Source of the DNA: Fodinisporobacter ferrooxydans
Lineage (GTDB): Bacteria > Bacillota > Bacilli > Tumebacillales > MYW30-H2
Assembly (NCBI RefSeq): GCF_022818495.1
Contig: NZ_CP089291.1
Span: 1,971,001 to 2,035,000 of the forward strand
Reading direction: 5' to 3'
Length of the DNA: 64,000 nucleotides
Made by a program: the position numbers and the translations under genes. Numbering within the stretch: the stretch's first letter is position 1; every line of letters starts with the position of its first letter. This document shows positions 1 through 64,000 of the stretch, one piece after another. The notes beneath the pieces were generated by a model. The model had not been told where the DNA came from. It was given only the letters and a program-made list of their open reading frames with translations, and did no database searches.

Positions 1-1
1 C

Positions 2-154
2 CTTGAGCTTTGTGATGCAATCTTTTTCGAGCGCTTTGATGATGTAGACCTTGCATTGCAGAAAGCATTGAAGGTGGGTCATACTTCCGGAATGGATACA
101 ATTATCGGGATATTATCTGGTCTTAGTTTGATATTGGGAGCGGATATGAAGTGA
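2..154 (+). CDS. AllH-like (DUF2877) protein, C-terminal end only
   Basis: The window opens inside a gene read in frame 2; 50 residues remain before a TGA at 152-154. The visible segment contains GHTSGMDTIIGILSGL, which resembles the conserved C-terminal end of DUF2877 proteins. AllH, a DUF2877 member, works with AllF/FdrA and AllG in oxamate carbamoyltransferase, which splits oxalurate to oxamate and carbamoyl phosphate. The stop overlaps the carbamate kinase start by GTGA, so the two are translationally coupled, and a kinase that uses carbamoyl phosphate is the expected partner. Family assignment rests on a short tail and the neighbour, so it is moderate. Confidence 0.6.
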   Translation, partial: LELCDAIFFERFDDVDLALQKALKVGHTSGMDTIIGILSGLSLILGADMK

Positions 155-1149
155 AAAAGAAAACGGTCTTGGCTGCCCTTGGCGGCAATGCAATCCTGCA
201 GCCCAAGCAGGCGGCGACTTTTGAAAATCAAATGAAGAATGTGATTGAAAGCTGCAAATTTTTGGCAGATTTGGTTGCGAAGGGATACCGTCTGGTAATC
301 ACTCATGGCAACGGACCTCAAGTGGGGAATATTTTGCGGCAAAACGAAGAAGCGAAAGATGTTATTCCGCCTATGTCTTTGGATGTATGCAGCGCGGAAA
401 GCCAAGGATTTATCGGCTATATGATCCAGCAGGCGCTGCGTAATGAATTGGAAAAAATCGGTCTGGAGATCCCTGTTGCAAGCCTCGTGACCCGAGTGGA
501 AGTCTCAATTGACGATGCTGCTTTTCATGATCCGAGTAAACCGATTGGGGGATTCTATACAGAACAAGAAGCGGCGAAACTGATGATCGAGAAAAATTGG
601 CTCGTAAAGCCGGATGCCAACCGGGGGTGGCGGAGAGTGGTTCCGTCCCCAAAGCCGGTTCGAATTCTGGAATCGGATTCAATCATGAAATTACTGGATA
701 ACGGGCACATCGTCATCGCCTGCGGCGGTGGCGGAATCCCTGTTGTAAAGGATAAGGATGGAGACGGTGTTTACCGCGGGGTTGAAGCTGTCATCGATAA
801 GGATCTCAGCGGGTGTAAACTTGCGGAACAAATAGGCGCTGACTTGTTCGTTATTCTAACGGATGTGGAGCATGTATTTATCAACTACGGCAAAGAGAAC
901 CAAATGGCCCTGCAGTCGGTCAGTGTTGGCCAGTTGGCGGAATATGTCCAACAGGGGCAGTTCAGCAAAGGGAGTATGGGACCGAAGATTGAAGCGGCAA
1001 TTTCCTTTGCTAAAACAGGCGGAAAATCAATTATCTGCGCTTTGGAAAAAGCGGCATTTGCTTTGCAGGGGAAAAGCGGAACGGTTGTTCACTCTGGACT
1101 CGCCGCAAACCACCAGCCAGATGTCAACAAAGGCAAACTGATTGTTTAA
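151..1149 (+). CDS. arcC: carbamate kinase
   Basis: A 332-residue amino-acid-kinase-fold protein, full length for carbamate kinase, which makes ATP from carbamoyl phosphate and ADP and releases CO2 and ammonia. Visible family motifs are LAALGGNAI near residue 7, THGNGPQVGN near 50, AESQGFIGYM near 90 and CGGGGIPVV near 191. Start is GTG at 151, overlapping the preceding AllH-like stop. Because the gene sits in an allantoin island rather than with arginine deiminase genes, it is likely the ureide-pathway kinase (AllK/YbcF type). A strong terminator follows. Family assignment is very secure; the pathway role is inferred from context. Confidence 0.92.
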   Translation: MKKKTVLAALGGNAILQPKQAATFENQMKNVIESCKFLADLVAKGYRLVITHGNGPQVGNILRQNEEAKDVIPPMSLDVCSAESQGFIGYMIQQALRNELEKIGLEIPVASLVTRVEVSIDDAAFHDPSKPIGGFYTEQEAAKLMIEKNWLVKPDANRGWRRVVPSPKPVRILESDSIMKLLDNGHIVIACGGGGIPVVKDKDGDGVYRGVEAVIDKDLSGCKLAEQIGADLFVILTDVEHVFINYGKENQMALQSVSVGQLAEYVQQGQFSKGSMGPKIEAAISFAKTGGKSIICALEKAAFALQGKSGTVVHSGLAANHQPDVNKGKLIV

Positions 1150-1166
1150 TCTTGTATAATCTCAAC

Positions 1167-1202
1167 GGGTTTCAGAGAATGCACTCTGAAACTCTTTTTT
1201 TT
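1167..1202 (+). terminator. rho-independent terminator after carbamate kinase
   Basis: An 11-bp stem (arms 1167-1177 and 1184-1194, one G-T pair) with loop AATGCA is followed by eight T residues at 1195-1202. It closes the AllH/carbamate kinase transcript 17 bases past the stop. The remaining 230 bases to the permease gene hold its presumed promoter; a TATAAT lies at 1311-1316 but no good -35 was seen. Confidence 0.9.
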
Positions 1203-1429
1203 AGGGAAATGGATGGCTTGTTTTGCATTGGAACAACTTTTGTGCAACATTAACAAAAGAGGAATTTTATTTTGTATCAGTCAGCTGATGAAACGACGCA
1301 ATATTTCAATTATAATCCGTTATATAAGGTGACACTTAGCGTTAAGGAAATTAACATAAAATAGGAAGGTGCTCACTTCTGCCGTAAGTAAACCAGTTCT
1401 TAACAATTCATGGAGAGAGGGGTCACAAA

Positions 1430-2824
1430 ATGTCTACAAATTCAGAAAGTTACGTTATAAAAGAGATGCAGGTCCAACATGCTACCGGTGTAGATGAATC
1501 ACTAAATCCAAAAACCGTAGAGGATAGAGCTGTTGGTCCGCTATCCTATATGTCTATGTGGATTGGAGACGGCGTTAATTTAGGCAATATGACGCTTGGA
1601 GCTAGTTTGATTGTGGCGGGAACCGCGACGCTAAACATCATTCAGACATTTGCCGCAGCAATCATAGCAATTGGTATCATTTCAACTATTTTTTCTTTAA
1701 ATGACAGGCTCGGATACAGAACGGGAATACCATATGTTGTACAGCTCAGAATGTCTTTCGGGCTGAAAGGCTCCGTCATATCATCACTTTTGCGCGGTAT
1801 TCCCGCCATCGTTTGGTACGGTTTTCAAAGCTGGATTGGCGGCACGGCTTTAAATGAAATTGCGAAGATTATTACGGGCGGCGCCTTTGATAATGTTGCC
1901 ATTTGCTTTGTAGTGCTTCAGTTGGTACAAATTGGGCTTTCACTGTATGGATTCCATGCCATTAAATGGGTGGAATCACTTACGTCTATTGTTATTATAC
2001 TGGCGCTTCTCTATGTATTTGGCGTTCTTGTAACATCTCATAGCGCTGTTATTACAGAAAAATGGGTTCATGCAAAAGGCTCATGGGGGTTACCGTTCTT
2101 TGCGTTCATAATGATGTTTATGGGAAACTATGCGGCGATCTTTTTAAGTGCAGCGGACTATTCAAGAGAGCTTAAATCTGGTATTAGCGATTCAAAACGC
2201 GGATTTTTGTACTTTTCGCCTATTTTAATAGCGTACGGCTTCTCACTTTGCATCGGTGCAATGCTGGCATCTGCAACCGGCATTTCCAATCCCGTGAAGG
2301 CGTTTGCGATAGTGGTAAATAACTCGTATATTACATTCTTTGTATCAGCATTTATTGTTATGGGTGCTATTGCAACAAACATGGTTGCCAATATTATTCC
2401 GCCGACCTACGTTATTACATTGCTTACAAAAATGAAATATAAAGTTGCTGTTACCATCTCCGGTCTGCTTGCATTGTGCTCATTCCCCTGGGTGCTTGTA
2501 CAGGATTCCTCGGCAAAGGGTCTTGGTATATTTATTCTTATATATTCCGCATTTTTAGGACCAATCGTTTCTATTTTATTAATCGATTATTATATATTCA
2601 GAAAGCAAAAAGTAAATGTAGCAGATTTGTACAAGGAAGACGGTCCATTTACCGGATTTAATCCAGCCGCGGTGCTTGCAATGCTTTTCGGCGCCGGTGC
2701 CGCCTTTCTAAAAGTTGACCTGGCATGGATTATCGGCGTTGTTGTAGCAGGTATTGCCTATATTCTGCTAACGAAGTTTGCATTTAAAGATTCAAAATTC
2801 AAAAAGGGTACGATATTTGAGTAA
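1430..2824 (+). CDS. pucI: NCS1-family allantoin/purine permease
   Basis: A 464-residue polytopic membrane protein of the nucleobase:cation symporter-1 family. The N-terminal block GPLSYMSMWIGDGVNLGNM and the later IVWYGFQSWIGG (about residue 126) are typical of NCS1 transporters, and about 12 hydrophobic segments follow. Family members import allantoin, cytosine, uracil or hydantoins with Na+ or H+. The two allantoinase genes directly downstream make allantoin the likely substrate, as for B. subtilis PucI. The ribosome binding site is GAGAGGGG at 1412-1419, ahead of ATG 1430. Only 33 bases separate it from the next gene, so it heads a permease-allantoinase operon. Confidence 0.85.
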   Translation: MSTNSESYVIKEMQVQHATGVDESLNPKTVEDRAVGPLSYMSMWIGDGVNLGNMTLGASLIVAGTATLNIIQTFAAAIIAIGIISTIFSLNDRLGYRTGIPYVVQLRMSFGLKGSVISSLLRGIPAIVWYGFQSWIGGTALNEIAKIITGGAFDNVAICFVVLQLVQIGLSLYGFHAIKWVESLTSIVIILALLYVFGVLVTSHSAVITEKWVHAKGSWGLPFFAFIMMFMGNYAAIFLSAADYSRELKSGISDSKRGFLYFSPILIAYGFSLCIGAMLASATGISNPVKAFAIVVNNSYITFFVSAFIVMGAIATNMVANIIPPTYVITLLTKMKYKVAVTISGLLALCSFPWVLVQDSSAKGLGIFILIYSAFLGPIVSILLIDYYIFRKQKVNVADLYKEDGPFTGFNPAAVLAMLFGAGAAFLKVDLAWIIGVVVAGIAYILLTKFAFKDSKFKKGTIFE

Positions 2825-2857
2825 GGCGAGCAGCAATAGGTAGAGGGGGTATCACGA

Positions 2858-4222
2858 GTGAAGTATGATCTTATTATTAAAAATGGGCAGGTCGTGTTCC
2901 GTGATGAAGTAAGAAAAGCAGATGTTGCCATTCGTAACGGAAAAATCTCTGCCATTGGGGAAAACTTAAATATTGATGCCGATCAAGTCGTTGATGCTAC
3001 AGGCCAATATGTGATGCCAGGGATGATTGATACGCATGTTCATATTTGCGAGCCAGGACGAACGGAATGGGAAGGATTTATAACGGGTACGAAAGCACTG
3101 GCAGCGGGTGGGACAACCACGTATGTAGACATGCCTTTAAATGCCCTGCCTGCGACTACGACCAGGGAAGCATTGGAGTTAAAAATCAATGCGGCAGAAG
3201 GAAAAAATTATGTTGATTATGCCCTGTATGGTGGGGTAGTTCCCGGAAACCTGGAAAATCTGCAAGAACTTTCAAAAGGTGGAGTAGTAGCCTATAAATG
3301 CTTCATGTCCTCTTGTGGAAGCGATATACCCGGTGACTTTAAAAATGTGGACGACTATACGCTTTATGCAGGAATGAAAAAATTAGCCGAGCTAGGCCAT
3401 CTGTTATGTATTCATGCAGAGAATGCGGAGATTACAGACCGTTTGGCTGAAGAGAAGATCAAGCAGGGGAAGCTGACTGCAACGGATTATGTGGAATCCC
3501 GTCCGATCCTTGCAGAAGTAGAAGCCGTTAAGCGCGCTCTATTCCTGGCAAAAGAGACGGGATGCAAATTGCATTTCGTCCATATCAGCAGCGCGGCAGC
3601 CGTAGAAGAAATTATCAAAGCACGGAACGATGGACAAGATGTCACCCTCGAGTCATGTCCACACTATTTTACACTGACAGTAAATCAATTCGAAGAAATC
3701 GGTCCAACCGCCAAATGCGCTCCTCCTTTACGGGATGAAATGGAACAGGAGAAGCTTTGGGAAGCATTAAAGCAAGGGAAGATTGACATGTTAACATCCG
3801 ACCATTCCCCTTGTCCTCCTGAAATGAAGTATAGTGAGACAAATAACATGTTTGAAGTTTGGGGAGGAATTACCGGTTGCCAAAACAATGTCGATTTAAT
3901 GTTTGATGAGGCTGTAAAAAAGCGCGATGTCCCGGTAACCGAATTTGTTCGCATGATCGCAACGAAGCCCGCAGACAGATTTAACCTAAATACAAAGGGA
4001 GAAATCGCTGTATCCAAAGATGCCGATATCATCCTTGTCGATCCGAATCAGTCTTATGAATTATCCGCTGACCATTTATACTATCGACATAAACATAGCC
4101 CGTACATTGACCGTAGAATCAATTGCAGAGTCACGAAAACATTTGTACGTGGACATTTGGTGTTCGATCTTCGCGAAGGTATTTTGGGAGGGCCAATAGG
4201 ACAGTTACTGCCAAATAAATAA
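2858..4222 (+). CDS. allB: allantoinase (copy 1)
   Basis: A 454-residue cyclic amidohydrolase that hydrolyses (S)-allantoin to allantoate. The binuclear metal site is complete: HxH at 60/62 (DTHVHICEPGRTEWEG), the lysine to be carboxylated at 147 (VAYKCFMSS), H186, H242 and D315 (TSDHSPCPP). These positions nearly coincide with those known for E. coli AllB. GTG start at 2858 follows an AGAGGGGG ribosome binding site. The EPGRTEWEG motif favours allantoinase over dihydroorotase or hydantoinase. It lies 33 bases after the permease and 107 before a paralogue of the same length. Confidence 0.92.
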   Translation: MKYDLIIKNGQVVFRDEVRKADVAIRNGKISAIGENLNIDADQVVDATGQYVMPGMIDTHVHICEPGRTEWEGFITGTKALAAGGTTTYVDMPLNALPATTTREALELKINAAEGKNYVDYALYGGVVPGNLENLQELSKGGVVAYKCFMSSCGSDIPGDFKNVDDYTLYAGMKKLAELGHLLCIHAENAEITDRLAEEKIKQGKLTATDYVESRPILAEVEAVKRALFLAKETGCKLHFVHISSAAAVEEIIKARNDGQDVTLESCPHYFTLTVNQFEEIGPTAKCAPPLRDEMEQEKLWEALKQGKIDMLTSDHSPCPPEMKYSETNNMFEVWGGITGCQNNVDLMFDEAVKKRDVPVTEFVRMIATKPADRFNLNTKGEIAVSKDADIILVDPNQSYELSADHLYYRHKHSPYIDRRINCRVTKTFVRGHLVFDLREGILGGPIGQLLPNK

Positions 4223-4329
4223 TAAAGCTAAAACGAAGTGTCAGAAGCATAAAGCGATGCAGCGCAATCAGTAAACATTCGGGGGTCAAAACTCACCCGC
4301 ATCCGTACCGAAAAATAGGGGGGATTGAC

Positions 4330-5694
4330 GTGAAAGAAGATTGTTATGATCTGATCATACGCAACGGTCAGATTGTCACCGAAGAAGGAATATTTCAAGG
4401 AGACATCGCCGTACACGAGCAAAGAATCGTTAAAATTGGATTTATTTCGACGGAGAAAAAAGCCAAGAAAGAAATCGATGCTGTCGGTCTGCACGTTTTT
4501 CCGGGTTTGATCGATACTCATGTGCATTTCAATGAACCCGGCCGGACTGAATGGGAAGGGTTGGCCACAGGCAGCCAAAGTTTGGCGGCAGGTGGAGTGA
4601 CAACTTTCTTTGATATGCCCCTTAACAGCAGTCCTCCAACTACAACAGCACAAGGTTTTGAACGAAAAAAACAAGCAGCAGAGCAAAGTTCCATTCTTGA
4701 TTATGGCCTTTGGGGAGGGCTGGTTCCGGGAAATCTGGACTCCCTGGAACATCTCAAGAAACTGGGAGTCATCGGATTCAAAGGTTTTATGTCCAATAGC
4801 GGCATCGATGAGTTCCTTCATGTAGACGACTCTACATTATTTAAAGGGATGCAAAAAATTGCCGGGCTTGGTTCCATCCTGGCTCTCCATGCCGAAAGCG
4901 ATGTCATTACAAATCAACTCGCGGATTGGTATAAAGCACAAGGGCGCCGGACTGCACGGGATTATGCGGCTTCGCGTCCTGTTTTATCGGAAATCGAAGC
5001 TGTCGGCAGGGCAGCGTCCTATGCGGAAATTACAGGATGTAAATTGCATATCGTACATGCAAGCAGTGGCGAGGTCGTGAAACGGATCAGCGAAGCAAAA
5101 CAAAGAGGGGTCGATATAACTGTGGAAACTTGCCCCCATTACCTGGCTTTCACCACCCCGGATCTGGAACGGCTGGGAGGGGTGGCAAAATGCGCACCGC
5201 CTCTGCGGGAACAGGAGCATGTGGAATCGCTTTGGGAAGCTTTGAAATCCGGTGAAATCGATAGTATCGGTTCGGATCATTCCCCCTCTCCTCCTGCTAT
5301 GAAAGTGGCTTCAGATAATGATGATTTTTTCAGTTTGTGGGGCGGTATCTCGGGAGCGCAGACGACATTGAACGTGATGCTTGAGGAAGGGTATTGGCGG
5401 CGCAACCTTCCTTTGGAAGTCATTGCACGAGTAACTGCGGCCAATCCGGCCAAACGGTTTGGTCTGTATCCGCGGAAAGGTACGATTGCCGTTGGAAGTG
5501 ATGCTGATCTGGCGTTGGTCGATTTGCAATCTTCCTTTGTCCTGAAGGAAACGGATCTTTTCTATCGGCATCGACAGAGTCCGTATATAGGGAAGACGTT
5601 CCGGGGGATGGTTATGTTTACAATTCTTCACGGAAGAGTTGTTTTTCAAAAGGGAGAAGGGATCGACAACAACTTTTTTGGCCAGATGGTATAG
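4330..5694 (+). CDS. allB: allantoinase (copy 2, paralogue)
   Basis: A second 454-residue cyclic amidohydrolase, clearly related to the preceding gene but diverged through most of its length. All metal ligands are kept: H64, H66 (DTHVHFNEPGRTEWEG), K151 (GFKGFMSNSG), H187, H243 and D316 (GSDHSPSPP). GTG start at 4330 follows GGGGGGATTGAC. Duplicate allantoinases could differ in stereochemistry ((R) versus (S) allantoin), substrate range or expression; the sequence alone cannot tell. It is followed by a bidirectional terminator facing the convergent pucG gene. Confidence 0.9.
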   Translation: MKEDCYDLIIRNGQIVTEEGIFQGDIAVHEQRIVKIGFISTEKKAKKEIDAVGLHVFPGLIDTHVHFNEPGRTEWEGLATGSQSLAAGGVTTFFDMPLNSSPPTTTAQGFERKKQAAEQSSILDYGLWGGLVPGNLDSLEHLKKLGVIGFKGFMSNSGIDEFLHVDDSTLFKGMQKIAGLGSILALHAESDVITNQLADWYKAQGRRTARDYAASRPVLSEIEAVGRAASYAEITGCKLHIVHASSGEVVKRISEAKQRGVDITVETCPHYLAFTTPDLERLGGVAKCAPPLREQEHVESLWEALKSGEIDSIGSDHSPSPPAMKVASDNDDFFSLWGGISGAQTTLNVMLEEGYWRRNLPLEVIARVTAANPAKRFGLYPRKGTIAVGSDADLALVDLQSSFVLKETDLFYRHRQSPYIGKTFRGMVMFTILHGRVVFQKGEGIDNNFFGQMV

Positions 5695-5734
5695 GTGTTA
5701 TGCTACATGTCTTCTTTCACTAAACACCCTTAGC

Positions 5735-5776
5735 TAAATCAGCCCTTACCAAACACTCTTGGTAAGGGCTGATTTA
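5735..5776. terminator. bidirectional terminator between allantoinase 2 and pucG
   Basis: A perfect 17-bp inverted repeat (arms 5735-5751 and 5760-5776, loop AACACTCT) fills the gap between two convergent genes and abuts the pucG stop codon. The arms start and end with A/T runs, so it can act on both strands. Confidence 0.85.
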
Positions 5777-7009
5777 TTACTCATGTTCTTCGTTATGATA
5801 CACATCAAGTGCGGCTTGAACCGCTTGACCGGCGTTTATTTTTGCGCCGTGCCTGATGAGGGCAGCCTCGAGTGCGCCCAATACGTGAAGGATGTTTTTC
5901 TTTCGGCAGCTATAGCCCATTGTCCCTATCCTCCAGATTTTCCCTTTTAGCGGTCCGAAGGAGCTTGCAATTTCAATGTGAAAATCATTCAGCAACATAG
6001 AACGGACAGATTCTCCATCAATGCCATCCGGTATGGAAACGCAGGTGACTACCGGCAGTTTGCAGCTTGGATCCCCATACAGATCCAGGCCCATAGCTCG
6101 GATACCCTGGACGAGAGCTTGTTCATGCAGTTGATGCCGGGCAATTCTGGCCTCCAGCCCTTCTTCCAGAACAATTCGTAATCCCTCGCGCAGAGCGTAC
6201 AGCATGGAGGTAGCTTCAGTGTGGTGATTCAAGCGGGCCGGGCTCCAATAGTCCATTAACTGGCTGAGGTCAAAATAATTGCTGCGAATCGTCCGGTTTT
6301 GTGTTTGCTGTTGCGTATTCGGATCCGTTAATCCTCTTTCGATTTTCTTTCTTTGCAGCAGGACCGCTTCCACTCTGGAGTTGAAAGTAATCGGCGCCAT
6401 ACCGGAAGGGACGGATAAACATTTTTGTGTTCCGCCGATGGCAGCATCAATTTTCCATTCATCCACCTTCACTTCAGTTCCGCCGATGGATGCAACCGCA
6501 TCGACAACAAACAGAACGTCCATTTCCCGACAAGCTTCCCCGATTTCCTGTAAAGGCTGCATACATCCGGTGGAAGTTTCCCCATGTACCATAGCCACAA
6601 TCTTCGGTTTTACTTTTTTTATTTCCAGAATCACTTCAGCGGGATCAAACACCTGTCCCCAAGTGGTCTCGATGTTGACAACATCCGCTCCGTAACGTTC
6701 AGCTATTTCCGTAAGAAGATGCCCGAAACGTCCGTAGATCGGGATCAGAACCCGGTCCCCAGGTTCGATGATGCTGCAAAGAACAGCTTCAATACCTGCC
6801 CGTGAGGTGCCGTCAACCGGGAATGCCCAGTGATTCTCCGTCTGGAAGAGCTTCCGGAGCATCTCCATGGTTTCATTCATGATGTTCGTGAACTCCGGGT
6901 CAAATTGTCCCAGGATGGGAGTGCTCAAGGCGCGCAACACCCGCGGTTCGGCTTCGACAGGACCTGGTGTCATAATGGTTCGCAGCGAAGTATTGAGATC
7001 CTTGTACAT
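5777..7009 (-). CDS. pucG: (S)-ureidoglycine-glyoxylate aminotransferase
   Basis: A 410-residue fold-type I PLP enzyme of the alanine-glyoxylate aminotransferase family. The PLP lysine is K196 in GGTQKCLSVPSG, and D170 in FVVDAVASIGG would contact the cofactor nitrogen; the N-terminal MTPGPVEAEPRVL is the family signature. PucG moves the amino group of ureidoglycine to glyoxylate, giving oxalurate and glycine. Oxalurate is the substrate of the AllFGH complex hinted at by the first gene in this window. It starts 5 bases after the allC stop, so the two form one operon. A serine-glyoxylate or alanine-glyoxylate aminotransferase is the alternative; context favours PucG. Confidence 0.85.
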   Translation of the reverse strand: MYKDLNTSLRTIMTPGPVEAEPRVLRALSTPILGQFDPEFTNIMNETMEMLRKLFQTENHWAFPVDGTSRAGIEAVLCSIIEPGDRVLIPIYGRFGHLLTEIAERYGADVVNIETTWGQVFDPAEVILEIKKVKPKIVAMVHGETSTGCMQPLQEIGEACREMDVLFVVDAVASIGGTEVKVDEWKIDAAIGGTQKCLSVPSGMAPITFNSRVEAVLLQRKKIERGLTDPNTQQQTQNRTIRSNYFDLSQLMDYWSPARLNHHTEATSMLYALREGLRIVLEEGLEARIARHQLHEQALVQGIRAMGLDLYGDPSCKLPVVTCVSIPDGIDGESVRSMLLNDFHIEIASSFGPLKGKIWRIGTMGYSCRKKNILHVLGALEAALIRHGAKINAGQAVQAALDVYHNEEHE

Positions 7010-7014
7010 TTTTA

Positions 7015-8280
7015 TTATTCCTCCGTTTCATAGCCTAATTGATAAAGCAATTCAATGAGTACTTTAATGCCAGTTTCCAAATCGTTAATGGAGGTATGTT
7101 CCAAAGGCGAATGACTGATTCCCCGGTGGCTCGGCACGAAAATGAGTGAAGTCGGGCAAAAAGGGGCAAATACTTGTGAATCATGACCTGCTCCGCTGGC
7201 CATCCGTTTATGGGGAATACCAAGATTTTGGCAAATACTTTCCGCTTGATTGGTCAACTGTATATCCATTTCAACCGGACGGGCGTCCATCCATTTGTCA
7301 ATGACAATGGACAAATCCCGCTCTTTGGCGATGTTGCGAAATTCCTGTTCAAATTGTTCGGAGAACTGATCTAGAATTGTACCGCTTGGATGTCTTACAT
7401 CCACGGAGAAAGTGACTTTGTTGGGAATCACATTCGGTATATTCGGCTCAATCGAAAATTTGCCCACAGTCGCAACGAGAGGGGCACCTGTCCGGTCAGT
7501 AGAATCCATCAAATATTGCACCATCTGGCTTGCACCTCTTAAGGCATCTTTTCTTAAGGCCATAGGTGTGGTGCCCGCATGGTTTGCTTCTCCTGTCAAT
7601 ACGACGGTGTATCGCTTTTGTCCGACAATTTGCTCGACAATTCCAATGCTTTTCTGCTCATGCTCCAGGATGGCACCCTGTTCGATGTGCAGTTCAATAA
7701 ATGCCAAAACATCGTCCCGATTTGCAGGTTTATGGGAGCCGTTTCCAAAACCCGCATCCAGCATGGCTTTCTCGAATCCGATGTCCTGTGCATCTTTCAA
7801 GTTTTGAATTTGACTGTAGGACGCTGTGCCGGTAATACTGCCTGAACCCCAGTATGTATAAGGGAACCGGCTGCCTTCTTCTTCGCACAGGGAGACGACT
7901 TCGAGGTGCTTCCGGGGAGGACCATAGGTATCTTTCAGATATTGCAGAGCAATCAACCCGGCAATAATTCCATAGGCACCGTCATATTTTCCGCCGTTTT
8001 TGACGGTATCAACATGGGAGCCTGTCAGAATGGAACCTGAACTTTGCTGGTTTGCTTCCAATCTTCCGTATAAATTCCCAACATCATCGAAAAAAACATG
8101 CAGTCCGATTTCTTCCATTTTCTGTGCTAATGCAGACTGTGCTTCCAACCAAGAAGGTGTATATAAAAGGCGGGTTACTCCGCCGTTCGGATTCGCTCCA
8201 AAGGAAGCTAACCACCGGATCATTTTCTCGGTCCGCTTCGCCAGATCTGGAAGGGGGGCTAATGTGCTGTGCTGACTCAA
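7015..8280 (-). CDS. allC: allantoate amidohydrolase
   Basis: A 421-residue M20-family amidohydrolase (Zn/Mn), equivalent to B. subtilis PucF. It converts allantoate to ureidoglycine, NH3 and CO2. Metal-site motifs are GSHVDTV (H89), KYDGAYG (D100), CEEEGSRFP (E134/E135), ELHIEQG (H198) and ISHSPLEHT near the C terminus. A family relative, N-carbamoyl-L-amino-acid hydrolase, shares these motifs, but the neighbours are all allantoin genes. It is first in a two-gene operon with pucG and is transcribed away from the divergent pucR. Confidence 0.88.
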   Translation of the reverse strand: MSQHSTLAPLPDLAKRTEKMIRWLASFGANPNGGVTRLLYTPSWLEAQSALAQKMEEIGLHVFFDDVGNLYGRLEANQQSSGSILTGSHVDTVKNGGKYDGAYGIIAGLIALQYLKDTYGPPRKHLEVVSLCEEEGSRFPYTYWGSGSITGTASYSQIQNLKDAQDIGFEKAMLDAGFGNGSHKPANRDDVLAFIELHIEQGAILEHEQKSIGIVEQIVGQKRYTVVLTGEANHAGTTPMALRKDALRGASQMVQYLMDSTDRTGAPLVATVGKFSIEPNIPNVIPNKVTFSVDVRHPSGTILDQFSEQFEQEFRNIAKERDLSIVIDKWMDARPVEMDIQLTNQAESICQNLGIPHKRMASGAGHDSQVFAPFCPTSLIFVPSHRGISHSPLEHTSINDLETGIKVLIELLYQLGYETEE

Positions 8281-8468
8281 TCTGAATTCCTCCCGTCTTA
8301 GATCTTACCCATAGATAAAGGTAAGGCTGAGTTCAAATTACAAATGACGCATTTGATAAAGAATAACTTTATTTTAGTAGATTCAATTCACTGAGTCATT
8401 GTATAATTTGAATAAAAATTGTCTATTTTATAGTGTGATATAAACAATGGTGGAGATAGGTGATTCAG

Positions 8469-10121
8469 ATGAAAATGGCGGATGTCATGAGGGTGACTCT
8501 GCTTAAAAATGCTAAAATTGCTGCAGGAGAGCTCGGGATGACAAGAGAAGTGGAAAGTGTCAACATGATGGATGCTCCTGACATCATTCATTTTTTGAAA
8601 CCGCATGAGCTCCTTTTAACTACAGCCTTTGCCATGAAGGAAGCGCCTCATGAACTTGTGGAGCTGGTGAAGCAAATGGCCGAAAAAGGATGCGCAGGAT
8701 TGGGGATTAAAACAAAACGATTTTTATCCGAAATTCCCGAATCGGTCCTTGAAGTAGCCGATGAACTGGCTTTTCCGATTATTGAAATCCCGGTCGATGC
8801 CGTACTGGGCGAAATATCGACTAATATCCTTAGCTGTATATTGGAAAAAAGAACGGATGAGCTCAGATATGCTCTGGAAACCCATAAAAAATTCACCAAT
8901 CTCATCATGGAAGGGAAAGGAACCGGGAGCATTATCGAAAGCCTGTCTATGCTTATGAAGAAGCCTGTACTCTTGCTGAACCACCGGTTGAATCTGTTAG
9001 CCCAATCCTATCCCAATCACCATCCTTCGTCTATCGACAAGGAAAACATGTATAACCGTATTAAACAATCGATCAAATATTTGCCCAAACAGATGGATGG
9101 ATTGCTCAGTTTTTCCTTATACTCAACAGAAGAGCATTTCCGGCAAGCTGTAACTCTGTTTCCGTTCGAAATTTATCAGGAACAGCAGGGATTTCTGGTG
9201 GTACTCAGCATAATCGGCCAAGATCCGTTTTCGGTTCTGGCTGTCGAACAGGCAGCGAACGTGATCGGCTTTGATTTTATGAAGCAGCATGCTTTGGAGG
9301 AACATTCCAGACGGATTAAGAATGAGTTTTTTGCGGATTTTTTGGATGGAGATATTTCTTCCGAAGAAGAGATCATTAACCGGGGCAGACATTACGGCCT
9401 TCAAAAGATGCAGCCCTATATTTGTGTGATTGCCAAAATTGATGACAGTTCCAAGCTGTACAGCAAGAAGTTTGTACACAGAGAGGAACGGATTCGAAGA
9501 TTTAAAGACAGGATTTATGAGTTGCTTGAAGATACAATGTCACGCAGAGTTGAGCAATATATTTTATTTACAAAGGGCGATTTTTTCGTTATGTTGCTCC
9601 CATTTACGACATTCAATGAAGATACGGAACAAGAAGTCGTAGGCTTGATAAGAATGATTCAGGACGAAATCTACGAGTCGCTCCAGGCAAGCGTGTCCTT
9701 TGGGATCGGGAACTATGCGGAACAATTGCCGGATATCCCCAACTGTTTTCAAAAAGCAACAGAAGCTCTGCGATCCGGATATCAATCGAAGAAAAGCAGG
9801 TTTATTCAGACCTATCGGGTCAAGGAACTAACTGAAATGTTGCGAATGATTCCATACAAAAATCTGAAGCAGTTTTATAATAATACCTTAAAGGAGTTAG
9901 CCGACTCCACGGATCGAGAGAAATTGGATCTAATTCAAACATTGGCCGTATATTTGGAAAATCACTGCCAAATTGCGGAAACGGCAAAACAGCTTTATAT
10001 CCACCGTAATACGGTGGCCTACCGGCTGAACAAGTGCGAGGAAATCCTTGGCAGAAGTCTGAGAGATCCGAATGAAACACTGCGGCTTCGAATTGCGTTG
10101 ATTGTTGGTTCGCTGCTTTAG
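8469..10121 (+). CDS. pucR: PucR-family purine/allantoin catabolism regulator
   Basis: A roughly 550-residue regulator. The N-terminal PucR domain starts MKMADVMRVTLLKNAKIAAG, a CdaR/GGDEF-like middle region follows, and the C-terminal helix-turn-helix reads IAETAKQLYIHRNTVAYRLNK (about 518-538). ATG 8469 was chosen because the protein then begins like B. subtilis PucR (MKxADL) and an AGGTGAT ribosome binding site sits just upstream; an in-frame GTG at 8460 is the alternative. It is divergent from allC-pucG across a 188-base gap that probably holds both promoters; TATAAT at 8403-8408 is a candidate -10. Family members sense a ureide and activate the catabolic genes. Confidence 0.88.
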   Translation: MKMADVMRVTLLKNAKIAAGELGMTREVESVNMMDAPDIIHFLKPHELLLTTAFAMKEAPHELVELVKQMAEKGCAGLGIKTKRFLSEIPESVLEVADELAFPIIEIPVDAVLGEISTNILSCILEKRTDELRYALETHKKFTNLIMEGKGTGSIIESLSMLMKKPVLLLNHRLNLLAQSYPNHHPSSIDKENMYNRIKQSIKYLPKQMDGLLSFSLYSTEEHFRQAVTLFPFEIYQEQQGFLVVLSIIGQDPFSVLAVEQAANVIGFDFMKQHALEEHSRRIKNEFFADFLDGDISSEEEIINRGRHYGLQKMQPYICVIAKIDDSSKLYSKKFVHREERIRRFKDRIYELLEDTMSRRVEQYILFTKGDFFVMLLPFTTFNEDTEQEVVGLIRMIQDEIYESLQASVSFGIGNYAEQLPDIPNCFQKATEALRSGYQSKKSRFIQTYRVKELTEMLRMIPYKNLKQFYNNTLKELADSTDREKLDLIQTLAVYLENHCQIAETAKQLYIHRNTVAYRLNKCEEILGRSLRDPNETLRLRIALIVGSLL

Positions 10122-10144
10122 CTCCGGATGTTTTATATTGATGA

Positions 10145-10573
<429 letters not shown>

Positions 10574-10740
10574 AGTCGATGGAATACTATTCTAAATTGC
10601 TGCTATCATTTATATGTGTTAATTCAAGCAATAAATGGTTTGTCAACAGAAAACATCCTATGAATTTAAAAAGGTAATGCTTTTATTAAGAAATGAGTCA
10701 AGACTGAACGAATTGTATGTGTGGCTTGGGGGAATTTGCT

Positions 10741-10769
10741 TTGACAGAAATATAAATGTGAAATATACT
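10741..10769 (+). promoter_or_regulatory. sigma-A type promoter of the GntR regulator gene
   Basis: TTGACA (10741-10746), a 17-base spacer and TATACT (10764-10769) make a near-consensus vegetative promoter. The predicted start of transcription falls in the adjacent GntR operator-like site, consistent with autorepression. Confidence 0.75.
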
Positions 10770-10774
10770 TAAAA

Positions 10775-10794
10775 TATCATATATACAACATTTA
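10775..10794. promoter_or_regulatory. GntR-family operator-like site 1
   Basis: The 20-base site TATCATATATACAACATTTA matches 15 of 20 positions of the perfect palindrome at 11745-11766. It lies 5 bases after the -10 of the GntR gene promoter, where a bound repressor would block initiation. Confidence 0.55.
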
Positions 10795-10859
10795 TCATAC
10801 CGATATAATTTAACTTTGAATATTGTATTGCGAATACGAAATGAAAGGGGATATTTGAA

Positions 10860-11546
10860 TTGGATTTGCCAAAAATAGATAATTCGAATTTATGGGATAA
10901 AACATATAATGTCTTAAAAGATAAGATAATTCGTCGGGGATTTAATCCGAATCAAAAGTTGTCTATTCAGGAGTTAGCAGAACAGCTGGGGGTAAGTAGA
11001 ACGCCCATTCGCGACGCCTTGAATCGTTTAGAAACGGAAGGATTGATAAGAACTATTTCTAAGGTTGGAACTTTTGTTCGTGCTATAGATGTAAATGATG
11101 TTATCGATATAATGGATACACGTCTTATGCTCGAATTTTGGGTTGTTGATAAATTGCATACTTTATCTAAGCATGAATTGAATGAAGCGATAAGAAAAAT
11201 GGAAGATATATTAGAACAAACCTCTAAATTAATCGAAACACCTTCATTAAACTCTTTTCTTGATGCCGATTATAACCTGAAATTTCACATTGAATTTATT
11301 AAGCTTGGGAAAAATAAGAATAATATAGATATTTATCAAAAGGTTATGGAGTACCGTTTTTTAGCAATGGAATCTTCGCTTATTTCCAAGGATATGGTTC
11401 TCACAGCCATTGAACAGCATTCTTCTATTGTTGACGCTTTAAAGGAGGGAGAAATAACCCGTCTAAAATATCTTATTAAAGTTCATTTAGATGATTCTAA
11501 AGAAAAGTTGATAGATAAAATACAGAAAAACGGTGGAACTATCTAG
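10860..11546 (+). CDS. GntR-family (FadR/FCD) transcriptional regulator
   Basis: A 228-residue regulator with an N-terminal winged helix (VLKDKIIRRGFNPNQ, then ELAEQLGVSRTPIRDALNRL at about 40-59 and GTFVRAID) and an alpha-helical FCD ligand domain. FCD-type GntR proteins usually sense sugar acids or other organic acids and bind TNGTNNNACNA-type palindromes. TTG start at 10860 follows GAAAGGGG. The gene heads an import and catabolic island in which GTATAC-centred palindromes recur, so it is the probable local repressor. The ligand is unknown. Confidence 0.85.
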   Translation: MDLPKIDNSNLWDKTYNVLKDKIIRRGFNPNQKLSIQELAEQLGVSRTPIRDALNRLETEGLIRTISKVGTFVRAIDVNDVIDIMDTRLMLEFWVVDKLHTLSKHELNEAIRKMEDILEQTSKLIETPSLNSFLDADYNLKFHIEFIKLGKNKNNIDIYQKVMEYRFLAMESSLISKDMVLTAIEQHSSIVDALKEGEITRLKYLIKVHLDDSKEKLIDKIQKNGGTI

Positions 11547-11744
11547 CACAAATGTTTGTAATATATGTCAGTTCTTCCTGAAATACCTTGTCTAAAAATT
11601 TTTCTTGTTTGGATGTAGTCTCCAAGGCACACAGTTGGGCGGCATTAAGACTTTGATCAGTTGGCGGAAAGACGACGTAATCTCTTCGCGTAGAACGTAA
11701 GATAAAGCATATTGACCAGAAAATTTTGCTAGTGTAATATATAT

Positions 11745-11766
11745 TATATGTTGTATACAACATATA
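11745..11766. promoter_or_regulatory. perfect 22-bp palindrome, GntR-type operator
   Basis: Each half reads TATATGTTGTA and its exact complement, centred on GTATAC. This fits the TNGTNNNACNA consensus of FCD-type GntR repressors. It lies between the regulator gene and the importer genes, and related sites occur at 10775, 13442, 13643 and 16139, making it the probable high-affinity operator of this island. Confidence 0.7.
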
Positions 11767-11865
11767 AGTTTCAGGTTTGAAAATTGGATGAAATTCAATT
11801 ATTTTGTAACGTTTACCCTAAAACATAAAGGGGGATGGTTAAAAATAGGGCAATATTTATCCAAT

Positions 11866-11915
11866 CTTACTTAAGGGGAGTACATCATTTCTTACTTAAG
11901 GGGGTTACATCATTA
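11866..11915 (+). repeat. 25-base tandem direct repeat
   Basis: Two adjacent copies starting CTTACTTAAGGGG (11866-11890 and 11891-11915) both end TTACATCATT or TACATCATT. The unit length is not a multiple of three and the region does not look coding. Its function is unknown; a second binding site or an RNA element in the leader is possible. Confidence 0.6.
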
Positions 11916-11989
11916 ATAGACAAGAAAAATGTAAGGCAGACTTCCGAACTAATAATAGAAGTGAATCGTATCTTGTTGCAACGTCGATC

Positions 11990-12004
11990 TAGAAAGCGAT
12001 TACA
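11990..12004 (+). promoter_or_regulatory. possible cre (CcpA) site
   Basis: TAGAAAGCGATTACA fits the catabolite-responsive element consensus WTGNAANCGNWNNCW with one mismatch (A for the T at position 2). It is 76 bases upstream of the sugar-binding protein start, a place where CcpA would repress the importer during growth on preferred sugars. Such matches also arise by chance. Confidence 0.35.
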
Positions 12005-12079
12005 TCCCGAGATACGATCAGCTGTTTTGGGAGGAAAGAATGAATTGGTGTTGACAAATAAATTAGGGGAGGATAAGTT

Positions 12080-13390
12080 GTGAAAAAATCATGGGCAATA
12101 GGGTTGAGTGCTTTAGTTATGAGTGGTTTAGTTACAGGATGTGGGCAAGCATCGGGTAGTGCCGCAACATCAAGTAATAAATCTCCTTCCAGTAATGAGC
12201 CTATCCAGTTATCGTTTTATGGGGGATGGACCGGAGGAGACGGTGCCATCATGAAAAAAATGATAAATGAGTTTAACCAGACCCACAAAAATATTCATGT
12301 AAATCTTACTCTACAACAATGGACACCGTTATTTAGTAAATTTTTAACCCAAGTGAAAGCTGGAAGTCCTCCTGATTTACTAGGTATGCACGCACCTGAG
12401 ATAGCTGAATTTGCATCAATGGGTGTTTTAGACTCCAATATCTTTAAAGGATCGAAATATAAAGAAAAAGATTTTGTAACAAATGCTTGGAAAAATACAT
12501 TCTGGAATGGTAAACAGTGGGCTCTTCCTCTTGATATGCATATGCAAGGTCTTATTTACAATAAGGATATGTTACAAAAAGCTGGTATCTCGACCCCTCC
12601 ATCGACTGGAAATGAACTGATTCAAGATGCTATAAAATTGACTGTGGACGACCATGGTAAGCATCCTAACCAAGCTGGTTTTGATTCCAGTCATATCAAA
12701 ACATACGGGTTAGGAATGCCAATGAATCATCTTGGGTTCTATATGTGGTATGGCTTATTATCGCAAGAAGGAGATCATCTGTTGGATTCACAGGGGAAAA
12801 ATGTGATATTTAATCAAAATAAAGGGAATTCTGCCTGGAGTTTTTTAGAGGATTTAATCTATAAATATCATGTGGTTCCTACGGGTGAGTCATCCCCTCT
12901 CAATGATTTCCAAAAGAAACAGGTTGCTATGGTGATCGACGGAGCATGGAATCTTCCGGATTATCAAGATTCAGGGTTAAATTTTGGGACTGCACCGTTC
13001 CCTCAGGTCTTCGACACCAAGGCAGTATGGGGAAGTGGACATGTGCTGACGATTCCAAAACAGAAAGATAAATCACGTGAAGAGGCTGCTCTTACTGTTG
13101 CTACTTGGATCGAGGGCCATGCATCTGAATGGGCAAATTCTGGCAATATACCTGTCTTAAAGACTGTACAAGACAAAGTGAAATCACTGCCGGGCCGTGC
13201 GGCATTTGTGAGTATGTTGCCATATGAAAAAATGTTGCCGGCTATTAAACAGGAAGCGCAAGTTTTTTCTGCAAAGGCCCCAAGCCCGATTTTGGAGGCA
13301 GCACAAAGTGCATTTTTATCAAATAAGAATCCTGACGAAATTGATAAAGCTTTGAAACAGTCAATTCAATCTTTAATTTCTACTCCGTGA
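12080..13390 (+). CDS. ABC sugar-type solute-binding lipoprotein
   Basis: A 436-residue family 1 extracellular binding protein. The signal peptide ends in a lipobox, LVTGC, with C21 as the lipidated residue, then a Ser/Asn-rich linker and the mature domain from IQLSFYGGWTGGDG. DLLGMHAPEIAEFASMGVL and the WALPLDMHMQGLIYN region are typical of sugar-binding members. GTG start at 12080 follows AGGGGAGGA. Two permeases lie downstream but no ATPase, as is common where a shared MsmK-type ATPase serves many importers. The nearby lyase and dehydratase genes suggest an acidic sugar; the actual ligand cannot be read from sequence. Confidence 0.85.
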   Translation: MKKSWAIGLSALVMSGLVTGCGQASGSAATSSNKSPSSNEPIQLSFYGGWTGGDGAIMKKMINEFNQTHKNIHVNLTLQQWTPLFSKFLTQVKAGSPPDLLGMHAPEIAEFASMGVLDSNIFKGSKYKEKDFVTNAWKNTFWNGKQWALPLDMHMQGLIYNKDMLQKAGISTPPSTGNELIQDAIKLTVDDHGKHPNQAGFDSSHIKTYGLGMPMNHLGFYMWYGLLSQEGDHLLDSQGKNVIFNQNKGNSAWSFLEDLIYKYHVVPTGESSPLNDFQKKQVAMVIDGAWNLPDYQDSGLNFGTAPFPQVFDTKAVWGSGHVLTIPKQKDKSREEAALTVATWIEGHASEWANSGNIPVLKTVQDKVKSLPGRAAFVSMLPYEKMLPAIKQEAQVFSAKAPSPILEAAQSAFLSNKNPDEIDKALKQSIQSLISTP

Positions 13391-13441
13391 GAACAGTTTG
13401 AATAATTTTTAGTATGAAATGAAAAGGATTTAATTTTAAAA

Positions 13442-13454
13442 AGTATACAATATA
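13442..13454. promoter_or_regulatory. GntR-family operator-like half site
   Basis: AGTATACAATATA shares the GTATACAA core of the palindrome at 11745 and one flank. It is downstream of the binding-protein gene, ahead of the permeases. Support is only the core match. Confidence 0.3.
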
Positions 13455-13479
13455 GTTTCCAAAATCACAATTTTTGACG

Positions 13480-13602
13480 TTGGCGTTTTTCTACCAAGTT
13501 GCCTTGCTTCCTTCTTCCACACGTTTAACAACTTTTTTTGAACCAAGGTAGAAGAAGGACCAGGACTTAAAAGTTGGGGAAGGAATTTGTGAAAAACGCC
13601 AA
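13480..13602 (+). repeat. inverted repeat between binding-protein and permease genes
   Basis: TTGGCGTTTTTC (13480-13491) is exactly complementary to 13591-13602, enclosing about 100 bases that themselves hold partly complementary CTTCTTCC and GAAGAAGG tracts. A stem-loop after a binding-protein gene often protects its mRNA or limits read-through, giving more binding protein than permease. Here it could also be a terminator with re-initiation before the permeases. Confidence 0.5.
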
Positions 13603-13606
13603 TGTA

Positions 13607-13663
13607 GTTTATTGCAATGTTAAAGTGTTTGTAATCTTTTCGTTTGTATACATTGCAATAAAC
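13607..13663. repeat. 14-bp perfect inverted repeat flanking a GTATAC site
   Basis: GTTTATTGCAATGT (13607-13620) is exactly complementary to 13650-13663. The 29-base interval and the right arm include TTTGTATACATT (13643-13654), a match to the core of the GntR palindrome. The element ends 17 bases before the permease start, so it can regulate permease transcription or translation. Confidence 0.55.
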
Positions 13664-13680
13664 TTCCGAGGAGAATACTT

Positions 13681-14550
13681 ATGAACAAAGGTCAATGGAA
13701 AATAGGGTTAGTATTTTTGTTACCTTTTTTAGTAATGTTTTTTCTTTTTAAGCTTGGACCTGCACTAGCGGGATTATTAGCTAGTTTATCGTCCTGGAAT
13801 CTTGTTGGAAATCCTCATTTTGTAGGACTTAAAAACTTTTATGCGTTGCTTAGGGATCTATTGTTTTGGACATCCGTACGTAATACTTTGTATTTTCTTG
13901 TACTGACGGCTCCTGCTCTAATTGTTGGTGGATTACTCTTAGCAGTTTTACTAAATCAGCCGATTCCGGGAAAAGGTATTGCTCGCACAGCAATTTTCAC
14001 TCCATATATCGTAATGTCAACAGTTGTGGGTGTTATTTGGAACTGGTTGTATGATACGCATTTTGGATTGCTTAATTATTATCTTGGAGTTTTTGGCATT
14101 AAACCTATTCCATGGTTAACTGACCCTCGATGGGCGATGATTGCTATTTCAATTACCACTTTTTGGTGGTTAGTTGGCTATAATATGATAATTTTCCTTG
14201 CGGGACTTCAAGAGATTCCAGCTGAAATATATGAAGCAGCGACAATAGATGGCGCTAATTCATTTAACAAATTTATTCGAATTACCATCCCATTATTAAA
14301 ACCTAGCATATTTGTGGTGATTATGCTTACGTTGATTAGCTGTATTCAAGTTTTTGATCAAGTATATGTGATGACTGGCGGTGGTCCAGACAACTCGACA
14401 ATGACGATCGTCCAGTACCTTTACGTGCAAGCGTTTCAAAATTACAACTTAGGATATGGAGCGGCAATTGGAGTCGTAATTTTCCTTTTCCTAGCTATAA
14501 TTGGATTGCTCCAAATGTATGTTACTCGCGAAAGGAAGGCAATTCGATGA
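13681..14550 (+). CDS. sugar ABC transporter permease, MalF/UgpA type
   Basis: A 289-residue inner-membrane permease with six hydrophobic segments. The EAA loop, EIYEAATIDGANSFNKFIRI at about 181-200, docks the ATPase. The start ATG 13681 follows CGAGGAGA. The gene overlaps the next permease by four bases (ATGA). It belongs to the importer whose binding protein is encoded at 12080-13390, although a 290-base structured gap separates them. Confidence 0.88.
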   Translation: MNKGQWKIGLVFLLPFLVMFFLFKLGPALAGLLASLSSWNLVGNPHFVGLKNFYALLRDLLFWTSVRNTLYFLVLTAPALIVGGLLLAVLLNQPIPGKGIARTAIFTPYIVMSTVVGVIWNWLYDTHFGLLNYYLGVFGIKPIPWLTDPRWAMIAISITTFWWLVGYNMIIFLAGLQEIPAEIYEAATIDGANSFNKFIRITIPLLKPSIFVVIMLTLISCIQVFDQVYVMTGGGPDNSTMTIVQYLYVQAFQNYNLGYGAAIGVVIFLFLAIIGLLQMYVTRERKAIR

Positions 14551-15380
14551 AAAAAGTGCAATGGATTTCTTTTGTGGCCGCATATCTTTCTGGAATTCTA
14601 TTTTTATTACCACTTCTGTGGACACTAGTTTCAGCATTTAAACCTGAGAGTAGCATTATGAGCTATCCTCCTGAATGGATTCCACGATCGATTACAATGG
14701 TGAATTTTTCTGAGGTACTACACAAGTTTGCTTTCATGAGGTGGATCTTGAATAGTTTCGTAGTAGCGAGTTTGTCAACTATCGGTGTAATTATTATCGA
14801 TTCCCTTGCGGCATATGCACTGGCACGTTTACACTTTGCCGGTCAAAAGATATTGATGGTGGTCATAGTATCTATGTTATTGGTGCCAACTCAGGTGGAT
14901 ATTATTCCTCTCTTTCTGTTGTTTTCTAAAGTACATCTGACCGATACCTATATGTCTCTGATCTTTCCGACATTAGCTCACGTGACAGGCGTTTATTTAC
15001 TTACACAGTTTTTCCGACAAATACCTGTTGAGCTTGAAGAGGCAGCAAAGATAGATGGATGTGGTTTCTTTCGGATGTGGATTCAAATTATACTCCCAAT
15101 ATCGAAACCTATCCTTTCCACTGTCGCGATTATAACGTTTGTATTTAGTTGGAATAACTTCTTATGGCCATTAATCGTAACGAATTCAGATGCGGTCAAG
15201 ACACTTCCTGTTGGAATCGCACAGTTTATGGGTGCGTCTAGTGGTTCGAATGGTTCTGCTCCACAATATGGTATAACCTTGGCGGGGGCGTTAATGGCAA
15301 CTGCACCCAGTATTATAATATTTTTTGCATTACAGAGATTCTTTGTTCGCGGGATATCTTCTGCAGGGATTAAGGGTTAA
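14547..15380 (+). CDS. sugar ABC transporter permease, MalG/UgpE type
   Basis: A 277-residue partner permease with six hydrophobic segments and the EAA-loop motif ELEEAAKIDGCGFFRMWIQI (about 165-184). Its ATG overlaps the stop of the preceding permease, giving translational coupling. No ATPase gene follows; the pair must use an ATPase encoded elsewhere. Confidence 0.88.
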   Translation: MKKVQWISFVAAYLSGILFLLPLLWTLVSAFKPESSIMSYPPEWIPRSITMVNFSEVLHKFAFMRWILNSFVVASLSTIGVIIIDSLAAYALARLHFAGQKILMVVIVSMLLVPTQVDIIPLFLLFSKVHLTDTYMSLIFPTLAHVTGVYLLTQFFRQIPVELEEAAKIDGCGFFRMWIQIILPISKPILSTVAIITFVFSWNNFLWPLIVTNSDAVKTLPVGIAQFMGASSGSNGSAPQYGITLAGALMATAPSIIIFFALQRFFVRGISSAGIKG

Positions 15381-15508
15381 TAATCTGCCATCTAAGTCAA
15401 TTGCTTTGTTTAATCGGAGTCATTTACATTTACGGTTCATACTCCGGTTCTATTCCTTGGTATCGACTCATGTACATTGGTTGGGCCCCTGCAAGGAGGC
15501 GGAAAAGT

Positions 15509-16097
15509 ATGAGGACAATTGAAAAAGAATTTATTATTAAACAAAATCACGATTATTTCAATCATTGTCATGCTTCTACAATTGTTACTGAATCGTTTAC
15601 AGAACGGACAAATTTGGCAGGGTCTAACTGAAGAAACACTCTGGGAAAATAATTTAACAAAGATATTCGAATGGGACGGAATCATCCAACCGACATTGTG
15701 GGAGTCATTACCTGGGCACATCCACATGCTGCTAAGAAGTACAAGGGGCAAGATATTTCGAAGCGACTCCAAGGATTATGGACAGACTTGGTGTATGGCA
15801 TATCCTACTGATTTGCCAAATAACAATAGTGGCATTGATGTTGTAAAGTTGAAAAACGGACGATTGGCGCTTGTATACAATCCTATAACAGGTAATTGGT
15901 CTTCTAGAACACCGATTTCAATAAGCTATTCTTCTGACAATGGGTTGAACTGGACAGAGCCTTATCATTTGGAGACACAGGAAGGAGAGTTTTCTTATCC
16001 GGCTATAATCAGTGATGAAGATGACATTCATATTACCTACACGTACAATCGAAAAAACATAATGTATCAACATATCTGTGAATTGGTTTGGCGATAG
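15509..16097 (+). pseudogene. decayed sialidase-like (BNR) gene
   Basis: An intact ribosome binding site (AAGGAGG, 15493-15499) and ATG 15509 begin a frame reading KQNHDYFNHCHASTIV, the usual N-terminal motif of sialidase-like BNR proteins. That frame ends at 15631. The remaining homology is in another frame: FEWDGIIQPTLWESLPGHIH, LPNNNSGIDVVKLKNGRLAL, the Asp-box SYSSDNGLNW and FSYPAII, ending at 16097. Compared with the intact 395-residue relative at 18611 a large internal piece is missing. It looks like a frameshifted internal-deletion remnant of a paralogue. Confidence 0.75.
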
Positions 16098-16138
16098 TTT
16101 GTGAGAATGATTTTTGTGTACTATTAAAAAATTAAAAT

Positions 16139-16163
16139 TACCATATATACATCATATATGATG
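16139..16163. promoter_or_regulatory. GntR-family operator-like site before the lyase gene
   Basis: The first 20 bases match the 11745 palindrome at 15 of 20 positions, including TATACA and CATATA. Overlapping it is an independent 14-bp palindrome, CATCATATATGATG (16150-16163). The site lies 49 bases upstream of the lyase start, in the gap after the decayed BNR gene, so a promoter for 16212-19798 probably overlaps it. Confidence 0.5.
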
Positions 16164-16211
16164 TTTAGCTGATCAACCAGCTTTAGAGGACTATTAGGAG
16201 GAATTTGTTAA

Positions 16212-17111
16212 ATGCTTAAACCTGCAGGCATAATTCCAGCGATGATTACACCCTTTACGAAAGAACAGGAGATAAATGAACCGGGACTTCGCCAGTTAGT
16301 TAACAGATTAATCAAGTCTGGTGTTCATGGATTATTTTGCTTTGGAACAAATGGAGAATTTTTTTCATTAACTTTTGATGAAAAGGTCCAAATTGCCGAA
16401 ATCGTTGTTGACGAGGTAAATGGACGGGTTCCTGTATATGTAGGAGCAGGGTGTATAAGTACCGCCGAAACCATAAAATTGTCTAATAAGTTGGAGGTTA
16501 TCGGTGTAGATGCGGTTTCGGTCATTACGCCCTTTTTTCTTACTTATACGCAAAAAGAACTCATTAAACACTATCAATCCATTGCGGATACTACCAGACT
16601 TCCCATTGTTTTATATAACATACCTTCTCGGACAGGCAACAGCCTACAACCGAATACTGTAGCCGAGTTATCGAAAATATCGAATATCGTAGGAATTAAG
16701 GATAGTAGTGGTAGTTTTGACAATATTCTACGATATTTGGACCATGTCGATTCAGATTTCTCTGTGATGGCAGGAACGGATTCTCTGATTCTACCCACGT
16801 TAATGGCTGGAGGGAAAGGAGCCATAGCATCAACCGCGAATGTTCTTCCCAAGGCAGTTGTGTCAATTTATGAAAACTGGAAGCTGGATAATATTCATGA
16901 GGCGGAAAAAGCCCAAGATCAATTAAGAGCGCTTCGAGCGGCCATGAATTGGGGAACATTGCCGTCTGTGTTAAAGGAAGCAATGAATATCATTGGATTA
17001 CCGGCCGGACCCACTCGTTCTCCGGTAGAAGCGCTTTCCGAAGAATCGCATCAAAAGCTAATAAAGGTAATGCAAAAATATATTGAAGATGGGATTATCA
17101 TTGCACCTTAG
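16212..17111 (+). CDS. DapA/NanA-family class I aldolase
   Basis: A 299-residue TIM-barrel lyase of the dihydrodipicolinate synthase/N-acetylneuraminate lyase family. GTNGEF (about 45), VLYNIPSRTG with the catalytic tyrosine (about 133-142) and the Schiff-base lysine in VGIKDSSGS (about 162) are present. The arginine in PSRTG is kept as in true DapA, so a biosynthetic paralogue is possible. The setting with a sugar importer, sialidase-like proteins and a dehydratase favours cleavage of a 2-keto-3-deoxy sugar acid or sialic-acid-like compound to pyruvate. ATG 16212 follows TAGGAGGA. Confidence 0.82.
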   Translation: MLKPAGIIPAMITPFTKEQEINEPGLRQLVNRLIKSGVHGLFCFGTNGEFFSLTFDEKVQIAEIVVDEVNGRVPVYVGAGCISTAETIKLSNKLEVIGVDAVSVITPFFLTYTQKELIKHYQSIADTTRLPIVLYNIPSRTGNSLQPNTVAELSKISNIVGIKDSSGSFDNILRYLDHVDSDFSVMAGTDSLILPTLMAGGKGAIASTANVLPKAVVSIYENWKLDNIHEAEKAQDQLRALRAAMNWGTLPSVLKEAMNIIGLPAGPTRSPVEALSEESHQKLIKVMQKYIEDGIIIAP

Positions 17112-17154
17112 AATCTTCTTAAAACAATGAAAGAAAAAGAGGGGGTAGTAAGCG

Positions 17155-17997
17155 ATGCGTACCATTCATGTCGATGATATCAAGGATACTGTAGCCAGAT
17201 TGTGCTGGGAAGCATGTTATTATTTACCATTCGATATTCTTGATAGTTTCAAAAAAGCGGAACAAAGAGAAGTTTCTCCTTTGGGAAAATCAATTCTAAA
17301 TCAATTAATTGAAAATGCTGAGGTTGCTGCCACAGAACATATGCCTTACTGTCATGATACTGGATTGGCTGTCGTTTATGTAGAGGTGGGACAGGAAGTG
17401 TACCTTACAGGAGGCTCTTTTCAGGAATCCATTCACGCGGGGGTAAGAAAAGGCTATCAGGAAGGGTTTTTGCGTAAATCAGTGGTTGGAGATCCTTTGC
17501 TTCGCGTCAATACCAATGATAACACACCGGCTGTGATCCACACTGAGATCGTTCCAGGGGATCAAGTTAAAATCACTCTTTTACCCAAAGGTGGCGGAAG
17601 CGAGAATATGAGTGCCATGAAGTTTCTATTGCCCGGTGAAGGAGTAGAAGGAGTTAAAAAATTTGTAATAGAAACCATAGAAGCAGCAGGAGGAAAAGCC
17701 TGTCCACCTGTTATCGTGGGTGTTGGCATTGGCGGCAGTTTTGATAAGGTAACGGCCATTGCGAAGGAAGCTATATTAAGAGAAGTCGGTGTACATCACC
17801 ATGAAACACATATTGCTGAATTGGAAAAAGAATTATTAGAAGAAATCAACAAGACGGGGATCGGCCCTCAAGGATTAGGAGGAGTCAATACGGCCTTGTG
17901 GGTGGCTGTAGAAACATATGCCTGCCATATTACCGCTTTACCAGTTGCTGTGAACATCCAATGCCATGCTGCCCGTAAAAAGTCGGCAGTGATTTAA
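17155..17997 (+). CDS. fumarase/L-tartrate dehydratase-like alpha subunit
   Basis: A 280-residue class I (4Fe-4S) hydro-lyase alpha subunit of the TtdA/FumA N-terminal type. The three cluster cysteines are in PYCHDTG (C66), KACPPV (C183) and IQCHAAR (C270). The enzyme adds or removes water from a hydroxy-dicarboxylate such as fumarate/malate or tartrate. It sits 43 bases after the lyase and 22 before its beta subunit. Because it lies in a catabolic island it may dehydrate a hydroxy acid formed from the imported sugar rather than serve the TCA cycle; the substrate is not determinable here. Confidence 0.88.
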   Translation: MRTIHVDDIKDTVARLCWEACYYLPFDILDSFKKAEQREVSPLGKSILNQLIENAEVAATEHMPYCHDTGLAVVYVEVGQEVYLTGGSFQESIHAGVRKGYQEGFLRKSVVGDPLLRVNTNDNTPAVIHTEIVPGDQVKITLLPKGGGSENMSAMKFLLPGEGVEGVKKFVIETIEAAGGKACPPVIVGVGIGGSFDKVTAIAKEAILREVGVHHHETHIAELEKELLEEINKTGIGPQGLGGVNTALWVAVETYACHITALPVAVNIQCHAARKKSAVI

Positions 17998-18019
17998 AAA
18001 GGAAAGATGGGAAGAAAAC

Positions 18020-18571
18020 ATGGCCGAATATTATTGGGAAACGCCTTTAACCGATGAACAAATTCATCAGCTCCGAATTGGGGATCAGGTATATTTAACC
18101 GGTATCATTTATATGGCAAGGGATGCCGCACATAAGCGAATGGTGGAATTATTGGAGCAGCGTGAGCCGCTGCCCGTTGATCTTAGGCAGCAAATTATCT
18201 TTTATGCAGGGCCTTGCCCACCGAAACCAGGTCAAATCATCGGGCCAACTGCTCCTACCACTGCTTACCGAATGGATCCTTATGCTCCGGCTATGTTTGC
18301 CTATGGAGTTAAAGGAACGATCGGAAAAGGACCGCGTCGCGAGATTGTCAAAGAAGCGTGTAAAACATATGGGGCTGTTTCTTTTGCCGCCATCGGAGGA
18401 TTGTCCGCCATTTTAAGCAAATGTATTAAGGTAGTTGAAATTGTGGCCTATGAAGATTTAGGACCAGAAGCCATTCGGAAATTGGAAGTCGTGAATTTTC
18501 CCGTGTTGGTTGCTTACGATGCGGATGGGCAAGATTTATATGAACAGGAGATTCAGAAATATCGGCGTTGA
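18020..18571 (+). CDS. fumarase/L-tartrate dehydratase-like beta subunit
   Basis: A 183-residue swivelling-domain subunit of the TtdB/FumA C-terminal type, normal in length. Family motifs are GDQVYLTGIIYMARDAAHKR (about 24-43), YAGPCPPKPGQIIGPTAPTT and GKGPRREIVKEACKTYGAV. It completes the iron-sulfur hydro-lyase with the preceding gene, from which it is 22 bases away, with AAGATGGGAAG as a modest ribosome binding site. Confidence 0.88.
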   Translation: MAEYYWETPLTDEQIHQLRIGDQVYLTGIIYMARDAAHKRMVELLEQREPLPVDLRQQIIFYAGPCPPKPGQIIGPTAPTTAYRMDPYAPAMFAYGVKGTIGKGPRREIVKEACKTYGAVSFAAIGGLSAILSKCIKVVEIVAYEDLGPEAIRKLEVVNFPVLVAYDADGQDLYEQEIQKYRR

Positions 18572-18610
18572 AGTAATGCGCATGGATAATTGTCATGAGG
18601 AGGAACTGTC

Positions 18611-19798
18611 TTGAAAAATTCTAAAGAAAAAACAATTGATATGAATGAAGGCAAACTATATCAGGTTCCGACAGACTCTGAAAGAGTGGAAGCATTATTG
18701 CCAACCTTTTGTGTACAAAACCATGCATCAAACATTATGCCTTTAAAAAATGGAGATCTTTTATGTGTATGGTTTTCGGGGACACAAGAAGGAATACCAG
18801 ATATATCAATTTATATGTCAAGGTTTAATAAAGGAGAGTCGGAGTGGTCAACTCCTGTAAAACTATCGGATGATCCCACGAGATCAGAACAAAATCCCGT
18901 ACTCTTTTCAACTCCGGATGGAAAACTATGGATCCTATATACTGCACAAAAGTCAGGCAATCAAGATACGGCAGAGGTTAGATACCGTATTTCTCATGAT
19001 AATGGTTATACATGGGGAGGGATACAGACTTTATTTGATATCCCAGGTATCTTTATACGCCAACCCATTGTAGTTTTAGACAATGGAGAATGGCTTCTGC
19101 CGGTGTTTTATTGTAAAACATTATATGGTGAAAAATGGGTCGGTGATAATGATTACAGTGCAGTGAAAATTTCCAATGATGAGGGAAAAACATGGAGGGA
19201 GTATGAAGTTCCTAACAGTATCGGATGCGTCCATATGAATGTAGAAAAGCTGTCAGATGGTACTTTATTGGCCCTTTTTCGAAGTCGCTGGGCGGACAGA
19301 ATATATGTCAGCAGGTCAAGGGATAACGGTAAAACATGGACGGATCCGGTTCCTACGGAATTGCCAAATAACAATTCGTCTATACAATTTACCAAACTAA
19401 GCAATGGACACCTGGCCCTTGTCTTTAACAACATGAATGCAGATAACTGTACGGAGCGTAGGACTTCATTATACGATGACATTGAGGATGAGGAAGATAG
19501 AGAAAATATTGTTATGGAGCAAAGTAATGTCGATAAAAAGAAGGCATTCTGGGGAGCGCCAAGAGCACCGATGTCAATCGCTGTTTCAGAAGATGAAGGA
19601 AAGACATGGCCCTTCATAAGAGATATAGAAGTAGGCGATGGCTATTGCATGACTAACAATTCGAAGGAAAAATTAAATAGGGAATACTCTTATCCATCTG
19701 TAAAGCAAACACCTGATGGGAAAATCCATATAACATTTACCTATTTCAGACGGTGGATTAAGTATGTATGTATTACTGAGGATTGGATTAAAGCTTGA
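18611..19798 (+). CDS. sialidase-like BNR/Asp-box protein
   Basis: A 395-residue six-bladed beta-propeller protein with four Asp-boxes: SHDNGYTWGG, SNDEGKTWRE, SRDNGKTWTD and SEDEGKTWPF. No signal peptide is present, so it acts in the cytoplasm, unlike secreted sialidases. Bacterial clusters with DapA-family lyases and sugar importers often hold such GH33-like proteins; they may cleave or hydrolyse an unusual glycoside after import. TTG start at 18611 follows GAGGAGG. It is last in the operon 16212-19798, 39 bases after the beta subunit, and has a decayed paralogue at 15509. Confidence 0.78.
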   Translation: MKNSKEKTIDMNEGKLYQVPTDSERVEALLPTFCVQNHASNIMPLKNGDLLCVWFSGTQEGIPDISIYMSRFNKGESEWSTPVKLSDDPTRSEQNPVLFSTPDGKLWILYTAQKSGNQDTAEVRYRISHDNGYTWGGIQTLFDIPGIFIRQPIVVLDNGEWLLPVFYCKTLYGEKWVGDNDYSAVKISNDEGKTWREYEVPNSIGCVHMNVEKLSDGTLLALFRSRWADRIYVSRSRDNGKTWTDPVPTELPNNNSSIQFTKLSNGHLALVFNNMNADNCTERRTSLYDDIEDEEDRENIVMEQSNVDKKKAFWGAPRAPMSIAVSEDEGKTWPFIRDIEVGDGYCMTNNSKEKLNREYSYPSVKQTPDGKIHITFTYFRRWIKYVCITEDWIKA

Positions 19799-19919
19799 TA
19801 AGTTCTTTACAAAGTTATGCAATTTGGCAATTTATTTTGCTGGCTAGCAACACTATTTGTTTATTCCATATCTATAGCTATAATTAATATATGAATATGG
19901 TTATGAAAAAGGGAGGTAA

Positions 19920-20271
19920 ATGTCTTGTGATGCAACTATACAAACTGCCTTTCAATCCGATCTTATAACGGATGGCCATACATGGATCGATATGTTGGAG
20001 AAACGGAACATGATGCCTTATCTGTTTGATGTCGTTGATGGAACGCATCTTGCCCACAAAGCCATCAGAGAACACATTGATCGGGTTGGACAGGTGATTT
20101 ATGTCAGGTCCATTAAGTAGTCTAATTGCGGACGGGATTTTTAAAGGACTCAAGGAAGCGAAAACGGAGATTGGTTATGGTACATCAGAAGCCCGCCTGC
20201 GTATATCGAGAGACGAAGTGGATGAATATGCAAGGAACATGTACTACGCGATGAAAAACACTATTGAATAA
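19920..20271 (+). other. two short unrecognised reading frames, possible gene remnants
   Basis: ATG 19920 (66 residues, ending LAHKAIREHIDRVGQVIYVR) and ATG 20101 (56 residues, including AKTEIGYGTSEARLRISRDE) have protein-like composition. The first follows GGGAGG, but neither resembles a complete family I know. They lie between the sialidase-like gene and a clear alcohol dehydrogenase scrap, in a stretch with no intact gene, so they are likely pieces of broken genes. Small real peptides cannot be excluded. Confidence 0.35.
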
Positions 20272-20300
20272 TATGAAAAAACACAATTAAATAAGATGGA

Positions 20301-20429
20301 AAAACGCAACTTGGGGCTCATGCATATATTGATACAACGACATCCAATGCAGCTGAAGTGTTAAATAAACTTGGCATAGCACGCATGATTTTGGCTACGG
20401 CCCCAAGTAGCGAGGCGATTTCTACTCTC
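20301..20429 (+). pseudogene. internal fragment of a zinc-dependent alcohol dehydrogenase
   Basis: KTQLGAHAYIDTTTSNAAEV and LNKLGIARMILATAPSSEAI are read in one frame; this matches the cofactor-domain segment (xLGAxxYIDsxxxDaaxxLxxLGGAkxILATAPS) of GroES-like medium-chain dehydrogenases. Nothing of the N-terminal catalytic domain or the C-terminal part was seen. The rest of the stretch to 20731 holds no recognisable gene. Confidence 0.65.
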
Positions 20430-20731
20430 GCATGCTCGTCGATGAATTTTTACCGTTATGAATCGAGAGCGACCTGCACCTGCCATAAAAGTTTTCTTCG
20501 ACTCAAAGATTCATGCTACAAATTTTTCGGAATTTTCTTCTTGCAATCCGCTTACCGTGTGATTTAACTCTTATCTCCTTGCGTATAAAATAACAATAAA
20601 AAACAAAAAAGATCGTGTGCTGAAAAGGGACAGATACTAATATATAAGATATTTAAGCCGGAAATTTACTAAGGCAGTTAAGAATGCCAATTAGATCAAG
20701 TATAAAACGAGGGATTATTTCATATCATGAT

Positions 20732-21730
20732 TTAATTTAAATTTTTAAATACTCTTCTGCCTTCTTGGTGAGATTTTGCTGCTAATTCATTCATTTCCGT
20801 TAATCGGATGACATCTTCCTTTTTGATGTCAGTCTCTGTATCATGAATAATTGATTCTATCCATTGAGTAAACGCCATTGGTTTTCTTTCAGGTAATTGA
20901 GGTTCAAACCATTGGCCGTCATGAATCCTTGTGCTTCTTATTTTTACATGGCTATCTTCAATACGAATCGTTCCTTCCGTTCCAAAAATCTCCAGGATAA
21001 AGGGGCACTTTCTGGTTACAAAGGATGCTTCCAATATCCCTATGGCACCAGATGTATATTCAACGAATACGACAGAGTTATCATCTACCTTGTCATTTTT
21101 AAATTTACTTAAATTGGCTGAAACATGTTTAACTTCTCCGCCCAAACGGTTCGTTATATATATGGGATGCGCTCCAAAATCGACGAAAGCTCCGCCGCCG
21201 CACAGTTCTTCATCAAAGAAGGATTCCGGCAACCACCCATTGGGATTATTTTCAGCAGGCAATGCGCCATCATGAGCAACCTTACATCTCAAAGTATTAA
21301 CTTTGCCAACCAGCCCGCTATGGATAGCCTCTTGCGCATACAAAAAATAGGGTTCCATAAGTCTAGGCAGTGAAACCATAAGTTTCACATTGTTTTTTTC
21401 TACAACTTCATAGATAGCATTGCAATCATGAACAGTAAAAGCCAGAATCTTTTCGGTGAATATGTGTTTGCCGGCCATTGCAGCGCGCGAAATGATTTCT
21501 TTATGCATAACTGTGGGTGCAGCCACTATTACCGCATCGATTGAGCGATCATTGAATATGTCCGCTATTTGTGGCTCAAAACGAACTCCGAGTTCCCTGG
21601 CCCATTGCATGCCTCTTGCTTCCTTTTCATCCCAGACCTTTACAATTTCTACATTCGGATTCTCCTTTGCATATCCCGCATACTCATCGGCATGTACATG
21701 CCATCTGCTTAATAAAGCTACTCGTAACAT
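20732..21730 (-). CDS. Gfo/Idh/MocA-family oxidoreductase
   Basis: A 332-residue NAD(P)-dependent sugar/inositol-type dehydrogenase. The Rossmann part carries DAVIVAAPTVMHKEI and AGKHIFTEKIL (the catalytic-lysine motif EKP is EKI here), and the C-terminal part has GGGAFVDFGAHPIYI, a variant of the GGGxLxDxGxH motif. The family oxidises or epimerises sugars and sugar derivatives. It faces the sialidase-like operon and probably belongs to the same catabolic island. The ribosome binding site AGAGAGGTG precedes ATG at 21730. The EKI variant is uncommon but tolerated in some members. Confidence 0.85.
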   Translation of the reverse strand: MLRVALLSRWHVHADEYAGYAKENPNVEIVKVWDEKEARGMQWARELGVRFEPQIADIFNDRSIDAVIVAAPTVMHKEIISRAAMAGKHIFTEKILAFTVHDCNAIYEVVEKNNVKLMVSLPRLMEPYFLYAQEAIHSGLVGKVNTLRCKVAHDGALPAENNPNGWLPESFFDEELCGGGAFVDFGAHPIYITNRLGGEVKHVSANLSKFKNDKVDDNSVVFVEYTSGAIGILEASFVTRKCPFILEIFGTEGTIRIEDSHVKIRSTRIHDGQWFEPQLPERKPMAFTQWIESIIHDTETDIKKEDVIRLTEMNELAAKSHQEGRRVFKNLN

Positions 21731-21753
21731 AACTTTACACCTCTCTTGTTAAA

Positions 21754-21910
21754 GAGGATGTTCAAAAAGTAGTCAAAACTCCACGGCGGATTGCTTTGCC
21801 GAATCCCAAAAAGCTTTGCTTATGCACCAAACACGTACACTCCGTCGGCTTTTCGTGCTTCGGCTTCGCACTCCTTGTGTCTTACTTGACCACTTATTGA
21901 ACACGCACTC
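21754..21910. repeat. MITE-like element with terminal inverted repeats
   Basis: GTTCAAAAAGTAGTCAA (21760-21776) and the complement of 21886-21902 agree at 15 of 17 positions; the arms enclose about 110 bases without coding signal, in which GC-richer CGGCTTCG-type tracts occur. Size and structure fit a miniature inverted-repeat element or other interspersed repeat. A partial copy of the end, GATGTTCAATAAAGGG, lies at 22014-22029. Confidence 0.5.
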
Positions 21911-22411
21911 AATTGGAATTTACGTAGACCCTTCCTTTCACTTAAAAGCAAGTATATCATGAAACTTGACAGGTTGCATTCCGACTTTTCCACCGATGTC
22001 CGCGCCTTGACAGGATGTTCAATAAAGGGTAAAATCCTTTTTGTAAATCATTACCCGCGATATCATAAATGTTGAAAATAAAGTTCGGATCGTTGCAAAT
22101 AAAGGTGAATACAAACAAAGCTGAATACAAACTGAATATCCTTAGGTAGACTACTCAAAAAACCGATTTTGGTTAGTTGACAGTAAACCGACAATTTTCA
22201 GAATTTAATGGTTTTCACAATGGCCGTTAAATTTTGGACTTGTCGGTTTTTTTGTTGGGAAAATACGAGAGCAACACAATAAAAGGAAAAACACAGAAGA
22301 AAAAAGCCAAATGAAAGCAATTCGTGTTGCCAACTTGTTTTACATTGCTTTCCGTATTGGATCAAAAATTTTAGCAGTTGCGGGTATATCCTTTTGATGG
22401 AGGGGTGCTGG
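21911..22411. other. AT-rich gap upstream of the dab operon
   Basis: No gene was found in these 500 bases. They include the MITE-end-like sequence at 22014 and a strong hairpin at 22185-22253. TTGACA at 22177-22182 is a -35-like hexamer, but no well-spaced -10 follows. Confidence 0.45.
22185..22253 (+). terminator. long hairpin with T tract upstream of dabB
   Basis: Outer arms AAACCGACAA (22185-22194) and TTGTCGGTTT (22240-22249) pair perfectly; inner arms AATTTAATGG and CCGTTAAATT pair with one mismatch. The downstream arm runs into seven T residues. No gene precedes it on the plus strand for 450 bases, so it is either the terminator of a small RNA or an attenuator of the dabBA operon. Confidence 0.6.
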
Positions 22412-23944
22412 ATGTTCATTCCGTTGAATTTTTTGTTGCTGCCGGCAGCGTTTTTTGTGTCGCTAGCGGTTTGTGCGTTTAGCGCGCTGATCCTGTTGCA
22501 TCCACGTATTTCTTTGAGTTTTGTTCGCATTCATGTCGGTCTATGCGGGCTGCCTCCGCTGGTTGCCCTCTTGTCTCTTGTCACGAACCATGGGAATGGG
22601 ATGTTTGGCCCATGGCGCTTTGATCCCCTTGCATGGCTGACGGTTTTGTTTGTCCTTACAATCGGTTTGATCGTGCAGCGCTATTCCGTACGCTATTTGC
22701 TTGGCGACCGCCATTATCGAAAATACTTTGCGCTCTTGACACTTACCACGGGTGCCGTTTCAGTTGCCTGGTCAAGCAATGATCTTCGCCTTCTGTTGGC
22801 GTGCTGGGGTGCTACACTTCTGGGGCTGACATTGCTCATAGGGTTAAATCGAGAGTGGCAAGTGGCCAGAACCGCGGCCGTCCTTTCTGGCCGACTGTAT
22901 GCACTTAGCTGGCTGGTTTTGTTGACGGCGCTAACCTGGCTTGCGCAAGTCACGGGACATTGGCAGTTATCCCTTGTGTTTGCCAAAGGCGGACTGGCGC
23001 ATTTGGGTTCATGGGAGAGAACCGGCATATGCCTGCTATTGATCGTTGCTGTTGCGATTCCGGCGGCACAATGGCCTTTCCAACGCTGGTTGCTGGACTC
23101 TGTAGTTGCCCCAACGCCCGTCTCCGCAGTGATGCATGCGGGTTTGGTGAATGCCGGCGGAATTCTTCTGACGCGTTTCGCGCCGCTTTTTAACGGCGGT
23201 TTGTCCCAGGTGTTTTTGATGGTTCTCTCTGGTATTTCGGTCTTGCTGGGGACTGGAATTATTTTGGTCCAAGTCGACTATAAACGACAGTTGGTAGGCT
23301 CCACGATTGCACAGATGGGATTTATGCTGATTCAGTGTGCATTAGGCGCTTATTTGGCGGCTATTATTCATGCCGTGTTGCACGGTCTGTTCAAATCCGC
23401 TCTTTTCTTACAGGCTGGCTCAGCCATACATCACAACCAGCCAAAGATGGGCGCGACACCGCTCTCGTCATTTTTATGGATCATGACGGGCGGTGTTCCG
23501 GGTCTTTTAGCGGGGATTGGTTTTTGGTCAATTGACAATGGAGGGGTTTATCAATGGATTAGCGCTCTAATCTTGGTGGGATCTGTGTGGTTTGCCTGGA
23601 TACAACTCGTGGCTTTTGGTTACGGGCGCATCGGGCGGATTGCGGGAATTTCCCTATTGGCTGGAGCGGCAATCGTATTCGGCATCGTCCATGACGCTTT
23701 TTACGGGTTGTTGCACGAAACCGTCCGGCAAGGAATCGAACCACCCACATCAGCAGTCGTTTTGGTTCTTTTCTTATTGTTGTCAAGCGGAGCGATAGGT
23801 GTTTGGGTATCCCGCCGCCATTCTGCCCCTTTTGCCGTACTCTACTTGTGGCTTGTCCGATTGGGCGAGACCCATCGCGATTTGGTCGAAAGTCATCCGA
23901 AGCATCTTGGATTCAGTCTGTCTCAAGGAGGGAGCAAGCGATGA
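22412..23944 (+). CDS. dabB: DabB/MpsA, NuoL-like membrane subunit of DIC transporter
   Basis: A 510-residue polytopic membrane protein of the proton-translocating NADH-quinone oxidoreductase/MrpA antiporter family (NuoL-like). The conserved PTPVSAVMHAGLVNAGGILL motif (about 233-252) and the later HAVLHGLFKSALFLQAGS are seen. With DabA it forms the energy-coupled CO2/bicarbonate accumulation system known as DAB or MpsAB. ATG 22412 was chosen because GGAGGGG ends 6 bases before it; an upstream ATG at 22397 overlaps that site. The stop overlaps the dabA start (ATGA). Confidence 0.92.
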   Translation: MFIPLNFLLLPAAFFVSLAVCAFSALILLHPRISLSFVRIHVGLCGLPPLVALLSLVTNHGNGMFGPWRFDPLAWLTVLFVLTIGLIVQRYSVRYLLGDRHYRKYFALLTLTTGAVSVAWSSNDLRLLLACWGATLLGLTLLIGLNREWQVARTAAVLSGRLYALSWLVLLTALTWLAQVTGHWQLSLVFAKGGLAHLGSWERTGICLLLIVAVAIPAAQWPFQRWLLDSVVAPTPVSAVMHAGLVNAGGILLTRFAPLFNGGLSQVFLMVLSGISVLLGTGIILVQVDYKRQLVGSTIAQMGFMLIQCALGAYLAAIIHAVLHGLFKSALFLQAGSAIHHNQPKMGATPLSSFLWIMTGGVPGLLAGIGFWSIDNGGVYQWISALILVGSVWFAWIQLVAFGYGRIGRIAGISLLAGAAIVFGIVHDAFYGLLHETVRQGIEPPTSAVVLVLFLLLSSGAIGVWVSRRHSAPFAVLYLWLVRLGETHRDLVESHPKHLGFSLSQGGSKR

Positions 23945-26610
23945 ATGGAACGTTGACATTACCCGATCAATCCGAATTGCAAAAGGAAATTTTGCCGTCT
24001 GATTCCTTTCGTCTTGACATTGACCTTAATCCTGAACCTGATCGGAATTCCGGTCTTGATACTGGCGAGTTGGTGAAGGCCGCCAGCCGAGTCATCGCAC
24101 CGCTTGGACCGATTGCCACGTTTGCGGCGCGCCACCCTTGGCAGGGACTGGAAGAACAGTCATTTGAACAGGCGGCTCGCTTTCTCAAAGAGATTCGTGG
24201 CGTGGATCTGTATCCGAGCGTTTCCATGTTGAAGGCTGCGAAGAATCGGGGCGAGATCGATCCGGATATTCTGGAAAAAGGATTGCAACATTGGCTTGAT
24301 TTGCAGCCTCTTGATTTGCCAAGGGAGGTTGCGGAGGGATTTTGCCGGGCTGCACTGCAACTGGATGAGTTGCCGCCCCGTCTGTCGGAAGCTACTGAGT
24401 TGAAGAGTATCGCAGAGAAACTGAGTGGATTGAAATGGCAGATAAACGAGAAGCGTCCAATCCAGACATGGAGCATGCGTTTGGAAAGGCGAGTCGGCGA
24501 GAGGGTGGCCCAAGATCTTGATCGCCACGTAATCAAATGGTGCAAGTTGTTCTTGGATCGATCCCAGGCGGCCTGGTCGCTGCCAAATCGCGAGGAAGGT
24601 TTCTATCGCGCCTGGCGCCGGCTTGTTCCCTACGACCCGGCACTTCGTCGTTCGCTGCGCCGGCGATTAAAAGATTGGCCGCAAGAGGCAGATGCCGCTC
24701 TAAAAGAAGCGTTGTCGGCACTTGAAATCCCGCAGGAGCAGATTCAAAGCTATCTTGAGGCGCATTTGCTTTCCTTGCCGGGGTGGGCGGGAATGATGCT
24801 TTGGCACTCGCAACATTCGGCTCAGGAACATTTCCTTCTAACAGAATATTTGGCTGTCCGGATTTCCATGGAGTGGGTCTTGATTCAACCGTATCTGCCC
24901 TTGTCAGAGCAAAAATCTGAGGATACGCCGCATTTGGTTCCATTGGTTGCGGCGTGGACCCATTGGGGTGACATGCCGATCGAAGCTTGGTCGCAGCTAT
25001 CTTCATCCGAACAAAAAGGACGTTTGGCTCTCGCGCATCGGTTTGATGACTCCCTCCGCAAACGCCTCTGGCTGGAAGCCTGGGAGCAAACATACGAAGA
25101 GCGATTAAAAGAGATGATCACGTCAAAACAGCTTGTATCTGATGAGGGAAAGCATGTGTTGGCGCAATTTGCATTTTGTATTGATGTGCGTTCCGAACCC
25201 TTTCGCCGCAAGCTTGAAGAAGCCGGTCCTTTTGAAACGTATGGAGTTGCCGGCTTTTTCGGATTGCCGATCGAGATACGTGAACTTGGCGGCGAACATG
25301 GGCATCCCTCCTTGCCGGTTATGCTTAAACCGCAGCACCAAGTAAATGAGTCTTCTTCCGAGTTTCAATTCATACAATATCAACAACGTCGACAGGCAGT
25401 ACATGCAATCAATCGTACGTTTCAGTCGATGAAACAAAATCTGCCGACCAGCTTATTGCTGCCGGAGGTAAGCGGCCCATGGCTTAGCTTGCAAATGTTG
25501 GTGCGCAGCTTTTTTCCGCGTGGCGGAGGGCGGGTTTTCCGCCGGATCCGGCAAGCATGGCTGCGTAAACCGGCTACGGAACTCTCGCTGGACCGCGTGT
25601 GTACGGAAAAGGAATTGCCGATCGGCTTTTCTGAAGACGAGAAAGTGCGCTATGTACGACAAGCCCTGAAAATGATGGGACTGACTGATCATTTTGCTCC
25701 ATTCGTGGTGATTTGCGGGCATGGAAGCCACAGCACCAACAATCCCTATGCCGCCGCATTGGACTGTGGCGCTTGCGGAGGAGTGTCGGGCGCTTTTAAC
25801 GCCCGGGTCCTGGCAACTTTGTGCAACCTTCCAAAGGTAAGAAAGACTCTTGCAAAAGAAGGAATCTCCATTCCGGAAGACACGGTTTTCGCGGCGGCCG
25901 AGCATATAACGACAGGGAATGAATTGCGTTGGCTGTATGTGCCCAAACTGTCCGATGCGGCTCAAGAAGCATTTGACCGAATCCAGGCCGTGTTGCCAAA
26001 AGTTCGTTATAATGTAAACGAAGAGCAATTGATGAAATTGCCCCGTCTCGGTTCCCGTTTTGAAAAACCGGAGACGGAGATGCAACGCCTGGCGGAAGAT
26101 TGGAGCGAGGTGCGTCCGGAATGGGGGCTGGCGCGTAACGCTGCATGTATCATTGGTGACCGCCGGCTTACAAAGGATTGCAATTTGGACGGGAGAGCCT
26201 TTCTGCACAACTATGACTGGTGGAAGGATCATGACGGGACTTTGCTTGCCGGCATTATCGCAGGGCCGGCAACGGTGGCCCAATGGATAAACCTGCAGTA
26301 TTACGCATCGACCGTTGCGCCGAATTATTATGGCAGCGGGAATAAAGCTACCCAAACCATTACTGCCGGTATCGGCGTCATGCAGGGAAACGCAAGTGAT
26401 TTGCTGGCCGGACTTCCCTGGCAGTCCGTCATGAAATCGGATCAAGAGGCGTATCATGCTCCGTTGCGGTTGCTGGTGCTCATCGAAGCGCCACGGGAGT
26501 ATGTGAAACGATTGTTAAATCAGGATCCCTCGTTCCGCCAAAAAGTTCAAAACGGATGGATTCGGCTTGCGACCATTGATCCTGAAGGATACTGGGAGAG
26601 TTGGTCATAA
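23941..26610 (+). CDS. dabA: DabA/MpsB, carbonic-anhydrase-like subunit of DIC transporter
   Basis: An 889-residue UPF0753/DUF2309 protein. The beta-carbonic-anhydrase-like zinc site is intact: C413 and D415 (FAFCIDVRSEP), H594 (ICGHGSHSTNN) and C609 (ALDCGACGG). The spacing of 2 and 15 residues equals that of the characterised DabA site. It is thought to convert CO2 to bicarbonate in the cytoplasm in a vectorial reaction driven through DabB. ATG 23941 overlaps the dabB stop; an open frame continues upstream inside dabB but lacks an own ribosome binding site, while GGAGGGAGC lies just before 23941. Confidence 0.94.
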   Translation: MNGTLTLPDQSELQKEILPSDSFRLDIDLNPEPDRNSGLDTGELVKAASRVIAPLGPIATFAARHPWQGLEEQSFEQAARFLKEIRGVDLYPSVSMLKAAKNRGEIDPDILEKGLQHWLDLQPLDLPREVAEGFCRAALQLDELPPRLSEATELKSIAEKLSGLKWQINEKRPIQTWSMRLERRVGERVAQDLDRHVIKWCKLFLDRSQAAWSLPNREEGFYRAWRRLVPYDPALRRSLRRRLKDWPQEADAALKEALSALEIPQEQIQSYLEAHLLSLPGWAGMMLWHSQHSAQEHFLLTEYLAVRISMEWVLIQPYLPLSEQKSEDTPHLVPLVAAWTHWGDMPIEAWSQLSSSEQKGRLALAHRFDDSLRKRLWLEAWEQTYEERLKEMITSKQLVSDEGKHVLAQFAFCIDVRSEPFRRKLEEAGPFETYGVAGFFGLPIEIRELGGEHGHPSLPVMLKPQHQVNESSSEFQFIQYQQRRQAVHAINRTFQSMKQNLPTSLLLPEVSGPWLSLQMLVRSFFPRGGGRVFRRIRQAWLRKPATELSLDRVCTEKELPIGFSEDEKVRYVRQALKMMGLTDHFAPFVVICGHGSHSTNNPYAAALDCGACGGVSGAFNARVLATLCNLPKVRKTLAKEGISIPEDTVFAAAEHITTGNELRWLYVPKLSDAAQEAFDRIQAVLPKVRYNVNEEQLMKLPRLGSRFEKPETEMQRLAEDWSEVRPEWGLARNAACIIGDRRLTKDCNLDGRAFLHNYDWWKDHDGTLLAGIIAGPATVAQWINLQYYASTVAPNYYGSGNKATQTITAGIGVMQGNASDLLAGLPWQSVMKSDQEAYHAPLRLLVLIEAPREYVKRLLNQDPSFRQKVQNGWIRLATIDPEGYWESWS

Positions 26611-26656
26611 CTGTCACACATGAAAATTAAAACGGTTAAAAAAGGAAAACGTCACT

Positions 26657-27022
26657 ATGAATAAATCAAAAGGCATGTTGGAATCTGAAATCAGCAAAGC
26701 TTTAACCCAATGGGAGAAAGAATATCTTGGACGCGGTTCTCTGACTGTCAAGTCGGATATTTTGCGGGATATGATTATTGTTACTTTGCGCGGCATATTG
26801 ACACCTGCCGAATATTCACTTTGTAAAGATAAAGATGGTCTGCTGTCTATAAAAAATACCAGAACCAGTCTGGTGGAATCAGGCATAGAAGATCTAAAGG
26901 AAATTATTTTAAATATAACGGGTGAAGAAATCGTGAGTTTTCATACCGATCTTAGCACACGTACCGGAGAGCGAATCATAATTTTTAGACTTTCGAGTGA
27001 TTTGTCAAGCAAATTTTTATAA
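26657..27022 (+). CDS. mpsC: MpsC-family (DUF2294) protein
   Basis: A 121-residue small soluble protein of the DUF2294 family, later named MpsC for its link to the MpsAB system. Residues QWEKEYLGRGSLTVKSDILR (about 18-37) and SFHTDLSTRTGERIIIFRL (about 95-113) are characteristic. Its molecular role is not established. It lies 46 bases after dabA and 17 before the carbonic-anhydrase-like gene, in one operon. ATG 26657 follows AAAAAAGGA at suboptimal distance. Confidence 0.8.
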   Translation: MNKSKGMLESEISKALTQWEKEYLGRGSLTVKSDILRDMIIVTLRGILTPAEYSLCKDKDGLLSIKNTRTSLVESGIEDLKEIILNITGEEIVSFHTDLSTRTGERIIIFRLSSDLSSKFL

Positions 27023-27039
27023 AATGAGGAGGTAAGTTG

Positions 27040-27549
27040 ATGGATTCCGATGAAAACAAAAAAGTGCTGTTTGTGATCGGAATGGATCACGATCCGGAAC
27101 AATTCTTGCGGCAAGTGACCCATATTCATTCAGAAAACATCTTGCTCTTGCAAATTTACGGACCAGAGATTTCTCAATCCTTTAGTGACCTCATGCGAGA
27201 CATCATCATTGCTGTTTATCAGGAAAATGCCGAGGAAATTTTTGTTGTCGGCACGGCAGATGATCGAAAAAAACCGGTCGATGCACAAGATTTGCTCAAT
27301 AAAATATTTGAGAACGAAGGATTACAGGAGAACATACAGACAGTGGAGTATTTGTTTAAGAATTGCACGCCGGAATTCCCTGGCGTTACTCTGAGCGAAT
27401 GGCTGGAGGGAAGCAAAACTTCAACCGAGGGCATACGGAAAAGTGTCGAAATCATTCGTCATCATCCGCTGATGCCGTCTTATGTTCGGGTTCAGGGATT
27501 ACTAATGAACAAGGAGAATGGACAGCTATCAGAAATCGGCGTTTGCTAA
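27040..27549 (+). CDS. beta-carbonic-anhydrase-like protein without zinc ligands
   Basis: A 169-residue protein whose order of elements matches beta-carbonic anhydrase. LMRDIIIAVYQENAEEIFVV replaces the RSL...VxxIxVxGH strand-helix, and SVEIIRHHPLMPSYVRVQGL plus MNKENGQLSEI match the C-terminal xHPLxPxxVxVxGxxxxxxTGxL block. The zinc ligands are gone: the CxDSR motif reads GMDHD and HxxC reads TADD. It is therefore probably not a classical anhydrase and may be a regulatory or scaffold partner of DabAB. ATG 27040 is preceded by GAGGAGGT; TTG 27037 is an alternative. It is the last gene of the dab operon. Confidence 0.65.
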   Translation: MDSDENKKVLFVIGMDHDPEQFLRQVTHIHSENILLLQIYGPEISQSFSDLMRDIIIAVYQENAEEIFVVGTADDRKKPVDAQDLLNKIFENEGLQENIQTVEYLFKNCTPEFPGVTLSEWLEGSKTSTEGIRKSVEIIRHHPLMPSYVRVQGLLMNKENGQLSEIGVC

Positions 27550-27569
27550 GCAACCATTCCAGTTTAATG

Positions 27570-27616
27570 AACCCGGGAAATTGCACCTACCAGGTCGTGT
27601 CGAATTTTCCGGGTTT
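27570..27616 (+). terminator. hairpin after the dab operon
   Basis: AACCCGGGAAATT (27570-27582) pairs with AATTTTCCGGGTT (27603-27615), with one bulged base. The T tract is short (GGGTTTCG), so termination strength is uncertain, but it stands 21 bases after the last dab gene, where a terminator is expected. Confidence 0.55.
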
Positions 27617-27686
27617 CGTATCGATCGTGGCATTGGGTTGAGTTAAGACACTTGCAAAATCCCCAAGCTGCTGCATTTTGGATTGC

Positions 27687-27902
27687 TTAATGAATATCCC
27701 GCTTCTTCGTAATGACGATTGAGGCAATCAGGAAAATCACAAACGTCGGCATGAGCAAGCTCCATTCATCCATTCGTTTTTCTTTGACGCCCATCATCCT
27801 GGCATTGTATAAAAGGTTTTCTTTCGCTGTCAGATTTGGATAAAAACCGGGATATTCAATTGTGACTCCAATACGCCTGAACAACTCTTTGCCGGGCTTT
27901 TC
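27687..27902 (-). pseudogene. fused remnants of bacitracin-type ABC ATPase and permease
   Basis: The first part reads FRRIGVTIEYPGFYPNLTAK and ENLLYNARMMGVKEKR, the Q-loop-adjacent segment of BcrA-type ATPases. Without a break it continues MDEWSLLMPTFVIFLIASIV and ITKKRDIH, the last membrane segment and end of a BcrB-type permease. Most of both genes is missing between the two, so an internal deletion fused them. The upstream part runs directly into the kinase remnant. Confidence 0.7.
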
Positions 27903-28054
27903 TTTTTTTGTCCAAATAGATAAATTGTTTTGACACTCGATAAATAGGTGTTTATCGCAAAATGGGAAAGGATTAAAAATGTCAGAGAAGAAAGCAGAAA
28001 AGAAAAAAGAGTGGCAATCAGAAGCTTTACACCAAGTTTCATCGTATTCCTCAT
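27902..28054 (-). pseudogene. N-terminal remnant of a sensor histidine kinase
   Basis: Only about 48 residues of kinase-like sequence remain: a start overlapping the response-regulator stop, one membrane segment (LLIATLFSFLLSSLTFLILS) and YLSSVKTIYLFGQ. The sequence then runs into the ABC ATPase fragment in a different frame. All catalytic domains are absent. Confidence 0.65.
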
Positions 28055-28575
28055 TTATTTTCCAGTTTGTATCCTACACCCCAAATGGTTTTAATGTACT
28101 TTGGCTCTTTGGGATTCGGCTCGATTTTTTCCCGCAGCTTTCGAATATGAACCATTACTGTATTCTCGGAACCCAGAAAAGGCTCATTCCATACACGTTC
28201 ATAGATTTGTTCAATACTAAGTACAATACCCTTGTTTCGAGCCAGTAATTCCAAAATAGCAAATTCTCTGCGGGTCAATTTTATTTCTTTGTCACCGACT
28301 GTTACTTCATGTGTCTTGAAATGGATGGTCAATTCATCCAGCGCCATTTTGTCATTACTTTCGGAAGGGCGATATCCTTGGAGCGCCAGATACCTGCGGA
28401 GATTCGATTTCACTCTTGCCACCAGTTCCATTGGGTTAAACGGTTTTGTAATATAGTCATCCGCACCAACGGACAACCCTTGGATGATGTCTATATCTTC
28501 GCTTTTGGCAGTCACAAAGATAATGGGGATATTTTTGCCGTCATCAATGACTAAAATGGTTTCCTTCGATATCAC
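28051..28575 (-). pseudogene. OmpR-type response regulator with deleted phosphoacceptor region
   Basis: The protein starts SKETILVIDD and then jumps in frame to NIPIIFVTAKSEDIDIIQGL. About 70 residues that normally hold the phosphorylated aspartate are missing. The rest is intact: GADDYITKPFNP, then a winged helix with LTRREFAILELLARNKG and WGVGYKLENK. GTG 28575 was chosen since GAAGGAG lies upstream and the protein then begins like its relatives; TTG 28584 is possible but touches that site. It could still bind DNA, but it has no phosphorylation site and its kinase is destroyed. Confidence 0.75.
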
Positions 28576-28910
28576 GAAACGCAAGCTCCTTCATATTTAC
28601 CGCTTCCTATTGCCGCGGCCTGAAATCGGATCATTGGATACATCTACTTGTAACGATACCACAAAGATGGCAGCCATGCCATTTGTGTCAAATCAAGTGG
28701 CGTTTGATTTTTATTGTCCGTCTCTGATTAGACGATCATGTGGTTTTTGTGTGAAACGGTTGTATTTTGTAGTAGAATCAAATAAGAAGAAGCTGTTTTT
28801 TGAACACGCGCTTAAAGTGAAATAAGTAGGGCAGTCATATATAAATAGGACAGTCGCAAACGCCAATCATAGGTTGGATATCATATAAAACGAGGGGTCA
28901 TTGTGTAAAT
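28576..28910. other. gap upstream of the deacetylase-like gene
   Basis: About 330 bases between a decayed operon and a divergent intact gene. No gene, clear promoter or hairpin was recognised. Confidence 0.4.
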
Positions 28911-30308
28911 ATGAAAAAATTCGTACGGTTGCTTTTTGCCGGTTTGCTTACTGCTATCGTCCTCGTCTTGCTTTTGGTGCTGACTCCTATAAAATCTTCA
29001 AACGTCGTTGTTTTCCGGTCATTGCAAGATAAACAATCGATATATACCTTCACGAATCATCAGACAAAATCGCATCCTATCATTATTGAATTGCGAAAAT
29101 TCCCCTTTCCATATAAAGCAATGTTGGCCATTTCCTCGGACGCGGATCATGAAACATTGCGCAAATTCAACTTAATCCATGAATTTTTAAATACGACACA
29201 AATGACTCCGATGGGTAGGGGAGTGGGTCTGGATATAGCTGATTCTTTCTTTATGTATAATGGCTCCGATTTGCATGCGTTCGTTGACGATCACCATACG
29301 CCGATCGGCAAAGAATTTACTTACTTTAAAGGTGTGGGCGATACCCGTTACGGAGCCAAAATCATCGATGCGTATATTCATGACGGCTGGCTGGACAGCA
29401 TGCATACGTACGGAGATTTTAACATGAAAAACCACGCACAAACGAGATTTACAAGAAAACTTGCGGTCCAGGCAATCCAAGCGCTGCAAGCAGCCCATGA
29501 CAAAGTAACCGTTTGGATTGATCATGGAAATCAATCCAATGTCGACAATTTCGGATCCTACGGTTTTAGTAGATTCTATAACTATCAAAAAGGGGCGCTT
29601 CCTCACTCGCCTTACTATCATACGGATCTGCTCATTCCCTATGGCATAAAATTTGTATGGACGGATCGCAATAGCAGCGTATTTGGACATCAAAGCATGA
29701 TTTATCCGGTAAAGCTTCCGGATGGACGTGAAGTATGGGGATTTTGGCGTTACACCAACGGCAGGGAGAGACGTCCGGGAGTGATTCGGTGGCTGTGGAG
29801 CGTGGATGATTTGGCAAGACAACTTTCTCCCAAACATTTGCGTGCAATCATCGCGCATCATCAATATGCCATTTTGGCACAACATTTTTGTGCGGATAAC
29901 ACGGTATTGCCGCTGCCGCAGAATGCCAGAGACCGATTGCGGCTATTGGCGCGCGAGTATCATGATGGGAAAATTTTGGTCGCCCGTACAAGCCGATTGT
30001 TAAAATACAATGTGACGGAACGGTTCCTTCACTATTCGGTTGCACATAAAAACAACCAAAGAATCATTCATATTTCGGCTGTAAGGGACCCGGTTTTTGG
30101 CACCTTTACCCCGACGATTGACGATCTGCGCGGCATAACATTTTATACGCCTGACCCGGACAATACAATTATTGAAATCGGGAATACGCCCATTGCTCCA
30201 AAGTTCATTCAAAAAAATTCGGACGACGGCATTGCATCGAGCGTCAGTATAAAATGGTATAAACCTGATACTGCCAACTATTCACTCACACAACCTGGAG
30301 TTTGGTAA
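28911..30308 (+). CDS. membrane-anchored or secreted protein, possible polysaccharide deacetylase fold
   Basis: A 465-residue protein with one N-terminal hydrophobic segment (VRLLFAGLLTAIVLVLLLVL) and a large exported part. AMLAISSDADHETLRKFNLI, SMHTYGDF and VWIDHGNQSNVDNFGSYG have the D/D/H-type motif layout of NodB-like carbohydrate esterases, and histidine-rich stretches (DDHHTPIG, AIIAHHQYAILAQH) could bind metal. I do not recognise a named family and the fold is a hypothesis. GAGGGG lies about 13 bases before ATG 28911, slightly far. A palindromic hairpin follows at 30504. It is monocistronic. Confidence 0.6.
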   Translation: MKKFVRLLFAGLLTAIVLVLLLVLTPIKSSNVVVFRSLQDKQSIYTFTNHQTKSHPIIIELRKFPFPYKAMLAISSDADHETLRKFNLIHEFLNTTQMTPMGRGVGLDIADSFFMYNGSDLHAFVDDHHTPIGKEFTYFKGVGDTRYGAKIIDAYIHDGWLDSMHTYGDFNMKNHAQTRFTRKLAVQAIQALQAAHDKVTVWIDHGNQSNVDNFGSYGFSRFYNYQKGALPHSPYYHTDLLIPYGIKFVWTDRNSSVFGHQSMIYPVKLPDGREVWGFWRYTNGRERRPGVIRWLWSVDDLARQLSPKHLRAIIAHHQYAILAQHFCADNTVLPLPQNARDRLRLLAREYHDGKILVARTSRLLKYNVTERFLHYSVAHKNNQRIIHISAVRDPVFGTFTPTIDDLRGITFYTPDPDNTIIEIGNTPIAPKFIQKNSDDGIASSVSIKWYKPDTANYSLTQPGVW

Positions 30309-30503
30309 GAGATTTCGATAAAAATACACTTCAATAATAGAACATAAATAATGGGACATAAATATGTATGAAAGCAAAGCCACATGGCAATGATGGGTTT
30401 TAGATGGAATGGAGAGTGAAAACCATGTGGATGAACAATGTATCTTTAAGTCAGATACTGATGTGATTCCGCCGCCGCCTTCTTATCCAAATGAAGAATA
30501 GAA

Positions 30504-30531
30504 GAAAGCCAGCCCGAGCAGGCTGGCTTTC
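30504..30531. terminator. hairpin upstream of the LacI regulator gene
   Basis: GAAAGCCAGCC and GGCTGGCTTTC (30504-30514, 30521-30531) form a perfect 11-bp stem with loop CGAGCA. There is no T tract of note, so it is a moderate terminator for 28911-30308 or a structural element. The rest of the gap from 30309 to 30600 shows no gene. Confidence 0.5.
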
Positions 30532-30600
30532 GATATGCGTGAAAACTTATTCGGTACATGCGCACTTCGTATCACTGCTTGCAAGGCAAAAAATTGGTTC

Positions 30601-30653
30601 TTGCATTAGAAATCGATTTCAGCATATAATACTTTGTAACCAAAACGTTTTGG
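30601..30653 (+). promoter_or_regulatory. promoter and operator of the LacI-type regulator gene
   Basis: TTGCAT (30601-30606), an 18-base spacer and TATAAT (30625-30630) form a promoter. The perfect 14-bp palindrome CCAAAACGTTTTGG (30640-30653) covers the predicted start of transcription. A CG-centred palindrome is typical of LacI-family operators, and similar sites lie before the debranching-enzyme gene, so autoregulation is likely. Confidence 0.7.
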
Positions 30654-30757
30654 ATAAAAGGTTGGAATCATTGAAAACTGTTTTAGAGAAGGTTGCGAAT
30701 GCTAGAAAAAGGTTGCTCGAAAAGAGCGGAAAAAGTAGCGGAAAGGACGGAAGCGAC

Positions 30758-31801
30758 ATGCCTGTGACAATACGGGACGTTGCCAAACAAGCAGGTGTCT
30801 CGATCACGACCGTGTCCCGGGCATTGAACGGTTATCCGGATGTGAGTCTGGAAACCAAGCGCAAAATCCATGAGATCGCCAAAGAACTGGGATATCAGCC
30901 CAGTACGTTGGCGCGCGGGCTGGTGATGAAGAAAACGCATTCCGTTGGTTTGGTTGTAGAGGACCTAAGCAAGTCGCGAAAAGGCCATCACTTTATGTTT
31001 GATATTTTGTGCGGAGTTCATGATCGTGCCAATGAGTTAGGGTATGATGTGATTTTGTTTACCGTATCTTCAGCCGAGCAAAGGGAAACATCGTATGCCG
31101 ATTTATGCAAGGCGCGACAGGTTGACGGTGCGATTTTGATGGGAATTCGCCTGGATGATATCTATCTTCATGACATCCTTCAATCCGATATCCCGTGTGT
31201 GATGTTGGACGTTCCGTTTGTCGGTTCTGTATACGGCTCTGTTTCTTCAGAAAACGTGCATGGAGCAAAATCGGCCATGCGGCATTTGTGCAAACTTGGA
31301 CATAAAAAAATTGGCTTTATCAACGGCCATCAACAGGCGGCCGTCAGCCAGGAGCGTTTTGAAGGATACCTGCAGGCGTTGGAAGAAGCGGGGATTGCGT
31401 TTGATGCACGTTATGTATATTATGGGAATTTTGAACAAATCGATGGCGAAAACGGCGTCAAGGAACTGGAATCCCGGGACCCGGAGATCTCCGCATACTT
31501 TTGTGCGAGTGATCTGATGGCATTGGGAGCGGTGAATTATTTGCGTTCGACCGGCCGCCATGTGCCCGCAGACGTATCTGTAGTGGGGTTTGACGGCATC
31601 GATTTGGCATTTATGACGTATCCGTCGCTTACCACCGTCGTACAAGATCGTTATGAAATGGGAAAACAGGCTGCGAATTTGCTTGTCGGAATTTTGAACG
31701 GGGAATCGGGCAAACGGATCGTCTTGCCGGCCTATTTGCATGAAGGCCAGTCAACGGCTGCGGCTCCTCAAACCATCAGGATGTCTGGCAATTGCATGTA
31801 A
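30758..31801 (+). CDS. LacI-family transcriptional regulator
   Basis: A 347-residue repressor. The N-terminal helix-turn-helix is TIRDVAKQAGVSITTVSRAL with the hinge LGYQPSTLARGL, and the periplasmic-binding-protein-like domain ends in PSLTTVVQDRYEMGKQAANL. ATG 30758 follows GGAAAGGACGG and gives the normal family N terminus; an open frame extends further upstream through the operator but lacks homology. It precedes a debranching enzyme and sugar importer and is probably their local repressor, relieved by an alpha-glucoside-type sugar. Confidence 0.9.
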   Translation: MPVTIRDVAKQAGVSITTVSRALNGYPDVSLETKRKIHEIAKELGYQPSTLARGLVMKKTHSVGLVVEDLSKSRKGHHFMFDILCGVHDRANELGYDVILFTVSSAEQRETSYADLCKARQVDGAILMGIRLDDIYLHDILQSDIPCVMLDVPFVGSVYGSVSSENVHGAKSAMRHLCKLGHKKIGFINGHQQAAVSQERFEGYLQALEEAGIAFDARYVYYGNFEQIDGENGVKELESRDPEISAYFCASDLMALGAVNYLRSTGRHVPADVSVVGFDGIDLAFMTYPSLTTVVQDRYEMGKQAANLLVGILNGESGKRIVLPAYLHEGQSTAAAPQTIRMSGNCM

Positions 31802-31865
31802 AATCTTCGAGCGCGGAAAACAAGAATCGGAAAAACGACTCTTGTAGTTCCGCTTAAAAAGAAAC

Positions 31866-31901
31866 CGGAAACGTTTTCGCATATTTCCGAAAACGTTTTG
31901 G
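31866..31901. promoter_or_regulatory. tandem LacI-type operators before the oligosaccharide operon
   Basis: Two sites, CGGAAACGTTTTCG (31866-31879) and CGAAAACGTTTTGG (31888-31901), share the AAACGTTTT core of the 30640 palindrome. Their centres are 22 bases apart, about two helical turns, which would suit cooperative binding. They lie 84 bases upstream of the debranching-enzyme start. Confidence 0.65.
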
Positions 31902-31984
31902 GAGATTTGCAATAGGAAAAGTTGTTTAGAAAAGAAAGCACAAATGGTGTGCTATACGGAGAGACTAGCAGAAGAGGTGTGGAG

Positions 31985-34132
31985 ATGGAGCATCGTATCA
32001 TCAAAGAGGATAATTTGTTTCTTTTTTCAAGCCATTCCGGGGATATTTCCCAAGAACATGCGCAGGGATATGGATTATTCACCAAAGACACGCGATTTTT
32101 AAGCGAATATAGGATTTCGACCACGGATGTTCCCTTTTATTTGTTGCATTCGGCTGCCGACCAAAATTACAAAGGGAAGCTGATCTATACAAATCGGGAA
32201 GTACGTCATGGAGATGCGCACATCTTGCGGGCTGATTCCGTTTTGTGGACAAGACAACGCTGGATCTATCAAGACGTTTTCTATGAAACAATTGAATTTG
32301 ACAATCGTGGAGTCGAGCACGCGGAATTTGAGATGCATGTGGATTTGGCCGCTGACTTCCTCGACATGTTTGCAGTGCGCGGCTATGAGCATGGGAATCG
32401 TGGCGAAATGCGGCAACCCGACATTCAGCCAAGGGAAGTGACATTTCGTTATACAGGCTCCGATCAAGTGAAGCGGGCGACGAAAATTGTGTTTGACCAA
32501 GCACCGGTACAAAGCAAGATTGTCGATGAAGACCGTATGGTTGTAAGAAGTGTTTTTCATGTACGGCTGCCGGCTGGTCAGACATGCGTGTTTCGGATTG
32601 CGATCCAACCGGAGATCGAAGATGGAAGCGTGAAGCAAGCCATTGCGCCGAAGACAGATCAGGAGGCGCTGGCAGAACTGGAGTCTTCCTATGAAACATG
32701 GCGCAATTCCTGTGTGCAAGTGGAATCGGACAACGAACAATTTGACGAATGGATCCATCGCAGCATTCAGGATATACGCGTTCTTCTGACAGATCTTGGA
32801 CATGGTTGGTTCCCGGTTGCCGGAACGCCCATTTATGCTGTTCCATTCGGGCGGGACAGCATTATTGCGGCGATTCAAACATTGATCATGAATCCATCGA
32901 TTGCCCGCAGCACTTTACTTACTTTGGCAGATTATCCTGGGACGAAAATCGATCCGTGGCGGGATGAACAGCCTGGCAAAATCCTGCATGAAATCCGCTA
33001 TGGAGAGCTTGCCAATACGAATACCATTCCGCATACGCCTTATTATGGAACGATCGATGCGACTCCCCTTTTTCTCGTACTGCTGGCAGAATATGTAGAG
33101 TGGACAGGCGATCAGTCGATTGTGACACAGTTGCTGCCGCAAGTCGAGGGGGCAATCAATTGGATCTTTCAATACGGAGACCGTGATCAAGATTTTTATG
33201 TCGAGTATTATCAGGAGTCTTCAAAAGGAATTGCCAATCAAGGCTGGAAAGATTCCGGCGATTCGGTTCGTCATGCAGATGGTCGATTCGCCGAAGCGCC
33301 GATTGCGCTTATCGAAGTTCAAGGGTATGTCTATGACGCGTTTCAAAAGTTGGCAGTTTTATTTGAACATATGGGCCGTATCGAACAAGCTCGCAAACTT
33401 AGTCAATTCGCGCAACAGTTGCGACAGAAATTCCAACAAGATTTCTGGTGTGATTCCCTGGATTTTCCTCCCGTCGCTTTGGATAAAGAAAAACAACCGG
33501 TTGGCACAGTGACATCCAACCCCGGTCATGCCTTGTGGTCCGGGATCTATCGGGAAGAACAAGCGAAACGTGTCGCTGAAGTATTGACAGGGCCTCTGAT
33601 GTTTTCCGGATATGGGATTCGAACGATGGCTTCTTCTGAAGTTCCCTACAATCCGGCGAGTTATCATAACGGCTCCGTCTGGCCTCACGACAACTCGTTG
33701 ATCGCACTCGGAATGAAAAAATATGGTCTGCATGCACAGGCAAATACGGTGATCGAAGGCCTTTTCCGGGCAGCCAAATCCTTTGAGTATCGCCGTTTGC
33801 CGGAATTATTCTGCGGATTTGACTTTGAACAGGGAGATCCTGTTCCCTATCCGGTCGCTTGCTCGCCACAAGCCTGGGCGGCAGGAACGGCACCTGTTCT
33901 GTTGCAGACGATGTTGGGGCTGTTTCCTTCCTGTTTGCAGAGAAAAATCTACCTGAATCCGCAGCTGATCAAGGGTGTGAACAACTTGCGAATACGAAAT
34001 TTGCGGATTCACAACGGCACCCTGGCGATCAACGTCGAGCGCAGTACGGCAGATGGAGCGGTGAAGTGCGTTGTTTTGGAAAATACAACCGGTCTTGATG
34101 TGGTGCTAATGAACGGGTGTATTCACAGATAG
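31985..34132 (+). CDS. glycogen-debranching/amylo-alpha-1,6-glucosidase-like enzyme
   Basis: A 715-residue protein. The N-terminal GDE-type beta domain has GYGLFTKDTRFLSEYRI, and the C-terminal (alpha/alpha)6 barrel has PVAGTPIYAVPFGRDSIIAA, GWKDSGDSVRHADG and the SYHNGSVWPHDNSLIA block. This layout is found in bacterial amylo-alpha-1,6-glucosidase-like enzymes that trim oligosaccharides. There is no signal peptide, so it acts on imported sugar in the cytoplasm. ATG 31985 was chosen because AGAGGTG lies 6 bases upstream; the frame is open further upstream. It heads an operon with a sugar ABC importer. Confidence 0.8.
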   Translation: MEHRIIKEDNLFLFSSHSGDISQEHAQGYGLFTKDTRFLSEYRISTTDVPFYLLHSAADQNYKGKLIYTNREVRHGDAHILRADSVLWTRQRWIYQDVFYETIEFDNRGVEHAEFEMHVDLAADFLDMFAVRGYEHGNRGEMRQPDIQPREVTFRYTGSDQVKRATKIVFDQAPVQSKIVDEDRMVVRSVFHVRLPAGQTCVFRIAIQPEIEDGSVKQAIAPKTDQEALAELESSYETWRNSCVQVESDNEQFDEWIHRSIQDIRVLLTDLGHGWFPVAGTPIYAVPFGRDSIIAAIQTLIMNPSIARSTLLTLADYPGTKIDPWRDEQPGKILHEIRYGELANTNTIPHTPYYGTIDATPLFLVLLAEYVEWTGDQSIVTQLLPQVEGAINWIFQYGDRDQDFYVEYYQESSKGIANQGWKDSGDSVRHADGRFAEAPIALIEVQGYVYDAFQKLAVLFEHMGRIEQARKLSQFAQQLRQKFQQDFWCDSLDFPPVALDKEKQPVGTVTSNPGHALWSGIYREEQAKRVAEVLTGPLMFSGYGIRTMASSEVPYNPASYHNGSVWPHDNSLIALGMKKYGLHAQANTVIEGLFRAAKSFEYRRLPELFCGFDFEQGDPVPYPVACSPQAWAAGTAPVLLQTMLGLFPSCLQRKIYLNPQLIKGVNNLRIRNLRIHNGTLAINVERSTADGAVKCVVLENTTGLDVVLMNGCIHR

Positions 34133-34211
34133 TGTTCAGATGTTTCGCATGGATCAATCGAATTACAATCTTCATTGCATAAAAACGACAAAAACAAGGA
34201 GGTCAAGCAAG

Positions 34212-35480
34212 ATGAAAAAGAAAGCGGGAATCAATTTAATCGTAATAGGTTTGTTAGCCAGTACAGCCGTAGTAGGATGTGGATCCGCCTCGAATACGGG
34301 AACGGGATCAAGCGGCAATTCCGGGTCTGGTTCCAGTCCGGTTACGTTGAAATTAGGCATGTGGGCATCAAGTCCGGCTGAGAAACAATTGGTGGATGAG
34401 CAAATTGCGGCATTTGAGAAAGCAAATCCGAATATCAAAGTCAAGACACAAGTTGTGACCGGAAGCTACTTGCAAGCGATGCAGCCGATGCTTGCGTCCC
34501 ATACCGCGCCGGATATTTTCTATGTGGACGCTTCCTATGCGCCGACTCTTGAATCTTCCGGCGCCCTCATGCCGTTGGATTCCTATATCAAGAAGGCAAA
34601 TATCGATACGAAAGATTTTGCTCCGGCTGCGTTGAAAGCATTTCAATGGAAAGGCAGCACGTACGGATTGCCGAAAGACATCAACACGATGGCGCTGGAA
34701 TACAACAAAGATCTTTTTGCCAAGGCCGGAATCACCGCACCGCCTGCGACATGGGACGAATTCCAGAAAGACGCGGAACTGTTGAAAGCGAAACATATCG
34801 TACCCCTTTCCATGCCGATCGACGTCGCACGCTATTATCCGTTTGTGACTGATTTTGGGGGAAGCTATTACGATGTTTCTGCCAACAAAGTTACATTCAC
34901 CAATGCGGCGAATGAAAAGGGCTTGGCGTTCTACATGGATAATATGAAGAACAAAAATATCGTGGCGCCAAAAGATTTGGGCGGCGATTGGGCAGGCATT
35001 CCGTTCTCCCAAGGCAAAGTGGCAATGGTTGCCGAGGGTGCGTGGGTGATACCATTCCTGAAACAGTCCGCTCCAAATTTGCAATACGGAATCGCTCCAT
35101 TCCCGGCGGAAAACGGGAAAGCGGGCAACATGACATATACGGTCAGCTATTCAATGGCGAAAGCGACAAAACATCCGAATGCGGCCGCAAAACTATTATT
35201 CTTCATGACCGGCAAAGAGGCGCAAAAAATGACGGCGGATTCCGGTCTTGCGATCCCATCCCGCATCAGCCAGCAAAGTGCGTTCTTGCAAAAAAAACCG
35301 GCATACAAAGCTTTTGTAGATGGTGAAAAAGAAGCGATTCCGTATCAATTCGGAACGTATGGACAAAATTTTGTGGATGCGATCAACAAAGCTACTGAAG
35401 CGGGTGTGCTGCAAGGCATGGCGCCTTCCAAAGTGCTTTCTCAAGCTCAACAAACTCTCGACAGTCAGGCGAACCAATAA
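34212..35480 (+). CDS. ABC sugar-binding lipoprotein (oligosaccharide operon)
   Basis: A 422-residue family 1 solute-binding protein with signal peptide MKKKAGINLIVIGLL, lipobox VVGCGSAS (lipidated C about 22) and a Gly/Ser linker. The mature part has KQLVDEQIAAFEKANPNIKV and AMALASHTAPD-like MalE features (PDIFYVDASYAPTLESSGAL, TWDEFQKDAELLKAKH). ATG 34212 follows AAGGAGGTC. Its position after a debranching enzyme suggests it binds an alpha-linked oligosaccharide. No ATPase gene is nearby. Confidence 0.87.
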   Translation: MKKKAGINLIVIGLLASTAVVGCGSASNTGTGSSGNSGSGSSPVTLKLGMWASSPAEKQLVDEQIAAFEKANPNIKVKTQVVTGSYLQAMQPMLASHTAPDIFYVDASYAPTLESSGALMPLDSYIKKANIDTKDFAPAALKAFQWKGSTYGLPKDINTMALEYNKDLFAKAGITAPPATWDEFQKDAELLKAKHIVPLSMPIDVARYYPFVTDFGGSYYDVSANKVTFTNAANEKGLAFYMDNMKNKNIVAPKDLGGDWAGIPFSQGKVAMVAEGAWVIPFLKQSAPNLQYGIAPFPAENGKAGNMTYTVSYSMAKATKHPNAAAKLLFFMTGKEAQKMTADSGLAIPSRISQQSAFLQKKPAYKAFVDGEKEAIPYQFGTYGQNFVDAINKATEAGVLQGMAPSKVLSQAQQTLDSQANQ

Positions 35481-35493
35481 TACCATGACACGG

Positions 35494-35525
35494 ATCCATG
35501 CAAACCCGTATGTGTTTGCATGGAT
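35494..35525 (+). repeat. stem-loop between binding-protein and permease genes
   Basis: ATCCATGCAAAC and GTTTGCATGGAT (35494-35505, 35514-35525) form a 12-bp stem with an eight-base loop, just after the binding-protein stop. There is no T tract, so it is more likely an mRNA-stabilising or attenuating structure that keeps binding protein in excess over permease. Confidence 0.65.
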
Positions 35526-35555
35526 TCCGATAACTTGAGCAGGAAGGGAAGATCC

Positions 35556-36452
35556 ATGGGAAACCGTCATAAATTTTTTCAACGAAATACATTTGATCAA
35601 GCCATGGCCGGGTATTTGTTCCTTTTACCCGCCCTTGTGGCCTTGGCCGTCTTTTTAATCGGACCGATTTTTTACGCATTTTATATCAGTTTTTTTCAGT
35701 TTTCCTTTTTGGATCCTGGCAATGCGAAATTTGTCGGTTTTTCGAATTACTTGCACTTGTTTCGGGATCCCGAATTTTTGCGCGCCTTGTGGAATACGTC
35801 CTTGTATTCCATTTGTGTCGTTCCCATTCAGACAGCGCTTGCCCTGTTTCTCGCGTTAATCGTCAACAACATACGCGGCAAGACATTTTTTCGCGTTGCG
35901 TATTACCTGCCGACGGTGACTTCCACAGTAGCCGTCAGCGTCATTTTTATCTTTATTTTTGAACCGGCCGGGATTTTAAATCAACTCTTATTGCACTTTG
36001 GAATTCACGGTCCCAATTATTTCAACAGCCCGACTTTTGCATTGCCGGCGATCATGGCTATGGCAGTGTGGTCGAGCGTCGGCCAGTTTATGATCATCTA
36101 TCTTGCCGGGTTGCAAGACATATCGGAAGAGATTTACGAAGCTGCGAAATTGGACGGTGCAAAGGGGTGGCGCTTGCTCTGGTATATTACAGTTCCATTG
36201 CTGCGCCGAACCACTTTTTTAAATATTGTCATGTCTATGATTGGCACGTTTCAAGTGTTTGACCAGGTGTATGTGATATCGGGAGGAACCGGCGGACCTT
36301 TGAATGCTACGCTTTCGGTCGTGCTGGATTTGTTCAACAAGGGATTTAAAACCATGCAAATGGGATATGCGTCAGCGATGGCTTTCATCCTGTTTGTCAT
36401 TATTTTGCTCTTGACGCTGATTCAGAACTATTTCCTGGGGCGAGAAGAGTAA
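35556..36452 (+). CDS. sugar ABC transporter permease, MalF/UgpA type
   Basis: A 298-residue permease with six hydrophobic segments and the EAA loop EIYEAAKLDGAKGWRLLWYI (about 203-222). ATG 35556 follows AGGAAGGGAAG; a longer open frame upstream overlaps the stem-loop and is unlikely to be used. It pairs with the next permease 13 bases downstream. Confidence 0.88.
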   Translation: MGNRHKFFQRNTFDQAMAGYLFLLPALVALAVFLIGPIFYAFYISFFQFSFLDPGNAKFVGFSNYLHLFRDPEFLRALWNTSLYSICVVPIQTALALFLALIVNNIRGKTFFRVAYYLPTVTSTVAVSVIFIFIFEPAGILNQLLLHFGIHGPNYFNSPTFALPAIMAMAVWSSVGQFMIIYLAGLQDISEEIYEAAKLDGAKGWRLLWYITVPLLRRTTFLNIVMSMIGTFQVFDQVYVISGGTGGPLNATLSVVLDLFNKGFKTMQMGYASAMAFILFVIILLLTLIQNYFLGREE

Positions 36453-36465
36453 GGAGGGGGAACAA

Positions 36466-37272
36466 ATGAAAAAAAATCAGGTTGCCCTATACACCGTAGC
36501 GATCTTCTATTCCATTCTGACGTTGATTCCGTATGTATGGTCGATCTACACATCGTTAAAGCCTACGTCAGAGGTGTTTCATATGTGGACGCCTCTCAGC
36601 AAATTGAGTTTTTCCAGCTATAGGTATATATTGGGTAATTTTCCTTTCGGCAGATGGCTGTTAAACAGCATGATTGTTGCAGTGATTGTCACAATAGGCA
36701 ATTTGATTGTAAATACGCTTGCAGGGTATGCCTTTGCCAGATTTAAGTTTCCGTTGCGCGGCGTGCTGTTTTACGTGTTTCTGGCGACCATGATGATTCC
36801 GGGGCAGGTTCTTTTGGTTCCGATCTACATGCTGTTGGCGAATTTGGGGTGGATCAATACGTATCAAGGTTTGACGATCCCGTTTTTAATGAGCCCGTTT
36901 ATGATATTTTTGGCCCGGCAGTTTTTTCTTGGTTTGCCAAAAGAATTGGAAGAAGCGGCGGAAGTCGACGGACTTGGCAAATGGGGCACGTTTTTCAAGA
37001 TCTTTTTGCCGCTTTCCCGTCCACTTATGGCAACGCAAGTCATTTTTACATTTCAAGGCAACTGGAATGCGTTTTTGTGGCCCGTCTTATTGACGACCGG
37101 ACAACATATGTACACGCTGCCCGTCGGGCTGAATTCCTTTTACGGACAGTATAACGCCTATTGGAACAGCGTACTGGCCGGTGTCATCATGCTCACATTG
37201 CCGATGATTCTGATCTTTCTTATCTTTCAAAAACAGTTTGTCAAAGGGATTTCCACAACGGGAATCAAGTAA
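36466..37272 (+). CDS. sugar ABC transporter permease, MalG/UgpE type
   Basis: A 268-residue permease with six hydrophobic segments and the EAA loop ELEEAAEVDGLGKWGTFFKI (about 161-180). It follows AAGGAGGGGG and is the last gene of the operon, which is closed by the terminator at 37299. Confidence 0.88.
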   Translation: MKKNQVALYTVAIFYSILTLIPYVWSIYTSLKPTSEVFHMWTPLSKLSFSSYRYILGNFPFGRWLLNSMIVAVIVTIGNLIVNTLAGYAFARFKFPLRGVLFYVFLATMMIPGQVLLVPIYMLLANLGWINTYQGLTIPFLMSPFMIFLARQFFLGLPKELEEAAEVDGLGKWGTFFKIFLPLSRPLMATQVIFTFQGNWNAFLWPVLLTTGQHMYTLPVGLNSFYGQYNAYWNSVLAGVIMLTLPMILIFLIFQKQFVKGISTTGIK

Positions 37273-37298
37273 TTCAAGATATCGGGGAATGGACAAAG

Positions 37299-37337
37299 GG
37301 TCTAGGAGACATAAGAAGTTTCCCGGACCTCTTTTTT
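37299..37337 (+). terminator. terminator of the oligosaccharide operon
   Basis: GGTCTAGGA (37299-37307) pairs with TCCCGGACC (37321-37329) with one G-T pair and one mismatch; six T residues follow at 37332-37337. Confidence 0.75.
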
Positions 37338-37478
37338 GTCAACGTATGGAACGTGCCAAGTTCAGGAGTCGGAGCGATCTATAAACATGCCAAACTTTTG
37401 ATTGACAGTTTCGGAAGATGGACAGGGAAAATCCCAGGATATCGAACAATGCACCCAAACGGACAACCGTTCAACATG

Positions 37479-38186
37479 CTAACTAAATTCCATTTTATCA
37501 GGTTTCCCCAATAAAAATCCTTGCGCAATCGGAACACCTAATGATTTGGCAGCAGCTAAATCTTCCGGCTTTTCGATTCCTTCCAAAATGACTTTTCCAT
37601 GGTCTTTACAAACATCGACCAAAAATCGAATAAATTTTTGTTTTTTATCCGAAAAAGACAAATCATTCGAGAAATATTTATCGATTTTTATAAAATCCGG
37701 TTTCAGTTCAAATAGTTTCTGTATTGATGTTTCTCCTTTTCCCACATCATCCATCGCCAATAAGAATCCATAATTTTTCAATCGAAGCATAGCCTCAAGA
37801 AAAAGCTGGGTATTCTCAATTTTTTCGCTCTCATTAATTTCAAAAACAATATGCTGACAGGATATTGTTGTTTGATGAATGAGTTGTTCTATAAAAGAAA
37901 AAAATTCAGGATTCAGCATCGTAGAAGGAAAAATATTCAAAAACAACATGGTTTTATTCGTTTCATAAACACGATGAAAGGTAGAGGCTGCTTTGATTAT
38001 CGATTTCGTATCAAGTTCGTAAATATGATTGGTTTTCATTGCCGATTGAAAGACTTCTTCCGGGTTTGAATTCCAATCGGATCGAAAAAATGATTCATAA
38101 CCCATTACATCCCAACTTGAAATATCCCAAATTGGTTGATACACATGAAAAAAATTATCATTTCGCAATAAAGTATCGAGTGACAA
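37479..38186 (-). CDS. EAL-domain c-di-GMP phosphodiesterase-like protein
   Basis: A 235-residue stand-alone EAL domain with no sensory or membrane part. The EAL motif is changed to ESF (GYESFFR), but metal- and substrate-binding positions are kept: N in LFLNIFPST, E in VFEINES, DD in AMDDVGKG (loop 6, usually DDFGTG), K in DFIKIDKYF, E in LEGIEKP and Q in IAQGFLLGKP. It may hydrolyse c-di-GMP or only bind it. TTG start at 38186 has a weak ribosome binding site, and a stop lies 6 bases upstream, so no longer start is possible. A 30-bp palindrome is 22 bases upstream of the start. Confidence 0.82.
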   Translation of the reverse strand: MSLDTLLRNDNFFHVYQPIWDISSWDVMGYESFFRSDWNSNPEEVFQSAMKTNHIYELDTKSIIKAASTFHRVYETNKTMLFLNIFPSTMLNPEFFSFIEQLIHQTTISCQHIVFEINESEKIENTQLFLEAMLRLKNYGFLLAMDDVGKGETSIQKLFELKPDFIKIDKYFSNDLSFSDKKQKFIRFLVDVCKDHGKVILEGIEKPEDLAAAKSLGVPIAQGFLLGKPDKMEFS

Positions 38187-38208
38187 AATCTATCATTCCA
38201 ATCGTCAT

Positions 38209-38238
38209 AATCTAACAAAATGCCCATTTTGTTAGATT
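38209..38238. repeat. 30-bp palindrome, left copy
   Basis: Perfect 14-bp arms (AATCTAACAAAATG and complement) flank a CC centre. It lies 22 bases ahead of the EAL gene. Its complement occurs at 39035-39064 with 28 of 30 matching positions, so the two copies are in opposite orientation around the recombinase gene. It may be a recombination site, an operator or an mRNA hairpin. Confidence 0.8.
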
Positions 38239-38348
38239 GTTATAAAATGTAAAATAGCTTTAAATACCTTGGTATTCAAGGGATTTTTAAGTTGATCTAG
38301 AATTATATCAAAAATATCATTTAACATATTGAATTTTTTTGTTTGTAA

Positions 38349-38365
38349 AATCTAACATTTTGATT
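38349..38365. repeat. shortened copy of the palindrome before the recombinase gene
   Basis: AATCTAACATTTTGATT keeps both ends of the 30-bp palindrome but lacks its middle. It ends 12 bases before the chosen start of the recombinase, just upstream of or touching the ribosome binding site. All three genes here thus carry the motif in the leader. Confidence 0.5.
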
Positions 38366-38377
38366 GAGGTGGGGCCT

Positions 38378-38941
38378 TTGAGCAGCAAGCGGGGAGCAAA
38401 CGCCGTTGAACCAATTCGGGATATAGATAAAATCCAGGAAATAAAAGATTATTTACTACGTAAATCGTATCGAGATTATTTTTTGTTTGTCTTTGGAATC
38501 AATTCTGGGCTTCGAATCAGTGATGTGCTGCCTTTACGTGTCATGGATGTCAAGTACACGAAACATTTTAAAATTAAAGAGAAAAAGACAAAAAATATAA
38601 GAAAAACCATCATAACGCCGATTTTAAAAAGTGAAATTGAAAAATATACCTTTCGAATGGCTGATTCTGATTATTTATTTCTTTCACAAAAAGGTGAAAA
38701 ACCAATAACCAGGATACAAGCATGGCAAATCATCCATAATGCAGCAAAAGCTTGTGGAGTTGAAGGAGCAATTGGTACACATACCTTGCGAAAAACGTTT
38801 GGCTATCATTTTTACCAACAATATAAAGATGTGGCTATGCTACAGTATATTTTCGGACATTCCAGTCCCTCTATTACATTACGATATATTGGTATTAATG
38901 ATGACATGGTTGATGAAGCTTTAGAACGATTTTCATTGTAA
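38378..38941 (+). CDS. short tyrosine recombinase (FimB/FimE-sized)
   Basis: A 187-residue catalytic-domain-only tyrosine recombinase. All active residues are present: R46 (SGLRISDVL), a lysine in KIKEKKTKN (about 70), H135 and R138 (HTLRKTFGYH), H161 (FGHSSPS) and Y170 (TLRYIGI). It lacks the N-terminal core-binding domain of phage integrases and equals FimB/FimE invertases in size. TTG 38378 follows GAGGTGGGG; an open frame extends to 38339 through the leader. The palindromes on both sides in inverted orientation are possible substrate sites. Family assignment is secure, the target is not. Confidence 0.85.
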   Translation: MSSKRGANAVEPIRDIDKIQEIKDYLLRKSYRDYFLFVFGINSGLRISDVLPLRVMDVKYTKHFKIKEKKTKNIRKTIITPILKSEIEKYTFRMADSDYLFLSQKGEKPITRIQAWQIIHNAAKACGVEGAIGTHTLRKTFGYHFYQQYKDVAMLQYIFGHSSPSITLRYIGINDDMVDEALERFSL

Positions 38942-39034
38942 TATCTTGAATTCTAAAAACTTTTCAAATAGGTCGCTTTTTTCGACAAAAAACTTTATAA
39001 TTTTCAGTGTAGCTTATAGATAATTTTGTAAATA

Positions 39035-39064
39035 TATATAACAAAATGGGCATTTTGTTAGATT
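39035..39064. repeat. 30-bp palindrome, right copy
   Basis: TATATAACAAAATG, GG and CATTTTGTTAGATT. The right arm equals that of the left copy; the left arm has two changes. It lies 34 bases before the histidine kinase start. The GG centre on this strand opposite CC in the left copy shows inverted orientation. Confidence 0.8.
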
Positions 39065-39098
39065 AAAAGAATATTGCCTCATTTGAAGGTGCATAAAG

Positions 39099-40415
39099 GT
39101 GATTAAAAACCTTGTATTACAAATGATAATCATTTTATTTCCAATTTTTATTTATCAACTTATTATTGAAAATAGATTGTTTAAAAATTTTTCAAGAAGA
39201 AATTTTTTATTTATCGGAGTTTTGTCTGGAGTTTCCAGTATTTTCTGTATGACATTTCCCATAGTATTGAGTGACGGCTTTCTTTTAGATTTGCGTTGGA
39301 TTCCTTACGCAATTGCCATTTTATATGGTGGATTCTACTCATGGATTCCCGCTTTTGTTATGATATTAGGATATCGTTTGTACATAGGCGGATCTGCTGT
39401 GTACACGTCATTTCCCATTGCGATTGTATTTGCTTTGGCGGTATTTTTGATTCGCAAACAATTTCATGTATTGAATCGAAACAAAAAGATGATGTATGGT
39501 GGAGTGATTGGCGGGGTATCCTTTTTGCTTGTGATCGTAACATTTTATATTTTTCTTGAAATGAACGACGATGTAACAAACGTAGATTCATATGAGGTTG
39601 TATTTTATTTAAAGGCTTATTTTTTATCCGTCATCGCAATGGCTATATCGATATTTTTAATTGAAAATATGATCGAGAATAAAAAAATGCATGCAGAGAT
39701 CCAACGATCCGAGAAATTAACCGTTATCAGCGAGTTGGCAGCATCCATTGCACATGAGGTGCGCAACCCTTTAACGGTTGTCCGTGGATTCATACAATTG
39801 TTAAGCAAATCAGTTGACGAAAAAAATCAACAGTATATAAAAATGGTGATAAACGAGCTTGATCGGGCAGAGTCGATTATAAGCGATTATCTGAATCTCG
39901 CCAGGCCTCATAATGATCGAATTGAGCCAATTGAGGTGTGCAATCATTTAAATAGCATTGTAGATATTATGTCTCCATATGCGCTGATGAAAAATATTGA
40001 GCTGCGTTTGGATTGCGAGAAAGGTATTCGAATTCAGGGAGATAAGGATAAATTCAAACAAATCATTATGAATCTGATCAAAAATTCAATTGAAGCGATC
40101 GTATTGAGAGGAAGTATTGCTGTACAGGCATTTCGTTCCGACGATCGGGTTATCATTACGATCACTGATTCTGGTGAGGGCATGACACAAGAGCAATTGC
40201 AACGCGTGGGGAATCCATTTTATTCAACAAAGGAAAATGGAACGGGGCTTGGCTTAATGGTTACATTCCAATTGATCGAATCTATGGGTGGGAAACTCGA
40301 AATTTTCAGTGAATTGGGAAAGGGCACAGAAGCAAGAATCGGACTGCCGGCAGTTAGAGTTGGTTGTGAGACCGAGCAAACCAGCCGATATGAGACGAAT
40401 ATTGGAGGCGTTTGA
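39099..40415 (+). CDS. membrane sensor histidine kinase (LytS/5TMR-LYT type)
   Basis: A 438-residue kinase. The first 200 residues form about six membrane segments of the 5TMR-LYT type (FPIVLSDGFLLDLRWIPYAI, ILYGGFYSWIPAFVMILGYR). HisKA follows with the phosphorylated histidine in SIAHEVRNPLTVVRGF (about 222), then the HATPase boxes NLIKNSIEAI, ITDSGEGMT and GTGLGLMVTF. The layout resembles KinB/KinD-like sporulation or lifestyle kinases of Bacilli. GTG 39099 follows GAAGGTG. There is no response regulator next to it, so it probably feeds a phosphorelay elsewhere. The upstream palindrome is shared with the EAL gene. Confidence 0.85.
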   Translation: MIKNLVLQMIIILFPIFIYQLIIENRLFKNFSRRNFLFIGVLSGVSSIFCMTFPIVLSDGFLLDLRWIPYAIAILYGGFYSWIPAFVMILGYRLYIGGSAVYTSFPIAIVFALAVFLIRKQFHVLNRNKKMMYGGVIGGVSFLLVIVTFYIFLEMNDDVTNVDSYEVVFYLKAYFLSVIAMAISIFLIENMIENKKMHAEIQRSEKLTVISELAASIAHEVRNPLTVVRGFIQLLSKSVDEKNQQYIKMVINELDRAESIISDYLNLARPHNDRIEPIEVCNHLNSIVDIMSPYALMKNIELRLDCEKGIRIQGDKDKFKQIIMNLIKNSIEAIVLRGSIAVQAFRSDDRVIITITDSGEGMTQEQLQRVGNPFYSTKENGTGLGLMVTFQLIESMGGKLEIFSELGKGTEARIGLPAVRVGCETEQTSRYETNIGGV

Positions 40416-40651
40416 CAGAAAAAATCTGAGTGGATGTGTTGCTCTGATCATAGATGTAAGCTGTTTCAAAGGAATTGGTGCAGCGATTTTCCGTAAACCG
40501 GAAAGCGAATGAGTCTCGTACGGGATTACCACATACGCATCTGTTAGTGATATAATTTCAATTCAGATAACGTGCAATCCATTAATCATTCGATACCATA
40601 AAGTTGAATACACAACGTTTAACGACTCCAAGACATAGTGAGGAGATTGTC

Positions 40652-41854
40652 ATGACAGATATGTGGCCAATCGCAGCAAACATGAAGCCATTTTTACAAG
40701 AGATTTGGAAAAAATCCGGGTTTACGCAACCGACGGCGATTCAATCAAAGGCCATTCCACTGATTTTAGACGGAAGAGATGTAGTGGCAGAATCCCCAAC
40801 AGGCACAGGCAAGACGATCGCCTATCTACTGCCTGCACTGCAAAAGATCGACCCCGGCAAGAAAGACGCGCAAACAGTAATTTTAGCGCCTACGCGGGAA
40901 TTGGTCATGCAGATTCAACAGGTGATTCAAAAATGGACGGAAGGCAGCGACATCCATGCAACTGCATTGATCGGCGGAGCAGACTTGAAAAGACAACTGG
41001 AAAAATTGAAACAACATCCGCAAATCGTAGTAGGGACAGCCAATCGAATTCTCGAACTGATCAACATGAAAAAACTAAAAATGCACGAGGTCAAAACGAT
41101 TGTATTCGATGAGGGTGATCAACTGCTCGTACCTGAAGCTATGGATACGATTCAAAACATCATTAAGACGACGCTCCAAGATCGACAGGTGGTTTGCTTT
41201 TCGGCCACCGTATCTGCAAAAACGGAGCAACTCGTAAAAGAAATGATGAAACACCCGGAAATCATCCGAATTAAAGCGGACACGCTGGCTCCTTCCAAGG
41301 CTGAGCATATCTACTTCTTGTGTGAACCGAGAGAAAAAATGGATTTGCTGCGTCGGATCGTGAAAATGGATCAAATCAAAGGTTTGGCTTTTATCAACGA
41401 TATGAATTATTTTCATACAGTTGCTGCAAGATTGCAGGATCGAGGAATTTCCTTCGGAGCCTTGAGCGGTGAGTCGAAAAAGACAGAGCGAGAGTCTGCG
41501 CTGAAAAATTTCCGTGATGGCAAATTCCCATTGCTGCTGGTCACGGATGTTGCTGCAAGAGGACTTGATATCGAAGGATTGACACATGTCATCCATGTAG
41601 ATTTTCCGAAGGACCTGACCCAATACGTGCATCGCTCGGGGCGAACAGGCAGAATGGGAGCGACCGGCACGATCATCTCGATGGTAACGGAAAGGGAAGA
41701 GCGTGTTTTACAGCAGTACAGCCGCAAATTAGGGATTCCTATCCATAAAAAATCTTTGCACATGGGGAAAGTCTTGGATGCAAAGAGAAATCAGTCTGTC
41801 TCAAATCAAACAAAGAAAACAACCCCCCAACCAACGAGCAAACGAAAAGGATAA
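40652..41854 (+). CDS. DEAD-box-family ATP-dependent RNA helicase
   Basis: A 400-residue minimal helicase. The Q motif region is [17 protein letters not shown], motif I SPTGTGKT, Ia PTREL, Ib TANR, motif III SAT, then [13 protein letters not shown] and [10 protein letters not shown]. Motif II reads DEGD instead of DEAD, an uncommon variant that keeps the metal-binding DE pair. The C-terminal tail is short and basic ([13 protein letters not shown]). ATG 40652 follows GAGGAGA. It is probably a cold-shock or ribosome-assembly helicase. A terminator follows immediately. Confidence 0.9.
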
Positions 41855-41857
41855 CCC

Positions 41858-41883
41858 ACCCTTCCACCGCGAAGGGTTTTTTT
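41858..41883 (+). terminator. terminator after the helicase gene
   Basis: ACCCTTC (41858-41864) pairs with GAAGGGT (41871-41877), loop CACCGC; seven T residues run from 41877 to 41883. Confidence 0.9.
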
Positions 41884-42020
41884 GTGTTTTTTATGAAGGT
41901 GTCAATAGCGCAAGTTTGTCAAGGGAAGTTAGTCAGGATGAATCTATTGGATGCTTCAATGGCAGGGTACGATGGAGTTGTTCAAAAAATTCTTTTGCGC
42001 TGATAAGGGAGGTTATCAAG

Positions 42021-42194
42021 ATGTTATCAAATATTGGAGTTCCTGGTCTGATTATAATTTTGGTTTTGGCGTTGTTGATTTTTGGTCCAAGTAAACTGCC
42101 GGAAGTTGGCAAGGCGTTTGGAAAAACGATTCGTGCTTTTAAAGACGGAACAAAAGATTTGCTTGATGATGCGGAGTCTAAATCGTCCAAATAA
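42021..42194 (+). CDS. tatA: TatA/TatE twin-arginine translocase subunit
   Basis: A 57-residue protein with one N-terminal membrane helix ([20 protein letters not shown]), the [14 protein letters not shown] hinge and amphipathic helix, and a charged tail. TatA oligomers form the pore that exports folded Tat substrates. ATG 42021 follows AAGGGAGGT. It lies 40 bases ahead of the Fe-S/Mo enzyme operon, whose large subunit has a Tat signal, so it is probably dedicated to it. No tatC is present in the window. Confidence 0.93.
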
Positions 42195-42234
42195 GCCAAT
42201 TCTCAGTCAGTAATGGAATGTGAGGTGCAAGCAA

Positions 42235-43122
42235 ATGGATATACCAAAGAAAGTATGGGATTCACTCGTTGAACAACAACTGGAGGAAGGGAGAGCGATT
42301 CTGGATCGGGTGGATTACAACACAGAACTGGGGTTGGCAATGGCGAAAGGCGCTCAACAGGTGATGAAAGGTGTCATAACAAGCGATCAGTTCTATGAAA
42401 AATTCAAACAGGCGGTCGAGGAAGAATTCGGAGTCACATTTCAGCCCGTGAAAGAATCGCCAAAAAATCCGAAAAGCCGTGCGTTTGGCGGTAAAAAATG
42501 GGCCATGGTGATCGATTTGGCGAAATGTGTGGGCTGCGATACATGTACCGTATCCTGCAAGGCGGAAAACCGGACACCGCCAGGCGTGACCTATAACGTG
42601 GTCATTGAAGATACGGTGGGAACATTTCCAAACGTGAAAAATATCAATTTGCCGCGTCCCTGTATGCAGTGTGACAAACCCCCATGTGTCCAGGTTTGTC
42701 CGGTGCGGGCATCATATAAATTGGAAAATGGCATTGTCGCCATTGACGCAGACCGATGCATCGGCTGCCGCTATTGTCAGGTTGCTTGTCCGTATGGATC
42801 CCGTTATTTTGACTTTGGATTAAGTTATGAACAAGAAATGACCGGATATGACGCCGTGCAAGCATCGGAATACGGTGTTGCACACGGCAGGCGCACGCCG
42901 ACGAAAGAACCGGTAGGCACGGTTCGCAAATGCACGTTTTGCATGCATCGTCTCGAGCGCGGAGAAGAGCCTGCGTGCGTGGAGACATGTATCGGTGATG
43001 CGAGATATTTTGGGGATTTGAATGATCCGAACAGTATCGTGTCAAAATTGGCAGCCAGCCCAAGGGCATTTCGCCTGCGTGAAGAGTTAGGCACAGAACC
43101 GCGAGTCATCTATTTAAAATAA
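42235..43122 (+). CDS. four-cluster ferredoxin-like electron-transfer subunit (TtrB/PsrB type)
   Basis: A 295-residue iron-sulfur subunit of the DMSO-reductase family. Four cysteine groups are visible: CVGCDTCTVSC, CMQCDKPPCVQVC, CIGCRYCQVAC and CTFCMHRL followed by CVETC, the 16 cysteines for four 4Fe-4S clusters. An N-terminal 85-residue extension without cysteines precedes them. It passes electrons between the NrfD-like membrane subunit and the molybdopterin subunit. ATG 42235 follows GAGGTG. Confidence 0.88.
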   Translation: MDIPKKVWDSLVEQQLEEGRAILDRVDYNTELGLAMAKGAQQVMKGVITSDQFYEKFKQAVEEEFGVTFQPVKESPKNPKSRAFGGKKWAMVIDLAKCVGCDTCTVSCKAENRTPPGVTYNVVIEDTVGTFPNVKNINLPRPCMQCDKPPCVQVCPVRASYKLENGIVAIDADRCIGCRYCQVACPYGSRYFDFGLSYEQEMTGYDAVQASEYGVAHGRRTPTKEPVGTVRKCTFCMHRLERGEEPACVETCIGDARYFGDLNDPNSIVSKLAASPRAFRLREELGTEPRVIYLK

Positions 43123-43227
43123 ATTCTATTTAGAATAAATTGGGCGCAACAAAACAACAAGCAATAACAGTAAATAATCAAAAACAACAAAAAAATGTAT
43201 GAAAGTCCATGAAGGGAAGTGATAAAG

Positions 43228-44532
43228 ATGCATCAAATCCCTGTTTCGTATCAACGGCATTCTTCGCAAAAGCATTCTTCCGCAAGGCAAACAAATCTAA
43301 AAAAGATTGAGAAAATTTGGTGGGCCAGTTTATTGCTTGTTTTTATTCTTGGAATGGTATCACTCGTAAAGGGATATTTGCTTGAGGGAATGACGTCTAC
43401 CAATTTGTCAAATGTTGTTCCTTGGGGAGAATGGGTCGCGTTTTATATTTATTTTATCGGCATGAGTGCAGGTTCATTCCTTTTATCGACACTTGTATAT
43501 GGCTTCGGCATGCACCAATATGAACGGATTGGCCGATCTGCTTTGCTTTCCGCGATTGTTTGCATGATTACTGCGATCACATTCATTTTTTTGGATATTG
43601 GGCGACCGGACCATATCTTTAATTCGATCATCTATTGGAATGTAACAAGCACGATGGCTTGGGAGATTCATTTCTATATTTTGTACATTGCTTTGCTTGT
43701 CGTAGAACTCTATTTTTCCATGCGTGTGGATTTGGTACGGCTGGCAAATTCGCCGACGCGTTTCGCAAAGTTTTATGGATTTCTTACATTCGGATATCGG
43801 AATATTTCTGATGAAGCATTGCAAAGGGATCGAAAACTACTGCAAATCCTGGGAATCATCGGAATACCACTGGCTATTTTTGGAGTTCACGGCGGGACCG
43901 GTTCGATTTTTGCCGTTGCAAAAGCACGTCCTTTTCTAAATACCGGACTTTTTCCCGTCATCTTTATTTTATCGGCGCTTGTGTCGGGCACAGCGTTGTC
44001 GATTGCCATTTATGTGGCGAAAAACAAGGTGTTGAAGCGTCCCAGCGATGTGACCATGGTTCGTTCTCTCGGAAGCTTATTGGTCATGTTTTTATCCATT
44101 GAACTCGCGCTCGAATGGTATGAGTTTTTAATTGGCTGGTATGGCGTAAAACCGGAAGAATTGGCGACAATCTCTACAATGGCGGGAAGTTCTTGGGCGT
44201 GGACGTTCTGGTTGTTCCAAATGGGTTTGGCGATGTTTGTGCCATTGATTTTGCTGTTTCTTCCAAAAACGAGAAAGTCAATCACATGGATTTTTGTTGC
44301 ATCGATTCTCACAATTATCGGAGTTGTGGGAGTGCGTTTCAATATGGTCGTACCCATGCTGATTGTTCCCGTGATGAATGGACTGCCCGGAGGCAATTAT
44401 TATCCGACGGTCTCCGAATGGATCACAAGTTTTGGCTTGATTGCGATGTGTTTTCTTCTCTATACGATCGGCGAGAAGCTGTTGCCGATCGATCAATATG
44501 AAGTGGTAAGGGGAGAAGCGAACGATGACTGA
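43228..44532 (+). CDS. NrfD/PsrC-like membrane quinone-interacting subunit
   Basis: A 434-residue polytopic protein with eight or nine membrane segments, of the NrfD/PsrC/TtrC type. WGEWVAFYIYFIGMSAGSFL (about 73-92) and the HGGTGSIFAVAKARPF block are typical; such subunits exchange electrons with menaquinone. ATG 43228 follows GAAGGGA at about 10 bases, while the in-frame GTG 43219 is too close to it. Its end overlaps the start of the catalytic gene by 8 bases. Confidence 0.87.
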   Translation: MHQIPVSYQRHSSQKHSSARQTNLKKIEKIWWASLLLVFILGMVSLVKGYLLEGMTSTNLSNVVPWGEWVAFYIYFIGMSAGSFLLSTLVYGFGMHQYERIGRSALLSAIVCMITAITFIFLDIGRPDHIFNSIIYWNVTSTMAWEIHFYILYIALLVVELYFSMRVDLVRLANSPTRFAKFYGFLTFGYRNISDEALQRDRKLLQILGIIGIPLAIFGVHGGTGSIFAVAKARPFLNTGLFPVIFILSALVSGTALSIAIYVAKNKVLKRPSDVTMVRSLGSLLVMFLSIELALEWYEFLIGWYGVKPEELATISTMAGSSWAWTFWLFQMGLAMFVPLILLFLPKTRKSITWIFVASILTIIGVVGVRFNMVVPMLIVPVMNGLPGGNYYPTVSEWITSFGLIAMCFLLYTIGEKLLPIDQYEVVRGEANDD

Positions 44533-47500
44533 GAAACATCATGATGAAGAGAATCAAAAACAACTATCGCGCCGCCAATTTTTGAAAGGCGCTTCCGCAT
44601 TGGTTGGAATCGGCCTTGTAGCACCTGCCTTGTTTCACCCATTTGAACAGGCGCTGGGCAACAGTTGGGAGGATACACCTCATGGCATCGGTGGAGATGA
44701 CCAGAATTATGACGCAACAGATATCATCCATACTGTATGTCAACAGTGCAACTCCAGTTGTACGATCCGTGCATTGCTTGTGCCTGGAGATAAAAATGCC
44801 CCATATTCATCCTTGGTGCGGAAGATATCCGGCAATGCGTTCAGCCCTTTAAATACTATTCCATATGGGCAAGTTCCCTATGGCGCTTCGCCCAAAAAGG
44901 TAATAGCAGGACTTACGACCGCAGAAATGGCAGTTGCGGGACGAGGATTTCGGGGTGGCAGAACCTGTCTGAAAGGGCAAGCAGGCATACAAACGGTTTA
45001 TGACGCATATCGCTTGCAAACGCCTTTGCGCCGTGTGGGGCCGCGGGGAAGTGGAAAATGGGAAAGCATCACATGGGAAGAAGCCTTTCATGATATTTTA
45101 GAAGGAAATACCAAGTTGGGAACACCCGGACTGAAAAAACTTTGGGCGTATGTCCCGCAAAAACCAGTTATGGACGATTGGGAAAAAGTAAAAAGCGGCA
45201 CTATGACGTCTCAAGCGTTTGACGCCAAGTACCGGGAAGTTTTGATTGACACCAAACATCCGGATGCAGGTCCAAAAGCCAATCAAATTGTCGGATTCGG
45301 CGGGGATCGCCGGGATTTTGCGACCCGGTTTTTTACCAGCCAATTAGGCTCTGTCAATTTTTATGACCATACATCGATTTGCGGCGCTTCTTCCGGTACA
45401 GGGACGGTGCAATCCTACGATGGCGGCAAACGGATCAAAAAACGCTTGATGGCAGATATTGAGAATACGGAGTTTCTGATTGTCTGGGGAACAGATCCCC
45501 TTGTTGCAAGTAAAGCTCCGACTTACTTGGCGCCGAAAATTACAAATGCAAGGTCGCGCGGCATGAAACTGGCCGTCATTGAACCGCGAATGAGCAAGAC
45601 ATCGGAAAAGGCAGATTGGTGGATTGCAGTCGAGCCTGGCCAAGATACGGCGCTTGCCCTTGGCATGATTCGCTGGATCATCGAAAATCATCGCTACGAT
45701 GAATCCTATTTACGGAATCCCAACCAAACGGCCGCAAAGCAAAATGGTGAACCGACCTGGAGTGACGCCACCTATTTGGTACATGTGGATGCGCCCGGAA
45801 AACCTTTGCTCAAGGCAAAAGATCTGGGACTTGCAGAAGACGAATCTCCCGTTGTGATGGAGCAAGGAGTTTTGAAAACAGCAAAATCGGCACATCGAGG
45901 GGATTTGGAGGTTGATGCGGTGATCCAAGGCCGTCATGTGGTATCTGTATTTTCCTTGCTGAAAAAACGGGTCATGGAGAAAACCATGCAAGAGTATGCA
46001 GCGTTAAGCAAAGTTCCGGTCGAACAGATCCAATTTCTCGCCAAAGAGTATACGTCACATGGGAAAAAGGCAGCGATCATGGCATATCGTGGACCTGCCA
46101 AACATGTGAATGGATTTCATGCCGTACGCGCCATCAATATTCTGAGTCATTTGATCGGCAATGCGGACTGGAAGGGGGGCTCCCTTACAGGTGGGGCGAA
46201 ATTTGCCGACTTTACGGGCCGCTATGATTTAATAAGCGTACCGAATGCCCATCATGCTTGGGGCATTCCGCTCGACAGGCATAAAGTGACGTATGAAACA
46301 ACCACATATTTTAAAAACGACGGATATCCCGCGAAACGTCGCTGGTATCCGGTTGCAGGCGCAGCCAGTTATGATATTTTGCCAAGTTCCGAAAGGGGCT
46401 ATCCCTATTCCATCCAAGCCCTGTTTGTCAGCCGCATGTCTTTGATCCTGTCATTTCCTAACGGACGGCTGCAGGAAAAACTGTTAAAAGATCCAAAAGT
46501 CGTGCCGCTGCTTGTGGTTTCCGACATCGTCATGGGAGAGACAGCTGCGGTGGCGGATTATGTGTTGCCTGATCTCGGTTATTTGGAGCGATTCGGAGCC
46601 GAGTCGGTTTTTGAAAATTTGCCGACAAAAGTCAGTACAGTCATTCAGCCGGTTACAAGAGTGGTCTCAAATGCAAAATCGATTGATGAAGTATATCTGG
46701 AAATTGCCAAACGAATGCAATTGCCTGGAGTGGGGGACCATGCATTTGCAGGCGGCGGGGCTTTGCATTCCGTGGAAGATTTTTATCTGAAACGGGCCGC
46801 CAACATTGCATATGATGGAAAGCCTGTCCCTGATGCCTCAAGCGACGAACTGGATACGTTTGTGAAAGCGAGGAAAAAAGCCCTTGGGCAGTTTTTCAAT
46901 CTGGCAAAATGGCAGGCTGCCGTAAAAAAAGAAGAATGGAAAAAAGTCGTTTACGTTTTAAACCGCGGCGGCCGCTTTGAATCGGCGGATCAAGCCTACA
47001 CGGGAGATCATTTGACACATCAATGGGGTTCCCAAGTGAAGATCTATGCGGATAAAGTCGCACATTTCAAAAATTCGGCGAACGGAGCGTTCTTTGACGG
47101 ATTGCCAGTGCTTGAGCCGCCAAGCGATTACAAGGGTCAAAGCATGCCGGCATTGTATCCATTGAAAATGATCAACTGGAAAGCAAGAAATCTTGGATCG
47201 CATCGGACGATTGCGGATGCCTGGCTGCGTGAAGTTCGCGATGAAAATTATGTGTGGATGAATTCCGTTGATGCGAAAAAACGTGGCTTAAAAACAGGAG
47301 ATCGAATTGCAGTCAAATCGTCAAGCTATCATGCTGAAGGTGAATTGCTCGTTACCGAGATGATCAAACCGGGAATCGTAGGAGCCGCCTATAATTACGG
47401 CCATACGCAATATGGTTCGAAGCCCTACGTGATTGACGGAAAAGTGATCCGTCCACCGCAGTCTTACAATTGGACGCCTTTTGATTTGAATCGGCCGTTG

Positions 47501-47656
47501 CATGAAGAAATGGGATTGGCAAAAGGAAGAGGAGAAGGATTTTCCGTCAACAATCTGCTTGCAATGGATCCCACCATTCCAAATGCCTGCTATGCAGATA
47601 TTATTGGCGGTTCACCTGCACAGTTTGATTTATTCGTAGATATTCAAAAACTTTAG
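44525..47656 (+). CDS. molybdopterin oxidoreductase, tetrathionate-reductase-like catalytic subunit
   Basis: A 1043-residue DMSO-reductase-family enzyme. The Tat signal has SRRQFLKGASALVGIG. The 4Fe-4S site is CQQCNSSC with a distal cysteine in GGRTCLKG; the Mo ligand is probably the cysteine in SICGASSGTG. Length and the HTVCQQCNSSCTIRA motif match tetrathionate reductase TtrA better than the shorter thiosulfate/polysulfide reductases (about 750 residues). It would reduce tetrathionate (or another sulfur compound or arsenate-like oxyanion) outside the membrane. Neighbouring sulfur-relay genes support a sulfur substrate. Confidence 0.83.
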   Translation: MTEKHHDEENQKQLSRRQFLKGASALVGIGLVAPALFHPFEQALGNSWEDTPHGIGGDDQNYDATDIIHTVCQQCNSSCTIRALLVPGDKNAPYSSLVRKISGNAFSPLNTIPYGQVPYGASPKKVIAGLTTAEMAVAGRGFRGGRTCLKGQAGIQTVYDAYRLQTPLRRVGPRGSGKWESITWEEAFHDILEGNTKLGTPGLKKLWAYVPQKPVMDDWEKVKSGTMTSQAFDAKYREVLIDTKHPDAGPKANQIVGFGGDRRDFATRFFTSQLGSVNFYDHTSICGASSGTGTVQSYDGGKRIKKRLMADIENTEFLIVWGTDPLVASKAPTYLAPKITNARSRGMKLAVIEPRMSKTSEKADWWIAVEPGQDTALALGMIRWIIENHRYDESYLRNPNQTAAKQNGEPTWSDATYLVHVDAPGKPLLKAKDLGLAEDESPVVMEQGVLKTAKSAHRGDLEVDAVIQGRHVVSVFSLLKKRVMEKTMQEYAALSKVPVEQIQFLAKEYTSHGKKAAIMAYRGPAKHVNGFHAVRAINILSHLIGNADWKGGSLTGGAKFADFTGRYDLISVPNAHHAWGIPLDRHKVTYETTTYFKNDGYPAKRRWYPVAGAASYDILPSSERGYPYSIQALFVSRMSLILSFPNGRLQEKLLKDPKVVPLLVVSDIVMGETAAVADYVLPDLGYLERFGAESVFENLPTKVSTVIQPVTRVVSNAKSIDEVYLEIAKRMQLPGVGDHAFAGGGALHSVEDFYLKRAANIAYDGKPVPDASSDELDTFVKARKKALGQFFNLAKWQAAVKKEEWKKVVYVLNRGGRFESADQAYTGDHLTHQWGSQVKIYADKVAHFKNSANGAFFDGLPVLEPPSDYKGQSMPALYPLKMINWKARNLGSHRTIADAWLREVRDENYVWMNSVDAKKRGLKTGDRIAVKSSSYHAEGELLVTEMIKPGIVGAAYNYGHTQYGSKPYVIDGKVIRPPQSYNWTPFDLNRPLHEEMGLAKGRGEGFSVNNLLAMDPTIPNACYADIIGGSPAQFDLFVDIQKL

Positions 47657-47789
47657 ATGGGAGCTCAAATATCAAAAAACCATAATCGCATACACGAGAG
47701 GAATGAATCAGCCAAAGTTGCCGTATAGATAGAACGTTGACTTTGGCGTTCTTTCTTATTTGTACAGCAAACAGCGAGCAACACAAGTG

Positions 47790-47832
47790 TTGACAAATTG
47801 AGAATCGCACCTTAATATACCCTTATGGGTAT
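47790..47832 (+). promoter_or_regulatory. promoter with CstR/CsoR-like operator, site 1
   Basis: TTGACA (47790-47795), a 17-base spacer and TAATAT (47813-47818) form a promoter. ATACCCTTATGGGTAT (47817-47832), with perfect 6-bp arms, overlaps the -10 and the start site. This matches the ATACCC-N4-GGGTAT operators of the persulfide sensor CstR and related CsoR-family repressors. Confidence 0.7.
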
Positions 47833-47884
47833 AAATGCATTGATGTTGAGAGTAAGAATCTTGTGCAGCAAGAAGGTGAATGAG

Positions 47885-47992
47885 TTGAAAAAGTTTTGGA
47901 AATCCATGTGACCTTCTCAAAAACTGATACTCCTGGCAGGAGTTGCATACGGGTTGTTTAGGTTTGTTGCGTTTCTCGCCCACTCTTTTTAA
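47885..47992 (+). pseudogene. small single-helix membrane protein with internal stop
   Basis: TTG 47885, after GAAGGTGAATG, reads KKFWKSM, a TGA at 47909, then PSQKLILLAGVAYGLFRFVA and FLAHSF before TAA. One nonsense codon therefore interrupts an otherwise coherent 35-residue peptide with a membrane helix. It has its own promoter and sulfur-type operator. Re-initiation after the TGA has no good start codon. It could also be a chance frame; the family is unknown. Confidence 0.4.
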
Positions 47993-48020
47993 ACCATCGA
48001 AATTTTAAAAAATTGAGATG

Positions 48021-48066
48021 TTGACAATTAGAAAAATTCTAATTTATAATATACCCTATAAGGTAT
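48021..48066 (+). promoter_or_regulatory. promoter with CstR/CsoR-like operator, site 2
   Basis: TTGACA (48021-48026), an 18-base spacer and TATAAT (48045-48050) form a strong promoter. ATACCCTATAAGGTAT (48051-48066) abuts the -10 element. The arms match over five bases. A repressor bound here would block transcription of the rhodanese gene 31 bases downstream. Confidence 0.75.
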
Positions 48067-48097
48067 AAATACCACCGTTTGGAAGAGGTGACTCGAT

Positions 48098-48475
48098 ATG
48101 CAATGGATTCAATATATTCTGCTGGGATTGGTGCTTTTGCTGCTCATTCGCAAATTTCTTCCGATGAAGGGATTGGTCAATTTAACTTCCCAAGAAGTTG
48201 AAGATGTACTCCAAAAAGCGAAGGGATACTCCTTTATCGATGTCCGTGAAATTCATGAATATCGAGGTGGACATATCAAAGGATTTAAAAATGTTCCCTT
48301 GAGCCAGTTGTCAAATCGGATTCAAGAATTGAATCCCGATCAATCGATCGTTCTTACATGCAGAAGCGGCATGCGCAGCCGACAAGCAGCCAAAATTTTA
48401 TTAAAACATGGATTTACAAAAGTCGCCCATCTAAAAACTGGCATTTCCGGATGGCATGGCGGCTTTGTAAAATAA
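48098..48475 (+). CDS. membrane-anchored single-domain rhodanese
   Basis: A 125-residue protein with an N-terminal membrane helix (QYILLGLVLLLLIRKF) and one rhodanese domain (about 25-125). The sulfur-carrying cysteine is C88 in TCRSGMRSRQ, and FIDVREIHEYRGGHI is the usual N-terminal motif. It would carry persulfide sulfur at the membrane and hand it to TusA-type carriers encoded downstream. The ribosome binding site GGAAGAGGTG precedes ATG 48098. Confidence 0.9.
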   Translation: MQWIQYILLGLVLLLLIRKFLPMKGLVNLTSQEVEDVLQKAKGYSFIDVREIHEYRGGHIKGFKNVPLSQLSNRIQELNPDQSIVLTCRSGMRSRQAAKILLKHGFTKVAHLKTGISGWHGGFVK

Positions 48476-48482
48476 GCAAAGT

Positions 48483-48518
48483 AAAAGGAGCAACCTTTTG
48501 TTATGAAGGGTCTCCTTT
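48483..48518 (+). terminator. hairpin after the rhodanese gene
   Basis: AAAGGAG and CTCCTTT (48484-48490, 48512-48518) pair, with an inner ACCTT/AAGGGT stem. The tail has only a few T residues, so it may be a weak terminator between the rhodanese and TusA units. Confidence 0.5.
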
Positions 48519-48534
48519 CTAAAAGCACATCCAT

Positions 48535-48550
48535 ATACCCATATAGGTAT
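48535..48550. promoter_or_regulatory. CstR/CsoR-like operator, site 3
   Basis: ATACCCATATAGGTAT has the same ATACC/GGTAT arms and 16-base length as the two upstream sites. It is 49 bases before the TusA start. No clear promoter hexamers were recognised around it. Confidence 0.65.
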
Positions 48551-48598
48551 AAGGTGATGTGCGCTAGATATAGTAAAAAACTAGGTGGAGGGGTACAC

Positions 48599-48829
48599 AT
48601 GAAAGCAGATTTGATTGTTGATGCAAAAGGATTATCTTGTCCGATGCCGATCGTAAAAGCCAAAAAGGGATTGGATTCTTTAGCGCCTGGCCAGACTATG
48701 CAATTGGAAACCACAGATAAAGGATCCGTCAATGACTTTCAAGGTTGGGTCAGACAAACCAAGCATGAATTGGTCAATATGGAAGAAGAAAATGGAATCT
48801 ATCGCTTTATCGTAAAAAAAATCCAATGA
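48599..48829 (+). CDS. tusA: TusA-family sulfur carrier protein
   Basis: A 76-residue SirA/TusA-fold protein; the sulfur-binding cysteine is C14 in GLSCPMPIVKAKK. TusA proteins accept persulfide sulfur from rhodaneses and pass it to DsrE-type partners; in sulfur oxidisers they also carry thiosulfonate. ATG 48599 follows GGTGGAGGGG; the frame is open upstream through the operator but that part has no family match. It is followed after 10 bases by the DUF302 gene. Confidence 0.92.
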   Translation: MKADLIVDAKGLSCPMPIVKAKKGLDSLAPGQTMQLETTDKGSVNDFQGWVRQTKHELVNMEEENGIYRFIVKKIQ

Positions 48830-48839
48830 GGTGAGAAAG

Positions 48840-49226
48840 ATGTTTCATTACACAGTGGAAACAAATCAATCCGTAGACGATGCCGTGCAAGCACTGGAAG
48901 CAAGTCTCAAGAATCGTAAATTTGGTGTTGTTTGGACAATGGACGTACCTGCGAAACTGCAGGAAAAAGGTGTGGACTTTGACCGATCATTTAAAATTCT
49001 TGAAGTGTGCAATCCGGTTGAAGCCAAGCGGGTGTTAACACAAAACAGTCTTGTCGGCTATTTTCTTCCCTGTAAAATCGTCGTATATGAAGAGGAGGGA
49101 GCGACAAAAATCGGCCTGCCAAAACCTACGTTTTTGATGGAAGTCGTCAATGATCCGGCTTTAAAAGAAATTGCGGCAACGATTGAACAGACACTCATTG
49201 CTGCGATTGATGAAGCGAAAGCGTAA
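48840..49226 (+). CDS. DUF302 family protein
   Basis: A 128-residue protein with the DUF302 pattern: TVETNQSVDDAVQALEASLK, GVVWTMDVPAKLQEKGVDFD, the ILEVCNP motif and LVGYFLPCKIVVYEEEG. Biochemical function is unknown, but the family is often found with sulfur-transfer and thiosulfate-oxidation genes. ATG 48840 follows GAGGTGAG, which overlaps the in-frame GTG 48831. Confidence 0.87.
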   Translation: MFHYTVETNQSVDDAVQALEASLKNRKFGVVWTMDVPAKLQEKGVDFDRSFKILEVCNPVEAKRVLTQNSLVGYFLPCKIVVYEEEGATKIGLPKPTFLMEVVNDPALKEIAATIEQTLIAAIDEAKA

Positions 49227-49250
49227 GAAACGAAGATCCAAAACAAAGGT

Positions 49251-49271
49251 CCGGGATCCTGGCGATCCCGG
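49251..49271. repeat. GC-rich hairpin after the DUF302 gene
   Basis: CCGGGATC and GATCCCGG (49251-49258, 49264-49271) form a perfect 8-bp stem with a five-base loop 25 bases past the stop. No T tract follows. Beyond it, ACATTCAT and ATGAATGT in the next 50 bases form a second imperfect stem. Confidence 0.55.
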
Positions 49272-49422
49272 TGTCTCCAAACAGCACATTCATGTCGTAA
49301 GCGTGAGAGTACGAATGAATGTACAAACGTATTTTTCGTAAATTCTGATTGGATTATGTGGATAAAAGACAGGCCATTCGTTTCACGAAAGAGAGATAGG
49401 GTTTAGAGAGAGGTGTGAGCCT

Positions 49423-50214
49423 ATGGTCATACATTTGACATTCCTGCAAATGGTGTTGTCTGTGATATCAGGCGGCCTTGTCGGATTCACGTTAGGCCTG
49501 ATTGGCGGCGGCGGCTCCATATTGGCAGTACCTTTGCTGCTGTATGTTGTGGGTATTCATGATCCGCATGTGGTGATCGGCAGTACAGCTCTTGCTGTTT
49601 CGGTCAATGCGTATATGAATTTGGTGCCACATTGGAAAGCAGGAAATGTAAGCTGGAAAGCGGCCATCGCTTTTGCGATTCCGGGAGCAATCGGTGCATA
49701 TGTGGGATCGATATTTGGAAAGCTTGTGAATGGAAAAGAATTATTGTTCTTGTTTGCCGTATTGATGCTTGTCATAGCGATCATCATGCTCAAGCCCAAA
49801 AAGAGTGATGCAAGTGAGTCAAAGGTCTCTCGGGTGAATTTGGCAAAAGTCTTGCCTGCAGGGCTTGCGACAGGTCTGGTATCCGGATTCTTTGGAATCG
49901 GCGGCGGGTTTTTGATTGTACCTGGTCTCATCTTTTCCACAGGCATGACGATGATCCAGGCAATCGGAAGTTCATTGTTCTCTGTGGGGACATTTGGGCT
50001 TACGACGGCGATTTCCTATGCGCTATCCGGTTATGTGGATTGGTTTGTGGTCCTCTTGTATATTGCGGGCGGCATTCTTGGCGGCATTGTCGGTACAAAG
50101 GCTGCAACCAAATTAAGCAAAAACAAACGCATGCTGCAGTATGTATTTTCCGGCATTATCATTCTTGTCGCATGCTATATGCTATATGTGAATGTTCAGG
50201 CAATGCATTTTTAA
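49423..50214 (+). CDS. TauE/SafE-family anion (sulfite) exporter
   Basis: A 263-residue protein with eight hydrophobic segments and the two TauE motifs LGLIGGGGSILAVPLLLYV (about 25-43) and GFFGIGGGFLIVPGL (about 153-167). Members export sulfite or organosulfonates. Lying between persulfide-handling genes, it probably removes sulfite made by the persulfide dioxygenase encoded at 51567. ATG 49423 follows AGAGAGGTGTG. Confidence 0.88.
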   Translation: MVIHLTFLQMVLSVISGGLVGFTLGLIGGGGSILAVPLLLYVVGIHDPHVVIGSTALAVSVNAYMNLVPHWKAGNVSWKAAIAFAIPGAIGAYVGSIFGKLVNGKELLFLFAVLMLVIAIIMLKPKKSDASESKVSRVNLAKVLPAGLATGLVSGFFGIGGGFLIVPGLIFSTGMTMIQAIGSSLFSVGTFGLTTAISYALSGYVDWFVVLLYIAGGILGGIVGTKAATKLSKNKRMLQYVFSGIIILVACYMLYVNVQAMHF

Positions 50215-50436
50215 TGTGAACCTAAGATGAATCTGGGATGAATCTGCGATGAACTTGGTATGAAATATTTTTAAAGGATAAAAAGCTGATTTCGTTCATG
50301 ATTGAATGACTCACATGTAAAGTTGAAAAAACAGCATTCAAGTTATAAAACATCTTTATTTGAGATGTTTTCTATAAAATATTGATTCTATACTTCAAAA
50401 TACTGATTCTATACAATTTAAAGGAGAGATTTCAAA

Positions 50437-50832
50437 ATGGCAAAACGTGTAGCGATTATCGCATCAAATGGTGGATTGGATAATGCCTATAAAGTATTCA
50501 ATATTGCAACAGCAGCAGCTGCAACAGATGCAGAAGTGGCGATTTTCTTCACATTTGAAGCATTGACAATGATTCACAAGGATGCGGACAAACTTTTGAC
50601 GATGGGTCCTGGAAAAGAACATTTTGTGGAAGGATTCAAGCGCGCAAATGTCCCAACGATTCCGGAATTGATCGAAATCGCCAAGGAAAGCGGCGTAAAA
50701 TTGATCGCCTGCCAAATGACAATGGATGTGATGGGCCTTACCAAAGATGCTTTTATTGACGGCATCGATGTTGGCGGCGCAGTGACATTCCTGGATTTCG
50801 CATATGATGCGGATGTATCCGTAACGTTTTAA
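50437..50832 (+). CDS. DsrE-family sulfur-transfer protein
   Basis: A 131-residue DsrE/DsrF/DrsH-like protein with the N-terminal KRVAIIASNGGLDNAYKVFN motif and the single cysteine C92 in KLIACQMTMDVMGL, the probable sulfur-carrying residue. In sulfur oxidisers, DsrE-type proteins work with TusA and rhodanese to move sulfane sulfur or thiosulfate derived from tetrathionate. AAAGGAGAG precedes ATG 50437. Confidence 0.9.
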   Translation: MAKRVAIIASNGGLDNAYKVFNIATAAAATDAEVAIFFTFEALTMIHKDADKLLTMGPGKEHFVEGFKRANVPTIPELIEIAKESGVKLIACQMTMDVMGLTKDAFIDGIDVGGAVTFLDFAYDADVSVTF

Positions 50833-50865
50833 ATCATCAAACCAAACCATAAACGACATTCTACT

Positions 50866-50888
50866 TTAAGCCGGCCAAGCCGGCTTAA
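50866..50888. terminator. palindromic hairpin after the dsrE-like gene
   Basis: TTAAGCCGGC and GCCGGCTTAA (50866-50875, 50879-50888) pair perfectly around CAA. The loop is tight and there is no T tract; it may still separate the dsrE transcript from the next gene. Confidence 0.55.
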
Positions 50889-50931
50889 CCGTTACAAAAC
50901 AGAAAAAAATTGAGTGTAGGGGTGTACGATT

Positions 50932-51519
50932 GTGAATACAAATACTATGTCTTATTCGGTGAATAAAACGATCGATTGCAAAGGATTATCTTGTCCCATG
51001 CCAATTGTTCGCACAAAAAAAGCAGTGGAAGAAATTCAGCCTGGCCAAGTTCTGGAAGTGCTTGCAACAGATCCTGGTTCCGTGGCAGATGTGAAAAGCT
51101 GGGCGCAAAGAACGGGCCATCAATTTATTGGCACACAAGAAGATGCGGGTGTTTTCAAACACTATATTCGCAAGTCTGACGAGAATGAATTAAAACCGGA
51201 AAAGAAACATCCACATACCATTACAAATGAAGAATTGCAGACAAAACTTCAGGACAAACCGGTGATTTTGGATGTTCGAGAACCGATGGAATACGCATTT
51301 GGCCACATTCCAGGGGCAAAATTGGTCCCGTTCGGCAAGCTGGAAGAAGCGATCGAAGAACTGAAAACAACACATGGAGAGCAAGAGATCCATGTGATCT
51401 GCCGGACGGGAAACCGCAGTGATATTGCCTGTCAAATGCTAACGGAAAAAGGGTTCCAACATGTGAAAAATGTGGTGCCAGGCATGGCGGAATGGTCTGG
51501 ACCCGTTGAAAAACAATAA
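50932..51519 (+). CDS. TusA-rhodanese fusion protein
   Basis: A 195-residue two-domain carrier. TusA domain about 11-82 with C21 in GLSCPMPIVRTKK; after a charged linker (ENELKPEKKHPH), a rhodanese domain about 96-195 with C157 in CRTGNRSDIA. Fusing the donor and acceptor would channel persulfide between them. GTG 50932 follows GTAGGGGTG; ATG 50947 is an alternative. It lies 47 bases before the persulfide dioxygenase fusion. Confidence 0.92.
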   Translation: MNTNTMSYSVNKTIDCKGLSCPMPIVRTKKAVEEIQPGQVLEVLATDPGSVADVKSWAQRTGHQFIGTQEDAGVFKHYIRKSDENELKPEKKHPHTITNEELQTKLQDKPVILDVREPMEYAFGHIPGAKLVPFGKLEEAIEELKTTHGEQEIHVICRTGNRSDIACQMLTEKGFQHVKNVVPGMAEWSGPVEKQ

Positions 51520-51566
51520 GCGGAAAAATAAACATGTAAACAGTAATAAAAAGGGGTGGGGAATCG

Positions 51567-52700
51567 ATGGCATTGCAAATGATTGGTGCAAAAGAGTTGC
51601 ATGCAAAGATCAATAGTGGTGAACCGATTTTTATTTTGGATGTCCGAAATCCGGAAGAATATAACGATTGGAAAATCGAAGGGAAAAATCTCGAATCAGT
51701 TAACGTGCCTTACTTCGATTTTTTGGATGAGGATGAAAAAAATTATAAAGACCTGCCGAAAGGCACGGAAATCGTCGTCGTTTGCGCAAAAGGCGGCAGC
51801 GCCCAAATGGTTGCAGAAATTTTGGACGAAAAAGGATATACTGTAAGTGTATTGGAAGAAGGCATGCTGGAATGGAGTCAATTTTATCATCCTGTGACGA
51901 TTGCCATGGATGAGCATATGAAATTGATTCAACTGAATCGTTTTGCCAAAGGTTGCCTTTCCTATATGGTGATTTCGGAAGGAAAAGCACTCGTCGTGGA
52001 TCCCGGCAGACATATCGAGGAATATATCCAAGTAGCCAACAAGGAGCACGCGACAATCACACATGTAATGGATACACATTTGCATGCGGACCATATTTCC
52101 GGCGGACCTGAATTGACGGAAAAAACCGGAGCCATGTATTACATTTCCTCGAGCGAGATGAAAGAAGCAAAACACAATTTTGAACCATTGGATAAGCATA
52201 ATCATTTTCAAGTGGGTGCGGTGGATGTGAAGGTTTTGGCCATTCCAACACCGGGACATACACCCGGCAGCACATCTTTTTTGGTCAACGATCGTTTTCT
52301 GTTGTCAGGCGATACGATTTTTGTGGGCGGATTGGGGCGGCCTGACTTGGGTGGAAAAGCACGGGAATGGGCGCAATCGTTGTACGATACCGTATTTACA
52401 ACGATTGCCAATCTCTCCGATGATGTCTTGGTGCTGCCAACTCATTTTGCCGACATTCAAGAAATCAATGCTAACGGATTTATTGGCGCCACATTAGGCG
52501 AGATTCGCAAAAGCAACGACATTATGCGTACCGAAAATCGGGAAGAGTTTACGGAGCGGGTGGTTGGTGCTGTAGGCAGCAGCACACCGCCGAACTATGA
52601 GGAAATCGTCGATATCAATCGCGGTGTTGTCGATGTGACAGCGGAAAAAGCAACGGAGTTGGAGATAGGTCCCAATCGTTGTGCCGTTCATCACAACTAA
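51567..52700 (+). CDS. rhodanese-persulfide dioxygenase (ETHE1/CstB-like) fusion
   Basis: A 377-residue protein with an N-terminal rhodanese domain (about 1-110, C73 in VVCAKGGSAQ) and a C-terminal metallo-beta-lactamase-fold dioxygenase. Iron and metal-site motifs are THLHADHISGG (H171, H173, D175, H176), PGHTPGS (H231), SGDTIF (D249) and PTHFAD (H293). The iron enzyme oxidises persulfide to sulfite; the rhodanese may supply persulfide or turn sulfite into thiosulfate. CstB carries its rhodanese after the dioxygenase; here it is in front. GGGGTGGGG precedes ATG 51567. Confidence 0.9.
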   Translation: MALQMIGAKELHAKINSGEPIFILDVRNPEEYNDWKIEGKNLESVNVPYFDFLDEDEKNYKDLPKGTEIVVVCAKGGSAQMVAEILDEKGYTVSVLEEGMLEWSQFYHPVTIAMDEHMKLIQLNRFAKGCLSYMVISEGKALVVDPGRHIEEYIQVANKEHATITHVMDTHLHADHISGGPELTEKTGAMYYISSSEMKEAKHNFEPLDKHNHFQVGAVDVKVLAIPTPGHTPGSTSFLVNDRFLLSGDTIFVGGLGRPDLGGKAREWAQSLYDTVFTTIANLSDDVLVLPTHFADIQEINANGFIGATLGEIRKSNDIMRTENREEFTERVVGAVGSSTPPNYEEIVDINRGVVDVTAEKATELEIGPNRCAVHHN

Positions 52701-52756
52701 GACACCGTTCGATTTCGAAAATCTTCATTAAGCGGAGAAAAGAGGGGAAAGCAAAT

Positions 52757-53317
52757 ATGGGTCACCGATTCAATCCCAAACACGTACACAAACTTACAAG
52801 CCCGGAGCGGCAGAAACTTTTGCCGCCGGAAGAAATTCTTCAGTCATTGGAAATTGGATTGCAGGATGATATTGCAGATATTGGCTGCGGTCCCGGATAT
52901 TTTGCCATTCCTGCTGCACGAATGACTCGAGGGACAGTGTACGGTGTAGATGTGGAACCGGAAATGCTTCGAATCTTACAGGACAACATGAGAGAAGCCG
53001 ATATCAGCAACATTCAAACCGTGGAAAGCGATATGGAACACATTCAACTTCCCGATCATTGTGTAAATAAGCTGCTTTGCTCCTTTGTCCTGCATGAAGT
53101 CGGAGATATGGATCAAGCGATCCGGGAATTTCAACGAATTTTGCGGCCCAATGGGAAAATATTGGTGATTGAATGGGAAAAGAAAGAAATGGAATCCGGT
53201 CCTCCGCTGGAAGAGCGTTTGGAAGCGTCAGAGTTGGAGCAAAAACTGCAAGCCTTTGATTTTCAAACCCGATTGGTTCGGCCCAATGATAAACAGTACA
53301 TGATTATCGCAGAATAA
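52757..53317 (+). CDS. class I SAM-dependent methyltransferase
   Basis: A 186-residue Rossmann-fold methyltransferase. Motif I is DIADIGCGPGYFAIPAAR (about 39-56), the acidic end of beta-2 is GVDVEPEML and LRPNGKILVIEWEKKE is the motif III region. The N-terminal MGHRFNPKHVHKLTSPERQ is shared with small Bacilli/Clostridia methyltransferases near sulfur or metal-resistance genes. The substrate is unknown. ATG 52757 follows GAGGGGAAAG; it is 56 bases after the persulfide dioxygenase. Confidence 0.85.
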   Translation: MGHRFNPKHVHKLTSPERQKLLPPEEILQSLEIGLQDDIADIGCGPGYFAIPAARMTRGTVYGVDVEPEMLRILQDNMREADISNIQTVESDMEHIQLPDHCVNKLLCSFVLHEVGDMDQAIREFQRILRPNGKILVIEWEKKEMESGPPLEERLEASELEQKLQAFDFQTRLVRPNDKQYMIIAE

Positions 53318-53350
53318 ATGATTCGAATTACAGGTTATTTACAATTTTCT

Positions 53351-53380
53351 GGAACTCTAAATAGATTGGAGTTCCTTTTT
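53351..53380 (+). terminator. terminator after the methyltransferase gene
   Basis: GGAACTC and GAGTTCC (53351-53357, 53369-53375) pair, then five T residues at 53376-53380. It ends the sulfur-relay region. Confidence 0.85.
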
Positions 53381-53613
53381 CATTTTTACCGTCAAAAGAT
53401 CATGCATACCAAACCGCTCAAATAGATGGATCAAGTTCAAGTTAAACTTCAACTAAAAATTGAATAAAGATCAATCGATATAGAACCATTGCAGGATGGT
53501 GGTATGATACGAGTATAGGCGAAATCCTGCAAGACTCGCCTTTGAGGATTGTGACAGCCTTTAACAAGATCGTTTATTTGATACGCAGTTGCGTAGTATA
53601 TGGAGAGAACGAT

Positions 53614-54285
53614 ATGTCTGTAAAAGTTCTAATTATTGATGATGAAGAACAAATGCGAAAGATGATTCGTGTATATTTGCATGCATATGGCATGGAAGTC
53701 ACAGAAGCAGAAAATGGCGAAACAGCATTGCATCTTCTAAAAACCCGGTCATTTGATACGATTATTTTAGATGTTATGATGCCGGTTATGGATGGTTTCA
53801 CATTTTTAAAAACATACTCTATGAATATTCCAATCCTTGTATTATCCGCAAAGTCGCAAATGGAAGACAAGCTGAAAGGGTTTGATTTAGGTGTGGATGA
53901 CTATCTTACAAAGCCATTTGATATGCGTGAATTAGTCGCTCGTATCCAGGCATTGGTGAAACGTGCAGGCAAAAGATCCGATCAAAAAAGGAAAGAATTT
54001 AACCTGAATCGAGAATCCCATACGCTTATCGTGTGGGACGAGGAAGTTTTTTTAACTCCTAAAGAATTTGAAATCCTTGAACTATTATCGAATCACTCCA
54101 AGCGTGTGTTTTCCAGAGATGAACTTTTCATTCAAATCTGGAGAGATGAACACGAAGGGGAAGAGCGGGTCATCGATACACATGTAAAGCACATTCGCGA
54201 TAAATGTAAAAAGGCGGGACTTTCCTTCAACCCCGTACTTACCGTCTGGGGAGTCGGGTATCGATTCGGGGGAAGCCAAGAATGA
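53614..54285 (+). CDS. OmpR-family response regulator
   Basis: A 223-residue two-domain regulator. The receiver has D10 and phosphoacceptor D53 (ILDVMMPVMDG) and the switch lysine in DDYLTKPFD; the winged helix has LTPKEFEILELLSNHSKRV and WGVGYRFG. ATG 53614 follows GGAGAGA and gives the standard VKVLIIDDE start. It overlaps the kinase gene by four bases, forming a two-component pair. The signal is unknown. Confidence 0.92.
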   Translation: MSVKVLIIDDEEQMRKMIRVYLHAYGMEVTEAENGETALHLLKTRSFDTIILDVMMPVMDGFTFLKTYSMNIPILVLSAKSQMEDKLKGFDLGVDDYLTKPFDMRELVARIQALVKRAGKRSDQKRKEFNLNRESHTLIVWDEEVFLTPKEFEILELLSNHSKRVFSRDELFIQIWRDEHEGEERVIDTHVKHIRDKCKKAGLSFNPVLTVWGVGYRFGGSQE

Positions 54286-55664
54286 TTCGGCAAGTACGCG
54301 GGAAAATTTTATTTCTTCTACTCGTATTGTTGAGTGCTGTTATTTTGTCGATGGCTCTCACGTTTGATCATTTGCTAAAAACTGTTTTTACCAGTGAACA
54401 TATGACCGATTTGCAAAAACACGCGGTTTCCTTTTCTCAAATCATCGGTCCGGGCTTTAAGCCGAAGTATGCGTTGGAATTGGAACATGGCCAAAGCGTA
54501 GTGATTGTCGATGGGCATGGGCAAATTCGCTATCGGGAAGGGGATAATCCGACAGATGCGCAAACATTTTCTCTTCCAGGGGAAGAGCAGGTTTTGCAGG
54601 GGCATGAGATCGTGGTAAAAACGTCGACAGCACCATTTAAAGAAGCCGTTTTTGTGGCGGGTGTTCCAGTTACAAGTCCAGGGAAAGGAGCAATATTTCT
54701 CATAGAACCGGCCATCAGCGGAGATACGGTGATACAGTCAACCAACCGGGTGGTATTGCTTTCAATCGCAGGTGCTGTTTTGCTGGCATTGGGAACTGCT
54801 CTGATTCTGATCGAGCGCATGATGCGTCCTTTGCTCAAGATGGAAGAAGTTGCAAAACATCTTATGCAAGGCGACTATACCAAGAAAATACAAGCGAAAA
54901 GCAAGAATGAATTAGGGAGTCTTGGGAATGCTTTGAATCAATTATCGGATCACCTTCGAAACCAAAAGGAAACAAGGGCGGAATTTTTGAGCAATGTTTC
55001 CCACGAAATCCGTACGCCATTAACATATATCGCAGGATATATTCAGATTCTTGATGAGGATTTGGTCAATTCCGAGGAAGAACGCAAGCAATACATTGGC
55101 ATTGTTCACGAAGAGTTGAAGCGACTGAAGAAATTATTAGATGATTTATTGGATCTTGCGAAATTTGAGGAAACGAATTTTAAACTCGAACCTGAAGCTG
55201 TGGATTTAGCTCTGCTCATTCAGGACGTATTCGTAACACTGGAGCCGCATGGGAGCCAAAAACATCTTTCCATCCGTTATGATGGGGCCTCTAATCTGCC
55301 GATTATTGTTGCAGATGCGCAGCGAATTGAACAAGTATTGATTAATCTGATTTATAATGCGATTCAATACATCGAGGAATACGGTCAAATCATCATCCGT
55401 TCCAGATATTCCGATACACAAATTTTTATTGACATCGAAGATAATGGTCCGGGAATTCCTGAAGAAGAACTTTCTCATATATGGGAAAGATTTCACCGGG
55501 GAGACAAATCAAGAAATCGAAAGTTGGGCGGTTCGGGTCTTGGTCTCTCGATTGTCAGACAAATCATAGAAGCACACAAAGGGCAAATTCATATAGTAAG
55601 TGAAATGGGAAAAGGTACAATCGTTTCTTTTATGCTTCCGAGAGAATTTGGGAATCATTCATAA
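54282..55664 (+). CDS. sensor histidine kinase partner of the 53614 regulator
   Basis: A 460-residue kinase. It has two membrane segments (FLLLVLLSAVILSMALTF and VVLLSIAGAVLLALGTALIL) around an extracellular sensor of about 130 residues, then HAMP, HisKA with SNVSHEIRTPLTYIAGY (H about 238), and HATPase with NLIYNAIQYI, IEDNGPGIP and GGSGLGLSIV. ATG 54282 overlaps the regulator stop. It is closed by a hairpin at 55716. Confidence 0.92.
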   Translation: MIRQVRGKILFLLLVLLSAVILSMALTFDHLLKTVFTSEHMTDLQKHAVSFSQIIGPGFKPKYALELEHGQSVVIVDGHGQIRYREGDNPTDAQTFSLPGEEQVLQGHEIVVKTSTAPFKEAVFVAGVPVTSPGKGAIFLIEPAISGDTVIQSTNRVVLLSIAGAVLLALGTALILIERMMRPLLKMEEVAKHLMQGDYTKKIQAKSKNELGSLGNALNQLSDHLRNQKETRAEFLSNVSHEIRTPLTYIAGYIQILDEDLVNSEEERKQYIGIVHEELKRLKKLLDDLLDLAKFEETNFKLEPEAVDLALLIQDVFVTLEPHGSQKHLSIRYDGASNLPIIVADAQRIEQVLINLIYNAIQYIEEYGQIIIRSRYSDTQIFIDIEDNGPGIPEEELSHIWERFHRGDKSRNRKLGGSGLGLSIVRQIIEAHKGQIHIVSEMGKGTIVSFMLPREFGNHS

Positions 55665-55715
55665 ATTGAAAAAGCCGCTTTCCCATTTCGGAGTCTTGGA
55701 TGTTGAGCTGCGTGT

Positions 55716-55738
55716 AAACGAGTGAGAAGCGCTCGTTT
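55716..55738 (+). terminator. terminator after the two-component genes
   Basis: AAACGAG and CTCGTTT (55716-55722, 55732-55738) pair around a nine-base loop; the following CTTTCTT is T-rich but interrupted. Confidence 0.65.
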
Positions 55739-55810
55739 CTTTCTTGTGCGATGTAGTCTATACTCATATAGAGTAGGGTGTAGAGTGCTTATATTTTTGG
55801 AGGTTTTTCA

Positions 55811-56392
55811 ATGAAACGAATTTGTGTGTTTGCTGGATCGAATTTAGGCTCAAATCCAGAGTACACGACTGCTGCCCAAGATCTTGGCAAAGCAATTGCG
55901 CAAAATGGATTTGAATTGGTGTATGGCGGTTCGAAAGTCGGATTAATGGGTGAAGTCGCCAATCAGGTGCTTGCACATGGCGGCAAAGCGATCGGCGTTA
56001 TGCCGACAGGGTTATTTCGGGGAGAAATTGTACATACGGGCTTGACGGAACTCATACAGGTGAAAGATATGCACGAGCGGAAAGCAACGATGGGCAACCT
56101 TGCAGATGCCTATATTGCTTTGCCAGGCGGTTACGGAACGTTTGAGGAATTATTCGAAGTGATAAGCTGGGCACAGCTTGGAATCCACAAAAAGCCGATT
56201 GGTGTTTTTAATATCGCCGGCTATTATTCACCTCTGATCGAGATGATTGACCACGCAATACGAGGCGGATTTGTGCAGGAAGTACACAAAGAGCTGCTGG
56301 TTTCCGCTTCAGACAGCCAGACATTGCTCAAAAAACTGGCAGAGTTCAGGACTCCGGTTTTTGGATTGAAATGGAAACAGTTTTCAGAATAA
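55811..56392 (+). CDS. LOG-family (TIGR00730) nucleotide phosphoribohydrolase
   Basis: A 193-residue Rossmann-fold protein with the LOG signature: VYGGSKVGLMGEVA near residue 37 and PGGYGTFEELFEV (about 98-110), where the glutamate is catalytic. Relatives split a nucleoside 5'-monophosphate to base and ribose phosphate; plant LOG makes active cytokinins, while bacterial members act on AMP or similar. TTGGAGG precedes ATG 55811. A strong terminator follows. Confidence 0.9.
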   Translation: MKRICVFAGSNLGSNPEYTTAAQDLGKAIAQNGFELVYGGSKVGLMGEVANQVLAHGGKAIGVMPTGLFRGEIVHTGLTELIQVKDMHERKATMGNLADAYIALPGGYGTFEELFEVISWAQLGIHKKPIGVFNIAGYYSPLIEMIDHAIRGGFVQEVHKELLVSASDSQTLLKKLAEFRTPVFGLKWKQFSE

Positions 56393-56407
56393 AGAGACCT
56401 GTCATTC

Positions 56408-56437
56408 AGCAGTGATCCCGTATCACTGCTTTTTTTA
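56408..56437 (+). terminator. terminator after the LOG-family gene
   Basis: AGCAGTGAT and ATCACTGCT (56408-56416, 56422-56430) pair perfectly; seven T residues follow at 56431-56437. Confidence 0.93.
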
Positions 56438-56647
56438 CTATCAGCGCTTAAACTTTAGAGGTTGATAGTATAAGTGCAACTAAGGCTTTGCCGTAAATCT
56501 TGGCGAAGCCAAGTTTTCTTTATGCTTTCAACCATTGTGTATCATGCCCCCTTGTACCTTTTTCATATCGCAGGCTTGTCTGCCGTCAAGTTTCGCAATT
56601 TCATTACGTACAATTATGAGGCATGAAAAAATAAAGGGGATGGTATA

Positions 56648-57751
56648 ATGCACAACTGGGGAAAAGCTGTACGTACGAGTATTGCTTCCATGATGGTCCT
56701 TGGAACTTGTTTTGCGTATTCTTCAGCACCTGCAATGGCAAATGCAGACACGACGGAAAATGTTCAATTGGTATGTGACCAAAAGACAGTAGGTGCCGGA
56801 CACACATCCTCGTACCATATCTTGTACCATAATATTCACATTGAAAAATTAAAAACTGTCATATTGAAAATACAAGTGCCGGTTGGATTGGATGTTGAAG
56901 CAAGCGGCGATGATGGGGGAAAGTGGGATCCAGAGACTCGAATCCTGCAATGGAATTTGACGGATGTGGAAGCGAATGGAGTTGCCGTTATTCAATTTCA
57001 CTTAAAAGCGGAAGCAGATGACGCAACAGATACGCAATTTAAACTGATTGCTGTGGCAAGTGAGGATGGTCAAGATTCATCAGCATCCGCTCCTGTTTTC
57101 ATTCGCATAGGAACAGAAATCGATCAACCATTTTTTGTAGGGTTTCCCGATGGCAAATTTCATCCGGATTCTTCCATCACTCGCGCCCAGGCAGCAGCAG
57201 TAGTCGCGCGTATCGAACATTTAAGCGATACTGCTGCGAATACAACGTATTCGGATGTGCCAAGCAATGATTGGGCTTATAAATACATCAATGAAGTAAC
57301 AAACTCCGGCTACATGCAAGGATTCGGAGATGGAACGTTTCGTCCGGATGCGCCGCTGACCCGTGCTGAGCTTGTGACTTTACTGCTGCAAGTACGGGGA
57401 ATTGAAACCATACCGATTCAAGGATTTGCCGATACAGATAAGCATTGGGCGAAAGATATCATTGGAACAGCCAAAGCACTTCATTATATCGAAGGAAATG
57501 CAGATAACCAATTTGATCCGAATGGTCAGGCAACACGCAGTGAAGCAGCACAATTGTTTGATATTGCACTATTCCGTGGTCCCCTCATAGACGGGAGGAT
57601 TCAGGTCGTACAACACTTCCCGGATGTTCCGAAAGGTTCTCCGGGTTTTGGGTGGATTGAAGAAAGTGCAAAAGTTGCCCACGAATCTGTTCACACACTG
57701 AATGGAGAACAATTATTGCAATACCTGCCGGATCAAACCAATCCGATGTAA
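56648..57751 (+). CDS. secreted SLH-domain protein
   Basis: A 367-residue exported protein. The signal peptide ends near PAMANA, followed by a DUF11/cohesin-like beta domain (about 36-160), then three SLH repeats: GFPDGKFHPDSSITRAQAAA, GFGDGTFRPDAPLTRAELVT and NQFDPNGQATRSEAAQLFD. SLH repeats bind pyruvylated secondary wall polymer, so it sits at the cell surface. ATG 56648 follows AAAGGGGATGG. It is monocistronic with its own terminator. Confidence 0.88.
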   Translation: MHNWGKAVRTSIASMMVLGTCFAYSSAPAMANADTTENVQLVCDQKTVGAGHTSSYHILYHNIHIEKLKTVILKIQVPVGLDVEASGDDGGKWDPETRILQWNLTDVEANGVAVIQFHLKAEADDATDTQFKLIAVASEDGQDSSASAPVFIRIGTEIDQPFFVGFPDGKFHPDSSITRAQAAAVVARIEHLSDTAANTTYSDVPSNDWAYKYINEVTNSGYMQGFGDGTFRPDAPLTRAELVTLLLQVRGIETIPIQGFADTDKHWAKDIIGTAKALHYIEGNADNQFDPNGQATRSEAAQLFDIALFRGPLIDGRIQVVQHFPDVPKGSPGFGWIEESAKVAHESVHTLNGEQLLQYLPDQTNPM

Positions 57752-57773
57752 GAATGTCTATGTAGGAATTCAG

Positions 57774-57806
57774 AAAAGTGTTAATCTCTGTGATTAACAC
57801 TTTTTT
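57774..57806. terminator. bidirectional terminator between SLH and HD genes
   Basis: A 13-bp perfect stem AAAAGTGTTAATC/complement (57774-57786, 57792-57804), loop TCTGT, with T residues to 57806. It lies between two convergent genes and is flanked by A/T tracts on both sides. Confidence 0.9.
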
Positions 57807-57818
57807 GTTCCATATAGA

Positions 57819-58397
57819 TTATGCTTCCACCGTGACTCCGCGTATTCCCAGTTCATCCGCTTTTTCTGCCAGTGCATCAATAACGAACTGAATATGTTCA
57901 TCCATATCGACTTGAAGTTCTTCGATTCCCTTATATACATCGTCACGAGAAACGCCCTTTGCGAATGCTTTATCTTTTAGCTTCTTTTTCACTGCTTTGG
58001 CATCTACGTCAAAAATGCTTTTACTTGGTCGGACGAGTGCGACAGCCGTCACGAAGCCGGACAGCTCGTCAACTGCAAATAATGTTTTATCAAGCAAAGA
58101 TTCCCGTTTTACTCCGGAATATTCGGCATGTCCCAAAATTGCATGGATCATATCTTCCGGATATCCCAATTCCCGTAAAATATCACAACCCTTGAATGGA
58201 TGGTCTTGGGCTGACGGATATTGCTCATAGTCAAAATCGTGTAAAAGACCTGTGATTCCCCATTTTTCCACATCTTCGCCAAATTTTTTTGCATATGCTT
58301 GCATCGATGCTTCGACAGCTAGTGCATGCTTAATTAAACTAGGGTTTTTCGTATACTCATTCAATAAATTCCATGCGTCTGCTCGCGTAAACTTCAT
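57819..58397 (-). CDS. HD-domain hydrolase
   Basis: A 192-residue HD-fold protein. H in IKHALAVEASM, HD in GLLHDFDYEQYP and the later HPFKGCDIL and AILGHAEYSG provide metal ligands. Family members are phosphohydrolases of unknown substrate, common in Bacilli and Clostridia. Start 58397 was chosen because GGAGGGATTC lies just upstream; an open frame of 13 more codons lacks an own site. Confidence 0.82.
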   Translation of the reverse strand: MKFTRADAWNLLNEYTKNPSLIKHALAVEASMQAYAKKFGEDVEKWGITGLLHDFDYEQYPSAQDHPFKGCDILRELGYPEDMIHAILGHAEYSGVKRESLLDKTLFAVDELSGFVTAVALVRPSKSIFDVDAKAVKKKLKDKAFAKGVSRDDVYKGIEELQVDMDEHIQFVIDALAEKADELGIRGVTVEA

Positions 58398-58618
58398 TTC
58401 CAGAATCCCTCCATATTTTTTACCATTATACCCCATTTTTATTGATGAAGCTATTGCATTGTTGAATTGGCTGAAATTCGCAAATGGCGTTTGTTTTTAC
58501 AAGTTTTGATTCATAGGTTATGATGAAGATAATTTGAAATGAAAAAGCAGCAAAAAACATTCGCAGAAAGTGTATGAAGAAACGAACCCATTTGCAGCAT
58601 GTAAAGGAGCGGATCGAC

Positions 58619-58975
58619 GTGATTCAATTCATACAATACCCGAAATGCGGAACTTGCCGCAATGCGAAAAAATATCTGCAGGAAAAAGGAGCCCAATTCG
58701 TGGATCGAAACATTGTCGAACAACCGCCAACGAAAGAGGAACTGCGGGAGTGGATTGCAAAAAGTCGTTTGGATCCCCGAAAATGGTTAAATACGAGCGG
58801 CCGGAAATACAAAGAGCTCAATCTGAAAGATATGGTAAAAACCATGACGGACGTGGAGATTTATGAACTGTTATCTTCTGACGGCATGTTGGTGAAACGT
58901 CCGATATTGGTGTGCGGGGATCAAGTGACAGTCGGATTTAAGCCTGAAGTATTCGATCAGGTATTGGGAAAATAG
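58619..58975 (+). CDS. ArsC/Spx-family (YusI/YffB-like) protein
   Basis: A 118-residue thioredoxin-fold protein with the CxxC-type site YPKCGTCRNAKKYL near residue 8, SGRKYKELNLKD and the family RPILVCGDQVTVGF near the end. It differs from true Spx by lacking the Spx RNA-polymerase motif as far as visible and from plasmid ArsC by sequence. A redox or stress role is likely. GTG 58619 follows AAAGGAGCGG; an open frame begins upstream at 58574 without a good site. Confidence 0.85.
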   Translation: MIQFIQYPKCGTCRNAKKYLQEKGAQFVDRNIVEQPPTKEELREWIAKSRLDPRKWLNTSGRKYKELNLKDMVKTMTDVEIYELLSSDGMLVKRPILVCGDQVTVGFKPEVFDQVLGK

Positions 58976-59179
58976 GGAAACCAACTGCTTTCGGGGCTAT
59001 TGCAAACAGTTGCATAACAGTTTGTAATACAGCAAAATCCGGAGTATTTTTGTATTTTCAGGTGATCATGTAGGAACATGTGCAAATATGTCGAATGAAG
59101 TCATGAGGATATTATTGTTTCAGCATTTTATTTTATCGAGTATGCCTCTCATGCAGAGACAAGAGTGGACGGGTGACAG

Positions 59180-60265
59180 ATGTATATCAAACAGATATCC
59201 GCTTTGCAGCCTGGGGAACGATTGGCCAAACCGATTTATACAGCATCAGGACGAATTTTGATCAATGCCCGTGTAGAATTGACCGCTATGATGATACGGC
59301 GGCTGGCATCATTGGGAATACAACGTGTATACGTATCCGATCCGCGAACGGATGATATCGTATTCGAGGACTCTGTTTCGAATGAGACCAAAATTCGGGC
59401 AACGCAAATGGTGTCGGAAACATTTTCGGACATGCTCGAAGCAAGACGTTGGAATCGATCCATTTCTTTAGCAAAGTTAGGAATGAGATTTCGGGGGGTA
59501 TTTGAAGACATTCTGTTCGATCTTCAGGGAACGAAAGAATTGCTTCTGCAATTGACAGGCATTTATACGGCGGATAAATACTTGTATACACATTCGGTAA
59601 ATGTGGGAATTTATTCCGCCGCTTTGGGAATTGCATTGGGACTTGATCGCAGTCAATTGTTGGAACTGGGTATTGGCGCCATGCTGCATGATATTGGAAT
59701 GATTTTGCTAGATTCTGAGTTGCTAGAGAAGGAACGCAGATTGACGAAAGAAGAACTAGAGGAAATCAAGCAACATACCATACTCGGATATGAATTTCTG
59801 CGACAACAGACAGATATCCCCCTATTGTCAGCACATTGTTCGCTTCAGCATCATGAACGCATTGATGGCTCCGGTTACCCGAGAGGTCTTAGAGACAAAG
59901 AAATACATACATATGGCAAAATTATCGGCATTACGGATACCTATACGGCGCTCATTGCAAAACGGCCGTATCGAAACGGATATTTGCCTCACGAAGCCAT
60001 GGATATTTTGTACGGGTCTCTTGGCAAATACGACGCAAGCATGCTGCAGACGTTTCGGAATCATATTGTTTTGTTTCCGATCGGCACCATTGTTTCGTTA
60101 TCGACGGGGGAAACAGGTGTTGTAGTCGATGTGAATGCGAAGTACCCGGATCGTCCAATCATACGTATTTTGAAAAATGGGAATGGGGAGGATATTTCTT
60201 CATATGAAATCGACATGTCCTCCCATTTGTCGATTTTAATCAGTAAATGTGAATCTGCTTTATAA
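59180..60265 (+). CDS. HD-GYP domain c-di-GMP phosphodiesterase
   Basis: A 361-residue protein. Residues 1-120 form an N-terminal domain of the type found in Bacilli HD-GYP proteins. The HD-GYP domain then shows HSVNVGIYSAALG (about 137-149), MLHDIGM (about 171-177), the HHERIDGSGYPRGL signature and GITDTYTALIAKRPYR. All metal ligands of the HD-GYP site seem present, so c-di-GMP or cGAMP hydrolysis is likely. No membrane segment is present. The ribosome binding site before ATG 59180 is weak (GGGTGACAG). Confidence 0.9.
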   Translation: MYIKQISALQPGERLAKPIYTASGRILINARVELTAMMIRRLASLGIQRVYVSDPRTDDIVFEDSVSNETKIRATQMVSETFSDMLEARRWNRSISLAKLGMRFRGVFEDILFDLQGTKELLLQLTGIYTADKYLYTHSVNVGIYSAALGIALGLDRSQLLELGIGAMLHDIGMILLDSELLEKERRLTKEELEEIKQHTILGYEFLRQQTDIPLLSAHCSLQHHERIDGSGYPRGLRDKEIHTYGKIIGITDTYTALIAKRPYRNGYLPHEAMDILYGSLGKYDASMLQTFRNHIVLFPIGTIVSLSTGETGVVVDVNAKYPDRPIIRILKNGNGEDISSYEIDMSSHLSILISKCESAL

Positions 60266-60268
60266 CTG

Positions 60269-60294
60269 CCCTGTTTATACAACGGGGTTTTTTT
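60269..60294 (+). terminator. terminator after the HD-GYP gene
   Basis: CCCTGTT pairs with AACGGGG (60269-60275, 60281-60287, with one G-T pair), loop TATAC, then seven T residues at 60288-60294. Confidence 0.88.
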
Positions 60295-60305
60295 ATTGTG
60301 GAAAT

Positions 60306-60390
60306 TGTGAATAACTCCTGTGGATACTGTTGATAACTATATGAGAATTGTTGAAAACCAGGCAGAAATAATAAAAGGTTTTGTGGATAA
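60306..60390 (+). promoter_or_regulatory. cluster of DnaA-box-like 9-mers
   Basis: Five sites share one orientation: TGTGAATAA (60306-60314), TGTGGATAC (60319-60327), TGTTGATAA (60328-60336), TGTTGAAAA (60349-60357) and the perfect box TGTGGATAA (60382-60390). The first three have one mismatch to the consensus and the fourth two. The cluster fills the gap before a gene of unknown function, 22 bases from its start. Confidence 0.6.
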
Positions 60391-60412
60391 CTGAGATGGA
60401 GGAGATCATTGT

Positions 60413-60946
60413 ATGGCCCGAGGTCGCAATATGGTGCCGTTCGGAACAGAGGTTGCGGAATCTCTGCAAAAAGGTACACTTGTCATGATGGACGCATTTG
60501 ATGGCTTTACCGTATATGAATTGGAACAATTGATTGATACGGCAGAAAAAAGGGATTTTTCCAGTATCGTACTGTATCCACATAATCAAAAAACACTGAA
60601 AGGGATGGGCGTACATATCGATCTGCCGTATTCCAAGCGTCTTGATGCAATCCGTGATGTAATCGATGCGATCCGGTCGCCTGTGCCGATTCAAATCGAG
60701 CCACTGGAAGGAAAACGGGAAAAATATACGCCGATCGATTATGCCTTGAAATTTATGATGGAAAAATACGATCCGCCGCTGTTTCTCTATATTTCGGATG
60801 TTTACGCGAATCAATTGGCATCTTTCCCTATATTCGACGAATGGATTCGAAAAATCCGGCTTTTGATCGTTTGCCGCAAACAGGTTCCTCCACATCCAAA
60901 GTTACTGCAATATGAAAATCGCTGGGAGTATATACAAGACAAATAA
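60413..60946 (+). CDS. conserved protein of unknown function
   Basis: A 177-residue soluble protein without signal peptide or membrane helix. It is mixed alpha/beta, with LVMMDAFDGFTVYELEQLID, FSSIVLYPHNQKTLKGMGVH and IDYALKFMMEKYDPPLFLYI. I do not recognise a named family. ATG 60413 is preceded by GATGGAGGAGAT. A DnaA-box-like cluster in its promoter region hints at coupling to replication or chromosome cycle. It is followed by a bidirectional terminator. Confidence 0.7.
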   Translation: MARGRNMVPFGTEVAESLQKGTLVMMDAFDGFTVYELEQLIDTAEKRDFSSIVLYPHNQKTLKGMGVHIDLPYSKRLDAIRDVIDAIRSPVPIQIEPLEGKREKYTPIDYALKFMMEKYDPPLFLYISDVYANQLASFPIFDEWIRKIRLLIVCRKQVPPHPKLLQYENRWEYIQDK

Positions 60947-61036
60947 AAATAAGGGGTAAAAGAAGAAAAAAGGAAAAAGAAGATAAAAGGAAAAAAGAAG
61001 ATACAGGAATAATGGAATGCTTGAAATTGGTTGCAC

Positions 61037-61080
61037 AAAAAGCCCCCTTCTTCACATAAGCGTGGAGAAGGGGGCTTTTT
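61037..61080. terminator. bidirectional terminator between 60946 and the S-layer-like gene
   Basis: Perfect 15-bp arms AAAAAGCCCCCTTCT/complement (61037-61051, 61066-61080) with a 14-base loop. A and T ends on both sides allow termination of both convergent transcripts. Confidence 0.93.
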
Positions 61081-61172
61081 GTGGCAAAATGCTTTTTGCA
61101 GCAGAATATTTTTACAGAAGCAGAATCCTTTTATATCAGAATCCCTTTGTATCAGCGCGGATTCCAATCCTG

Positions 61173-63836
61173 TCAGTTGGTTTTTTCTATATCGTAAATC
61201 TGATCATTGAGGAAGTAAATAGAAACTTTGTCCAACCGCTGCAATGACTGCAGGAAAGTTTGCGCATTCGGATTGTTGTTGAAATAGCTGGTTGGCAAAT
61301 AATAGCTGTTGCCTAGAATATAGATACGGTCTCCCAAAGGATCCATTGCCAAAAAGATTCCGTCTACCCGTTTTAAGACCTGAAGATAGTAACCGGTATC
61401 CGCCGAACCTGCAAGCATCGCCTCGTCACCGACATTGAGAGAAGACTCTGTGATTGCCTGCTGGTTGGGGTCTAGAATCGAATCGATGGCGGAATATGCA
61501 ATAGTTACGGGAGTTTGGCTTCCGCTTTGAACCACTAGATTCTGATTGGCTGTGTCAACGGCATTGATTTTTACGACTTGGCTCGGCAATACTGCAATGG
61601 ATTTGAGCGTATCCCCGGAATAGGTAACTTTTACGCTTTCCCCTGCTTTAATATTAGAAAGAGTCGGATAGGAGACACCAGGCACTGTAAGTGTCACAGA
61701 ACCATCCAGTGAAAGTATCTGACTGTTGTTGGAATTGGAACTGTCTTGCACTGTAAGCTGGCTGCTGTTGGGATCCACATTCGTTACATAATCCACATAG
61801 GAACGTTGAACATCAATCTCCGTAATTTTTTGACCGGTCAAATTCAGGGAAACATTGTCGTTTATGTGCAGATTGCTGAGGGAATCCCCGTAGATATTAT
61901 GAATATAGATATTCACACTTGGATCGACAACATACAGTTTTGTCTCGCCGGTGTCCAGTTTTACGGTCAACAGGTTGTTGGCAGGATCCACTTTTACAAT
62001 CGTTCCGTTTACGGAACTGTCTGCATTTAAATAGATCACTTTATTGTTTTGATCCAGCTGCAGCGAGACGGTCATATCCTTTTTCACGTCGTTGATGCCC
62101 GGATTCGCTACACCATTGATAATGTACACAGCATTCGGGCTCATCTCATATGCATGCAAGTTGCCTTGGGAATCTTGCAGTGTGAGAATTTGGTCGGTTG
62201 TATCGACGGAATTGACAACACCGGTCAAAACCCCCGCACTTTGCCCGCCGTTTCGATTGGTTACCGCAATGCCGGTCGCATTGCCGTTCGAATCGGTTGT
62301 CACTTGTACCGTGTCTCCTTTTTGAATATCGCTGAGAGAGCCTGTACTTCCATCGGCGAAGGTGACGTTGGCATTTGCAGAAACCTGGTAAGAATGAATT
62401 TGGCTGTCACTGCCCTGAATCGCGATAAACTGCTGATTGGGCATAATAACGGCAACAGTGCCGGTACTGCCTGTCGATTGCTGTTCGTTTACTGTAATGG
62501 AAGTAACGATTCCCTGGGATACCTGAAGCTGTACATGATCGCCCTTTTGCAAATCATTTATAGTTGGGAAACGCTTGCCCTTATAGTTTACATAGGTGTC
62601 TGAATTGTATTGGTATGCGGTGATTTGATTGTCGCTCGTTTGAATCGTGATCAGACTGTTTGTTTTATCGATATCATACACTGTGCCGTCCAATGATGTG
62701 TTGGCGCTTTGGCCTGTTCGTACAAGCTCCACAATCTTTCCGGAAGGATCAACGGTCGCTTGCACGGTGTCACCATTCGCCAATAAACTGACATCCGAAA
62801 GTGTGCCCGCTGTGGATTTTAATTGCAGATTCGCATCGTATTGATATGTAACGATCTTGTTTTGAGCGTCTTTGAGCACGATGGATTTGACTTCCGGGTA
62901 CACTTTTTGCACCGTTCCGTCGATGACCGTATTTGTGCTCGTCCCTTTTACTTCCACATAATATGCCTGTGTATTGTCGCCGATGACCAGCAGTTGGCTG
63001 AAAGGCTGAATGGCGCTCTTGGAAATTGCCTGATTATGGTCAAAAAACTGTGTCTGGCCATTGAGATTGAACGTATAGGAAGTGCCGCTTGCCGTATCGG
63101 CAATGGTCAGACTGGAATCAGTCAGAGATTGCAATGTGCCGAGATGTGTTTGATTTGTTTCGATGTTGAGATATTTTTCTCCATTGCTCAAAAGTGTCAC
63201 CATCTCTGCCCGTGTAACTTCTTGCTGTGGGCGGAAAGAATAGCCGTTCGGATCTTGATAGCCTGTAATCAGACCGCTGTCGGCAGCTTCTTGGACATAC
63301 CCTTTGGCCCAATCGGAAATCGATGAACTGTCAGTAAAGCTCGTCGGCGTGCCGGCAGCCGTACTGACGGTTGCAGCTGATTTTCCGATCATGCGCACCA
63401 TCAGTTCAGCCACCCATTCGCGGGAAGCATTTTGATTTGGGTCAAAGCGATTCTCGCTGGGAATGATCAACCCTTTATCAATCGCTATGGCAACATATGG
63501 TTTGCCCCAATCGGGAACATTATAAGGAAGGTTTGCCGTATTCGCGTTCGCTAGCTGATCCGACAAGCCCATGTTCCGGATCGCCATTACGATCGCCTGC
63601 AATTGGGTTACTTTTTCATCTGGATGAAATGTGCCATCCTGAAATCCGGTGACAACATGGCGAAGAGACATCTTAAGTATATTTGGATAAGCCCAATAGG
63701 ATGTGGAGACATCTGTAAATGTCTGTCCAATGCTTATACTCGTATCCGCTTTGCTGTGAGTCGGATACATCAGGGGTGAGACTGCCAAAAGACCGGACAA
63801 TGTGACTGTAAAAATGGAACGACTGAAAGGTACCAT
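61173..63836 (-). CDS. S-layer-homology surface protein with tandem beta-rich repeats
   Basis: An 887-residue exported protein. After a signal peptide ending about residue 31, three SLH repeats occupy about 35-220 (GFQDGTFHPDEKVTQLQAIV, SENRFDPNQNASREWVAEL and SFRPQQEVTRAEMVTLL). The remaining part has many 60-70-residue repeats of the type VxxVDxxNxxITVQ...YxxxxxTxxxxNG...DLxxGDxVxV (for example YDIDKTNSLITIQTSDNQIT). These look like DUF5666-type small beta barrels. It is probably an S-layer-associated or wall-anchored structural protein. GAGGGGAAA precedes ATG 63836. Confidence 0.87.
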   Translation of the reverse strand: MVPFSRSIFTVTLSGLLAVSPLMYPTHSKADTSISIGQTFTDVSTSYWAYPNILKMSLRHVVTGFQDGTFHPDEKVTQLQAIVMAIRNMGLSDQLANANTANLPYNVPDWGKPYVAIAIDKGLIIPSENRFDPNQNASREWVAELMVRMIGKSAATVSTAAGTPTSFTDSSSISDWAKGYVQEAADSGLITGYQDPNGYSFRPQQEVTRAEMVTLLSNGEKYLNIETNQTHLGTLQSLTDSSLTIADTASGTSYTFNLNGQTQFFDHNQAISKSAIQPFSQLLVIGDNTQAYYVEVKGTSTNTVIDGTVQKVYPEVKSIVLKDAQNKIVTYQYDANLQLKSTAGTLSDVSLLANGDTVQATVDPSGKIVELVRTGQSANTSLDGTVYDIDKTNSLITIQTSDNQITAYQYNSDTYVNYKGKRFPTINDLQKGDHVQLQVSQGIVTSITVNEQQSTGSTGTVAVIMPNQQFIAIQGSDSQIHSYQVSANANVTFADGSTGSLSDIQKGDTVQVTTDSNGNATGIAVTNRNGGQSAGVLTGVVNSVDTTDQILTLQDSQGNLHAYEMSPNAVYIINGVANPGINDVKKDMTVSLQLDQNNKVIYLNADSSVNGTIVKVDPANNLLTVKLDTGETKLYVVDPSVNIYIHNIYGDSLSNLHINDNVSLNLTGQKITEIDVQRSYVDYVTNVDPNSSQLTVQDSSNSNNSQILSLDGSVTLTVPGVSYPTLSNIKAGESVKVTYSGDTLKSIAVLPSQVVKINAVDTANQNLVVQSGSQTPVTIAYSAIDSILDPNQQAITESSLNVGDEAMLAGSADTGYYLQVLKRVDGIFLAMDPLGDRIYILGNSYYLPTSYFNNNPNAQTFLQSLQRLDKVSIYFLNDQIYDIEKTN

Positions 63837-63858
63837 GCGATTTCCCCTCTATAAATCT

Positions 63859-63895
63859 AGTATTGAAATCAAGTATTGAAATCTAGTATTGGATG
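63859..63895 (-). repeat. 13-base tandem repeats in the S-layer-like gene leader
   Basis: AGTATTGAAATC occurs at 63859 and 63872, and a third partial copy (AGTATTGGATG) at 63885, with a period of 13 bases. They lie 20-60 bases upstream of the start. No function is known. Confidence 0.6.
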
Positions 63896-64000
63896 AATTT
63901 ATCATATCACAACACCATTTTCGAACATATAACGATTGCCAATTCTTAAAAAAATTAAAGAATGAAACAGTGTTTCGTTGGGATTATTACACTTTCAAGG

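Follow-up and report, generated by a model that had tools for sequence, protein, structure and literature searches.

The catalytic core of DabA consists of two beta-carbonic anhydrase (beta-CA)-like domains, and how Dab-type pumps are controlled against futile CO2/bicarbonate cycling is a question that the DAB2 structure paper leaves open (PMC13144422). In Staphylococcus aureus, an mpsC deletion left growth unaffected, and an E. coli CA mutant was complemented by mpsAB on its own (PMC6689103). Transport can therefore proceed without the accessory proteins. Directly after MpsAB, a putative CA was described in S. sciuri, B. anthracis and B. subtilis; the zinc-ligand alignment of the same study covered two B. 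subtilis CAs whose genes lie elsewhere and did not include YbcF (PMC8552792). YbcF of B. subtilis is regarded as a putative carbonic anhydrase homologue, and calcite formation was affected only very mildly in ybcF mutants, with or without mutations in the CA genes (PMC5515261). Among cyanobacteria, SbtB binds the transporter SbtA and is its presumed inhibitor (PMC10117731).

We analyzed a window of 64,000 nucleotides from Fodinisporobacter ferrooxydans (contig NZ_CP089291.1, positions 1,971,001 to 2,035,000), in which the genes dabB, dabA, mpsC and ORF 27040-27549 follow each other in this order on one strand (Table 1). The start of dabA overlaps the stop of dabB by 4 bases, and 17 bp separate the stop of mpsC from the start of ORF 27040-27549. 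Promoter and terminator scans gave no more sites than shuffled sequences. A preliminary description of this DNA had noted that such a gene does not seem to be a regular member of the dab operons described so far, a view at odds with the putative CA reported beside MpsAB (PMC8552792) and with YbcF (also in PMC5515261).

Table 1. Features of the dabAB locus in the analyzed window
Feature	Position	Strand	Remarks
dabB/mpsA, NuoL/Mrp-like membrane subunit	22394..23944	+	Proton_antipo_M 4.5e-51, NF006373 677.8 bits; exact start uncertain
dabA/mpsB	23941..26610	+	PF10070 4.7e-264, 879 bits
mpsC, 121 aa	26657..27022	+	PF10057 (formerly DUF2294) 1.8e-37, 128 bits
Shine-Dalgarno GAGGAGGT	27026..27033	+	6 bases 5' of ATG 27040; direct reading
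Zinc-less beta-CA relative, 169 aa	27040..27549	+	ATG start
G14-M15-D16-H17-D18, in place of the beta-CA C-x-D-x-R motif	27079..27093	+	
T72-A73-D74-D75, in place of the H-x-x-C zinc motif	27253..27264	+	
L105-F113 (LFKNCTPEF), nine residues	27352..27378	+	

The protein encoded by ORF 27040-27549 matched no Pfam or NCBIfam model above its cut-off. PF00484 (Pro_CA) did not match it, and the best relative shown reached 21.8 bits against a gathering cut-off of 25.7. The resemblance to beta-CA was nevertheless far beyond chance by direct search, family profile and predicted fold. The phmmer search detected the beta-CA 6y04 at an E value of 5.8e-7, and a profile of 13 relatives matched 6y04 at 3.1e-16 over positions 6-166, 1g5c at 2.1e-10 and the CS2 hydrolase 3ten at 1.4e-7. 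An AF2 model was calculated from an alignment of eight sequences (pLDDT 73, pTM 0.67). The Foldseek search with this model gave beta-CAs as the best matches (6y04 at 4.7e-8), and the VIA comparison with 6y04 gave a Z score of 15.2 and an rmsd of 4.0 over 144 residues. Confidence in the model is medium, with the loop 75-81 by the former H-x-x-C site scoring below 50. The assignment of a beta-CA fold is safe, while the geometry of the site in the model is not. The relationship to beta-CA assumed in the preliminary description was borne out by both structure prediction and family profile.

All three metal ligands were replaced in this protein (C to G14, H to T72 and C to D75), and the motifs GMDHD for CxDSR and TADD for HxxC were present as first described. 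The claim that all zinc-binding positions had been replaced applied to these ligands and did not extend to the catalytic Asp/Arg dyad, of which the Asp was kept as D16 and the Arg had become D18. The relatives had E, N, S or K at position 16, and the family as a whole does not conserve the dyad. In 15 dab- or sbtA-linked proteins including that of the window, all three zinc ligands were missing, while all five residues were present in 25 of 25 aligned CAs. The five residues were likewise kept in 18 of 18 CA rows, among them one beside SbtA and one from a locus convergent to SbtA, and in 17 of 17 zinc-type rows, some of which were repeated. The zinc site was absent from each of the 20 transporter-linked relatives compared. 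Since the loss runs through the whole family, an oddity of one genome was rejected as its explanation.

When 14 linked proteins were compared position by position with 35 CAs, the linked proteins proved to have lost the catalytic-loop positions C, T, R, A, H, C, G and M. The catalytic C, R, H and C and their neighbours were retained in fewer than 20% of the relatives, while G41, R53, Y60, W121 and H142-P-L-x-P146 were retained in more than 90%. A repurposed pseudoenzyme shows just this combination of a lost site and a kept core. The LFKNCTPEF stretch occurred in none of the 35 zinc-bearing CAs and was conserved in most DabAB-linked relatives.

The protein might still be an enzyme, either a metal-independent or differently liganded CA or a catalyst of another reaction such as CS2 or COS hydrolysis. 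The retained fold, the match to CS2 hydrolase 3ten and the often acidic residue at position 16 would agree with this. However, no Cys, His, Asp or Glu was conserved at the lost ligand positions across the family, so that an alternative metal site was rejected and the replacement ligands considered in the preliminary description were not found at the former site. In addition, known CS2 and COS hydrolases retain their zinc ligands. A remaining enzymatic activity is thus very improbable.

A separate intact CA is encoded in the window's genome (C1:4566771, L047); therefore, the operon does not need ORF 27040-27549 as its CA, and a role as a backup CA for the cell was considered unlikely. At least one further CA match was present in nearly all genomes with the zinc-less gene, with ligands read in part. 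DabA of the window has its own intact beta-CA-like site (C413, D415, R417, H594 and C609), invariant in 66 homologues, and the complete anhydrase-like site noted for it earlier (C413, D415, H594, C609) was thus confirmed. Because DabA already carries a full site, a second catalytic CA would not be needed, and it would presumably work against one-way hydration.

Close relatives of the zinc-less gene were identified in Cohnella thermotolerans, Paenibacillus naphthalenovorans, three Aneurinibacillus and two Neobacillus, all arranged as dabB-dabA-mpsC-zinc-less gene. The family profile gave 13 matches above 150 bits in 398 Bacilli genomes, followed by a gap down to 127 bits, where the canonical CAs begin. 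As the profile was built from linked members it could miss unlinked distant ones, but the score gap argues against many of these. All 13 strong matches adjoined a carbon transporter and mpsC, and none had the zinc site. Conservation beside dabA was found for ten of them (G000, G122, G181, G191, G162, G237, G041, G301, G151 and G333), and the other three were located beside sbtA instead (G015, G056 and G020, the gene of G020 containing stop codons). The gene between mpsC and the zinc-less gene in G015 and G020 encodes SbtA (PF05982, 1.1e-112 and 2.5e-111, respectively). The search with SbtA detected four further, weaker zinc-less CA-like proteins directly after sbtA, in G123, G254, G171 and G194; the protein of G194 is very divergent and its placement is unsure. 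Outside Bacilli, the phylum sample contained no family members at E 1e-20, and the matches read there were intact CAs.

Many dabAB operons lack the zinc-less gene, and since intact CAs also lie near sbtA in G152 and G343 (on the other strand in G343), the CA-type neighbour is not always zinc-less. One independent beta-CA with C to F and H to R replacements and the other residues kept was detected in G090 (C130, L045 7596-8273), where no carbon transporter adjoins it and the genome has a second CA match. It was the sole exception among the transporter-unlinked CAs read, and it grouped with the zinc enzymes in the tree. In the sbtA-type operon of G015, the next gene after the zinc-less one encodes a DUF6671 protein (L041 6932-7804; PF20376, 5.6e-54).

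It could be supposed that the dead beta-CA is a docking or assembly factor specific for DabA, pairing with one of the DabA beta-CA-like domains in mimicry of a beta-CA dimer and helping to assemble or gate DabA. The presence of two such domains in the DabA core (PMC13144422) would agree with this, most zinc-less copies belong to dabAB operons, and an LFKNCxPEF insertion is peculiar to the DabAB-linked clade. However, the same family occurs directly after sbtA in G015, G020, G056, G123, G254, G171 and G194, all genomes in which the DabA search found nothing. To our knowledge, SbtA has no CA-like domain. A DabA-specific factor is therefore rather unlikely, and the proposal of the preliminary description that the protein may control DabA was too narrow and is widened here to carbon transporters in general.

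A total of 57 sequences were used for the phylogenetic tree. The protein of ORF 27040-27549 grouped with the transporter-linked zinc-less proteins, apart from the zinc-bearing CAs. Nineteen linked zinc-less proteins fell on one side at 96/82, and all 20 including that of G194 did so at 90/84. A single loss of the zinc site would be the simplest reading of this tree for the linked family. Within the family, the sbtA-linked copy of G015 was sister to the dabAB-linked copy of G301 (100/97); therefore, the partner transporter changed at least once.

The dN/dS of the zinc-less gene was 0.21 for the Neobacillus pair and also for the window and Cohnella, the latter comparison being near saturation, and 0.28 for G162 and G237; values from very close pairs were uninformative. 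Judged by these ratios, the gene is under purifying selection. The plasmid search detected one zinc-less member on the mobilizable plasmid NZ_CP066063.1 of Staphylococcus pettenkoferi. Here dabB-dabA-zinc-less gene-mpsC, the third gene being annotated as "hypothetical protein", is flanked by two IS6-family transposases (L137 946-7558). This segment resembles a transposon-like carbon-uptake cassette that may be transferred as a unit, and nearly identical copies were found in G151 and G333.

Further signs of exchange were observed. Between Aneurinibacillus L035 and L036/L037, dS was 0.04 for the zinc-less gene and 0.21-0.24 for the adjacent mpsC, which suggests that the zinc-less gene alone may have been exchanged recently. 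The loci of Cohnella thermotolerans and Paenibacillus naphthalenovorans (L033 and L034) were nearly identical (dS 0.02 for the zinc-less gene and 0.01 for mpsC), suggesting a recent transfer of the operon between these genera.

Decayed genes were also found. The zinc-less copy of G020 contains stop codons (L040 9240-9800), and only a short remnant is left after mpsC in G244 (L099 5478-5675). In G006, dabB-dabA-mpsC, arranged as in the window, is followed by a canonical CA gene that is frameshifted but in which CMDTR and HHDC can still be read (L088 9459-10218); this gene adjoins an apparent transposase fragment. The zinc-less gene might accordingly be viewed as a functionless, decaying relic of an operon-borne CA, with the decayed copies in G020 and G244, the absence of the gene from most dabAB operons and the broken CA of G006 as signs of such a process. 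However, the gene is open and of full length in many genera, purifying selection acts on it, the catalytic residues were lost while the core was kept, a plasmid cassette carries it and its place beside two kinds of transporter is consistent. A relic is thus improbable.

The mpsC gene was present at every zinc-less locus listed. It adjoined dabAB in 51 of 58 and sbtA in 24 of 30 Bacilli loci (L079-L136 and L169-L198), and this adjacency across Bacilli contradicts the published claim that mpsC accompanies mpsAB only in staphylococci. A PII/SbtB-like nature of MpsC was considered; its AF2 model (pLDDT 76) had no clear match to any fold family, with a best VIA Z score of 7.2 and no Foldseek match below 1e-3. 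The MpsC sequence matched the archaeal ribosome dimerizing factor at an E value of 0.36, which is not significant. The zinc-less protein is constantly accompanied by MpsC rather than by DabA. MpsC and the zinc-less protein therefore most likely form the functional unit, which would attach to the pump in use in a given lineage.

Since a dead CA accompanies two unrelated pumps, DabAB and SbtA, together with MpsC, ORF 27040-27549 probably encodes a catalytically dead beta-CA with a non-enzymatic role, accessory or regulatory, in the uptake of inorganic carbon. What we infer about its partner, ligand and direction of control is as follows. The protein would retain the core of a beta-CA, probably in dimeric form, and would bind the transporter or MpsC at the cytoplasmic face. 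There it might tune uptake to the CO2/bicarbonate state, or aid substrate or proton exchange at the membrane, and it would not itself hydrate CO2. More tentatively, MpsC and the dead beta-CA could form a transporter-independent pair for carbon sensing or gating in Bacilli, moving between the unrelated DabAB and SbtA as a counterpart of cyanobacterial SbtB, with the former CO2 pocket reused as a CO2/bicarbonate sensor.

Instead of acting on the pump, a cytoplasmic sensor could act on operon expression. The zinc-less gene is always co-encoded with a pump, and in S. aureus mpsA expression is reported to fall at 5% CO2, by a route that is not named (PMC6689103). However, the protein is a single beta-CA domain with no DNA- or RNA-binding domain, and Rfam elements were absent from the operon region, which makes an effect through expression scarcely probable.

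In the literature searched, chiefly the main text of open-access papers, neither the missing zinc site nor the link to SbtA was mentioned. The neighbour gene was thus known and called a CA, and what appears to be new is a zinc-less family common to DabAB and SbtA loci. The dead CA recurring with MpsC beside both pumps offers a testable candidate for the control of Dab-type pumps. The annotation "carbonic anhydrase" is probably wrong for at least some genes beside MpsAB, those of the YbcF type, which matters for tallies of genomes that have CA together with MpsAB and for the choice of genes in biomineralization work.

The G237 locus (L086) allows a comparison with B. subtilis. Its order is glmM-glmS-dabB-dabA-zinc-less gene-96 aa-mpsC-ArsR-MFS, with the flanking names given from reading of the sequences, and the protein of 96 aa between the zinc-less gene and mpsC (5330-5620) has no assignment. 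This order is close to that of B. subtilis, which we take to be ndhF-ybcC-ybcF-ybcH-ybcI-ybzH-ybcL, and the 96-aa protein presumably stands at the place of ybcH. YbcF, from the ybcC-ybcF-ybcH-ybcI operon, is by gene order the likely orthologue of the zinc-less protein of this locus. YbcF has been called a CA in publications, whereas the protein of L086 lacks the entire zinc site.

With beta-CAs (PF00484; TvaCA1 6y04, Cab 1g5c) the protein of ORF 27040-27549 shares the fold, the HPLxP core motif and a conserved Trp and Arg, but it differs in having neither the Cys-His-Cys ligands nor the Asp/Arg dyad and in scoring below the Pfam cut-off. The beta-CA-like domains of DabA have the same fold and belong to the same operon, but they kept the zinc site in 66 of 66 homologues and have an extra helical domain. 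SbtB, the PII-like regulator of cyanobacterial SbtA, is a small soluble SbtA binder (PMC10117731) and may be a functional analogue of the zinc-less protein. However, its fold is a ferredoxin-like trimer unrelated to the predicted beta-CA fold, no nucleotide site is known in the zinc-less family, and this family is also found at dabAB loci. The mammalian CARP VIII, X and XI are of the alpha-class fold, occur in animals and act on another transporter, so they serve as an analogy only; like the protein proposed here, they are catalytically dead CAs, and they enhance the membrane transporter MCT1 without catalysis (PMC6609565).

Follow-up and report, generated by a model that had tools for sequence, protein, structure and literature searches.

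The locus described here most probably constitutes a self-contained invertible promoter cassette that would phase-vary c-di-GMP and sensory signalling, a reading to which we assign a probability of about 85%. It lies between an EAL gene and a sensor kinase gene in a 64,000-nucleotide stretch of the Fodinisporobacter ferrooxydans genome, which is called the window in the following (Table 1). In the proposed mechanism a small tyrosine recombinase would bind both inverted core sites, and strand exchange inside their 6-bp spacers would flip a segment of ~830 bp that carries the recombinase gene itself. A promoter near the 3' end of this gene would face out through the adjacent site, such that it would drive the sensor kinase in the sequenced orientation and the EAL gene in the inverted orientation. 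A cell line would thereby alternate between two heritable signalling states. The preliminary description of this DNA had already proposed a switch whose flipping segment carries its own recombinase gene. This proposal is supported by the matching of the spacers, by a conserved outward -10 element and by homologous flanking genes that are found on opposite sides of related cassettes. Judged from these sequence features, inversion is expected to take place in F. ferrooxydans, and the resulting phenotype may be a shift in motility, biofilm or sporulation choice.

Table 1. Features of the cassette and its neighbours, with positions in the window.
Feature	Position	Strand	Basis or remark
Stand-alone EAL gene (c-di-GMP phosphodiesterase-type)	37479..38186	-	PF00563, E 2e-46
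Left recombinase core site AACAAAA-TGCCCA-TTTTGTT	38214..38233	.	within palindrome 38209-38238
Weak rightward terminator-like hairpin	38267..38281	+	left end of segment; not general among relatives
Two half-site-like repeats, TAACATATTGAAT and TAACATTTTGATT	38322..38365	+	upstream of recombinase
Tyrosine recombinase, 187 aa, catalytic domain only	38378..38941	+	Pfam PF00589, E 2e-23; alignment to Xer-type structures
Outward promoter (predicted)	38973..39001	+	-35-like TCGCTT 38973-38978 (weak), -10 TATAAT 38996-39001
Right recombinase core site AACAAAA-TGGGCA-TTTTGTT	39040..39059	.	inverted relative to left site; within palindrome 39035-39064
Membrane sensor histidine kinase (5TM-5TMR_LYT, HisKA, HATPase_c)	39099..40415	+	Pfam

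Core sites, recombinase and predicted promoter

The left palindrome (38209-38238) reads AATCTAACAAAATG-CC-CATTTTGTTAGATT with 14-bp arms, and the right one (39035-39064) is identical to its reverse complement at 28 of 30 positions. Between 38208-38237 and 39036-39065 the complementarity amounts to 97%. Positions and match are the same as in the preliminary description, which had reported palindromes with CC and GG centres enclosing a complete catalytic-domain recombinase; the enclosed protein is in agreement with this by its Pfam match and its length. The most plausible reading of each palindrome is one recombinase core site composed of 7-bp inverted arms and a 6-bp spacer. The inversion of the two sites is visible through the spacer, which is TGCCCA on the left and TGGGCA on the right. 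The 20-bp core AACAAAATGSSCATTTTGTT occurs in 2 exact copies in the 4,856,687-bp genome, both at this locus. When up to 3 mismatches were allowed only one further match was obtained, having 3 mismatches, and a control with the reversed pattern gave 2 weak matches per strand. With only two copies in the genome, a multi-copy repeat or REP-like element is ruled out. Such sites are also not widespread without a recombinase, an observation that had been named beforehand as one that would speak against a switch.

The recombinase probably starts at TTG 38378, giving 187 aa as in its relatives, and a ribosome-binding site (GAGGTGG, 38366-38372) lies ahead of this codon. Alignment with 4a8e, 5hxy and 5jjv revealed all catalytic residues (R46, K70, H135, R138, H161 and Y170), such that the protein has the PF00589 domain as well as the R-K-H-R-H/W-Y residues of the tyrosine recombinases. 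PF00589 was its sole family match, which excludes it from the serine invertases of the Hin family. Membership in the FimB/FimE-type enzymes, which the preliminary description had named for comparison, was rejected: the NCBIfam models for tyrosine-type DNA invertases scored weakly (48.7 and 45.0 bits) and stayed below their curated cut-offs (222 and 221). Scores were higher with XerA/XerD models than with FimB/FimE-type models. The XerA model gave 90.1 bits, covering model positions 110-260 only, which is below the curated cut-off of 220 that applies to full-length proteins with an N-terminal core-binding domain, and membership in the XerC/XerD/XerA equivalogs was rejected as well. Among the 14 related loci described below, the first of the two half-site-like repeats ahead of the gene (TAACATATTGAAT) is kept in 12 with at most 2 mismatches. 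It is possible that the repeats at 38322-38365 form an autoregulatory operator of the recombinase.

The predicted promoter reads through the right site toward the kinase, with a spacing of 17 nt between its -35 and -10 elements. Its -35 hexamer is weak, and promoter matches provide little evidence when the DNA is AT-rich. An exact outward TATAAT is found 28-38 nt before the right site, between the recombinase stop and the site, in 12 of the 14 loci (3.2 expected from shuffled sequence, 0 on the opposite strand); as the loci are related by descent, these counts are not fully independent and the conservation could partly reflect common descent. We consider TATAAT 38996-39001 the putative -10 element of the outward promoter, which would be active at this position. 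Upon simulated inversion between the core sites the -10 element faces the EAL gene, ~86 nt upstream of its start codon.

Related cassettes and their neighbouring genes

The same anatomy was found at 13 further loci (L013, L014, L015, L016, L019, L028, L061-L065, L067 and L069), whose hosts include Aneurinibacillus danicus, A. terranovensis, Paenibacillus oceani, P. naphthalenovorans, P. cisolokensis, Cohnella laeviribosi and Gordonibacillus kamchatkensis. At all 13 the two sites are inverted and separated by 777-839 bp. Tyrosine recombinases can exchange strands only between identical spacers. Between the two inverted sites of a locus the spacer is identical in 14 of 14 loci, with 10 distinct spacers occurring among the loci. 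Random pairing of the 10 distinct spacers, repeated 200,000 times, never reached the full match and gave no more than 7 matches. Since spacers that match within a locus are needed for strand exchange, they represent the signature of sites that recombine together.

In recombinases of at most ~60% identity no paired inverted sites were present where examined, including the paralogue L005 of the same genome. The idea that the arrangement is general to all relatives of the recombinase was therefore rejected: distant ones lack the site pair and plasmid-type ones are arranged otherwise. Elsewhere in the F. ferrooxydans genome (G000:C1:274872-278915) four consecutive same-strand integrase-like stretches (L007, L008, L010 and L011), two of them with internal stops, apparently form a decaying integrase array.

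No terminator was found between the right site of the window and the kinase. At L014 and L015 strong terminators lie 125-127 nt outside the right site and chemotaxis genes lie on the left, which is the layout that an ON/OFF promoter switch needs. L067 and L069 also carry a terminator beyond the right site, and a terminator is often present where no coding target follows this site. A terminator at the left end of the segment is clear only in L064, L065, L015 and L019 and is not claimed as a general feature.

A c-di-GMP or chemotaxis gene (EAL, GGDEF, HD-GYP, PilZ, CheW or MCP) adjoins the cassette in 8 of 8 independent contexts as a raw count. These contexts comprise EAL and kinase in the window, CheW and MCP at L061, PilZ at L062, GGDEF and EAL at L063-L065, EAL and GGDEF at L067, HD-GYP with MCP/CheW at L013, MCP/CheW and in some cases HD-GYP at L014, L015, L016, L019 and L028, and EAL with MCPs at L069. 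Directly beyond the right site of L061, where other loci have their target gene, a transposase-like ORF is located (5505-6893, recognized from its translation). In Aneurinibacillus the cassette, flanked by a diguanylate cyclase on one side and a phosphodiesterase on the other, may possibly act as a genetic toggle of opposing c-di-GMP enzymes.

Related cassettes also allow to compare orientations. At L063 and L064 the gene order is GGDEF(-), recombinase(+), EAL(+), whereas L067 from the same genus has EAL(-), recombinase(+), GGDEF(+). The EALs of the two arrangements are 52% and the GGDEFs 43-48% identical, with the domains confirmed by Pfam, and a flip of the cassette alone converts the first arrangement into the second. 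This provides strong but not conclusive evidence that the cassettes are found in inverted orientations. The outer flanks of L067 are unlike those of L063/L064, and an independent arrangement of the same three genes is conceivable. L067 furthermore has no conserved TATAAT, and a terminator precedes its GGDEF gene. The preliminary description had stated that one fixed orientation in all relatives would contradict a switch; such uniformity is not seen in this comparison between species. The five loci with a common chemotaxis flank (L014, L015, L016, L019 and L028) have a single orientation, such that inversion may be rare or biased. L065, a close relative of L064, is without the GGDEF gene at the left site (3549-3713, recombinase on the + strand) and has kept the EAL side.

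For the window itself, Pfam confirmed both flanking genes that had been named previously, i.e. the EAL gene on the minus strand (38186) and the kinase gene on the plus strand (39099). Inspection of the alignment revealed that the EAL protein conserves the acidic residues and the lysine of active enzymes and has loop 6 altered to DDVGKG; the protein is likely enzymatically active. Its identity of 46-55% to the EALs of L061, L063-L065 and L067 places it in the same subfamily, compared to 27% for the unrelated EAL of L069, and it occupies the L067-type side of the cassette. The subfamily was found in 44 of 399 sampled genomes, and 25 of 30 examined EAL loci were without sites, which weakens the EAL association as a stand-alone proof; one of these 25 (L074) is in fact the L061 locus, its site being outside the strict match or the examined stretch. 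A second EAL of the subfamily (48% identical) is encoded at G000:C1:2985362-2986054 of the same genome, where a whole-genome pattern search found no recombination sites nearby.

No response regulator gene lies beside the window kinase. The KinD model gave 170.6 bits on this protein with a cut-off of 775, i.e. a loose likeness to sporulation kinases, and it is speculation that the kinase might feed the sporulation phosphorelay. Further along the window (41778-47656) a TatA-like ORF is followed by iron-sulphur, NrfD-like and Tat-signal molybdopterin oxidoreductase ORFs, which, from translations read by eye only, resemble a tetrathionate-reductase-type cluster.

Spread and origin of the cassette

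One genome (G001) holds two cassettes, L061 and L062, that are 91.7% identical from site to site and have no detectable similarity immediately outside. As the similarity ends at the sites, the cassette appears to have spread as a unit. The window cassette can likewise be aligned with the two G001 copies only from site to site, and the flanks differ widely among genera. Such unit-like behaviour would also be found for a small mobile element, for which the palindromes would be the ends of the unit moved by the recombinase and the signalling neighbours would be incidental. We consider this improbable, since tyrosine recombinases invert, and do not excise, a segment between inverted sites, only 1-2 copies are present per genome, every independent context adjoins c-di-GMP or chemotaxis genes and the predicted outward promoter is conserved. 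Both readings can hold for a switch that also spreads. The two G001 cassettes differ in their spacers (GAGCCA and GGCCCA) and should not cross-react.

The cassette proteins grouped together in 82% of the bootstrap trees calculated from 38 recombinases. Together with five other proteins, including the one from plasmid pPM8 of Bacillus badius, they formed a joint group with a support of 100/99. On pPM8 a single palindromic site immediately precedes the recombinase gene. The cassette may have arisen from a plasmid-type recombinase by the addition of a second, inverted site and of an outward promoter. L019 (3838-4680) and L028 (3840-4688) carry broken recombinase frames between two intact core sites; provided that the draft assemblies are correct, the switch would be locked at these loci. 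The sister group with the pPM8 protein, the single site on pPM8 and the two broken genes could also be accounted for by a remnant of a plasmid-type multimer-resolution system, whose dif-like sites would form a pair without present function. This explanation appears very improbable, given that 12 of 14 recombinase ORFs are intact and that the chromosomal cassettes retain two inverted sites with matched spacers down to a protein identity of ~73-89%. That the palindromes, being near-perfect and able to form RNA stems, represent RNA hairpins, terminators or regulator-binding sites instead of recombination sites can practically be discarded, since T-tracts are absent after them and hairpins or operators do not need locus-specific spacers that match in inverted orientation within a locus.

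Returning to the invertible promoter cassette, it would, if true, represent a compact, self-contained tyrosine-recombinase switch linked to c-di-GMP and sensory signalling that occurs in several genera. Heritable switching of motility, biofilm or sporulation in Paenibacillus-like bacteria would thereby obtain a mechanism that can be tested. A broader proposal, for which we see the odds as even, is a portable phase-variation module of ~860 bp that originated from a plasmid-type recombinase, spread as a unit among Bacilli, was repeatedly recruited beside c-di-GMP/chemotaxis genes and formed duplicates that are orthogonal via their own spacers. With spacers that match within a locus and differ between loci, the cassettes may represent a natural set of inversion modules that are orthogonal to one another, which is of interest for genetic memory devices.

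Comparison with known inversion systems

The preliminary description knew of no switch with this layout. The layout in general is not without precedent, considering that Hin lies inside its invertible segment and that C. difficile possesses invertible promoters of c-di-GMP genes. The literature searched, which included few subscription papers, yielded no example from Bacilli of a promoter cassette that is self-contained, uses a tyrosine recombinase and adjoins c-di-GMP genes, nor anything specific on such a cassette in Paenibacillus or Aneurinibacillus. A genome-wide survey rarely detected small DNA inversions in Bacilli (1 of 15 inversion-positive Firmicutes species, PMC5903667).

Among the small plasmid tyrosine recombinases of Bacillaceae, that of pPM8 is ~71% identical to the window protein and has the same arm-6-arm palindromic site, but this site is single, has AACATAA arms and presumably serves multimer resolution, not inversion. 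FimB/FimE and fimS of E. coli combine a catalytic-domain-only tyrosine recombinase of ~200 aa with an invertible promoter, as is predicted for the cassette; these enzymes are, however, encoded outside the fimS segment and have other targets. PsrA of the pneumococcal hsdS (cod) locus is a tyrosine recombinase that is encoded in the locus it inverts, using inverted repeats (PMC7096588). Unlike the window cassette, it reshuffles the coding sequence of methylase specificity genes and does not switch a promoter.

In C. difficile invertible promoters between short inverted repeats precede c-di-GMP phosphodiesterase/signalling genes at pdcB (Cdi2), pdcC (Cdi3) and cmr (PMC9286219, PMC6837544). RecV is the enzyme for flg and cmr, and PMC9286219 does not identify the one for pdcB. 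These switches, from the class Clostridia, consist of small segments (174 bp for pdcB) in which no recombinase is encoded, whereas the window segment holds its recombinase. With the gene inside the segment and only two sites in the genome, the cassette differs from RecV-type systems, in which the recombinase acts in trans on short invertible promoters.

The segment of the Hin/fljBA flagellar phase switch of Salmonella holds an outward promoter. The Hin recombinase gene is located inside its own invertible segment as well (PMC5903667). In having the recombinase and a predicted outward promoter inside the segment the window cassette corresponds to the Hin-type layout. Hin, however, belongs to the serine recombinases and uses a Fis-bound enhancer, whereas the cassette has a tyrosine recombinase, palindromic core sites and other targets and, unlike Hin, lies between two coding targets at some loci.
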